34,825 bases of DNA, from assembly GCF_003236385.1 (NCBI RefSeq), contig NZ_POUA01000032.1:1-34825 (forward strand). The letters are read 5' to 3'. This DNA comes from Spongiactinospora gelatinilytica (GTDB taxonomy: Bacteria; Actinomycetota; Actinomycetes; Streptosporangiales; Streptosporangiaceae). Shown here piece after piece: positions 1 through 34,825 of this stretch. Each line of letters starts with the position of its first letter. Position 1 is the first letter of the stretch. Both the position numbers and the translations under genes were made by a program. Below the pieces are notes generated by a model. The model was not told the DNA's origin. It saw nothing but the letters and a program-made list of their open reading frames with translations, and did not search any database.

Positions 1-81
1 GGGCTGGAGGGTGGGATGGGCCGGATGGTCAAGCCTGCCGAACGCCCTTGCTCGCTGGCTGTTCGTAGTCGTACGCTCACA

Positions 82-103
82 ATCGGCGATCACCGATCAG
101 TGA
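82..103. promoter_or_regulatory. Overlapping inverted repeats before the acidic small-protein gene
   Basis: ATCGG (82-86) and CCGAT (93-97) form an inverted repeat. Overlapping it, TCACCGATCAGTGA (90-103) is a 14-bp palindrome with one mismatched pair position on each side. The repeats lie about 33-54 bases upstream of the ATG at 136, where a dimeric repressor or activator could bind. No regulator can be named. I see nothing else in bases 1-81 that I can support as a gene. Confidence 0.3.
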
Positions 104-135
104 AGTAGCCAGTGATGCGGAGGGAGACCACAAGG

Positions 136-261
136 ATGGGCAAGCACAGCGGACCTCCCAAGGACAGGCCGTCCGACCCCGCGCCGGGGCCGCAGCCGGA
201 CTCCGACCGGCCCGAGCCCGCGACGGGCGGTGATGAGGAGGAGGACGACGGCGAGGAGTAG
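136..261 (+). CDS. Small acidic disordered protein, 41 aa
   Basis: The ORF begins MGKHSGPPKDRPSDPAPGPQ and ends with an acidic tail (DEEEDDGEE). AGGGAG at 121-126 sits about nine bases before the ATG, a good ribosome binding site. The protein is almost entirely Pro, Asp, Glu, Gly and Ser, with no hydrophobic core, signal peptide or cysteine, so it is probably disordered. I do not recognise a family. Similar very small Pro/acidic proteins are common and mostly unstudied in actinomycetes. It is followed by a hairpin (318-340), which suggests a monocistronic unit. The reading frame is supported by the RBS and by composition unlike a chance frame, but 41 codons is short. Confidence 0.5.
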   Translation: MGKHSGPPKDRPSDPAPGPQPDSDRPEPATGGDEEEDDGEE

Positions 262-579
262 GCCCGGCGGTGAGTGAGGCCGCGGGGCCGGGCTGAGCCG
301 GGCTGGGCGACTTGCCGGTCGCCGTGACGTGACCGGCGACGTCGTCCCGACCTGCCGGTGGGCACCGACCCCACGAACCGGACGGATGTGCATTGATAAA
401 GGGGAGAAGGGCCGTCCTCCAGAGCTAAAGTAACGTGTGGGAATGGACGGGCCGGAAGAGCGTGTGGTGGCCCTGGGACGGCCAGAGGGTATGGGCGTGT
501 GTCGAAGGCCGGGCTGTCGGGGCCCCGTCCTGTGCCTGGTCATGTCCTCTCGGCCCGGTCCCTCTGGACTGGAGGTGGC
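262..579. other. Intergenic region before the nuclease/helicase operon
   Basis: This stretch of 318 bases has no convincing gene. It holds GTCGCCG (318-324) and CGGCGAC (334-340), a 7-bp perfect stem with a nine-base loop that may terminate the small upstream gene. An A/T-richer patch at about 388-440 (TTGATAAAGG, GCTAAAGTAACG) is the likeliest promoter area for the operon. An open frame extends the nuclease gene back to a GTG at 499, but it lacks a ribosome binding site and reads through non-coding-like sequence. Confidence 0.4.
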
Positions 580-1692
580 GTGAGCGTGACCGGCGGAGGC
601 GAGTACGGGCCGGGGCGGCTCGCGGCGTTGCGCGGCCCCGTCGAGCCGATCGATCACAACGCCCGTACGATCGCCGCCCTCGCCGCCAACCCCGGCTGTG
701 ACCGACGGGCCGTGCTCGACGCGGCCGGTGTGGACAAGGGCCGGACCATCCGGCACCTCGGGCATCCGCCGCGCTTCGGCCTGTCGCCGTTCGCGATGTT
801 CCGCAACGAGCAGTTCAAGGCCATCGTCAAGGACGACGACGGCGCGCGCCTGGCCGGGCTGCTCCGCGAGGTGCTGCACCTGACCACCGCCGAGACCGCG
901 TACCAGACCACCGGCGAGGAGGCCGGCGCCTCACGCGAGGTACGGCACCGCCGTACCGCGGACCTGCTGCGCGACGCCGCCCAAGCGGGACGGGCCGCCA
1001 CCCTGCTCGACCGTCCGCTGCTCAAGCTCGCCGTCGCGGGCCATGACGTCTACCTGGAGCCCGACGTCATCGCCTTCCAGGCGGAAGGGCGCTTCCACAT
1101 AGTGGCGATCAAGGCGTTCGCGGTCATCGACGGCCAGGCCGAGACCGCGAAGGTCTCCGCCGCCGCCCGCGAGGCCGCCGTCTACGTACACGCCATGCGG
1201 GCCCTGTTCGCCGATCTCGGCCTCGACCCCGAGCGGGTGTCGCACGATGTCGTCCTGGTCTGCCCGAAGGACTTCGGCAACGTGCCGACGGCCACCCTGG
1301 TGGACGTACGCCACCAGCTCCTGGTCCTGGACCGGCAGCTCGGCCGGCTCAAGGGCGTCGATCGCATCCTGGCCGCCCTCCCCGCCGACCTGACCTTCGA
1401 CCTGGGCAGGCCCGCCGCCGAGGTGGCCGCCGCCCTGTCCGCGGTCGGGGCCCGGTACGCCCCCGAGTGCCTGGCGGCCTGCGAGATGGCCGCCTTCTGC
1501 CGGGCCGAGGCGCACGCCTGCGACTCCCTGGCGGCCCTGGGCCGTTCCGTGCGCGACGACTTCGGCGGGGTCGGTTCGGTCGCGGGCGCGATCGGCCTGG
1601 CGGAGGGCGCCGTGCTGCCCGAGGACGATCAGTCCGAGGTCGCCGAACGGCTCCGGCACATCCACAGGATCTATGACGAGGCGGTCGTATGA
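580..1692 (+). CDS. Cas4/AddB-like PD-(D/E)XK nuclease-fold protein with Fe-S cysteines
   Basis: This 370-aa protein has an early lone Cys (C40, in NPGCDRRAVLD) and a C-terminal cluster C297, C301, C307, C314 (ECLAACEMAAFC). That arrangement clamps a 4Fe-4S cluster in the Cas4, AddB and Dna2 nuclease families. Between them, EPD (160-162) followed by HIVAIK (173-178) matches the core PD...(D/E)xK topology, and REAAVYVHAM resembles the helix with the late motif. The residue expected to be acidic in (D/E)xK is Ala176, and FRNEQFK (74-80) replaces the usual G..FE signature, so the active site may be degenerate. The start is GTG 580 or 586, chosen for GGAGG at 571-575; the frame is open back to 499. 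The stop overlaps the next start (ATGA). Role inferred: DNA end processing or structural Fe-S partner of the helicase encoded two genes downstream. Family assignment is by motif reading only. Confidence 0.7.
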   Translation: MSVTGGGEYGPGRLAALRGPVEPIDHNARTIAALAANPGCDRRAVLDAAGVDKGRTIRHLGHPPRFGLSPFAMFRNEQFKAIVKDDDGARLAGLLREVLHLTTAETAYQTTGEEAGASREVRHRRTADLLRDAAQAGRAATLLDRPLLKLAVAGHDVYLEPDVIAFQAEGRFHIVAIKAFAVIDGQAETAKVSAAAREAAVYVHAMRALFADLGLDPERVSHDVVLVCPKDFGNVPTATLVDVRHQLLVLDRQLGRLKGVDRILAALPADLTFDLGRPAAEVAAALSAVGARYAPECLAACEMAAFCRAEAHACDSLAALGRSVRDDFGGVGSVAGAIGLAEGAVLPEDDQSEVAERLRHIHRIYDEAVV

Positions 1693-3128
1693 CCCTGTTC
1701 CGCTCCTATCTGAAGGCGCGGGCGCGGCATGAGGGCCGGGCGCGGCCCGCCGCCACCGTCCGGCACGTGCATCTGTCGGACGCGCCGATGGTGTTCGTCC
1801 CGCTGCGGATGGCCGGCGAGGCCGCCGCCCCGCTCGGCGCGATGGTCGGGTGCGATCCGGCCGAGCCGCGCCTGCTGGTCGTGCCCCAGCCGCGCGACCG
1901 CGATCTGCGGTTCGCCTTCGCCGCCGAGCTGGCCTCGGTCATGGTCCCCTACATCGAGCGGTACGCCGCCGACAGCGAGGAGGTCGAGGCCCGGACCCCG
2001 TACCCGAGGTGCCTGGACGCGCCGCAGATCATCGTGCCGAACCGAGGCGCGCTCGCGTTCGTCCGCCTGCTCGGCCGGTCCACCAGGTTCCGCCGCACGG
2101 ACGGGCCGCACGCCGTCGATCCGCTGGTGCCCGTACTCGGCCGCTGGCTCACCTACCTGCACGGACGCGGAGAGTACGCCGGGTCGGCGATGCTGCTGTC
2201 CCTGACCGACGCGCTGGCCGCCCACTGGGTCACCGGGCAGAGCGACGCCGAGGACACCGACCCGGCCGCGCTGCTCGGCTGGATCGACCCCCCGGCCGGG
2301 ATGACCGGCCCGGAGGCGGCGGCCGTGGCCGAGGACCCGCGGCGTTCGCCGCCGCCCGGCCCGGACACCGACCCCGACTTCGACCGGCGGGTGCTCCAGC
2401 CGTCGATCGCCGACTACGACGCCTCCGGGTCGGCCGACCGGGTGCGGGCCGCGCTGCACGACCAGCTCCGGCCCACCTGGGATCTGGTCTGGCGGGGCGT
2501 GGCGCTGCTGCGCACGCTGCCGGAGGCACCGAGCGCCGTGCTGCGCTGGGAGCGCGACCGCGCGTCGCTGGCCGGGGAGAACGCGCGGATCGCCGAGGGC
2601 GGCCTGTCGCAGGGCCGCTGGGACTCCGCGGTGGCCGCGGCCAGGCGGCTGGCCATGCTGGAGATCGCCCAGCAGACCTACGAGGCGGGCCGGGCGTTCG
2701 ACGATCCGCTGGTCATGGCCGAGTACCGCGCCGAGGGCGTGGCGTTCGCCGGCGAGGTCGTCGCCGTCGAGCCGGACCGCAAGATCATCCCGCCGGGCGG
2801 GAAGCGGCCGGTGGTCCGCCCGCTGGTGACCGTCAAGACGGCCGACCCACTGCGGCTGGCGCCCGGCAAGAAGGTGCTGTCCCCGTCGCGTCCCAGGCAG
2901 GCGGGCCAGATCCTCTCCGCCGAGGACGGCACGGTCGTCGTCCAGATCAACGGCGGCGTCAAGGACGGCGTGCCCGAGGTCGGGGAGACCGTCTGTTACG
3001 CCGACCTGGATCCGTCCGGGGGCCGCCGCCCGCCGCTGCCCGCGCTGGAGGAGACCCCGTGGACGCACGGCGGGCCGCCGCAGGAGTACGTCCCCACGGA
3101 CGAGGACGCCCAGGAGGCGTGGTCGTGA
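1689..3128 (+). CDS. Conserved-looking protein of unknown function between nuclease and helicase genes
   Basis: This 479-aa protein has no signal peptide or membrane segment. Its N-terminal two thirds are mixed alpha/beta with a Pro/Asp-rich linker at about 205-235. A helical segment (about 255-345) follows. Residues about 350-450 alternate hydrophobic and polar residues with GEVVAVEP, VRPLVTVKT and GTVVVQING, a beta-barrel-like pattern. In Upf1 and Dna2 helicases a beta-barrel (domain 1B) is inserted inside the motor, whereas the neighbouring 434-aa helicase seems too short to have one. This gene may supply it in trans; that is inference. It overlaps the upstream gene by ATGA and the downstream gene by GTGA, so the three products are probably made in fixed ratio. 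I do not recognise a named family. Confidence 0.75.
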   Translation: MTLFRSYLKARARHEGRARPAATVRHVHLSDAPMVFVPLRMAGEAAAPLGAMVGCDPAEPRLLVVPQPRDRDLRFAFAAELASVMVPYIERYAADSEEVEARTPYPRCLDAPQIIVPNRGALAFVRLLGRSTRFRRTDGPHAVDPLVPVLGRWLTYLHGRGEYAGSAMLLSLTDALAAHWVTGQSDAEDTDPAALLGWIDPPAGMTGPEAAAVAEDPRRSPPPGPDTDPDFDRRVLQPSIADYDASGSADRVRAALHDQLRPTWDLVWRGVALLRTLPEAPSAVLRWERDRASLAGENARIAEGGLSQGRWDSAVAAARRLAMLEIAQQTYEAGRAFDDPLVMAEYRAEGVAFAGEVVAVEPDRKIIPPGGKRPVVRPLVTVKTADPLRLAPGKKVLSPSRPRQAGQILSAEDGTVVVQINGGVKDGVPEVGETVCYADLDPSGGRRPPLPALEETPWTHGGPPQEYVPTDEDAQEAWS

Positions 3129-4429
3129 CCTCCGCGAAAGCCGCCGCTCAGGCCGTCACGGACGCGATCCTGGACGACTATACCGGCGGTGCCCACCGGG
3201 GCGTCGTCGTCGACTCCCCGCCGGGCGCGGGCAAGACGACGCTGGTCGTGGCCACGGCCATGCGGCTCGCCGCCGCCGACGAGCGTCTGATGATCGTCGC
3301 GCAGACCAACGAGCAGGTGGACGACCTGGTGGACAAGCTGGCGACCAGGTCGCCCGGCCTGACCATCGGACGCCTGCACGCCGAGGGCTTCGAGCCGCCG
3401 GAGCGCGTCCTGCGCCACTCCGCCGTCGTGCCGGACAACAAGATCGACAAGGTCGAGGGCTGCCAGGTCGTGGTGGCCACCGCCGACAAGTGGGCGTACG
3501 TGTCCGGCCGGTCCTGGCGGTGGGCGATCGTGGACGAGGCCTACCAGATGCGCTCGGACAAGCTGCTCGCCGTCGCGCCGCTGTTCGCGGACGGGCACAC
3601 GTTGTTCGTGGGCGATCCGGGGCAGCTCGACCCGTTCTCGGTGGTCGAGAGCGAGCGCTGGAGCGGCCTGGCCTGGGATCCCATGCAGAGCGCGGTGGCG
3701 GTCACTCAGCGGATCAACGGCCTGCCGGTGCATCGGCTGCCGGTGTCGTGGCGGCTGCCCGGTTCGGCGGCCCCGGTCGTGGCGCGCGCCTTCTACCCGG
3801 CCGCGGGTTTCGCGGCGGGCACCGCGCCGGGGGAGCGGCGGCTTTCGCCCGCGGTGTCCGGCGGGACTCGCGGTCCGTGGGACGCCACCGTCGAGGAGGC
3901 CGCCGCGTACGGCTGGGCGCTGCACGAACTCCCCGCCCGCCACACCGTGCGCACCGATCCCGAGGTGGCCGCGGCGTGCGCCGGGATCGCCGCCCGGCTG
4001 CTCGAACGCGGTGTGACGGCCCACGACGAGCACGGCTCCCACGCGGTCACCGCGGCCCGCATCGCGATCGGCTGTGCGCACAACGACCAGGTGGCGGCGG
4101 TGCGCGCGGCGGGCGTACCGGAGGGCGTGACCGTGGACACGGCCAACCGGCTCCAGGGCCGGGAGTACGACGTCACGATCGTCTGGCACCCGCTGTCCGG
4201 GCGGCGCGACGCGACCGCGTTCCACCTGGAGTCGGGGCGGCTGTGCGTGCTGACCTCGCGGCACCGGCACGCCTGCGTGGTCGTGGCCAGGGCGGGCATC
4301 GCCGAGCTGCTGGACGAGCACCCGTCCAGCCCGCAGGTGCGGCTCAACGTACCGATCAAGTTCCCGGACGGCTGGGCGGCGAACCAGGCCGTCCTGGCTC
4401 ACCTGGCCGGGCACCGGGTGCCCGCCTAA
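3125..4429 (+). CDS. SF1 (Upf1/Dna2-like) DNA/RNA helicase, compact
   Basis: Superfamily 1 helicase of 434 aa. Walker A is SPPGAGKTT (31-39), Walker B is AIVDEAY (134-140), motif III is GDPGQLDPF (163-171) and motif IV is LPVSWRLP (205-212). Motif V is TANRLQGREYDV (339-350) and motif VI is VLTSRHRHA (375-383). Motif order and the LQGREYD signature are those of the AAA_11/AAA_12 (Upf1, IGHMBP2, Dna2) group. The protein is short for that group, with little room for the 1B barrel or accessory domains. The start at 3125 (GTGA overlap with the previous stop) has GGAGG at 3113-3117 with seven-base spacing; GTG 3119 is the alternative. It ends the operon. With the Cas4-like protein it recapitulates the nuclease plus helicase architecture of eukaryotic Dna2. 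ATPase activity is likely; substrate and role (repair or phage defence) are unknown. Confidence 0.85.
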   Translation: MTSAKAAAQAVTDAILDDYTGGAHRGVVVDSPPGAGKTTLVVATAMRLAAADERLMIVAQTNEQVDDLVDKLATRSPGLTIGRLHAEGFEPPERVLRHSAVVPDNKIDKVEGCQVVVATADKWAYVSGRSWRWAIVDEAYQMRSDKLLAVAPLFADGHTLFVGDPGQLDPFSVVESERWSGLAWDPMQSAVAVTQRINGLPVHRLPVSWRLPGSAAPVVARAFYPAAGFAAGTAPGERRLSPAVSGGTRGPWDATVEEAAAYGWALHELPARHTVRTDPEVAAACAGIAARLLERGVTAHDEHGSHAVTAARIAIGCAHNDQVAAVRAAGVPEGVTVDTANRLQGREYDVTIVWHPLSGRRDATAFHLESGRLCVLTSRHRHACVVVARAGIAELLDEHPSSPQVRLNVPIKFPDGWAANQAVLAHLAGHRVPA

Positions 4430-4545
4430 CCGACGCCCGGCGGCTCGTACGGCAGGCCGAGCCGTCCGGCCAGGTCGCGCAGGCATTCCTCGTAGACCGG
4501 TTCGAGGTCGGTGTAGATGAAGTCGAGCTGGTGCAGGACCTCCAT
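4426..4545 (-). pseudogene. Possible gene fragment, 39 codons, convergent with the helicase gene
   Basis: The minus strand reads MEVLHQLDFIYTDL, then continues to EPPGVG and a stop that overlaps the helicase stop codon. Its composition (Leu/Glu/Tyr-rich amphipathic helix) looks like real protein, while the other frames here look like noise. A TGA lies three codons before the ATG and no ribosome binding site is evident. It is most simply the C-terminal remnant of a lost minus-strand gene. The parent family is not recognised. It adjoins two further gene fragments. Confidence 0.35.
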
Positions 4546-4562
4546 GACGTGTCACCGGCACG

Positions 4563-4766
4563 ATGCGATACATCCGGTTCGTCGCGTACGAGCCGATCGG
4601 CTCGCCGTACACGCCGGGGCAGCACGTGCGCATCCAGATCAACGATCCGTTCTCGCTGTACGGGCTGCTGAAAGGTGCCGCCTGCGGCACTGCGCCCGGG
4701 GACCGAGGTCCGCGACATACGCCCGGACGGCACGGTCGTCCACGCGGGCGGCACGCTCACCGGTGA
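4563..4766 (+). pseudogene. N-terminal fragment of an FAD-binding siderophore-interacting-type protein
   Basis: The ORF starts MRYIRFVAYEPIG and reaches YTPGQHVRIQINDP and LYGLL. PGQHVRI is the FAD-binding beta-barrel signature of siderophore-interacting proteins and related ferredoxin reductases. After about residue 38 the translation changes to Arg/Gly/His-rich sequence with no protein character, and the next recognisable coding continues in another frame (FAD monooxygenase). A full protein of this family is about 250-280 aa, so only a stub remains. No good ribosome binding site precedes it. Junction near 4670-4680. Confidence 0.55.
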
Positions 4767-5166
4767 CCTGGTGGTCGGCGCGGACGGCCTGCGCAGCGTC
4801 ACCCACGCCGCCCACGCGATGACGCCCAATGTCGGACAGGGGGCCTGCCAGGCGCTCGAAGACGCGGTCGTGCTGGCGGCCGAGGTCGCCGAGCGCGGGA
4901 CGGCGGCCGGGCTGCGCGCCTACGACCTGGCCAGACGGCCGCGCACGCAGATGGTCGTCCGCCGGTCACGGGGGATCGGCCCGGTGGCGCACTGGACCGC
5001 GCCGCCGCTGGTCGCGCTGCGCGACACGGTCATGCGGATGATGCCGTACGCGTCGCTCGTCCGCTCCTTCCGGCCCCTGGTGGACTGGCCTGCGGCTTCC
5101 GGCGCGGAACGGCCGGCGGTGGGCACGGGGGCACCGCCGCCGGCCGGGTCACTCAGAGATCACTGA
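4675..5166 (+). pseudogene. Remnant of an aromatic-ring FAD monooxygenase (internally deleted)
   Basis: The frame carries GDLVVGADGLRSV and, immediately after, HAAHAMTPNVGQGACQALED. In intact group A flavoprotein monooxygenases (PHBH/salicylate hydroxylase type) the DG motif and the GD(A)AHAMTPNxGQG motif are separated by roughly 100-130 residues, and an N-terminal GxGxxG Rossmann segment comes first. Here the N-terminus is missing (replaced by a flavoprotein stub in another frame) and the middle is deleted in frame. The C-terminal 100 residues look normal and end at 5166. The product cannot bind FAD as the family does. It may be a relic of an aromatic hydroxylation gene, in line with the catabolic genes further right. 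Confidence 0.75.
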
Positions 5167-5181
5167 GCTTGTGGTGCTCAG
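5163..5181. terminator. Short stem-loop between monooxygenase remnant and secreted-protein gene
   Basis: CTGAGC (5163-5168) pairs with GCTCAG (5176-5181) across a seven-base loop. It overlaps the end of the plus-strand remnant and lies 15 bases past the stop of the minus-strand gene at 5196. No U-run is present, as is usual in high-GC actinomycetes. The stem is weak, at six pairs. Confidence 0.35.
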
Positions 5182-5195
5182 CCTTTCGGGGACGC

Positions 5196-5570
5196 TCAGT
5201 CGACGCAGATCGCGTAGACGCTGATGCCCACGTCGTTGTAGCCGATCTGGCGGCCGAGGGCGATCCAGCCGCGCCCGTCGGTGGTCGGGAACGAGCCGAC
5301 CAGGATCGCCCCGTTGCCCTGGGCCTCGCCGCCACCGCCGAGCACCCTCTTGCTCCCCGGGCAGTAGAGCGTGCGGCGCTGGAAGTTGGGGACGTTGGCA
5401 TTGGGCAGGGTGACGATCTCGTAGCCGGGCGGCACGGCGGCCGGGGCGGCCTGCTGTGCCTCCGCGGCGGCCGGCGCCGACGTGGCGGCGAACGCGGTCG
5501 CCGGGACGGCCGAGGCCACACAGGTGGCGGCGAGGGCGAGGGCGACGCGCGTGGTGCGGTTGAGCTTCAC
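5196..5570 (-). CDS. Small secreted protein with GGGxA/AxC motif and one Cys pair
   Basis: This 124-aa protein has a clear Sec signal peptide (MKLNRTTRVALALAATCVAS, then AVPATAFAA with likely cleavage after AFA). The mature part contains YCPGSKRVLGGGGEAQG and ends VYAICVD, leaving two cysteines that can form one disulfide. The pattern CP.G..vlGGG ... GW ... vyAiC is a recurrent extracellular beta-sandwich domain of actinomycetes with no defined activity. The GTG start at 5570 is preceded by AAGGGAG with good spacing. It appears to be a single-gene unit. Function unknown; an extracellular structural or binding role is possible. Confidence 0.8.
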   Translation of the reverse strand: MKLNRTTRVALALAATCVASAVPATAFAATSAPAAAEAQQAAPAAVPPGYEIVTLPNANVPNFQRRTLYCPGSKRVLGGGGEAQGNGAILVGSFPTTDGRGWIALGRQIGYNDVGISVYAICVD

Positions 5571-5970
5571 TTACTGTCTCCCTTTCTACGCCCCTCCTGG
5601 CAGGTGGTTTCGTTCACCGGCAGCACGAAATACGGCAGTGCGGTGAGTGATTCCCGTGTCTGGAGGGGGACGTGATGCTTACACGATGAGTATCCATGCG
5701 ATCACGCTTTGTGTCGAGTGCTATCTGTGTTCGAGTGAATACGTAAGGTGAAGAGGTTTCGGGAGCTTCCCGCGGGCATTCCAGGCGCTGCCGTGAAATG
5801 GGAAACCGCAGGCCAAAAAACAGTACAAAAGGGTGGCTTGCCGACTCCTAATGAGGTTTGGGACAACCCGCCGACGGTAGGCGAAACTGCGTAGGCACCA
5901 TCGCGGCCGGGCATGGCCGGGCCGCCGATCAGGGCTCTTGAAGGAGAGTCCGTCGAAATCGGGGGGGAAA
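5571..5970. other. 400-base A/T-richer intergenic region with likely divergent promoters
   Basis: This divergent region separates two secreted-protein genes and is clearly less GC-rich than its neighbours, especially at 5690-5860. It has a direct repeat of TCGAGTG at 5714-5720 and 5731-5737 (17-base period) and a CGGCC/GGCCG hairpin at 5904-5919. It also has an AAGGAG at 5940-5945, too far (about 25 bases) from the next ATG to serve it. The long leader before the WGxxGxxG gene could be structured, but it matches no riboswitch consensus I can recall. No coding signal. Confidence 0.4.
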
Positions 5971-6243
5971 ATGCGTAGAACCATCGCCGGCCTGGGGCTG
6001 ATCGCCAGTCTCGGGCTCGCCCCAACCACGGCGATCGCCGACGCCCCTGCGGCCTCGGTGGCGTACACCCAGGCCTCACCGGCACCGCAGCCCGGCGGCG
6101 AAACCGAACAGGGCGGCGGCAACGCCGGCTTGTGGGGCCTGCTGGGCCTCACGGGCCTGCTCGGCCTCATGGGGCTGCGCAAGCAGCACCAGAGGGGCCG
6201 GGAACACATGGGTACCGGGGACATCCGGCACGACCGCCCGTGA
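5971..6243 (+). CDS. WGxxGxxG-type small membrane/secreted protein
   Basis: This 90-aa protein has a signal peptide (MRRTIAGLGLIASLGLAPTT, cleavage near AIADA) and a Pro/Gln/Gly-rich spacer. A hydrophobic C-terminal helix (WGLLGLTGLLGLMGLRKQ) is followed by a basic tail. The WG..GL.GLLGL.GLR pattern, ending with Arg/Lys, is the WGxxGxxG-CTERM-like segment described as a C-terminal anchoring or sorting signal. An in-frame TTG at 5938 would give 11 more residues. ATG 5971 is preferred because it starts a textbook signal peptide, though its only upstream purine stretch is G-rich (about 5961-5970). Function unknown; it is exported and probably membrane anchored. Confidence 0.75.
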   Translation: MRRTIAGLGLIASLGLAPTTAIADAPAASVAYTQASPAPQPGGETEQGGGNAGLWGLLGLTGLLGLMGLRKQHQRGREHMGTGDIRHDRP

Positions 6244-6258
6244 CACACGGGCTCCAAG

Positions 6259-6286
6259 GGGGTATCCCGTCGCGACGGGATACCCC
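6259..6286. terminator. Strong bidirectional hairpin terminator
   Basis: GGGGTATCCCGTC (6259-6271) and GACGGGATACCCC (6274-6286) are a perfect 13-base inverted repeat. It lies between two convergent genes (plus-strand stop at 6243, minus-strand stop at 6348), the usual place for a shared terminator. There is no long U-tract. Confidence 0.75.
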
Positions 6287-6347
6287 ATTCCGGACACCCG
6301 GCCGCCTGCGCTTCTGATTCCCGGCGCGGGGTTTTGGGTTTGGGCGG

Positions 6348-8018
6348 CTACAGCTTTCGGATTCGCCATAAGCGGGCGGTTCTGTCCACACTCGCGGTGG
6401 CGACCAGGTCGCGGCGGGGGCTGAAGGCCAGTGCGCGTATTCTGCCCGTGTGGCCCGCGAGGGTGGTGAGGTGCCGCTTGGTGTAGATATCTCCCAGCCA
6501 GACCCGTGTGTCGGCCTTCCATGGTTCGGTCATCCCGCTCATACCGCAGACCGCCACGACGTCGCCGCGCCGGCCGAGCTGGAGGTCCTTGTCCTGGCCG
6601 GGTGGCCCGGCGAAGGCGACCCAGGGTTCTGACAGGGGACGCCCGGGATGTACCGGCCAGACCCGGACCGTGCCGTCCAGGCTGCGGGTCACCACGTCGG
6701 CGAGGCCGGTGGCGCCGTCGTCGTTGACGATCGTGCCCGATGCGACGACGTCGAAGGCGGTGAGGCTCTTCCCGGCCGCGACGTCCCATACCGACACGCT
6801 GCGCGGCCCCTGGTCGACGCGCATGAGGCGGCCCTCCGGCCCGAACAGGACGCGGCTCTTGCCGGGCTCGGGGAACGGCAGGCTGGCCGTCCTGCGGGCG
6901 CGGGCCACGTTCCACAGCCGTACCATCGGGTCGTTCGCGTTGGTGGCCAGGACGTGCCCGTCCGGGCTGAAGGTGATCGCCGCCAGGCCGGTGTGCCCGC
7001 CGAGCAGGGCGATGAGCGTCCGGCCGGACATGTCCCACAGCCGCACCTTCGCATCATGGCCGCTGGTGGCCAGGACGCGCCCGTCCGGACTGAACCTGAC
7101 GAGCACCGGACCGGCGTGGCCGGTGAGGACGGTGAGCAGCTTCATGGTGGTCATGTCCCAAAGGCGCACGGTCCCGTCGAAGCTGCTGGTGGCCAGGACC
7201 CGGCCGTCCGGGCTGAACACCACCGACCCGACGTAGTGGGTGTGCCCGGTGAGCACGGTGAGGCGCCTGCCGGTCGCCACCTCCCACAACCCCACGGTCC
7301 CGTCGAGGCTGCCGGTGGCGAGGACGCGTCCGTGCGGGCTGAAGGCCACGGTGTCCACCACGTCGGGATGGGGCAGGACCGAGACCTGCGCCCCCACGAT
7401 GGGCGTGGGGTCGGGCCGGGGCCTGGGCGTGGCGCGGGCGCGGCGGAGCAGCTCCGGTACCGCGAGCGCGATCCCCGCGCCCAGCGTGCCCGCCACCGCG
7501 GCAGTGGCGAGCAGGTCACGGCGGGAGAAACCGCCGGAGGCCGCGGGCCGCCGTTCTTCGTGATCCTCCCCTGCGGTCGCCGGGACATCGGCGAGCGGGG
7601 AACCGGCCGCTTTCCGGTCATCGCCGGGCCGGGTCCAGGCGGCCTTCCCGGCGAATTTCTCGCCCGTTGCCCCGTAAAATTCTCCGGCGGCCTTCCCCGG
7701 TGATTCTCCGCTCGTTTCTCCGGCCGTTTCCCTGAGCGTTTCCTCGCTCAGCCGATAACGGGCCGCCGTCCATGCGGCGACCTCCTCATCGGGCAGCCCG
7801 CACGCCTTGGCGAAGGCGACCAGGAGGTCCTTGCGCGGCAATGTGTCCCGCTGGAGCGCCGCGGCCAGCGTGTTGTGCGGGAGTACCCGGCCTGCCGCGG
7901 CGGCCCGCTGCGCGAGCTGCCGATAACTCAGCCCGGACCAGCTACGTAACCTGCGCATTCCTGCCACGAACTCCGCGGCCGTCCGCGCCTGCTCTGGATC
8001 CGGCGCTTTGCCGTCCAT
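6348..8018 (-). CDS. HTH-membrane-WD40 beta-propeller protein
   Basis: This 556-aa protein has an XRE-like helix-turn-helix region at about 15-85 (LSYRQLAQRA, then HNTLAAALQRDTLPRKDLLV). A low-complexity Gly/Glu/Lys linker (95-165) is followed by a hydrophobic segment preceded by SRRDLL (166-191). The C-terminal propeller (about 215-556) shows eight blade ends of the LWD/VWD type and repeated FSPDGRVLAT. Similar N-terminal domains occur in actinomycete nSTAND/WD40 proteins, but no P-loop NTPase is present here. SRRDLLATAAV resembles a twin-arginine or signal-anchor motif, so the propeller may be outside and the HTH inside; that is inference. A signalling or scaffold role is likely. It is divergent from the small secreted gene at 8264. 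Confidence 0.85.
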   Translation of the reverse strand: MDGKAPDPEQARTAAEFVAGMRRLRSWSGLSYRQLAQRAAAAGRVLPHNTLAAALQRDTLPRKDLLVAFAKACGLPDEEVAAWTAARYRLSEETLRETAGETSGESPGKAAGEFYGATGEKFAGKAAWTRPGDDRKAAGSPLADVPATAGEDHEERRPAASGGFSRRDLLATAAVAGTLGAGIALAVPELLRRARATPRPRPDPTPIVGAQVSVLPHPDVVDTVAFSPHGRVLATGSLDGTVGLWEVATGRRLTVLTGHTHYVGSVVFSPDGRVLATSSFDGTVRLWDMTTMKLLTVLTGHAGPVLVRFSPDGRVLATSGHDAKVRLWDMSGRTLIALLGGHTGLAAITFSPDGHVLATNANDPMVRLWNVARARRTASLPFPEPGKSRVLFGPEGRLMRVDQGPRSVSVWDVAAGKSLTAFDVVASGTIVNDDGATGLADVVTRSLDGTVRVWPVHPGRPLSEPWVAFAGPPGQDKDLQLGRRGDVVAVCGMSGMTEPWKADTRVWLGDIYTKRHLTTLAGHTGRIRALAFSPRRDLVATASVDRTARLWRIRKL

Positions 8019-8193
8019 CCGCCGCTACCGCCTTCCACGGGCAACCGGCCTGGTCCACCGTGGTCCGATCCGGTCGACCAAGGCCCATGACCTGGACGAA
8101 CACCTCCGAGCAAAGCCGACCATAGCAGACCATGGAAATGTGTTGCCAGGCCAAACCGAGCGGCTGAGACTAGGGCACCGACGGGCCGCGTAC

Positions 8194-8220
8194 CGAATTT
8201 AGAGCAGGGCTCATAATTCG
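8194..8220. promoter_or_regulatory. Imperfect inverted repeat upstream of small secreted-protein gene
   Basis: CGAATTTAGAGC (8194-8205) and GCTCATAATTCG (8209-8220) pair at ten of twelve positions around AGG. It lies 44 bases before the ATG at 8264, in the A/T-richest part of the divergent spacer 8019-8263. It could be an operator or a 5' leader stem-loop. The rest of the spacer shows no other clear element. Confidence 0.35.
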
Positions 8221-8263
8221 CGTGGCCGGTCCAGGAAAATCCCGCCGGAAAGAAGGGGAAGTC

Positions 8264-8488
8264 ATGAGGAAAGCGCTGACCAAAATCGGCGCAGGGACGG
8301 CTCTGCTGGCCGGGTCGATTTTTCTCGCCCAAGCACCCGCGCAGGCCGCGCAATGGTATGCGGCTGGATACTACTCGTCGTACGGCGCCTGCGATGCCGC
8401 CGGCGACGAGATGAAGGCCGAGGGTGCTGCCTGGTCCACCGACTGCCGGAAGAAGGGAAGCCGCTGGCAACTCTGGTACTACCGGTGA
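8264..8488 (+). CDS. Small secreted aromatic-rich protein, 74 aa
   Basis: The signal peptide is MRKALTKIGAGTALLAGSIF, then LAQAPAQA, with cleavage likely after AQA. The mature part of about 46 residues is rich in Tyr, Trp and Gly (WYAAGYYSSYGAC, ending LWYYR) and has two cysteines, probably one disulfide. ATG 8264 is chosen over the GTG at 8222 because AGAAGGGGA stands just before it and the signal peptide begins there. Proteins of this plan are frequent in actinomycete secretomes and have no assigned function. Terminated by the hairpin at 8581-8611. Confidence 0.75.
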   Translation: MRKALTKIGAGTALLAGSIFLAQAPAQAAQWYAAGYYSSYGACDAAGDEMKAEGAAWSTDCRKKGSRWQLWYYR

Positions 8489-8580
8489 TGGCGTACTACC
8501 GGGGATCAATGTAGGACCGCTGATCGACACGGCAAGCGGCCTGCCGATGTCTGTCCACACGCTCGCGGTGGACCTGGTAC

Positions 8581-8611
8581 GGCGGGCCGGACGCTCAGGC
8601 TCCGGCCCGCC
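8581..8611. terminator. Strong hairpin between convergent secreted-protein genes
   Basis: GGCGGGCCGGA (8581-8591) and TCCGGCCCGCC (8601-8611) form an 11-bp perfect stem with a nine-base loop. It lies seven bases past the stop of the metalloprotease gene (minus strand) and downstream of the small secreted gene (plus strand), so it can serve both. Confidence 0.75.
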
Positions 8612-8617
8612 GGTGGG

Positions 8618-10219
8618 TCAGGCGATCCTGTTGGCGGTCCAGCGCTGGGACGGCTGGACCGTGGAGCACGCGGCGAGGACGAGCCTGGTGCCGGCGCCGG
8701 TGCCCGCGCCCTCGGACTGCGCGCACAGGCCGGCGGCGACCGACCTGACCTGGTAGGTCAGACCCGAGATCGCCGGGAACGTCCACTGCTGCGCGGTCGT
8801 CCCGGTACAGGGGGTCTGCACGATCTTGGTGCCCGGCGCGGTCGCGCCGCCCAGCGGGGTCAGGCACTTGAGGCTGTGCAGGCTGCTCAGCGTGAAGCCG
8901 GTGCCCGCGGGCGTCAGCTTCCACTGCTGGTTGGCCTGGCCGTTGGCGGGCCACTGCACGATTTCGGCGTTGTCGTTCTCGTTGAAGGAGAACAGGTCCA
9001 TCGCCTGGTTGGGCCCCGAAGAGTCGACCAGGTCGTTGGTCAGCATCAGCACCGCGCCGGACTCGGGCTGCCCGGCAGGGTCGGTGGCCGCGTTGGTGGT
9101 GACGGTGAGCGGCTGCGAGTTCGCCGAGGTGCGCGTGACACCCCCATAGGTGACGCGCTGGCGGACGGTGTAGGTGGCGGTGGTGTTGGACGGCAGGCCC
9201 GTCACCCGCGCGGTGGTCTGCCAGCCGGGTACCGTCGCGACCACCGACCCGTTGCGCAGAATCTGGTGGTCCGAGGTGTACCCGGAGCCCGTGGGCAGCA
9301 TGCTCGGCAGGAAGCCGAACGCGATCGAGCTGCCCTCGACGTCGGCGGCGCGCAGCAGTTGCGGCGGCAGCGGCGGGATCGTCGTCATGGCCGGTACGGC
9401 GGCGCCGGGCTCCAGGTAGCGGCTGTGCAGCGCGGCGTTGAAGTGGGTCGGCAGGTAGGAGCCCTGCGGGACGATCGCGAAGTAGTCGTCACGCCCGCAG
9501 TCGAGCAGCCGCACCGCCAGCGGGTCGGGGCACGCCACGGTGCCGGTGTTCTGGCACAGCGTCTCGTTGCCGTCGGTGCAGTGCCCGCCGCCGTCGGCGT
9601 GCGGCGCGTACGGGAGTACGCCGCCGAGGGTGTGCGCCACCTCGTGTGTCACGGTATGCCCGGAAAAGCAGGAGGGCTGGAACGTGATCCAGAACGTCTT
9701 GCTGTTGTGCAGGTTGCCGGTGCCGGGCGAGTCGTCGTTGCCGACGCCGTCGTTCTCCGCGCCCGCGCAGTTGAGGCGGTGGTTCTCGGCGAGGATCACG
9801 TAGATCCGCTGCGGGGTGTTGTACCCCATGGTCTTGAGCAGGTTGACGAAGGTGCCGCTGTTGGTCGATCCCGTGGGCACCTCGATCGAGGAGATGACCG
9901 GCTGGCAGCCGGTGACGCCGGTCAGGAAGCGCAACCAGCGCTGCGCCCCGTCCCGCCGGGCGCTGTCGTTGATGTTCTGCTGCGCGGTCCAGGCGGCGGC
10001 CCGCATGACCGGCTCACGCTCGGCGAACCGGTTCGACCCCGGTTCGTAGGTGTAGAGGAGCTGCACCCGGTGGCCGCTGGTGCCGTCACCCGCGCATTGG
10101 ACGGGTGGCGCCGCCGCCACCCCGCCCGGTACGGCTGCGGCCGGGGTCACGGGTAACGCGGCCAGACCCCCTGCTGCCAGCACGACGGCCATCACCAATT
10201 GACGAATTCGCATACCCAT
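8618..10219 (-). CDS. Secreted zinc metalloprotease with C-terminal ricin-type lectin domain
   Basis: This 533-aa protein has a signal peptide (MGMRIRQLVMAVVLAAGGLA, then ALPVTPAAA). Its peptidase part contains HEVAH (192-196) followed by TLGG and further His residues (H207, H213), giving a metzincin-like zinc site. A fibronectin-III-like stretch (about 320-400) follows. The last 130 residues form a beta-trefoil with three Q-x-W motifs (NQQWKL, AQQWTF, SQRWTA), the ricin B carbohydrate-binding signature. The start was placed at ATG 10219 (or 10213) because the signal peptide begins there; the frame is open to 10411 but that extension is Arg/Pro-rich noise, and the RBS is weak. It probably digests glycoproteins or polymer-bound protein outside the cell. 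Confidence 0.85.
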   Translation of the reverse strand: MGMRIRQLVMAVVLAAGGLAALPVTPAAAVPGGVAAAPPVQCAGDGTSGHRVQLLYTYEPGSNRFAEREPVMRAAAWTAQQNINDSARRDGAQRWLRFLTGVTGCQPVISSIEVPTGSTNSGTFVNLLKTMGYNTPQRIYVILAENHRLNCAGAENDGVGNDDSPGTGNLHNSKTFWITFQPSCFSGHTVTHEVAHTLGGVLPYAPHADGGGHCTDGNETLCQNTGTVACPDPLAVRLLDCGRDDYFAIVPQGSYLPTHFNAALHSRYLEPGAAVPAMTTIPPLPPQLLRAADVEGSSIAFGFLPSMLPTGSGYTSDHQILRNGSVVATVPGWQTTARVTGLPSNTTATYTVRQRVTYGGVTRTSANSQPLTVTTNAATDPAGQPESGAVLMLTNDLVDSSGPNQAMDLFSFNENDNAEIVQWPANGQANQQWKLTPAGTGFTLSSLHSLKCLTPLGGATAPGTKIVQTPCTGTTAQQWTFPAISGLTYQVRSVAAGLCAQSEGAGTGAGTRLVLAACSTVQPSQRWTANRIA

Positions 10220-10540
10220 CGCTTTCTGTGCGCATGACTTTCCCGGCGAAGCGTAATCGCCCGGTGCCGGGGTCTCAATCACATAAAAACGGGCGCGTTG
10301 GGCGGCGATTTCACGGGGACACGGGAGAGCGGCCGACGGCCCCGGGCTCCGCCGGGCCAAGGGGCGGGCGAACATCAAGGCGGCGAGCGGGGCCCACCGG
10401 GTTCGGCACACCGTTCATGCACGGTGTGGCGAGTCCTGTGTGACCGCTCTTGTCAAATGCCTGACCAGAGGCTGTGGAAGAACTTCGACGTGCCGGAGTG
10501 CCGCTCGCGGCCGGTACGGCTGCCGCGTTAGGGTGATCGT
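10220..10540. other. Intergenic region between metalloprotease gene and tRNA-Sec
   Basis: These 321 bases have no supported gene. A perfect inverted repeat, CACACCGT (10407-10414) and ACGGTGTG (10421-10428) around TCATGC, is the only clear element. It could be an operator or the end of an upstream transcript. The A/T-richer bases at about 10273-10290 (TCAATCACATAAAAACG) may be part of the minus-strand promoter. TTGTCA at 10449-10454 is a possible -35 element toward the tRNA, with no clear -10. Confidence 0.35.
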
Positions 10541-10636
10541 GGAGGCGCGTGGGTTCCTGGTGGTCCTCCTGGCCTTCAAAGCCATGGGGCGGCGCTCCGC
10601 GTCGCCGGCGGGTTCGATTCCCGTTCGCCTCCGCCA
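10541..10636 (+). tRNA. selC: tRNA-Sec (UCA anticodon)
   Basis: A 96-base tRNA with the features of bacterial selenocysteine tRNA: acceptor GGAGGCG (10541-10547) paired with CGCCTCC (10626-10632), discriminator G and encoded CCA (10634-10636). The anticodon loop CTTCAAA carries TCA. A long variable arm (about GGGCGGCG...CGTCGCC) and a T-arm with GGTTCGATTCC complete it. UCA reads UGA. It lies 25 bases before selB, whose product carries this tRNA to the ribosome, and is likely co-transcribed with it. The eighth acceptor pair (C/T) and one pair in the extended anticodon stem look mismatched. Confidence 0.95.
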
Positions 10637-10661
10637 CCGAGGGGCGGGAGGGCGGTACATC

Positions 10662-12401
10662 ATGCAGGTGATCGCGACCGCTGGTCATGTGGATCATGGG
10701 AAGTCGACGCTCGTGCGGGCGCTGACCGGGATGGAACCGGACCGGTGGGCCGAGGAGCGCCGCCGGGGGATGACCATCGACCTCGGGTTCGCCTGGACCA
10801 CCCTGGCCTCCGGCCGGCGGGTCGCCTTCGTGGACGTGCCGGGGCACGCCAGGTTCGTCACCAACATGCTGGCCGGGCTGGGGCCGGTGCCCGCGGTGAT
10901 GTTCGTGCTCGCGGCCGACCAGGGCTGGCAGGCCCAGTCCCAGGAGCACTGGGAGGCGATCCGCGCGCTCGGCGTGGAGCACGGGCTGCTGGTGGTCACC
11001 CGGTGCGATCTGAGGGAGCCGGGGCCCGCCCTGGCCGAGGCCCGCGAGCACATCGGATGGCCCGTGGTCACGGTGAGCGGGAGTACCGGGCAAGGGCTCG
11101 GCCTGCTGCGGGCGGCGCTCGACCGGCTGACCGGCGCGCTGCCCGCGCCCGACGCCGCCGCGCCGGTACGGCTGTGGATCGACCGGGCGTTCACCATCAA
11201 GGGCGCGGGGACGGTCGTCACGGGCACGCTGCCGGCGGGCACGCTGCGGGCGGGCGACCGGCTCCTGCTCGCGGGCGAGCCGGTGCGGGTCAGGGGGTTG
11301 CAGGCGCTGGGGGAGCCGTCGCCGCAGGTCACGGCGACCGCCCGCGTCGCGGTCAACCTGCGCGGCGTAGGTCGGGACCAGGCGGCCAGAGGCATGACAC
11401 TGCTCACCCCCGACGCCTGGCTCCCGACCGACACCACGGACGTACGCCTGGACACCGCCGGACCAACGGCCGCGGATCAGGAGCGGGTGTGGCGGGAGGC
11501 GATGTTGCACATCGGGTCGGCGTCGGTGGCGGTGCGGGTGCGGCCGTTGGGGGCCGGGACGGCGCGGCTGACGCTGGCGCGGCCGTTGCCGCTGCGGATC
11601 GGGGACCGGGCGCTGCTGCGCGGTTCGGGCCGCCCGATCGTCGGGGTACGGGTCCTCGACGTACGCCCGGCGCCGCTCCGCCGTACCGGCGCGGCCCGGA
11701 CCAGAGCCGCCGAACTCGCCGCCTTCGCCGCCCCCGGCGACCCCGTGCCCGACGCCGCCACCGTGCTGCGCTGGCGCGGCATGGCACAACGAGCCGAACT
11801 GGTCGCGATGGGCTGCGACCCCGCCGCCCTCGCCGCGCCGGCTGCGGACGGCTGGCTGGTCGATCCCGGGACCTGGGCGGAGCTGTCCGACCGGCTCGCG
11901 GCGCTGGCCGCCGCCCAGCCGGGCATCCCCGTGGACGCCGCCCGCACCGCGCTCGCCCTCCCCACGCGCGGGCTGGTCGAGGCGCTGGCCGGGTCGCGCC
12001 CGCCGCTGAGCGTCGCGGACGGCCGGATCGACGCGGCCGGCGGCCTGCCGGAGCCGGTGCTGGCGGCGGTCGGACGGCTGCGCGCCGAGCTGGCCGCCGC
12101 GCCGTACCGGGCCCCCGAGGCCGCCCGGCTGACCGAACTGGGGCTCACCGCCCGCGTGGTGGGCGCGGCGGCGCGGGCCGGGCTGCTGCTGCGCCTGGCC
12201 GGCGGGGTGGTCCTACCGGCGGGCGCGGACACGGCGGCGGCGCGGCGGCTGGCCGAGCTGGGCCGGCCGTTCACCGCGGCGGACGCCCGTACCGCGCTCG
12301 GCACCACCCGCCGCGTGGTGATCCCGCTGCTGGAACACCTCGACGCGCGCGGCCTCACCCGCCGCCTGGACGACCGGCTGCGCGTGGTCGCGGCCCCTTG
12401 A
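10662..12401 (+). CDS. selB: Selenocysteine-specific elongation factor SelB
   Basis: This 579-aa GTPase delivers Sec-tRNA to UGA codons marked by a SECIS element. It has G1 GHVDHGKST (8-16), the G2 region RRGMTIDLGFAW, G3 DVPGHARF and a G4-like TRCDL (usually N/TKxDL). The EF-Tu-like domains continue with IKGAGTVVTGTLPAG (residues about 180-194). The C-terminal about 250 residues are Ala/Leu/Arg-rich winged helices typical of SelB for SECIS binding. The ATG at 10662 has GGGAGGG a few bases before it; the frame is open upstream only because it runs through the tRNA gene. selA and selD are not in the window. The gene ends nine bases from the stop of the convergent hpaE gene, with no terminator visible. 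Confidence 0.95.
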   Translation: MQVIATAGHVDHGKSTLVRALTGMEPDRWAEERRRGMTIDLGFAWTTLASGRRVAFVDVPGHARFVTNMLAGLGPVPAVMFVLAADQGWQAQSQEHWEAIRALGVEHGLLVVTRCDLREPGPALAEAREHIGWPVVTVSGSTGQGLGLLRAALDRLTGALPAPDAAAPVRLWIDRAFTIKGAGTVVTGTLPAGTLRAGDRLLLAGEPVRVRGLQALGEPSPQVTATARVAVNLRGVGRDQAARGMTLLTPDAWLPTDTTDVRLDTAGPTAADQERVWREAMLHIGSASVAVRVRPLGAGTARLTLARPLPLRIGDRALLRGSGRPIVGVRVLDVRPAPLRRTGAARTRAAELAAFAAPGDPVPDAATVLRWRGMAQRAELVAMGCDPAALAAPAADGWLVDPGTWAELSDRLAALAAAQPGIPVDAARTALALPTRGLVEALAGSRPPLSVADGRIDAAGGLPEPVLAAVGRLRAELAAAPYRAPEAARLTELGLTARVVGAAARAGLLLRLAGGVVLPAGADTAAARRLAELGRPFTAADARTALGTTRRVVIPLLEHLDARGLTRRLDDRLRVVAAP

Positions 12402-12410
12402 GCGGATCGA

Positions 12411-13877
12411 TCAGCCGACGCCGAAGCGCGGGACCGGCAGGTCCTCGGTGGCCACGTGCACGATGTGCGGTTCGGTGAACAGGTCGATGCTGTGCCGGCC
12501 GCCCTCGCGGCCCACGCCGCTGGACTTGATCCCGCCGAACGGCGTGCGCAGGTCGCGCACGTTCTGGGAGTTGATCCAGAGCATCCCGGCCTCGATGGAG
12601 TGCGCCAGCCGGTGCGCCCTGCGCAGGTCGTTGGTCCACACGTACGCGGCCAGCCCGTACTGCGTGGCGTTGGCCAGCTCGATCGCCTCCGCCTCGCCGT
12701 CGAACGGCGTGACGCAGACCACCGGCCCGAAGATCTCCTCCTGGAAGATCCGCATCCCCGCCGTGACGTCGGCGAACACGGTGGCCGACAGGAAGTTGCC
12801 GTCGGGCAGGCCCTCGGGCCGGGAGCCGCCGGCCACCAGCCGCGCGCCCTCCTCCACGCCCGAACGCACGTACCCCATGACCCGCTCGTAGTGCTCGGGG
12901 TGGATCAGCGCGCCCAGTTCGGTGGCGGGGTCGGCGGGCGGCCCTACCCTGACCTTGGCCGCCCGCTCGGCCAGCCGGTTCACGAACTCCGCGTACCGCG
13001 ACCTTTCCACCAGCACCCGGGAGCTGGCCGTGCAGCGCTCGCCGTTCAGCGAGAAGACCCCGAACACCGCCGCGTCCAGCGCCCGTTCCAGGTCGGCGTC
13101 CTCGAACACCACCAGCGGCGATTTGCCGCCCAATTCCATCGACAGGGTCTTCAGGTGGGCGGCGGCCGACCGCATGATGGTCTGCCCGGTCGTGGTCTCC
13201 CCGGTGAAGGAGATCACCGGCACGTCGGGGTGCGCGACCAACGCGGCCCCGGCCGTCTCGCCGATGCCGTGGACGAGGTTGAACACCCCGGTGGGCAGCC
13301 CGGCCTCCTCCATGATCTGCGGGAGCAGGCTCGCCGACAGCGGCGACCATTCGGCGGGCTTGAGCACCACCGGGCAGCCGGCCGCCAAGGCGGGGGCGAG
13401 CTTCCAGGTCTCCAGCATGAACGGGGTGTTCCAGGGCGTGATCAGCCCGGCCACGCCCACCGGCTTGCGCACCACGTAGTTGAGCTGGGCGGCGCCGACC
13501 CGGTACACGTCCTCACCCAGATCACTGATCACGTCGGCGAAGAAGCGGAAGTTCTGGGCCGCCCGTCTGGCCTGGCCCCTGGCCTGGGTGATGGGCAGGC
13601 CGGTGTCCGCGCACTCGACCTCGGCGATCATCTCATCGCGCGACTCGACGGCGTGCGCGATGCCGCGCAGGATCACCGCCCGCTGCTCGCCGTTCATCCG
13701 CGGCCACGGCCCGTCGGTGAATGCCTTGCGCGCCGCCCGCACCGCCGCGTCCACGTCGCCCGCCTCGCCCGCGGCCACGGTCAGCGAGACCTGGTTGGTG
13801 GCCGGCTCGATCGCATGGAAGGTCGCGCCGGAGGCGCTGGGCACGTGGGCCCCGTCGATGTAGTGCTCCAGTTTCAA
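12411..13877 (-). CDS. hpaE: 5-carboxymethyl-2-hydroxymuconate semialdehyde dehydrogenase (HpaE-like ALDH)
   Basis: NAD-dependent aldehyde dehydrogenase of 488 aa, the usual family length. Catalytic residues are present: N150 (ITPWNTPF), E248 (MELGGKSP) and C282 (NGERCTAS). The sequence style (NFRFFADVISD, WINSQNVRDLRTPFGG, FTEPHIVHVA) fits the HpaE/HpcC group, which oxidises the ring-cleavage product of homoprotocatechuate to 5-carboxymethyl-2-hydroxymuconate. The start is TTG 13877 (KLEHYIDG) with AAGGAG eight bases before it. The upstream dapA-like stop overlaps it (TTGA), so the two are coupled. hpaD for the preceding step is divergent, 0.6 kb away. Substrate is inferred from context and similarity. 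Confidence 0.88.
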   Translation of the reverse strand: MKLEHYIDGAHVPSASGATFHAIEPATNQVSLTVAAGEAGDVDAAVRAARKAFTDGPWPRMNGEQRAVILRGIAHAVESRDEMIAEVECADTGLPITQARGQARRAAQNFRFFADVISDLGEDVYRVGAAQLNYVVRKPVGVAGLITPWNTPFMLETWKLAPALAAGCPVVLKPAEWSPLSASLLPQIMEEAGLPTGVFNLVHGIGETAGAALVAHPDVPVISFTGETTTGQTIMRSAAAHLKTLSMELGGKSPLVVFEDADLERALDAAVFGVFSLNGERCTASSRVLVERSRYAEFVNRLAERAAKVRVGPPADPATELGALIHPEHYERVMGYVRSGVEEGARLVAGGSRPEGLPDGNFLSATVFADVTAGMRIFQEEIFGPVVCVTPFDGEAEAIELANATQYGLAAYVWTNDLRRAHRLAHSIEAGMLWINSQNVRDLRTPFGGIKSSGVGREGGRHSIDLFTEPHIVHVATEDLPVPRFGVG

Positions 13878-14194
13878 CCTGCGATCTCCTTGCTCTGTGC
13901 CAGCAACTCCTCGATCCGCTGGACACCGGCGGCGGTCGGGGGGATGAGCGGCGGCCGTACGTGTGCGGAGGCGATGTGGCCGCGCTGGTGCAGGACCCAT
14001 TTGGCGGGTGCCGGGTTGGTCTCGACGAACAGCAGGGGTGGAGCCGCGGTGGAGATGCCGTGGGAGCCTTGGCGTAGTTGCCGGCGGACCAGTGCGCGTA
14101 GTGAGTCGTGGTCGAGGGCGCCCTGGTCGGTGAAGGGGGTCACCACCGGGGCGATGGACCCACGGATCGACGCGGGGTCCGATCGGAATCTCAT
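13874..14194 (-). pseudogene. Internally deleted dihydrodipicolinate-synthase (DapA)-family gene
   Basis: The 106-aa product begins with a normal DapA-family N-terminus (RGSIAPVVTPFT, then LRALVRRQLRQGSHGIS) and after residue 48 jumps to the family's C-terminus (LLFVETNPAPAKWVL, HVRPPLIPPTAAGV). Full-length members have about 290-310 aa, so roughly 190 residues including the Schiff-base lysine and most of the TIM barrel are missing. The frame is intact across the junction, with a good AAGGAG before ATG 14194 and coupling to hpaE. In other hpa clusters a DapA-like aldolase accompanies hpaE/hpaD. The product here cannot form a barrel, so it is presumably inactive, yet translation into hpaE is preserved. 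Confidence 0.8.
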
Positions 14195-14326
14195 GAGGCT
14201 TCTCCTTGGGTACGGGTGTGCGCCACCACGGCGGCCGGGACCGGCCGCCGTATGCTTGCCCGGCCACAGGTCAGCAGGGGTTCCCGGCTCCTGCACTTCA
14301 AATCATATACGACATCCTTTAGGTTA

Positions 14327-14338
14327 TGGCATATGCCA
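14327..14338. promoter_or_regulatory. Perfect palindrome TGGCATATGCCA in the hpaE/hpaD divergent promoter region
   Basis: TGGCATATGCCA is a 12-bp perfect palindrome inside an A/T-rich stretch (about 14298-14350) that stands out from the local GC content. It lies between the divergent dapA-like/hpaE genes (start 14194) and the hpaD side (start 14457). It is the natural operator position for a dimeric regulator; the TetR gene two genes away is a candidate, but nothing shows the pairing. Confidence 0.5.
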
Positions 14339-14406
14339 AAATATCGACAAACCCCTCCAGACACCTACATGACACGCATCACGTCCGCAGTGGAGAGGAG
14401 ACCCCG

Positions 14407-14457
14407 ATGACCCAGATCTCGGACGGTCGTCACCGGCCAGGCAGGAAGGCCGTGTGA
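14407..14457 (+). CDS. Possible 16-codon leader ORF coupled to hpaD
   Basis: ATG 14407 follows GGAGAGGAG with good spacing and encodes MTQISDGRHRPGRKAV. Its TGA overlaps the hpaD ATG by one base (TGATG). The strong RBS with an immediate stop-start junction suggests translational coupling or the stub of a truncated gene. Sixteen codons are too few to prove coding by composition. hpaD also has its own AGGAAGG at 14443-14449. Confidence 0.35.
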   Translation: MTQISDGRHRPGRKAV

Positions 14458-15314
14458 TGGGAGAGATCGTCCTGGCAGCCAAGATCACTCACGTGCCGTC
14501 CATCTGGCTGTCCATTCAGCCCGGCAAGCACTTCGGCATCCGCCGTCCCGCCGAACTGGCCCTCGCCGAGGTCGGCCGGCGGGCCCGCGAGCGCGGCGCG
14601 GACACCTTCCTGGTGGCCGACACGCACTGGATGAACAGCATCGGCTTCCATCTGAACGGCAAGGAGCGGCACCGCGCCACCTATGTCAGCCACGAGCTGC
14701 CGCACTTCATCCACGACCTGGCCTACGACTACCAGGGCGATCCCGAGCTGGCCGAGCTGATCAGAGAGGAGATCGTCGCCGGCGGCCAGAAGGCCCGCGT
14801 GCACACCTACGAGGACCTGGGCCTGGAGTACGCCACGCTGGTCCCGATGTACTTCATGAACGAAGACTCCGGCATCCGGGTGCTGCCCATCGGCTGCAAC
14901 ATCTACTCGACCGTGGAGGAGAACCGCCGGATCGGGGAGGCGCTGCTGCGGGCCGTACGGCGCAGCGACCGCAAGGTGGCGTTCCTGGCCAGCGGCTCCC
15001 TGTCGCACGCCTTCCCGCCCAACGAGATCGCCGAATCCCTCCTGGACGACGTCAGCAGTGAGATCAACAAGAACGTCGACCAGGCGGTCCTCGCGATGTG
15101 GAACGAGGGGCGGATCGCCGAGTTCCTGGACATGCTGCCCGACTACAACGCGCGCTGCACCGGAGAGGGCGCGATGGCCGACACCGCGATGCTCTTCGGG
15201 CTGCTCGGCTGGCGCGACTACACCGGCCGCGGGGAACAGCTCTGCCCGTACTTCGGCAGCAGCGGCACCGGCCAGGTGGTGGTGGACTTCCCGGTCCCCG
15301 CGATGCGCTCCTGA
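14457..15314 (+). CDS. hpaD: 3,4-dihydroxyphenylacetate 2,3-dioxygenase, class III (LigB fold)
   Basis: This 285-aa extradiol dioxygenase cleaves homoprotocatechuate next to its hydroxyls to give 5-carboxymethyl-2-hydroxymuconate semialdehyde. The N-terminus LAAKITHVPSIWLS and segments DTHW, ASGSLSHAF and SSGTGQV match the E. coli HpcB/HpaD type closely. Fe(II) ligands H12, H57 and E237 and catalytic H184 are all present. ATG 14457 is chosen over GTG 14454 because of AGGAAGG at 14443-14449 and the family's MG(K/E) start. It is divergent from hpaE and followed by a TetR gene. A second, more divergent homologue lies at 31833. Confidence 0.9.
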   Translation: MGEIVLAAKITHVPSIWLSIQPGKHFGIRRPAELALAEVGRRARERGADTFLVADTHWMNSIGFHLNGKERHRATYVSHELPHFIHDLAYDYQGDPELAELIREEIVAGGQKARVHTYEDLGLEYATLVPMYFMNEDSGIRVLPIGCNIYSTVEENRRIGEALLRAVRRSDRKVAFLASGSLSHAFPPNEIAESLLDDVSSEINKNVDQAVLAMWNEGRIAEFLDMLPDYNARCTGEGAMADTAMLFGLLGWRDYTGRGEQLCPYFGSSGTGQVVVDFPVPAMRS

Positions 15315-15377
15315 AAGGATCCCGCCAAGGGGCCGGCGATCCCGCCCCGCCTCCGGACGGCAGTTTGTCCTACACTG

Positions 15378-15390
15378 GTAGACGAACGTG
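15378..15390. promoter_or_regulatory. GTAGACGAACGTG motif before the TetR gene
   Basis: GTAGACG (15378-15384) runs into ACGAACGTG (15382-15390), about 50 bases before the TetR start. GTAGACG recurs at 18082-18088 (and as CGTCTAC at 18126-18132), and ACGAACGTG recurs at 18131-18139, in the promoter region of the methyltransferase operon. Shared half-sites suggest one regulator, perhaps this TetR protein itself; this is an inference from short matches. Confidence 0.3.
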
Positions 15391-15439
15391 CCGGATGGTG
15401 TGATCGCCGTGCCCCGGGGGGCCCGCAGGGAGGTGCCGA

Positions 15440-16027
15440 ATGCCCAAGATCATCGACCATGACCAGCGTCGCAGCGACATCATCGACGTCACATGGGAGC
15501 TGATCGTCAAGGGCGGCATCGAGGCGGCCACCATGCGGGAGATCGCGAGCGCGGCCGGGTTCGCCAACGGCGCGCTCAAGCACTACTTCCGGAGCAAGGA
15601 AGACATCATCGAGGCGACCTACGAGCGCGCGCTCGCGATGATGAACGAATACGTCTCCATCGAGGGCCGCCGCGGCCTCGACGCCCTGCGCGCGATGTGC
15701 GAGGCCGCCATGCCCATCGACGAGGACCGCATCCTGGCCGGCCGGATACTGCTCACCTTCTGGCACACCTCGCTGTGCAACCCTAAGCTGCACGACAAGT
15801 ACCTGGAGCACCTGCGCGCCTGGCGCGGCACGCTGCACCGGCTGATCGGTGAGGGCCGGGCCGACGGCGACATCGTCACCGCGCTGCCCGACGAACAACT
15901 CGTGGACGAGATCGTGCTGCTCAACGCGGGGGCCAACGTGATGAGCCTGGTCGGGCCCGACTTCTCCACCGTCGAGTTGCAGCGGCGCCACCTGGAGTCC
16001 TTCTTCGAGCGGCTCACCCGCCCCTGA
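15440..16027 (+). CDS. TetR/AcrR family transcriptional regulator
   Basis: This 195-aa protein has an N-terminal TetR helix-turn-helix: RRSDIIDVTWELIVKGG, ATMREIASAAGFANGAL (recognition region about residues 36-52), then KHYFRSKEDIIEATY. The C-terminal ligand domain (about 65-195) includes LLTFWHTSLCNPKLH, resembling BetI/PsrA-like regulators. ATG 15440 has GGGAGG at 15428-15433 with ideal spacing. It follows hpaD in the same direction after 125 bases and ends at a bidirectional terminator. Likely targets are the hpa genes, itself, or the methyltransferase operon with shared motifs. Effector unknown. Confidence 0.88.
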   Translation: MPKIIDHDQRRSDIIDVTWELIVKGGIEAATMREIASAAGFANGALKHYFRSKEDIIEATYERALAMMNEYVSIEGRRGLDALRAMCEAAMPIDEDRILAGRILLTFWHTSLCNPKLHDKYLEHLRAWRGTLHRLIGEGRADGDIVTALPDEQLVDEIVLLNAGANVMSLVGPDFSTVELQRRHLESFFERLTRP

Positions 16028-16033
16028 CCGCAG

Positions 16034-16064
16034 GTGCGCGCCGCCCCTGTGGGACGGCGCGCAC
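16034..16064. terminator. Bidirectional hairpin terminator
   Basis: GTGCGCGCCG (16034-16043) and CGGCGCGCAC (16055-16064) form a 10-bp perfect stem with an 11-base loop. It lies seven bases after the TetR stop and three bases from the stop of the convergent esterase gene. Confidence 0.75.
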
Positions 16065-16066
16065 GT

Positions 16067-17005
16067 TCAGGCGAACACCTCGCGCAGGTAGCCCGCCACC
16101 TGCGCGTGCGAGCGGCCGGAGGCGGGCAGGGCGGTGTAGAGCCCGAAGAACCCGTGGATCTGCCCGTCGTACCTGGTCAGTTCGGCCGGCACGCCGCACT
16201 CGGCGAGCCGCCGCGCGTACGCCTCGCCCTCGTCCCGCAGCACGTCGAACTCCGCCGTCATCACCAGCGCCGGGGGCAGCCCGGCCAGGTCGCCCGCGCG
16301 CAGCGGCAGCGCGTACGGCCGGTCCAGGTCGGCGGGGTCGGGGACGTACTGCTCGAAGAACCACCGCATGATCCCCGCCGTCATCCCGAACCCCTCGGCG
16401 AAGGCCGTGTAGGAGCCGAAACCGTCGTCGGGGTGGCCGAAGACCGGGCAGATCAGCACCTGGGCCGCCAGGCGGGGGCCGCCGCGGTCCCTGGACATCA
16501 TCGAGACCACGGCCGACAGGTTGCCGCCCGCGCTCTCCCCGCCGATCGCCAGCCGCCCGCCGTCCACGCCGATCGACCGGCCGTGCGCGGCCAGCCACTC
16601 CACGACGGCGTAGCAGTCCTCGGGCGCGGCGGGGAAGGGGTGCTCGGGCGCGAGCCGGTACTCCACGGCCACCACCGCGACCCCGGCCCCGTTGCACACC
16701 GCGCGGGAGGACACCTCGTTCTCCTCGATGGAGCCGATCGTCCAGCCGCCGCCGTGCAGCCACACGAACGCCGGCACCGGGCCGCCGGCCTCGGGCAGGT
16801 ACACCCGCACCCGGATGTCGCCGCCCGGCCCCGGCACCAGGTGGTCGGTGACCGAGCGGACGGGTTCCAGGTCGGCGGGGAGGTCGATCCCGGCGGCGAA
16901 GGCGGCGCGCAGTTCCGGCGCGGACAGCGGCATCGGCGGCGCGCCGCCGCCCGTCTCCGGCGCCATGGCCGCGAGCAGCCCGGCCACGGCCGGGTCCAGT
17001 GGCAT
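16067..17005 (-). CDS. Alpha/beta hydrolase, hormone-sensitive-lipase family esterase
   Basis: This 312-aa esterase has the HSL oxyanion-hole motif HGGGW (84-88), nucleophile elbow GESAGG with S158, acid D254 (AEFDVLRDEG) and H284 (GQIHGFF). It hydrolyses carboxylic esters in the cytoplasm and carries no signal peptide. ATG 17005 is preceded by AAAGGAG and lies four bases after the stop of the upstream methyltransferase gene, so the two form an operon. The frame is open further upstream but overlaps the methyltransferase. It may cleave an ester linked to the aromatic compounds handled by the neighbours; the natural substrate is not visible. Confidence 0.88.
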   Translation of the reverse strand: MPLDPAVAGLLAAMAPETGGGAPPMPLSAPELRAAFAAGIDLPADLEPVRSVTDHLVPGPGGDIRVRVYLPEAGGPVPAFVWLHGGGWTIGSIEENEVSSRAVCNGAGVAVVAVEYRLAPEHPFPAAPEDCYAVVEWLAAHGRSIGVDGGRLAIGGESAGGNLSAVVSMMSRDRGGPRLAAQVLICPVFGHPDDGFGSYTAFAEGFGMTAGIMRWFFEQYVPDPADLDRPYALPLRAGDLAGLPPALVMTAEFDVLRDEGEAYARRLAECGVPAELTRYDGQIHGFFGLYTALPASGRSHAQVAGYLREVFA

Positions 17006-17009
17006 GGCG

Positions 17010-18008
17010 CTACTCCTTTCCGGCCGCTTCGGCGACCAGCACGCGGGGGCTGCCGGGCAGGGCCAGCCGGTCCACGGGCCGCCAGCCGGCCTGCTCCAGC
17101 CAGCCGCGGACCTGCGACTCCTCATAGACGACGGTCCCGTCGATCACCAGGTACTCCCCGGCGTGCAGGGCGTCGATGGGGCGCTGCCGCTCGTCCTCGT
17201 CGAGGAAGAAGTCCAGCAGCAGCAACGTCGCCCCGGGCGCGGCGGCGGCGCGGGCGTTGCGCAGGATCTGCTCGTTCTGCCCGGCGTCGAAGCGGTGGAC
17301 GACGTGGTTGACCATGACCAGGTCGAAGGGGCCCTCCGGCCGCGCGGTGGGGGTGGGCTCTCCGGTCACCACCGCCCGGTCGGCGAACCCCGCCTGCTTC
17401 ACCTGCTCGGCCACCGCGCCGGTGAAGGACGGGTCGTAGACGAAGGTGGCGCGCAGGCCGGGGTTGGCGCGCAGCGCCTCCAGGGCGAATTTGCTGGAAA
17501 GGCCGCCGAGGTCCAGCAGGTTCGCGTACCCGGAGAAGTCGAAGGCGGCGCCCAGCATCCTGGCGTGCAGGGCGTTGTAGGTCATGACGCCGGACATGAA
17601 CGTGCCCCAGCGCTCCTCGTTCATCCCGAGGTCGCCGGGCGCGGTGGTGTCCACGGTCTGGTCGAACTGCAGCCAGTGGCCGTAGCTGATCTCGTTCAGG
17701 AAGGTGAGGAAGGGCCCGAGGTCCAGCTCGGACCCCTCGCCGGTCAGGTACGCCGCCGCCTCCGGGCCGAGCCGGTAGCGACCGCCGGCACGGGTCAGCA
17801 GCCCGAGGGCGGACATCGCGTCGGCCAGGATGCGGGCCATGCGCGGGGTGACCCCGGTGGCGTCGGCGATCTCCGGCGCGCTGCGCTCGCCATCGGCGAG
17901 GGCCTGGAACAGCCCGATGCGGCGGGCGGCGAAGAGCTGCTTCGCGCCCATGTAGCCGATCGCGATGTCGACGATCCGGTCCGGGGAGGGTGGTGTGGAC
18001 GTGCTCAC
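17010..18008 (-). CDS. SAM-dependent O-methyltransferase (Methyltransf_2 type)
   Basis: This 332-aa protein has an N-terminal winged-helix dimerisation domain (about 10-90: IGLFQALADGERSAPEIADA, GVTPRMARILADAM) and a C-terminal Rossmann domain. The SAM loop is LLDLGGLSS (164-172), somewhat altered from the usual DVGGGxG. NHVVHRF contains the His expected to act as base in O-methyltransferases of this class. GTG 18008 has AGGAG upstream. It is first in a two-gene operon with the esterase. The product may methylate a phenolic hydroxyl, which could protect or detoxify catechols; substrate inferred only from neighbours. Confidence 0.85.
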   Translation of the reverse strand: MSTSTPPSPDRIVDIAIGYMGAKQLFAARRIGLFQALADGERSAPEIADATGVTPRMARILADAMSALGLLTRAGGRYRLGPEAAAYLTGEGSELDLGPFLTFLNEISYGHWLQFDQTVDTTAPGDLGMNEERWGTFMSGVMTYNALHARMLGAAFDFSGYANLLDLGGLSSKFALEALRANPGLRATFVYDPSFTGAVAEQVKQAGFADRAVVTGEPTPTARPEGPFDLVMVNHVVHRFDAGQNEQILRNARAAAAPGATLLLLDFFLDEDERQRPIDALHAGEYLVIDGTVVYEESQVRGWLEQAGWRPVDRLALPGSPRVLVAEAAGKE

Positions 18009-18073
18009 GGAGTGCTCCTTCTTTCGTGGATCGACGTGCGGGTCTTCCTTCGCGCGTCGCCCGCAGCTAATCT

Positions 18074-18085
18074 CTACGCGCGTAG
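18074..18085. promoter_or_regulatory. Perfect palindrome CTACGCGCGTAG upstream of the methyltransferase operon
   Basis: CTACGCGCGTAG is a 12-bp perfect palindrome (14 bp counting the flanking T/A), 66 bases upstream of the methyltransferase start. GTAGACG overlaps its right arm (18082-18088), and a further CGTCTAC followed by GAACGTG lies at 18126-18139. The grouping looks like a cluster of operator half-sites in the divergent promoter region 18009-18281. Confidence 0.45.
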
Positions 18086-18147
18086 ACGTTAACCATAGGG
18101 ATGATCGCTCCCCCGCGAAAGCCTCCGTCTACGAACGTGGAATAACC

Positions 18148-18175
18148 GTTGACAGTGGGGATGCGGTCTGTCAAC
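18148..18175. promoter_or_regulatory. Inverted repeat GTTGACAG-N12-CTGTCAAC upstream of the ABC transporter operon
   Basis: GTTGACAG (18148-18155) and CTGTCAAC (18168-18175) are perfect 8-bp arms around 12 bases, about 107 bases before the ABC ATPase start. The left arm contains TTGACA, a consensus -35 hexamer, but no convincing -10 follows at 16-18 bases. It is best read as an operator for the transporter operon or for its divergent neighbour. Confidence 0.4.
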
Positions 18176-18281
18176 CTTTGTAGAACTATCTGGCCGGACA
18201 AGGATTTCGGCAGCTCAATGCGGGTGCGGACAACCCTGCGGAGCGTTCCATTGACCGGTGCCAGGAAGGGAACTCTCGCGC

Positions 18282-20045
18282 ATGTCGCTGCTCAATCTGA
18301 CGGATGTGACGATCGGCGTCACCCAGGACACCGCAGGACACGAAGAACGGCTCGACCTCGTCCACGGGCTCACCCTCGATGTCGTCGCAGGGCAGACGCT
18401 CTGCGTCGTCGGGGAGTCCGGCAGCGGCAAGACCGTGACCGCCCTGTCGGTCGTCCGTCTGCTGGAGTTCGTCGCCCCGGTCTACACCGAGGGCGAGATC
18501 GCGGTGGGCGGCGTCGATGTCACCCGGCTCGGCGCGGAGCAGATGCGCGCGTACCGGGGCGCCAGAATCGGAATGATCTTCCAGGAGGCGCTCGACTCGC
18601 TCAACCCCGCCCAGCGCGTCGGCGCCCAGCTCCTGGAGGCGTACCGGCCCGACGGCGTACCGGCGCGCGGTGGCCTCAAGGCCCGCCGGGCGGCGGAGGC
18701 CAAGGCCAAGGCGTTGCTGGCCGAGGTCGGGCTCACCGACACCGCACGGATCATGGCGCTGTATCCGCACCAGATGTCCGGCGGCATGCAGCAACGGGTC
18801 ATGATCGCGATGGCTTTGATGTCCGACCCCGACATCCTCATCGCCGACGAGCCGACCACCGCGCTCGACGTGACCACCCAGGCCGAGATCCTGGCGCTGT
18901 TCCAGCGGGTGCAGCGCGAGCATCGGACCGCCTGCGTCTTCATCACCCACGACATGGGCGTGGCCGCGGAGATCGCCGACCGGATCGCGGTCATGTACCG
19001 CGGCAGGCTGGTGGAGATCGGCGACAAGCTCGACATCCTGACCGCCCCGCGGCACCCCTACACCAGGGCGCTGCTGGAGTGCGTGCCGCGGCTCGGCGTG
19101 AGCCGGCGCGAGGGCTTTCCGACGATCTCGGAGGCCAGGCTCAGGGCGGTCACCGAGGGGACGGCCGGCCGGGACGAACCGGTCACCGAGACCCTGCGCC
19201 TGCCCGACGCCCCCGCCCCGGTGGGGGACACCCCGCCCCTGGGCATCGACCGGGTCACCAAGGTCTACGGCCGAAGGTCGCGCCTCGCCCGCCGGTCGCC
19301 GGTGCGCGCCGTGAACGAGGTCTCGCTGGAAATCGCGCCCGGCGAGTTCTTCGGGCTGGTGGGGGAGTCCGGATCGGGCAAGACGACCCTCGGCCGGATG
19401 GTCGCCGCGCTGGAGACGCCCACCTCGGGGCGGATCGCCTTCGGCGAGCACCAGATCACCCCGGCCGGGCTGAGCGGGGACGAGCGGGCCTTCCGCCGCC
19501 AGGCGCAACTCGTCTTCCAGGATCCGCAGAGCTCGCTCGACCCACGGCACACCGTGGCGCGGATCATCGCCGAGCCGCTGCGCGAACTCACCCCGTTGCG
19601 CGGCGGCGAACTGGACCGCCGGGTGGCCGAGCTGATCGACGAGGTCGGCCTGCCCGCCGGCTGCGCCGACCGGCTCCCCGCCCAGTTGTCCGGCGGCCAG
19701 CGGCAGCGCGTCTCCATCGCCCGCGCCGTCGCCGCCCGCCCGCGGCTCATCGTGGCCGACGAGCCCACCTCCGCCCTGGACGTCTCGGTACAGGGGCAGG
19801 TCATGAACCTGCTGCTGCAACTACGGCGCTCCCACGGCATCAGCTTCCTGTTCATCACGCACAACCTCAGCCTGGTGCTGTCCGTCGCCGACCGGGTCGG
19901 TGTGATGTACGGCGGCGAGCTGATCGAAACCGGTACGCCCCACGAGATCGCCACATCCTCCGCCCACGACTACACCCGCCGCCTGCTGGCGGCCAACCCG
20001 GACCTGTCGGCGTACATCGGCAGGCACGGCCACCCCAGCAGGTGA
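18282..20045 (+). CDS. ABC transporter ATP-binding protein, fused DppD-DppF type
   Basis: This 587-aa protein carries two complete nucleotide-binding domains. Domain 1 has Walker A GESGSGKT (44-51), signature SGGMQQR and Walker B ILIADEPTTALD. Domain 2 (about 315 onward) has GESGSGKTT, LSGGQRQRV and LIVADEPTSALD. Each ends with the (Y)TR.LL segment typical of oligopeptide/dipeptide/nickel importers. The start is ATG 18282 (MSLLNLTD) with AGGAAGG about 12 bases upstream. It is first in an operon with the binding protein and two permeases. It energises uptake; the solute is not identified by sequence. Confidence 0.93.
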   Translation: MSLLNLTDVTIGVTQDTAGHEERLDLVHGLTLDVVAGQTLCVVGESGSGKTVTALSVVRLLEFVAPVYTEGEIAVGGVDVTRLGAEQMRAYRGARIGMIFQEALDSLNPAQRVGAQLLEAYRPDGVPARGGLKARRAAEAKAKALLAEVGLTDTARIMALYPHQMSGGMQQRVMIAMALMSDPDILIADEPTTALDVTTQAEILALFQRVQREHRTACVFITHDMGVAAEIADRIAVMYRGRLVEIGDKLDILTAPRHPYTRALLECVPRLGVSRREGFPTISEARLRAVTEGTAGRDEPVTETLRLPDAPAPVGDTPPLGIDRVTKVYGRRSRLARRSPVRAVNEVSLEIAPGEFFGLVGESGSGKTTLGRMVAALETPTSGRIAFGEHQITPAGLSGDERAFRRQAQLVFQDPQSSLDPRHTVARIIAEPLRELTPLRGGELDRRVAELIDEVGLPAGCADRLPAQLSGGQRQRVSIARAVAARPRLIVADEPTSALDVSVQGQVMNLLLQLRRSHGISFLFITHNLSLVLSVADRVGVMYGGELIETGTPHEIATSSAHDYTRRLLAANPDLSAYIGRHGHPSR

Positions 20046-20073
20046 CCCCCCTCGGACCATTAGCGAGAACCGA

Positions 20074-21687
20074 ATGAACGTGCTCAACAGCCGACCGCGC
20101 CGCCTGCGTGCCGGGCTGGCCGCCGCCGTCACGGCGGGCGTCCTGCTCCTGGCCGGATGCGGAGGCGGCGCCGCGCCGTCCGCCAACACCGCCGCCGACG
20201 CCGGACCGCCGGTACGCGGCGGGAACCTGATCGTCGCCGTCCCCACCGATCCGCAGTCCCTCGACATGGTCGCCAACCCCGGGCAGGTGACCGCGCACAT
20301 CGGCAACCTGCTCTACGAGAAGCTCTTCGAGGTCGACAAGGAGTTCGCGGCCAGGCCCATGCTGGTCGAGACCTACGAGACCAGCTCCGACCGGCTCACC
20401 TACACCTTCGAGCTGCGCAAGGGTGTCACGTTCCACGACGGCAGCCCGCTCACCGCGGAGGACGTCGTGGCCAGCCTGCAGCGCTGGCTGAAGAGCCACG
20501 TCACCGGCCAGCAGGTCGCGCCCGACGTGGTGACCCTCAAGGCCAAAGGCGACGACACGGTCTTGCTGAAGCTGAAGGAACCCCGCTACCCGCTGATCGA
20601 CGAGCTGGCCAGCCCTGGCGCGGAGATCTACGCGGCCAAGAACCTTGAGGGCGTGCCCGCCACCGGCTTCACCGACAAGGGCGCGATCGGCACCGGGCCG
20701 TACAAGCTGGCCTCCTGGGACATCGGCCGGCAGGTCGTGCTGGAGCGCTACGGCAACTACAAGTCGCGTGCCGACCAGGACTGGGGCGGCCAGGCCGGCG
20801 CCAAGCAGGCCTACCTCGACACGATCACCTACAAGGTCGTCGCCGACCAGGACGCCCTGGTCAACGGCCTGCAGACCGGGCAGTGGCAGCACGCCATGCC
20901 GGGCAACGACCAGTACACCGCGCTCAAGGAGAACGCCTCCATCGTGGTGGGGAACGTGGCCGGGGCCAACCAGAACGTGATCATCCCCAATCACGCCAAG
21001 GGCTCCAAGTTCGCCGACGTGCGCGCTCGCCAGGCGCTCAACCTGCTCATGGACAAGCCCGCCATGAACGCGGCCACCGGCGGCGGCCCCGACCTCACGG
21101 CCGCGGTCGGCGCCATGGTCTCCGAGGACAACCCCGCCCTGTACTCCACCGTCGGCGACGAGGTCTACAAGCAGCACGACCCGGCCAAGGCCAAGGAACT
21201 GTTCGCGCAGGCCGGTGTCAAGGCCGGTGACACGGTACGGATCGTGACCTCCAACAGCTACCCGCAGTTCGCCCAGTGGGCGGTGCTGCTACAGGACCAG
21301 CTCGCCCAGATCGACATCAAGACGAAGATCGACACCTACGACTTCCCGACGATGCTGGGCACGATCAACAAGGACCCCGGTGGCTGGGACCTGACCACGC
21401 TGTTCTTCAACGCGGCGCTCACCTCCCCGTCGCAGATGCCCGCGGTCACGCTCGGCGCGTTCAACGGCTCGGCCTCGCCGGAGATCGCCGCGCTGGTCCG
21501 CGAGTACAACGCGGTCACCTCGCCCGTGCAGGCCAAGGAGGTGATGGACAAGCTCCAGGCGCTGGTGTGGGAGCAGTTGCCCGTCATCACCCTGAGCCAG
21601 TCCAGGTTGTACGCGGCCTGGTCGCCCGAACTCAAGGGCTACGACGGGTTCTACCGCGTGTTCTGGAACTCCTGGCTGAAAAGGTGA
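20074..21687 (+). CDS. Extracellular solute-binding lipoprotein, family 5
   Basis: This 537-aa protein has a lipoprotein signal peptide with lipobox LLAGC (C29). The mature part has the family 5 start GGNLIVAVPTDPQSLDM, then FELRKGVTFHDGSPLTAEDV and IGTGPYKL, hallmarks of OppA/DppA/NikA-type binding proteins. It captures the ligand outside the membrane for the permeases encoded next. In actinomycetes such clusters often import peptides, but also opines, glycosides or aromatic conjugates. The neighbouring sulfatase and dehydrogenases suggest a non-peptide substrate here (inference). The RBS is weak (AGCGAGAA). The gap to the upstream gene is 28 bases. Confidence 0.93.
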   Translation: MNVLNSRPRRLRAGLAAAVTAGVLLLAGCGGGAAPSANTAADAGPPVRGGNLIVAVPTDPQSLDMVANPGQVTAHIGNLLYEKLFEVDKEFAARPMLVETYETSSDRLTYTFELRKGVTFHDGSPLTAEDVVASLQRWLKSHVTGQQVAPDVVTLKAKGDDTVLLKLKEPRYPLIDELASPGAEIYAAKNLEGVPATGFTDKGAIGTGPYKLASWDIGRQVVLERYGNYKSRADQDWGGQAGAKQAYLDTITYKVVADQDALVNGLQTGQWQHAMPGNDQYTALKENASIVVGNVAGANQNVIIPNHAKGSKFADVRARQALNLLMDKPAMNAATGGGPDLTAAVGAMVSEDNPALYSTVGDEVYKQHDPAKAKELFAQAGVKAGDTVRIVTSNSYPQFAQWAVLLQDQLAQIDIKTKIDTYDFPTMLGTINKDPGGWDLTTLFFNAALTSPSQMPAVTLGAFNGSASPEIAALVREYNAVTSPVQAKEVMDKLQALVWEQLPVITLSQSRLYAAWSPELKGYDGFYRVFWNSWLKR

Positions 21688-21699
21688 GAGGGGGCGGAC

Positions 21700-22644
21700 A
21701 TGGCGGCACTTCTGCTGCGGCGGCTGCGTGACCTCGTACTCATCCTGCTGATCGTGGGCACGATGATGTTCTTCGTCGTGCGTCTGATGCCCGGTGATCC
21801 CGCCATGGCCATCCTCGGTCCGACGGCGAGGCCGCAGGACGTCGAGGCGCTCCGGCAGAGCATGGGCCTGACCGGCTCGCTGTGGAACCAGTACCTGAGC
21901 TGGCTGGGCAACGTCGTGCAGGGCGACTTCGGCACCTCGATCACCTACCACGCGTCGGTGATCCCCGTGGTGGCCGAGCACTTCCTGCCGACGCTGACGC
22001 TGGCCGTGATCAGCACGGCCGTCAGCTTCGTGGTCGCGGTGGTGGTCACCTTCTGGAACGCGGTCGCGCCGCGCAACCCGGTGGCCGCCCTGCTCACCAG
22101 GCTGTCCGGGCTGGGCATGGCGATCCCGGACTTCTGGATCGCGCTGATCTTGGTGCTGGTGTTCGCGGTGACGCTGCGCTGGTTCCCCTCGAGCGGGTAC
22201 GTCAGCATCCTCAGCGACCCGGCCGCCGCCGCGCCGACGCTCGTGCTGCCGGTGATCTGCCTGGTCATCGGGCAGTCGGCGCTGTTCATCCTGACGCTTC
22301 GGGAAAGCGTGCTCGGCGAGCTGCCGCAGACCTACCTGCGCACCGCGCGGGTCAAGGGGCTGTCGGAGCGGCAGGTGATGCTCGGCCACGTCCTGCCGAA
22401 CGCGCTCATGCCGCTGGTCACCCAGCTCGGCAGCAACTTCGCGATGATGATGGGCGGCATTGTGATCATCGAGTCCATCTTCGTGATCCCGGGCCTCGGT
22501 TCGCTGCTCCTCGGCGCGGTGTTCACCCGCGACTTCCCGCTGGTGCAAGGAGTGACGTTGTTCGTGGCGCTGATGTTCGTGCTGGTCAACCTGCTGGTCG
22601 ATCTGTCGTACGCGCTGCTCGACCCGAAGGTGCGTGTCTCGTGA
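21700..22644 (+). CDS. ABC transporter permease, DppB/OppB type
   Basis: This 314-aa integral membrane protein has an N-terminal helix (LVLILLIVGTMMFFVVRLMP), then PGDPAMAILG and five more hydrophobic segments. The EAA loop reads LRTARVKGLSERQVMLGHVL, which contacts the ATPase. RLMPGDP is the DppB-family signature. It starts 12 bases after the binding-protein stop and overlaps the next permease gene by GTGA, so subunits are made in balance. Confidence 0.93.
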   Translation: MAALLLRRLRDLVLILLIVGTMMFFVVRLMPGDPAMAILGPTARPQDVEALRQSMGLTGSLWNQYLSWLGNVVQGDFGTSITYHASVIPVVAEHFLPTLTLAVISTAVSFVVAVVVTFWNAVAPRNPVAALLTRLSGLGMAIPDFWIALILVLVFAVTLRWFPSSGYVSILSDPAAAAPTLVLPVICLVIGQSALFILTLRESVLGELPQTYLRTARVKGLSERQVMLGHVLPNALMPLVTQLGSNFAMMMGGIVIIESIFVIPGLGSLLLGAVFTRDFPLVQGVTLFVALMFVLVNLLVDLSYALLDPKVRVS

Positions 22645-23552
22645 CCCCCACCGCCCAGATGAGCGTCCCGGTGTCCGGGCGGGCGGCCTCGCCGCTGGCC
22701 CGGGCGCTGCGGCGCAACCGGCTGCTCAGCGCGGCCACCGCGCTGCTCGTCCTGATCGTGCTCGCCGTGGTGATCCTGCCGCCGTTCCTGCCGGACGCGA
22801 ACGCCACCGACCCCGTCCACCGGCTGCTGCCGCCCTCCGCCGACCACCTGCTCGGCACCGACTCCTACGGCAGGGACGTGTTCAGCCGGCTGGTGTCCGG
22901 CGGGCGGACTTCGCTCGGCCTGTCGGCGCTCATCACGGTGTGCGCCGCGTTCACCGGCATGGTGATCGGCCTGGTCAGCGGGTTCTACCGGGCGGTGGAC
23001 GCGGTGGTCATGCGGATCATGGACGCCTGGATGTCGTTCCCCGCGATCATCTTGGCGATGGCGCTGGCGATCGGCCTGGGGGCCAGCATCTGGACCGAGC
23101 TGATCGCGCTGACCGTGCTGTTCACGCCGTTCACCGCCCGGGTGATCCGCAGCCGGGTGCTCAGCGTGGCGGCCCGGCAGTACATCGGGGCGGCCAGGGT
23201 CTCCGGGATGCGGCCCGCCAAGATCCTGGTGGTCCACGTCCTGCCCAACGTGCTGCCGCTGGCGCTGGTGCAGGTGGTGATCCTTTCGGCGTCGGCGATG
23301 CTGGTGGACGGGGCGATGAGCTTCCTCGGCATGGGCATCGCGCCGCCCACCCCGACCTGGGGGAACATGATCGCCGAAGGGCGTTCCTACCTGGTCCAGG
23401 CGCCGTGGCTGATCGTGGTGCCGGGCCTGGCGATCATGGCGTGCGTGCTGCTGCTGAACCTCATCGGATCCTCCATGCGCGACGTGGTGGACCCGCGCGC
23501 CAGAGCGCTCGGCGACCTGCAACGGCTGCGGGCGCGCGGCGCCGCGCGGTGA
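22641..23552 (+). CDS. ABC transporter permease, DppC/OppC type
   Basis: This 303-aa membrane protein has the DppC-type soluble N-terminus, a first helix (ATALLVLIVLAVVILPPFLP), and the family motif HLLGTDSYGRDVFSRLV. The EAA loop is YIGAARVSGMRPAKILVVHV and the C-terminal helices carry GAMSFLGMGIAPPTPTWG. The GTG start overlaps the DppB stop. It completes a single importer together with the fused ATPase and the lipoprotein. Confidence 0.93.
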   Translation: MTPTAQMSVPVSGRAASPLARALRRNRLLSAATALLVLIVLAVVILPPFLPDANATDPVHRLLPPSADHLLGTDSYGRDVFSRLVSGGRTSLGLSALITVCAAFTGMVIGLVSGFYRAVDAVVMRIMDAWMSFPAIILAMALAIGLGASIWTELIALTVLFTPFTARVIRSRVLSVAARQYIGAARVSGMRPAKILVVHVLPNVLPLALVQVVILSASAMLVDGAMSFLGMGIAPPTPTWGNMIAEGRSYLVQAPWLIVVPGLAIMACVLLLNLIGSSMRDVVDPRARALGDLQRLRARGAAR

Positions 23553-23604
23553 GACCCACCGCATTTTCGGCAATATCCCACTCAACCCGTTGAAAGCGAC
23601 GAAG

Positions 23605-24714
23605 GTGACAATACCCACGAAGACCGCCGCCGCCGTGCTCACCGAGCACGGCCGGCCGCTGGACCTTTCCGACGTGCCGCTGCCCGGCGAGGTCGAGCCG
23701 GGCGCCGCGCTGGTCCGCATCACCTGCACGACGCTCTGCGGCACCGACGTCCACCTGTGGGCCGGCCAGATGACGTTCCCCGGGATGCTGCCGATGATCC
23801 TGGGCCACGAGATGGTCGGCGAGGTCGTCGCCGCGGGGGAGGGGACCACCGACGCGCTCGGCCGCCCGCTCGGTCCCGGCGACCGGATCGGCTGGTCGGA
23901 GTCCACCTGCGGGCGCTGCCACGGGTGCGCGGTGCTGCGCGAGCCGGTCGCCTGCGCGAGCCGCGGGTACGGCTTCATGCAGCGCTCGGACCGCCCGCCG
24001 TACGCGACCGGGGGCCTGGTCGAGTACTGCTACGTGACGCCGGGCGCGGCCAAGCTGCTGCTGCCCGACGACGTCAAGGACACCTGGGCGGCGATGTCCG
24101 GCTGCGCGGCCAAGACGGTGCTGCGCGCGGTGGACCGGGCGGGCGGCATCCGCGCGGGCTCCACCGTGGTGATCCAGGGCGCGGGCGCGCTCGGCATCTT
24201 CGCCACCGCCGTGGCCCGCCTGTCCGGGGCCGGGACGGTCGTGACCGTGGGCGGCCCGGACGACCGTCTCGCCGCGGCCCGGCGGTTCGGCGCGGACGCC
24301 ACCGTCTCGGTGGACCTCGGCAAGGACGAGCGGATCGCCCGCCTGCGGGAACTCACCGGCGAGCGCGGCGCGGACTACGTCTTCGACCTCGCGGGCGCGC
24401 CGACCGTCGCGGAGGAGGCCGTCGCGGTGGCCGCCCAGCGCGGCACCATCGCCGTCGTCGGGACGACCGGGCCGGGGCTCACCGGCGTCCCGCTCGGGAC
24501 CGTGATGGGCAAGGAGCTGACCGTGGTCGGCTCGCTCAACGGCGACATCGCCGACTACCACCGGGCGGTCGGCTTCTTCCAGACGTTCGCCGCCCGCATG
24601 CCGTGGGACGAGCTGTTCAGCGAGCCGGTGGGGCTGTCCGGGGCGAGCGCGAGCGTCGAGTCGATGTCCCGGCTCGGCCAGATCAAGGCCGTCATCGACC
24701 CCCGCCTGCCGTGA
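23605..24714 (+). CDS. Zinc-dependent alcohol dehydrogenase (MDR family)
   Basis: This 369-aa oxidoreductase is about the usual MDR length. Catalytic zinc residues C45 (LCGTDVH), H68 and E69 (GHE) are present, as is a structural zinc lobe CGRCHGC...C (C102, C105, C108, C117, the last gap one residue longer than usual). The nucleotide-binding GAGALGIFA is followed by VGGPDDR. The start is GTG 23605; a TTG at 23590 in frame would add five residues, and neither has a strong RBS. It follows the permease by about 50 bases. It likely oxidises an alcohol side chain released from the imported compound, or a sugar/polyol; substrate unknown. Confidence 0.88.
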   Translation: MTIPTKTAAAVLTEHGRPLDLSDVPLPGEVEPGAALVRITCTTLCGTDVHLWAGQMTFPGMLPMILGHEMVGEVVAAGEGTTDALGRPLGPGDRIGWSESTCGRCHGCAVLREPVACASRGYGFMQRSDRPPYATGGLVEYCYVTPGAAKLLLPDDVKDTWAAMSGCAAKTVLRAVDRAGGIRAGSTVVIQGAGALGIFATAVARLSGAGTVVTVGGPDDRLAAARRFGADATVSVDLGKDERIARLRELTGERGADYVFDLAGAPTVAEEAVAVAAQRGTIAVVGTTGPGLTGVPLGTVMGKELTVVGSLNGDIADYHRAVGFFQTFAARMPWDELFSEPVGLSGASASVESMSRLGQIKAVIDPRLP

Positions 24715-24744
24715 GACGCCATGAGAGTTGAGGAAAGGGTGAAA

Positions 24745-25704
24745 GTGAACGACACCGCCATCCCGCGCCGCCGGATCGGCCGCAGCGAACTGGAGACGGG
24801 GGTGCTGGCCCTCGGGTCCTGGCACACCTACGACCGCATGGACTTCCGCGACGCCGCCACGATGATCCGCGAGGCGGTGGACGCGGGCATCGACCTGTTC
24901 GACGTCGGCGTGTACGGCTTCCCCGGGATGCCGCCGGTGTTCACCGACATCATCTTCTCCGCGCTGGTGCGCGCGGCCGGGCTGCGCCGCGAGGACTACC
25001 TGCTGTCGTCCAAGCTGTGGCTGGAGGGCTACCCCGAGCACAGCCTGCGCGCGCAGATGGAGAACGCGCTGTTCCGCGTGGGCGTCGAGCACGCCGACCT
25101 GGTGGTGCTCGGCGACGTCCGGGACGAGGGGATGAACCTGCACCGGCTGGTCCTGGACATGGCCGAACTGTGCGCCGCCGGGCTGGTCAGGACGTGGGGC
25201 GTGAACAACTGGTCGGCGGCCAACGTGCAGACGCTGATCAACGCGGCGGCCGGGGAGGGCGTCGCGGGACCGGCCATCGCCCAGCTCAAGTACAGCGTCT
25301 CGCGGCGCTCGATCCCGGACGGCGCGCCGTTCGCGCGGATCTTCGAGCAGGGCGTCGGCCTGCAGTCCTCCGACGTGCTCGAAGGCGGGGTGCTGCTCGG
25401 CAAGGGCGTGGACCGCCAGGTCGGCCGCGACCCCGGCGGGATCAGGCAGAAGATCGCCCGTTCCGCCCCCGAGCTGGCCCGGATCGCCGCCGACCTGGGG
25501 GCGACCCCCGCGCAGGTGTGCGTGGCCTTCACGCTCACCCACCCGGCCAACGTCACCACCCTGTTCGGGGCGACGAGCCTGGACCAGCTACGCGACAACC
25601 TGGCCGCCGTGGAGCTGGCCGAACGCGTCGGGGCCGCCGAACTGCGGGCGCGCGTGGAGCCGCTGTGGGCGGACAAGGACGTCGTCGATCCGGAGGGCCC
25701 GTGA
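24745..25704 (+). CDS. Aldo/keto reductase-like protein lacking the catalytic histidine
   Basis: This 319-aa protein has the AKR barrel plan: GIDLFDVGVYG with D53 and Y57, SSKLW with K90, GVNNWS, and a late TTLFGATSLDQL nucleotide-binding region. The fourth member of the tetrad, the His normally in L-x-L-I-H, falls on Gly123 (DLVVLGDV). Loss of this His also occurs in potassium-channel beta subunits (Asn), which are poor reductases, so activity may be altered. The start is GTG 24745 with AGGAAAGG six bases before; ATG 24721 and GTG 24739 are alternatives. The stop overlaps the sulfatase start (GTGA). Confidence 0.85.
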   Translation: MNDTAIPRRRIGRSELETGVLALGSWHTYDRMDFRDAATMIREAVDAGIDLFDVGVYGFPGMPPVFTDIIFSALVRAAGLRREDYLLSSKLWLEGYPEHSLRAQMENALFRVGVEHADLVVLGDVRDEGMNLHRLVLDMAELCAAGLVRTWGVNNWSAANVQTLINAAAGEGVAGPAIAQLKYSVSRRSIPDGAPFARIFEQGVGLQSSDVLEGGVLLGKGVDRQVGRDPGGIRQKIARSAPELARIAADLGATPAQVCVAFTLTHPANVTTLFGATSLDQLRDNLAAVELAERVGAAELRARVEPLWADKDVVDPEGP

Positions 25705-28025
25705 CCTCACCCGCCGGGCCGCCCGCGGACAGCCGGGGGTACGCGGGCTTCGGCGGGACGGCCGCCGAGCTGACCTCCCGGTCGAGCCCGTGGTGGCCGC
25801 CCGCCCGGCGGGCCCGCCCCGGATCGCCGAACGTGATCGTGGTGCTGGTCGATGACCTGGGCTTCAGCGACCTGTCGCCGTTCGGCGCGGAGATCGACAC
25901 GCCGTACGTTCAGGCCCTCGCCGACACCGGCTACCGGCTCACCAACTACCACAGCACCCCGCTGTGCTCGCCGTCCCGCGCGGCCCTGCTGACCGGGCTC
26001 AACCCGCACCGCGCGGGGTTCGCCATGGTCGCCCATGTGGACCCGGGCTACCCCGGCTACCGCATGGAGATCCCGGACGACGTGCCGACGCTGGCGGAGT
26101 CGTTCCGGGCGGGCGGGTACGCGACGTTCATGGTCGGCAAGTGGCACCTGACCGCCGAGTCGCGGCTGCACGACGGGGCCGACAAGGGCTCCTGGCCGGT
26201 GCAGCGCGGCTTCGACCGCTACCACGGCTCCATGGACGGCTTCACCTCGCTGTTCCACCCGCACCGGCTGATCAGCGACAACGGCCCCGCGCCGGACCAG
26301 CAGTACCCCGACGGCTACTACCTGACCGACGCGCTCACCGACCGGGCCATCGAGATGATCAACGGGCTGCGGGCCGGCGACGCCGCCAAGCCCTTCTTCC
26401 TGTACTTCGCCCACCAGGCCGTGCACGGCCCGGTCCAGGCCAAGGCCGCCGACATCGAGAAGTACCGCGGCCGCTACGACGCCGGCTGGCACCGGATGCG
26501 CGAGGAGCGCTTCCGCCGCCAGCTCGCCGGCGGGCTGTTCGCCGAGGGCACCGAGATCTCCGGCTCCGATCCCGCCGGCACCCTCGGCGTGCCGCCGTGG
26601 GACGAGCTGAGCGCGGAGCAGCGGGCGCTTTACGCCCGCCACATGGAGGTGTACGCCGCGGCGGTGGACGCCGTGGACCAGAGTTTGGGCAGGCTGGTCG
26701 AGCACCTGCGCCTGATCGGCGAGTACGACAACACGATCATCGTGGTGACCAGCGACAACGGCGCCACCGGCGAGGGCGGGATCGAGGGCACCCGCAGCTA
26801 CTTCAGCCGTTTCGTGAACCTCCCCGGGCTGCCCGCCGAATGGTGCCCCGACGTGCCGCGCGACCTCGGCCTCATCGGCGGGCCGCGGGTCCACGGGCAC
26901 TACCCGCGCGGCTGGGCGCACCTGTCCAACACGCCGTTCCGGTACTACAAGGGCCACACCCACGCCGGGGGCGTCCATGTGCCGTTCGTGCTGTCCTGGC
27001 CGGCCGGGCTGCCCAGGACGCAGGGCGACAGCGGGGTCAGGGACCAGTACGCGTACGTGACCGACGTCGCGCCCACCCTGCTGGCGCTGGCCGGGGTGGA
27101 CCGCCCGGCCGAGCGCGGCGGGCGGCCGGTCCAGGACGTGGACGGGGTCGCCTTCGGCCACCTGCTGGCCGATCGGCGACAGCCGAGCAGGCACCGCGCG
27201 CAGTACGTCGAGTGCGCGGGAGGGCGCGGCTACTTCGAGGACGGCTACAAGATCATCGATGCCTCCCCGCCGGGCGCGGGGGACAACTGGGAGCTGTACG
27301 ACATCGCCGCCGATCCCGCCGAGACCACCGACCTCGCCGCCGCCGACCCCGCCCGGGTCGCCGCGATGGCCGCGAGCTGGCACCGCGCGGCCTGGCTGAA
27401 CACCGTCTTCCCGCTGGTGGACGACCCCGCCGCGCTGAACACCCGCCCCTCCACCGAGCTGGCGCTGTCGCGGCCGGTGACCATCTATCCGGGCACCCCG
27501 GTGCTGGAGCGCTACCGTTCCAGCAAACTGACGACGCTGCGCTCGTTCACCGTGGAGGCGTACCTGGACCACCGGCCCGGCGACGAGGGCGTCATCGTGG
27601 CGCACGGCGACCAGGGCGGCGGCTACGTGCTGTTCGCCGAGGACGGCGAGCTGCGGCTGACCTACAACGCCTATGGGCTGCCGCTGCGGGCGGCCGGGCC
27701 GATGCCCGGCCCCGGCCCGGTCACGGTGACCGCCCGTTTCACCGCGCTGCCCGAGATGCGCTGGGACATCGACGTGCGGGCGGGCCAGGACCGGGTGCTC
27801 GGGCTGGCGGCGGTCCCGCAACTGCTCGGCATGGCCCCGTTCACCGGCATCAGCGTGGGATTCGACCACGGCGGGCCGGTGGACTGGGACCTGCACGAGC
27901 GCCGGGGGGTGTTCCGCTACCGGCGCGGCCTGCTGCGGGTGCGGTACGTCCCGGGGGAGAAGGCCCCCTACAACCCGGAGATCATCGCCATGGTCGAGGA
28001 GGCCGCGCGGCGCGCCATCGACTAG
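25701..28025 (+). CDS. Large arylsulfatase-type sulfatase (formylglycine dependent)
   Basis: This 774-aa protein contains the sulfatase signature CSPSRAALLTG (C89-G99), whose Cys is converted to formylglycine by a separate enzyme. Metal-binding residues are present: VLVDDLG (D51, D52) and SDNGATGEGG, plus GKWHL and FAHQAVHGP. Residues about 600-774 form an extra beta-sandwich-like domain, making it longer than the roughly 500-aa core enzymes and like large arylsulfatases. No signal peptide is seen, so it should act inside the cell on an imported sulfate ester. It is coupled to the AKR-like gene by GTGA. Start GTG 25701. No formylglycine-generating enzyme gene is in the window. Confidence 0.92.
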   Translation: MTSPAGPPADSRGYAGFGGTAAELTSRSSPWWPPARRARPGSPNVIVVLVDDLGFSDLSPFGAEIDTPYVQALADTGYRLTNYHSTPLCSPSRAALLTGLNPHRAGFAMVAHVDPGYPGYRMEIPDDVPTLAESFRAGGYATFMVGKWHLTAESRLHDGADKGSWPVQRGFDRYHGSMDGFTSLFHPHRLISDNGPAPDQQYPDGYYLTDALTDRAIEMINGLRAGDAAKPFFLYFAHQAVHGPVQAKAADIEKYRGRYDAGWHRMREERFRRQLAGGLFAEGTEISGSDPAGTLGVPPWDELSAEQRALYARHMEVYAAAVDAVDQSLGRLVEHLRLIGEYDNTIIVVTSDNGATGEGGIEGTRSYFSRFVNLPGLPAEWCPDVPRDLGLIGGPRVHGHYPRGWAHLSNTPFRYYKGHTHAGGVHVPFVLSWPAGLPRTQGDSGVRDQYAYVTDVAPTLLALAGVDRPAERGGRPVQDVDGVAFGHLLADRRQPSRHRAQYVECAGGRGYFEDGYKIIDASPPGAGDNWELYDIAADPAETTDLAAADPARVAAMAASWHRAAWLNTVFPLVDDPAALNTRPSTELALSRPVTIYPGTPVLERYRSSKLTTLRSFTVEAYLDHRPGDEGVIVAHGDQGGGYVLFAEDGELRLTYNAYGLPLRAAGPMPGPGPVTVTARFTALPEMRWDIDVRAGQDRVLGLAAVPQLLGMAPFTGISVGFDHGGPVDWDLHERRGVFRYRRGLLRVRYVPGEKAPYNPEIIAMVEEAARRAID

Positions 28026-28050
28026 CGCGCCGCGCCGGCGGCCCCTCAGG

Positions 28051-29397
28051 TCACAGGTGGTAGGAGTACTCCCCGAACTCCCAGTCGGTGACGTGCCGCC
28101 GGAAGCGCGCGATCTCGTCGCGCTTGTAGGCCAGGAACGAGGCGGCGAACTCCTTGCCCAGCAGCTCGGTCAGCTCGGTGTCGGCGGCGAAGGCGTCCAG
28201 CGCCGCGCCGAGCGTCATGGGCAGCAGCGCCGCCTTGGACCGGTCGTATCCGTAGCCGACCACGGGCGCGGGCGGCTCCTCGGCCGCCCGCACGCCCAGC
28301 AGCGCCGCCGCGAGCGTGGCGGCGATCGCCAGGTAGGGGTTGGCGCTCGCGTCGCCCAGCCGTACCTCAAGCCGCGACCCCGCCCCGCGCTCCGGCGGGA
28401 CGCGGACCATGGCGCTGCGGTTGTCCAGCCCCCAGTCGATCAGCCAGGGGGCCGCGGTGTCCGGGCCGAACCGCTTGTAGGAGTTGATCGTCGGATTGGC
28501 CAGGGCGGCCAGCGTCGGCGCGTGGGCCAGCACGCCGGCCATCGCGTGCCTGGCCGCCGCCGAGAGCCCGTACGGCGCGGCGGGGTCGTCGAAGACGTTG
28601 CGCCGGTCCTCGTCCACGCACGAAAGGTGCAGGTGGAAGCCGGACCCGCCCTGGTCGTTGAACGGCTTGGCCATGAAGGTGGCCAGCCGCCCCTCGACGC
28701 GGGCCAGCTCCTTGACCGCCGTCTTGAACCAGAACGTGCGGTCGGCGGCGTCGAGCGCGGCCGAGTGGGTGAGATTGATCTCGAACTGGCCGCCGCTGAA
28801 CTCGTGGTTGCCCGCCGACACCCCGATCCCGAGGTCCCGCAGGTGGCGCAGGGTCCGGGTGAGGTGCCCCGCGGGGTCGCCGCGGCGGCCGGCGGTGTAG
28901 ACGTCGCCGGTGTGGTCGGCGTAGGGCCGCCAGCCGCCGTCCACCGGGTCGCACAGGAAGTATTCGAGCTCGGGGCCGACGACGGGGCGCAGGCCGAGTT
29001 CGGCGCACCGGGCCAGGACCCGGCGCAGCACGTCGCGGGGCGACTCGGGGGCGGGCGCGCCGGTGGCGGGGTCGATGACGTCGCCGTGGCACCAGGCCAC
29101 CCCCGGCTCCCACGGCAGCGGGGTGAGGGTGGACAGGTCGGGAATGACGTTGATGTCGGGCAGCCCGGCGTCGAGCCCGCCGCTGACGTCCACGGTGTCG
29201 CCGCGCGGGCTGGTGTGGTACACCGCCCGGCAGAAGGCGAGCCCGTGCTCGCAGACCGCGGGCAGCGCTTCCAGGAGTACGTCGCGGGCTCGATCGGCCC
29301 CGGTGAGGTCCGGGTAGGTCACGCGAACCACATCGACGCCGCGTTCGGCCATGCGGTTGATGTGCTCCTGGACCTGGGCGGATGCTGGACCGCTCAC
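28051..29397 (-). CDS. Glutamine-synthetase-like ligase (gamma-glutamylamine synthetase type)
   Basis: This 448-aa protein has the GS fold: VGPELEYFL, GNHEFSGGQFEINL, GSGFHLHLS, NPTINSYKRF and RLEVRLGDASANPYLAIA are the ATP, metal and glutamate site motifs. It lacks the Tyr adenylylation region of primary GlnA and fits the PuuA/GlnA3-4/IpuC group, which joins glutamate to amines (polyamines, isopropylamine, aromatic amines) using ATP. GTG 29397 has GAGGAG upstream; the open frame continues to 29535 but lacks coding character. It is divergent from the catabolic operon at 29537 across a spacer with two palindromes. A PuuD-like hydrolase at the right edge would complete gamma-glutamylation and release. 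Confidence 0.88.
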   Translation of the reverse strand: MSGPASAQVQEHINRMAERGVDVVRVTYPDLTGADRARDVLLEALPAVCEHGLAFCRAVYHTSPRGDTVDVSGGLDAGLPDINVIPDLSTLTPLPWEPGVAWCHGDVIDPATGAPAPESPRDVLRRVLARCAELGLRPVVGPELEYFLCDPVDGGWRPYADHTGDVYTAGRRGDPAGHLTRTLRHLRDLGIGVSAGNHEFSGGQFEINLTHSAALDAADRTFWFKTAVKELARVEGRLATFMAKPFNDQGGSGFHLHLSCVDEDRRNVFDDPAAPYGLSAAARHAMAGVLAHAPTLAALANPTINSYKRFGPDTAAPWLIDWGLDNRSAMVRVPPERGAGSRLEVRLGDASANPYLAIAATLAAALLGVRAAEEPPAPVVGYGYDRSKAALLPMTLGAALDAFAADTELTELLGKEFAASFLAYKRDEIARFRRHVTDWEFGEYSYHL

Positions 29398-29425
29398 AGG
29401 CAGATCTCCTCGGAGGGCACGTAAT

Positions 29426-29441
29426 CGTTTGAGGTCAAACG
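29426..29441. promoter_or_regulatory. Operator-like palindrome CGTTTGAGGTCAAACG
   Basis: A 16-bp palindrome of two perfect 7-base arms around GG, 29 bases upstream of the GS-like start on the minus strand. It matches the 12-base pattern TTYGRNNYCRAA shared with the sites at 29501 and 33595. The divergent position fits a repressor binding site for the GS-like gene. Confidence 0.6.
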
Positions 29442-29500
29442 TAATGGTCTCGCGTCGTGGGCCGCAAGGTGTTGACCGGGCCGGTCCGCGAAACCTATTT

Positions 29501-29516
29501 TGTTTGGAGCCAAACG
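29501..29516. promoter_or_regulatory. Operator-like palindrome TGTTTGGAGCCAAACG
   Basis: A 16-bp palindrome with one outer mismatch, 21 bases before the acetoacetate-decarboxylase-like start, overlapping the likely promoter of the catabolic operon. The core TTTGGAGCCAAA is related to the site at 29426 and to the palindrome before the MarR gene. A regulator bound here would block transcription to the right. Confidence 0.6.
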
Positions 29517-29536
29517 ATATATCCGGGAGGACCACC

Positions 29537-30343
29537 GTGGCGAGTGTCCGCGGCTACTTTTACCCCAAGACGGCGACGGGCCGATCGTCGCTCATCCCCG
29601 AGCCCCCGTGGCACTACTCGGGCGACCTGCTGACGATCGAGTACCGCACCGACCCCGCCCGGGTGCGCGAACTGCTCCCCGAGCCGCTGGAACTCGCCCC
29701 GGAAGACCCCGGCGCGGTGGCGCTGATCTGGGCCGACTGGCAGTCCTGCGGGGCCTCGCGGGAGGAGCTGCTGGACCCGGTGCGCGCGCAGTACAAGGAG
29801 GCGTTCGCCGTCGTGCGCTGCTCCTACCGGGGGCGCGTCTACTCCAGGTGCGTCTACATCTGGGTGGACAAGGACTTCGCCGTCGCCCGCGGCCTGCACC
29901 AGGGATATCCCAAGAAGCTCGGCTCGATCCACCTGACCCGCTCGCATCCGTACGGGCCCGCGCCGCGGATCGAGGCCGGCGCCAGGTTCGGCGCGACCCT
30001 GGCGGCGGCGGACCGCCGCCTGGCCGGGGCCGTCGTCACGCTGCGTGAACCATCCGAGACCGCCGGGTTCGTCAACGGCCACCCGATGGCCCACCACCGC
30101 TGGCTGCCCGCCATCGGCAAGGGCGGCGGGCTGGCCCTGGACGAGCTGGTGGAGGCCGGGGCCGCCGCCTTCGAGGGCGGGCAACCGTGGACGGGCGACG
30201 CGGAGCTCGAACTGTTCGACTCACCCACCGAGGAGCTGTCCCGCCTCACCGTCCACGAGCCCATCGGGGCGTACTACCGCCAGGTCGGCGTCGTGTGGGA
30301 CGGCGGCACCCTCCTGGAATCCGGCACCTCGGGCGCGGAGTAG
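29537..30343 (+). CDS. Acetoacetate decarboxylase superfamily protein
   Basis: This 268-aa protein begins VASVRGYFYPKTATGR and has the ADC-fold region GLHQGYPKKLGSI with K126/K127 at the Schiff-base lysine position, plus YIWVDKDFAVARG. True acetoacetate decarboxylases are about 245-260 aa. Many family members act on other beta-keto or unsaturated oxo acids, as decarboxylases, hydratases or aldolases. As first gene of an operon with ALDH, extradiol dioxygenase and FAA hydrolase, it may decarboxylate or hydrate a ring-cleavage product (inference). GTG 29537 has GGGAGG six bases upstream. The next gene starts 27 bases after its stop. Confidence 0.85.
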   Translation: MASVRGYFYPKTATGRSSLIPEPPWHYSGDLLTIEYRTDPARVRELLPEPLELAPEDPGAVALIWADWQSCGASREELLDPVRAQYKEAFAVVRCSYRGRVYSRCVYIWVDKDFAVARGLHQGYPKKLGSIHLTRSHPYGPAPRIEAGARFGATLAAADRRLAGAVVTLREPSETAGFVNGHPMAHHRWLPAIGKGGGLALDELVEAGAAAFEGGQPWTGDAELELFDSPTEELSRLTVHEPIGAYYRQVGVVWDGGTLLESGTSGAE

Positions 30344-30370
30344 CCCGCCCTGACCTTGGAGACACCCGAC

Positions 30371-31840
30371 ATGTCCGAACAGATCTCGGTCGGCGGCACG
30401 ACCGTCGACACCCGGCACTGGATCGGCGGCCGGCGCGTCGCCTCCGCCGCCACCTTCACCGACGTCTCGCCCATCGACGGAGCCGTCCTCGGCGAGATCT
30501 CCCGGGGCGGCGGCGAGGAGGCCGGCGCGGCGGTGGCCGCCGCCGCTGCCGCCTTTCCCGGCTGGGCCGCCACCTCCCGCGAACGGCGGGCCGCGTTGCT
30601 GCGCGCCATCGCCGACGGCGTGGAAAAGCGCCTTGAGGAACTGGCCATCGTCGAGACCCTCGACAACGGCGCGCTGCTGCGCTCCCACCGGCGCGGCGTG
30701 ATGCCCAGGGTCGCGCACAACTTCCGCTTCTTCGCCGAATGGCTGGAAAGGCTCGGCCACGACGACTTCGACACCCGCGGCCACACCAATTACGTGAGCT
30801 GGGACCCGGCCGGGCCCTGCGCCCTGATCACACCCTGGAACGCTCCCCTCATGCTGGCCACCTGGAAGGTCGCCCCCGCTCTCGCGGCGGGCAACACGGT
30901 GGTGCTCAAACCGGCCGAGTGGTCGCCGCTGACGGCCTCACTGCTGGCCGACATCGCCGCGGACGCCGGGCTGCCCCCCGGGGTGCTCAACGTCGTGCAG
31001 GGGTACGGCGCGGAGGCCGGGGCGGCGCTCGCCGGGCACCCCGGCGTACGGCGGATCAGCTTCACCGGGTCGGTGCCGACCGCCCGGCACATCGCCGCCG
31101 CCGCCGCGCCCAACCTCACCCCGCTCAGCCTGGAACTCGGCGGCAAGTCGCCGCTACTGGTCTTCGACGACGCCGACCTCGACCTCGCCGTGGACCTGGC
31201 CGCCGAGCAGTACGACAACGCCGGGCAGGTCTGCCTGGCGGCCACCCGGCTGCTGCTCCACGCGCCGATCGCCGCGGAGTTCACCCGGCGGCTCACCGAA
31301 CGCGCCGAAGCGCTGGTCCAGGGCGACCCCAGGGACGAGGCCACCGGCATCGGCCCCCAGATCCACCCACGCCAACTGGAGAAGATCGACGGCTTCGTGC
31401 GGCGCGCGGTCGCCGACGGCGCCCGGGTGCTGGCCGGCGGCGGCCCCAACACCGGCCTCGGCGGCCTGTACTACCGCCCCACCCTGCTCACGGACGTCCG
31501 GCAGGACTCCGAGATCGTCCAGGAGGAGGTCTTCGGCCCGGTCCTGACGCTGCAGACCTTCGACACCGAGGAGGAGGCGGTGGCGCTGGCCAACGACACC
31601 CGCTTCGGCCTGGCCGCGACCCTCGCCACCGGCGACCGGGCCCGCGCCGAGCGGGTCACCTCCCGCCTGGTCGCCGGAACGGTCTGGGTGAACTGCTTCT
31701 TCGTGCGCGACCTGCGCGCGCCGTTCGGCGGGTCGCGGGAGTCCGGCATCGGGCGCGAGGGCGGCGACTGGAGCTTCGACTTCTACTGCGACCTGAAGAA
31801 CACCGTCAGCGCTCCGGGGGGATGGCGGGACAATGGGTGA
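30371..31840 (+). CDS. Aldehyde dehydrogenase, second HpaE-like paralogue
   Basis: This 489-aa NAD(P)-dependent ALDH has catalytic N157 (ITPWNAPL), E255 (LELGGKSP) and C288 (NAGQVCLAA). It resembles the first ALDH (NFRFFAEW, PAEWSPLTASLL, VRDLRAPFGG) and so is of the semialdehyde dehydrogenase type used after extradiol cleavage, but is not a near copy. ATG 30371 is preferred over TTG 30356. It overlaps the next gene by eight bases (ATGGGTGA), making it translationally coupled to the dioxygenase whose product it probably oxidises. Confidence 0.88.
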   Translation: MSEQISVGGTTVDTRHWIGGRRVASAATFTDVSPIDGAVLGEISRGGGEEAGAAVAAAAAAFPGWAATSRERRAALLRAIADGVEKRLEELAIVETLDNGALLRSHRRGVMPRVAHNFRFFAEWLERLGHDDFDTRGHTNYVSWDPAGPCALITPWNAPLMLATWKVAPALAAGNTVVLKPAEWSPLTASLLADIAADAGLPPGVLNVVQGYGAEAGAALAGHPGVRRISFTGSVPTARHIAAAAAPNLTPLSLELGGKSPLLVFDDADLDLAVDLAAEQYDNAGQVCLAATRLLLHAPIAAEFTRRLTERAEALVQGDPRDEATGIGPQIHPRQLEKIDGFVRRAVADGARVLAGGGPNTGLGGLYYRPTLLTDVRQDSEIVQEEVFGPVLTLQTFDTEEEAVALANDTRFGLAATLATGDRARAERVTSRLVAGTVWVNCFFVRDLRAPFGGSRESGIGREGGDWSFDFYCDLKNTVSAPGGWRDNG

Positions 31841-32747
31841 GATCGTCGGCGCGGGGCTGCTCGCGCACGTCCCGACCATCGTGCTGCCCGAGGCCACCCG
31901 CCGCGAGCTGAACGACGGCAAGGAGATCAGCCTGGTCACCGGCCTGCGCGAGCTGCGCGAAGAGGTCTTTTCGACCCTCGACTACGACACGGTGGTGGTC
32001 CTGGACTCGCACTGGGCCACGACCGTGGAGTTCGTGGTCACCGCGCACGCCCGGCGCGCCGGGCTGTTCACCTCCGAAGAGCTCCCGCGCGGGATGTGCC
32101 GGATGCCCTACGACTTCCCCGGCGATCCCGAGCTGGCGCACAGCGTGGCCTCCTTCGCCGGCGCGCACGGCACCTGGATCACCCCCATCGACGACCCCTG
32201 CCTGCCGATCTACTACGCCACCACCAACCTGTGGAAGTACCTCGGCGAGGGGCTGCCGGACAAGCGGTGGGTCAGCATCGGGGTGTGCCAGACCGGTGAC
32301 ATGGAAGACCACCTGCGGCTGGGCCGGGCGCTGGCCGACGGCATCGCCGCCGTCGGGCGCAAGGTGGTGCTGATCGCCTCCGGCGCGCTGTCGCACACCT
32401 TCTGGCCGCTGCGCGAGCTGCGCGCCCACGAGGCCAGCGACCCCTCGCACATCTTCACGCCCGAGGCCAGGGCGGCCGACCTGGAACGCATCGGCTGGTT
32501 CAAGGAGGGCCGGCACGATCTGGTGCTGGAGACCATGCCGGAGTTCCGCAGGTACAAGCCCGAGGCCGGGTTCGGGCACTACCTGATGATGGCGGGGGCC
32601 CTCGGCGAGGAGCGCTGCACGGCCCCGGCGCGGCAGTACGGCGAGTACGAGAACTCCGTCGGCACCGGGCAGGCCCTGCTCTGGTTCGACCGTCCGCGCG
32701 ACGGCTGGGCCGCCGCCCCCGCGTCCCTGGGAGGGGAGCATGCCTGA
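31833..32747 (+). CDS. Class III extradiol dioxygenase (LigB fold), second paralogue
   Basis: This 304-aa protein begins MGEIVGAGLLAHVPTIVLPE and keeps the active-site set: H12, H60 (LDSHW), H188 (SGALSHTF) and probable metal ligand E244 (KPEAGFGHY). It diverges from HpaD at 14457 in the substrate-side regions (for example PPNE is absent), so it probably cleaves a related but different catechol or aminophenol. It is coupled on both sides: eight-base overlap with the ALDH gene and eight-base overlap with the FAA-hydrolase gene. Fe(II)-dependent, cytoplasmic. Confidence 0.88.
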   Translation: MGEIVGAGLLAHVPTIVLPEATRRELNDGKEISLVTGLRELREEVFSTLDYDTVVVLDSHWATTVEFVVTAHARRAGLFTSEELPRGMCRMPYDFPGDPELAHSVASFAGAHGTWITPIDDPCLPIYYATTNLWKYLGEGLPDKRWVSIGVCQTGDMEDHLRLGRALADGIAAVGRKVVLIASGALSHTFWPLRELRAHEASDPSHIFTPEARAADLERIGWFKEGRHDLVLETMPEFRRYKPEAGFGHYLMMAGALGEERCTAPARQYGEYENSVGTGQALLWFDRPRDGWAAAPASLGGEHA

Positions 32748-33588
32748 GTACCGCCGGATCCTGCTCGACGGCGCCGCCGTGCGGGTCGTGCGCGAGGGCG
32801 ACCTGCTCGTCTCGCCGGACGGCCGCGGTGTCCCCGCGGAGCAGGCGATCCACCTGCCGCCGGTGGAGCCATCCAAGATCATCGCGGTGCACCTCAACCA
32901 CCGCAGCCGGGTGGCGGAGTTCCAGATCACCCTGCCGGCCGCCCCGACCTACTTCCACAAGCCGACCTCGGCGCTGAACGCGCACAACGGCGCGGTCGTG
33001 CGGCCGGAGGGCTGCAGGTGGCTCAACTACGAGGGCGAGGTGGCCATCGTCATCGGCCGGACCTGCCGCAACGTCTCGCCGGAGGAGGCGGGGGAGTACA
33101 TCGCCGGGTACACCGTCGCCAACGACTTCGGGCTGCACGACTTCCGCGACACCGACGCCGGTTCGATGCTGCGGGTCAAGGGCTCCGACACGCTGTGCCC
33201 GCTCGGCCCCGGCCTGGTCACCGACTGGGACTTCCGCGGCAAGTACCTGCGCACGTACGTCAACGGCACGGTCGTCCAGAACGGCTCCACCGAGGAGATG
33301 ACCTGGGACATGAACTACCTCGTCGCCGACATCGCCCGCACCATCACCCTGCTGCCCGGCGACGTGCTGCTGTCGGGCACCCCGGCCAACTCCCGGCCGG
33401 TCGGCCCCGGCGACGTGGTGGAGGTCGAGGTGGAGGGCCTGGGCAGGCTCACCAACCGCATCGTGACCGGCCCCGTCCCGGTACGGCGGGACGTCGGCGC
33501 GCAGCCGACCGAGTCGGAGGAGGTGCTGTCCACCGCGCTCGGCGGCGACTGGGAGTTTCGCGGAATACGGCCGCCACGGCGCGGCTAG
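32740..33588 (+). CDS. Fumarylacetoacetate hydrolase-family protein (HpaG-like)
   Basis: This 282-aa single-domain FAH protein has the metal site E98, E100 (NYEGEVAIVIG) and D129 (VANDFGLHDFR), then VKGSDTLCPLGP, and ends LLSGTPANSRPVGPGDVVEVE. This group includes HpaG decarboxylase/isomerase, which processes 5-oxopent-3-ene-1,2,5-tricarboxylate in homoprotocatechuate degradation, as well as related hydratases and hydrolases. Last gene of the coupled catabolic operon, with GGGAGGGG before ATG 32740. It likely handles the product of the second ALDH/dioxygenase pair, and possibly of the first as well, since that module has no such gene. Confidence 0.88.
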   Translation: MPEYRRILLDGAAVRVVREGDLLVSPDGRGVPAEQAIHLPPVEPSKIIAVHLNHRSRVAEFQITLPAAPTYFHKPTSALNAHNGAVVRPEGCRWLNYEGEVAIVIGRTCRNVSPEEAGEYIAGYTVANDFGLHDFRDTDAGSMLRVKGSDTLCPLGPGLVTDWDFRGKYLRTYVNGTVVQNGSTEEMTWDMNYLVADIARTITLLPGDVLLSGTPANSRPVGPGDVVEVEVEGLGRLTNRIVTGPVPVRRDVGAQPTESEEVLSTALGGDWEFRGIRPPRRG

Positions 33589-33594
33589 CTATGA

Positions 33595-33606
33595 TTCGGG
33601 CCCGAA
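33595..33606. promoter_or_regulatory. Palindrome TTCGGGCCCGAA before the MarR gene
   Basis: A perfect 12-bp palindrome in the 47-base gap between the FAA-hydrolase stop and the MarR start, 29 bases before the GTG. It fits TTYGRNNYCRAA, as do the sites at 29426 and 29501. Position suggests autoregulation by the MarR protein. Confidence 0.5.
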
Positions 33607-33635
33607 CGAGCGGCGTGAGGAAGTGACAGGACCAG

Positions 33636-34208
33636 GTGACAGGTCAGCGTTCCATCACCGAGACGGAGAAGCTGGTCCAGGGCAGGCTCGGCGGGATCGC
33701 CATCCGCCACGAGCAGATGGCGGTCGTGGCCAACATCCACCGCGCCGCCGCCGCGGTCCGGCAGCACCTGGAGAACTCCGTGCTGCGCGACGTGGACCTG
33801 ACCTGGACGGGCTTCGTGGTGCTCTGGGTCATCTGGATCTGGGGCGAGTCGGAGTCGCGGCAGGTCGCCGAGGAGGCGGGCATCTCCAAGGGCACGCTGA
33901 CCGGTGTGTCGCGCACCCTGGTGTCGCGCGGGCTGATCGCGCGCTCCGAGCACGCCGGTGACCGGCGGCTGGTGCTGCTCGGGCTCACCTCGCGCGGGGA
34001 GGAGCTGATGCGCCGGGTGTTCCCCGACTTCAACGCCGAGGAGGCGTTCGTGGCCGAGCGCCTCACCCCCGAGGAGTGCCTGACCACCGCGGACGCGCTG
34101 CGCCGCATCGTGCGCCAGGTGGAGGAGCACGGCGAGGAGCGGCGGCTGCACCTGCTCGGCGGCGCGCGCCCCGCCCCGCGCCGCAGCGGGCGCCGCCCGA
34201 AGGCGTAG
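33636..34208 (+). CDS. MarR family transcriptional regulator
   Basis: This 190-aa protein has a MarR winged helix: DLTWTGFVVLWVIWIWG, then SRQVAEEAGISKGTLTGV (recognition helix) and wing SRGLIARSEHAGDRRLVLLGLT, followed by SRGEELMRRVFP. The C-terminal about 20 residues are basic and probably disordered. The start is GTG 33636, with AGGA close upstream; other frames nearby do not give the domain. MarR proteins often repress catabolic genes and release DNA on binding an aromatic ligand (HpaR is one). It sits just after the catabolic operon and behind a palindrome matching those in the divergent promoter. Confidence 0.88.
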   Translation: MTGQRSITETEKLVQGRLGGIAIRHEQMAVVANIHRAAAAVRQHLENSVLRDVDLTWTGFVVLWVIWIWGESESRQVAEEAGISKGTLTGVSRTLVSRGLIARSEHAGDRRLVLLGLTSRGEELMRRVFPDFNAEEAFVAERLTPEECLTTADALRRIVRQVEEHGEERRLHLLGGARPAPRRSGRRPKA

Positions 34209-34213
34209 CGGGG

Positions 34214-34825
34214 CTAAGCCCGCTCGCGCGCCGCGCGCACCAGGCCGTCGAACAACGCCTGCTGCGCGGGGTCGCGGGTCGCGGTGTCCTCCGGGTGCCA
34301 CTGGACGGCGGCGAACCAGCCGGGCAGCGCCGTACCCTCAGCGCCCTCGACGGTGCCGTCGGCGGCGTGCGCGGTGGCGGTCAGGCCGTCGCCGAGGCGG
34401 TCCACCCGCTGGTGGTGGTAGCAGGACGCGTCCAACTCGGGCACGCCGGTGACCCGTTCGAGCAGTGATCCCGGCCGCAGGGCGACCGGGTGGACGACAT
34501 GGCGGTGCTCCAGGCCTGGGCCGCCCATGTCCTGGTGCAGCGTGCCGCCGAGAGCCACGTTGACCACCTGCATGCCGCGGCAGACGGCCAGCGCCGGCAC
34601 GCCCGCCGTAAGGGCGTACCGGGCCAGGGCCAGGTCGAAGCCGTCCTGCTCGTCGTCCACGTCGTAGACGTCCTCGTGACGGTCGGCGGCGCCGTACCGG
34701 TGCGGGGCCACATCGCCTCCGCCGGGCAGCAGCAGGCCGTCGAACCTGGCCATCCTGGCGGCCACCTCGCCGGGGTCGGCCCGGCCGCCCGGCGCGTGCG
34801 GGTGCAGGGTCGCCGGCTCCCCGCC
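34214..34825 (-). CDS. Class I glutamine amidotransferase, gamma-glutamyl-GABA hydrolase (PuuD/C26) type, partial
   Basis: The frame is open to the window edge, so the N-terminus is missing. The 203 visible codons show GLLLPGGGDVAPHRYG, the nucleophile elbow AVCRGMQVVNVALGG and the His/Glu of VQWHPED, with SCYHHQRV. These are the features of peptidase family C26 and PuuD, which hydrolyses gamma-glutamyl amides. A valid GTG lies at 34765, but conserved upstream coding shows the gene starts beyond the window. It is convergent with the MarR gene with five bases between stops. Together with the GS-like ligase it suggests a gamma-glutamylation cycle. Confidence 0.85.
   Translation of the reverse strand, partial: GGEPATLHPHAPGGRADPGEVAARMARFDGLLLPGGGDVAPHRYGAADRHEDVYDVDDEQDGFDLALARYALTAGVPALAVCRGMQVVNVALGGTLHQDMGGPGLEHRHVVHPVALRPGSLLERVTGVPELDASCYHHQRVDRLGDGLTATAHAADGTVEGAEGTALPGWFAAVQWHPEDTATRDPAQQALFDGLVRAARERA

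Follow-up and report, generated by a model that had tools for sequence, protein, structure and literature searches.

A conserved actinomycete operon likely to encode a DNA2/Bad-type helicase-nuclease in three subunits

Introduction

The operon described here consists of three overlapping genes, P1, P2 and P3, and likely encodes a DNA2/Bad-type 5'-3' helicase-nuclease that is split into three subunits. It lies within a stretch of DNA of 34,825 nucleotides, referred to below as the window. Formation of the complex, its activity and any phenotype are inferred. The original prediction, made from the sequence alone, recognized no named defence or repair system of this exact composition, and no published description of a P1-P2-P3 operon was found in the open-access literature searched. 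As far as that literature shows, the operon is uncharacterised.

Organization and conservation of the operon

All three genes are read from the forward strand. P1 (580-1692, 370 amino acids), a predicted nuclease-fold protein of the Cas4/AddB/Dna2 (iron-staple-like) type, starts with GTG and has the sequence GGAGG just upstream at 571-575. P2 (1689-3128, 479 amino acids) is modeled by AlphaFold2 (AF2) as an RNase-H/DnaQ-like, apparently catalytically blank N-terminal domain followed by a stalk and barrel. P3 (3125-4429, 434 amino acids) is an SF1B Upf1/Dna2-type RecA1-RecA2 motor whose GTG start falls within the P2 stop. The P1/P2 overlap is ATGA (1689-1692) and the P2/P3 overlap is GTGA (3125-3128). 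The genome that contains the window has a single copy of the operon.

Relatives were gathered from GTDB contigs and whole genomes. P2 and P3 are present in an identical set of 29 of the 198 genomes of the class (E <= 1e-40), and P1 occurs in the same 29 plus one further genome with only a 66-residue partial match. Of 65 loci of at least 9 kb, 62 have the three genes contiguous, in the same order and on the same strand; of the remaining three, L093 is a locus truncated by the extraction coordinates. In two genomes of one genus, P3 is found 37-50 kb downstream of P1-P2 on the same strand (G095:C1:3131940 and 3169165; G197:C4:1331213 and 1381204), a separation that we read as the mark of a large insertion in the operon or of a rearrangement. 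Chance adjacency of functionally unrelated genes is all but excluded: only the detachment of P3 in these two genomes speaks for it, while the occurrence of all three in the same 29 of 198 genomes and the conserved adjacency speak against it. P1-P2-P3 is a conserved three-gene unit. The original prediction of three open reading frames with these lengths, strand and overlaps has held. One finding that would have refuted its split-Dna2 reading, homologues that are never neighbours elsewhere, did not materialize: they nearly always are.

More distant versions exist in other families of the phylum. In G349 (locus L078) each of three genes overlaps the next, with matches of 8.7e-24 for P1, 7.4e-9 for P2 and 1.3e-61 for P3, and its P2 is recognised by profile. 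In G428, from a second distant family, P1 and P3 occur together and a P2 is readable by eye. A protein with an RNase_H_2 and a weak PDDEXK_1 match (L079:4059-5753) overlaps the end of the distant P3 in G428, where it could possibly be a fourth subunit. A phage origin of the operon was discarded, there being no P1 matches in phage or viral collections.

P3 is an SF1B motor

P3 matches AAA_11 (3.5e-12), AAA_30 and AAA_12 in Pfam, and its best profile matches in the PDB are SMUBP-2 (2.1e-9) and DNA2 (2.7e-9). The helicase motifs are invariant among homologues, namely motif I or Walker A (PPGAGKT, 3218-3238, with residues 32-37 invariant), motif II (DEAYQ, 3533-3547), motif III (GDPGQLDP, 3611-3634) and motif VI (SRHR, 4256-4267). 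P3 is an intact motor of the Upf1/Dna2 class. When compared by hhalign with the motor of single-chain actinobacterial proteins that fuse a TM0106 RecB-like nuclease to an AAA_11/AAA_12-type helicase, it aligns over 361 columns with a probability of 100 and an E-value of 2e-69. P3 begins near its Walker A, so it is without the stalk and barrel of its relatives, both of which P2 appears to carry.

P2 is modeled as a blank RNase-H-like domain with a stalk and barrel

The AF2 model of P2 (pLDDT 86.8, pTM 0.84) falls into two parts. Residues 31-332 (1779-2684) match the exonuclease region of a poxvirus family-B polymerase over 184 residues with a Z of 9.9, indicating an RNase-H-like fold. In an alignment read without gaps, the catalytic D and E of the polymerase fall on V37 and L39 of P2, and there is no conserved acidic pair at these positions. 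The domain therefore looks catalytically blank, an inference that rests on one fold match.

The second part, residues 314-438 (2628-3002), is modeled as stalk helices and a beta-barrel corresponding to those of Dna2 and IGHMBP2, with beta strands at 352-438. The top Foldseek match of P2 is Dna2 (5ean) at an E of 0.016, and none reaches 0.001. Residues 310-441 superpose on IGHMBP2, Sen1 and SETX with Z of 7.5-8.3, the barrel of IGHMBP2 giving an rmsd of 2.1 over 86 residues and a Z of 8.3, although riboflavin-synthase-like and F1-ATPase barrels score alike. The model strongly suggests a barrel and stalk. C-terminal to the barrel is the invariant sequence TPWTHGGPP (residues 456-464, 3054-3080).

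P1 has the predicted fold and the conserved cysteines of an Fe-S nuclease

The AlphaFold2 model of P1 (pLDDT 83.6) is closest to Cas4 (7mi4) by VIA-align, with a Z of 10.3 over 196 residues and an rmsd of 4.4, followed by EXO5 (Z 9.1). Other best solved relatives are RecB, lambda exonuclease, AdnA and AddB. By Foldseek alone the best E is 0.002, short of 0.001. A PD-(D/E)XK core of the Cas4/EXO5/RecB type is strongly suggested on the strength of the model. Four cysteines are invariant among 82 P1 homologues: C40 (697-699), and C297, C301 and C307 in a C-x3-C-x5-C arrangement (1468-1500), giving the overall layout C..Cx3Cx5C. This four-cysteine pattern is shown; the Fe-S cluster itself is predicted from it. 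C314 was ruled out as a ligand, being a cysteine in just 9 of 57 P1 sequences.

Neither P1 nor P2 has a family match in Pfam, NCBIfam, PADLOC or PHROGs; the Cas4 family PF01930 gave no match in any of 28 members at E up to 10; and the curated TM0106/TIGR03491 profile matched none of P1, P2 and P3. The best Pfam results for members of P1 and P2, PDDEXK_1 at 0.011 and NERD at 0.076, were below cut-off, and RNase_H_2 was not established. PDB profile matches of A1 to designed repeat proteins covered about 30 residues and were dismissed.

Taken protein by protein, the original prediction fared well. The Cas4-like Fe-S nuclease-fold protein held as a model fold with C40, C297, C301 and C307 and failed for C314; with a PD-(D/E)XK core predicted and the Fe-S cysteines invariant, structure prediction did not bring the refutation that absence of either would have been. 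The beta-rich C-terminus of the 479-residue protein is borne out by the strands of the model. The top Foldseek match of this protein to Dna2 and the superposition of its barrel on that of IGHMBP2 support the split-Dna2 reading. The 434-residue Upf1/Dna2-type helicase is confirmed by Pfam, PDB profiles and hhalign.

An altered active site in the window lineage

The canonical D...ExK...QxxxY of DNA2 is present in most P1 homologues and altered in the window. Its PD-(D/E)XK motif runs from D162 to A176-I177-K178 (1063-1113), with the ExK glutamate replaced by alanine, and its QxxxY motif reads E198-x3-Y202 (1171-1185). Position 176 is glutamate in 71 of 82 sequences, alanine in the window and five relatives (Spongiactinospora and Acrocarpospora, all six genomes of the clade), and leucine, together with K178R, in four second copies from Streptomyces. 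D162 and Y202 are invariant in the alignment, K178 is kept in the window clade, and E176A is paired with Q198E in every case from that clade. P1 there has dN/dS of 0.31-0.56 against 0.12-0.27 for P3, and is still under purifying selection.

Migration of a metal-ligand glutamate is known from restriction enzymes of the Cfr10I/NgoMIV type. Alternatively, P1 of the window lineage may be nuclease-dead, in which case the complex would be a DNA-binding motor (a translocase or remodeller) with P1 as its Fe-S scaffold. The RecC subunit of RecBCD, an inactive relative, is a precedent for such a scaffold. In favor of a dead nuclease are the fact that all six genomes of the clade carry E176A, the continued purifying selection on P1 (dN/dS 0.31-0.56), and the separate loss of ExK in a second clade (E176L, K178R), next door to which lies a separate PD-(D/E)XK protein that is intact by inspection. 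Against it, Q198E accompanies E176A every time, as expected of a migrated ligand, and D162, K178 and Y202 are retained. On balance we lean slightly away from the dead nuclease; sequence cannot tell it from glutamate migration (E176A to Q198E), and activity in the window clade remains uncertain.

Comparison with known systems

Bad is a bacterial DNA2-like helicase-nuclease of Geobacillus, with a second class in mycobacteria and Rhodococcus (PMC7430649). Bad-type enzymes are single chains with the order nuclease, central domain and motor; they have been called rare and sporadic, and the central domain is without a known fold or role (PMC7430649). Like P1-P2-P3, Bad comprises an SF1B motor, a RecB-family nuclease with four spanning cysteines and, between them, a central domain whose fold is unknown. 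Its authors saw in a methyltransferase beside Bad in Geobacillus an indication that a new restriction enzyme might be involved (PMC7430649), and this type III-like neighbour is echoed at the distant homologue in G349. Whereas Bad is one polypeptide, P1-P2-P3 is three genes, is core in Streptomyces and has a stand-alone central/barrel protein.

Eukaryotic DNA2 runs from nuclease through stalk/beta-barrel to motor (PMC4716839). It shares with the operon a motor related by sequence (E 2.7e-9) and, as predicted for P1, an Fe-S nuclease whose four cysteines span the domain as an iron staple; the order of parts would also agree if the modeled stalk and barrel of P2 correspond to those of DNA2. Unlike the operon, it is a single chain, has no RNase-H-like domain and retains an active ExK, which is altered in the P1 of the window. 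The TM0106/helicase fusions (L146-L155) also follow the order nuclease, middle, motor; they differ in being single chains of about 1,130 amino acids whose nuclease and middle parts have no detectable profile homology to P1 and P2. Direct homology of this kind was rejected, since profile comparison gave no significant match (E about 0.009 and a probability of 4.5 for P1, nothing for P2). No TM0106/helicase protein was found in the genome of the window.

Cas4 is the closest solved fold to P1 (Z 10.3) and likewise has one cysteine before and three after the nuclease core. In contrast to Cas4, P1 shows no linkage to cas1 or cas2 and no Pfam Cas4 match, has Cx3C rather than CxxC, and is partnered by a helicase. 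AddAB and AdnAB also pair a RecB-family nuclease (with Fe-S in AddB) with an SF1 motor for end resection, but their motors are SF1A UvrD-type within large chains, whereas P3 is a small separate SF1B Upf1-type protein. In PADLOC 2023, no model of a known anti-phage system was satisfied by all components, and P3 received partial helicase matches only. Two features keep the operon from strict membership in DNA2/Bad, namely its division into three genes and, in the window, the absence of the canonical ExK; by homology, we infer that it resembles DNA2/Bad in its working.

Genomic context of core and second copies

The contig ends upstream of the window operon. Neighbours in the window include genes for WD40, lectin, SelB, aldehyde dehydrogenase, LigB and ABC transporter proteins; none of the nine checked is a defence gene, and all of them belong to metabolism, transport or translation or to the lectin/WD40 group. 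Just after P3, 4675-5166 gives only a partial FAD_binding_3 match and is apparently the remnant of a decayed monooxygenase. Farther along, 10440-12401 holds a tRNA-Sec gene (10541-10636) followed by selB, whose listed start overlaps the tRNA, so that the true start lies downstream.

P1 is found in 141 of 150 Streptomyces species. The core copies form one clade in a FastTree phylogeny, the deep branches of which are unsure, and lie near genes, named by eye, for a histidine phosphatase, a spermidine-synthase-like protein, an XRE/TPR regulator and a GGDEF/EAL protein. In appearance they are stable chromosomal genes and not island genes.

Second copies have a different setting. Directly upstream of P1 they carry P0, a protein of 281 amino acids with no known family (for example L097:10721-11566). 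About 25 loci have P0, Nonomuraea included, as do several relatives of the window's family. P0 was not found near the window or in its genome and is also absent from core Streptomyces copies; on these grounds it was rejected as an obligatory part. In twelve second-copy loci sbcD is divergent from P0, in most with sbcC behind it. The sbcD-sbcC (Mre11-Rad50) loci are L097:6093-15610, L094, L098-L102 and L106-L110, from Streptomyces second copies and plasmids, with Pfam confirmation in L097.

Defence genes adjoin several second copies. A pPIWI-RE island (PprPDDEXK, PprDinG with RE_Z, and pPIWI-RE) lies beside four of them, identified in L092 (9017-19901) and, through clustering, in L103-L105. These four are exactly the copies whose P1 lost ExK (E176L, K178R), likely in one event. 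Wadjet jet genes follow P3 directly on the same strand in L097:15764-22426, L098:7362-14021 and L108:13585-18997, with jetD falling outside the extent of L108. Type I-E cas3-cas8e follow the copy in L039, and restriction-like helicases stand beside L094 and L099. In the distant G349, genes for a type III-like methyltransferase and for UvrD-PDDEXK are close by.

The operon could possibly be a true defence system against phages or plasmids. In support are the pPIWI-RE, Wadjet and type I-E CRISPR neighbours of second copies, the restriction-like helicases and the type III methyltransferase of G349. Against this are the core copy amid ordinary genes in 141 of 150 Streptomyces species, the lack of any defence gene among the nine window neighbours checked, and the absence of a PADLOC model for P1 or P2. 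A defence role may be confined to second copies. The proximity to defence islands that the original prediction proposed to survey is true of several second copies; core copies and the window lie among ordinary genes.

A role in RNA metabolism, with P3 acting on RNA or R-loops as a Upf1/Senataxin-type helicase and P1-P2 as its RNA-processing partner, is very unlikely. Upf1, SMUBP-2 and Senataxin do belong to the same subfamily, but the context of second copies is one of DNA defence and SbcCD. RecB-family Fe-S nucleases are also known to act on DNA.

Some second copies are near chromosome ends. In the complete chromosomes of G603 (C1:22958 and 10653053) and G677 (C1:23153 and 8508295) the second copy is mirrored about 23 kb from both ends, within terminal inverted repeats, and another is carried by a linear plasmid, 12 kb from its end. 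A telomere-specific role is not claimed, as some second copies are internal, such as that in G564, and Wadjet and Lamassu also cluster at chromosome ends (PMC10482375).

Proposed mechanism and its standing

In the split DNA2/Bad reading, both RecA-like motor domains would come from P3. The stalk and beta-barrel, which immediately precede the motor in the single chains of Dna2 and IGHMBP2, would come from P2, together with its blank RNase-H-like domain. P1 would be a RecB-family nuclease with an Fe-S staple, placed at the distal end of a strand tunnel. Translational coupling through ATGA and GTGA may ensure that the parts are made together. Driven by ATP, P3 would draw a single strand off a DNA end and pass it to P1, which would cut it, and the outcome would be resection or destruction of DNA ends. 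In the window lineage, cleavage would depend on a glutamate that has shifted out of the ExK strand (E176A) and into the QxxxY helix (Q198E); failing that, only the motor would operate. Assembly, polarity, threading and cleavage are steps inferred from homology.

Dna2 and Bad have the order nuclease, stalk/barrel or central domain, and motor; the operon appears cut at these domain borders, and the place of P2 between P1 and P3 is that of the barrel and stalk in Dna2. The reading is also favored by the one group of second copies that is divergent from sbcD-sbcC, the Mre11-Rad50 of bacteria. Several points count against a split Dna2: the weak Foldseek E for P1 and P2, the equal scores of other barrels, the lack of a significant profile link from P1 and P2 to single-chain relatives, the altered ExK in the window clade and one Streptomyces clade, and the detached P3 in two genomes of one genus. 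The initial idea of Dna2 in three pieces is supported with amendments, namely the extra N-terminal domain of P2 that eukaryotic Dna2 lacks, the prior knowledge of single-chain bacterial Dna2-like enzymes (Bad; PMC7430649), and the altered nuclease motif of the window lineage. Its suggested roles in end processing, stalled-fork repair or phage defence remain inference. For the biochemistry we favor a role in resecting or destroying DNA ends, itself inferred; with less certainty, repair is the likelier use in core copies, and defence, through degradation of foreign or broken DNA, in second copies.

A bolder reading, offered only as a possibility, is an actinomycete Mre11-Rad50-plus-Dna2 module in which SbcCD stands beside a split Fe-S Dna2-like nuclease-motor and P0. 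The module would be carried on a linear plasmid, in repeats at chromosome ends and in defence islands, and Streptomyces would retain P1-P2-P3 as a core machine. In the window lineage, the nuclease carboxylate would have left the ExK strand for the QxxxY helix.

Significance

The near-universal presence of the split form in Streptomyces makes its role genetically testable in tractable strains. With P2, what may be the Bad-type central domain can be studied as a protein of its own, for which the model is confident, and the E176A/Q198E pair offers a natural experiment in the movement or death of nuclease active sites. The sbcCD-linked clade may represent a bacterial parallel to eukaryotic end resection by Mre11-Rad50 and Dna2, in organisms with protein-capped linear chromosomes.
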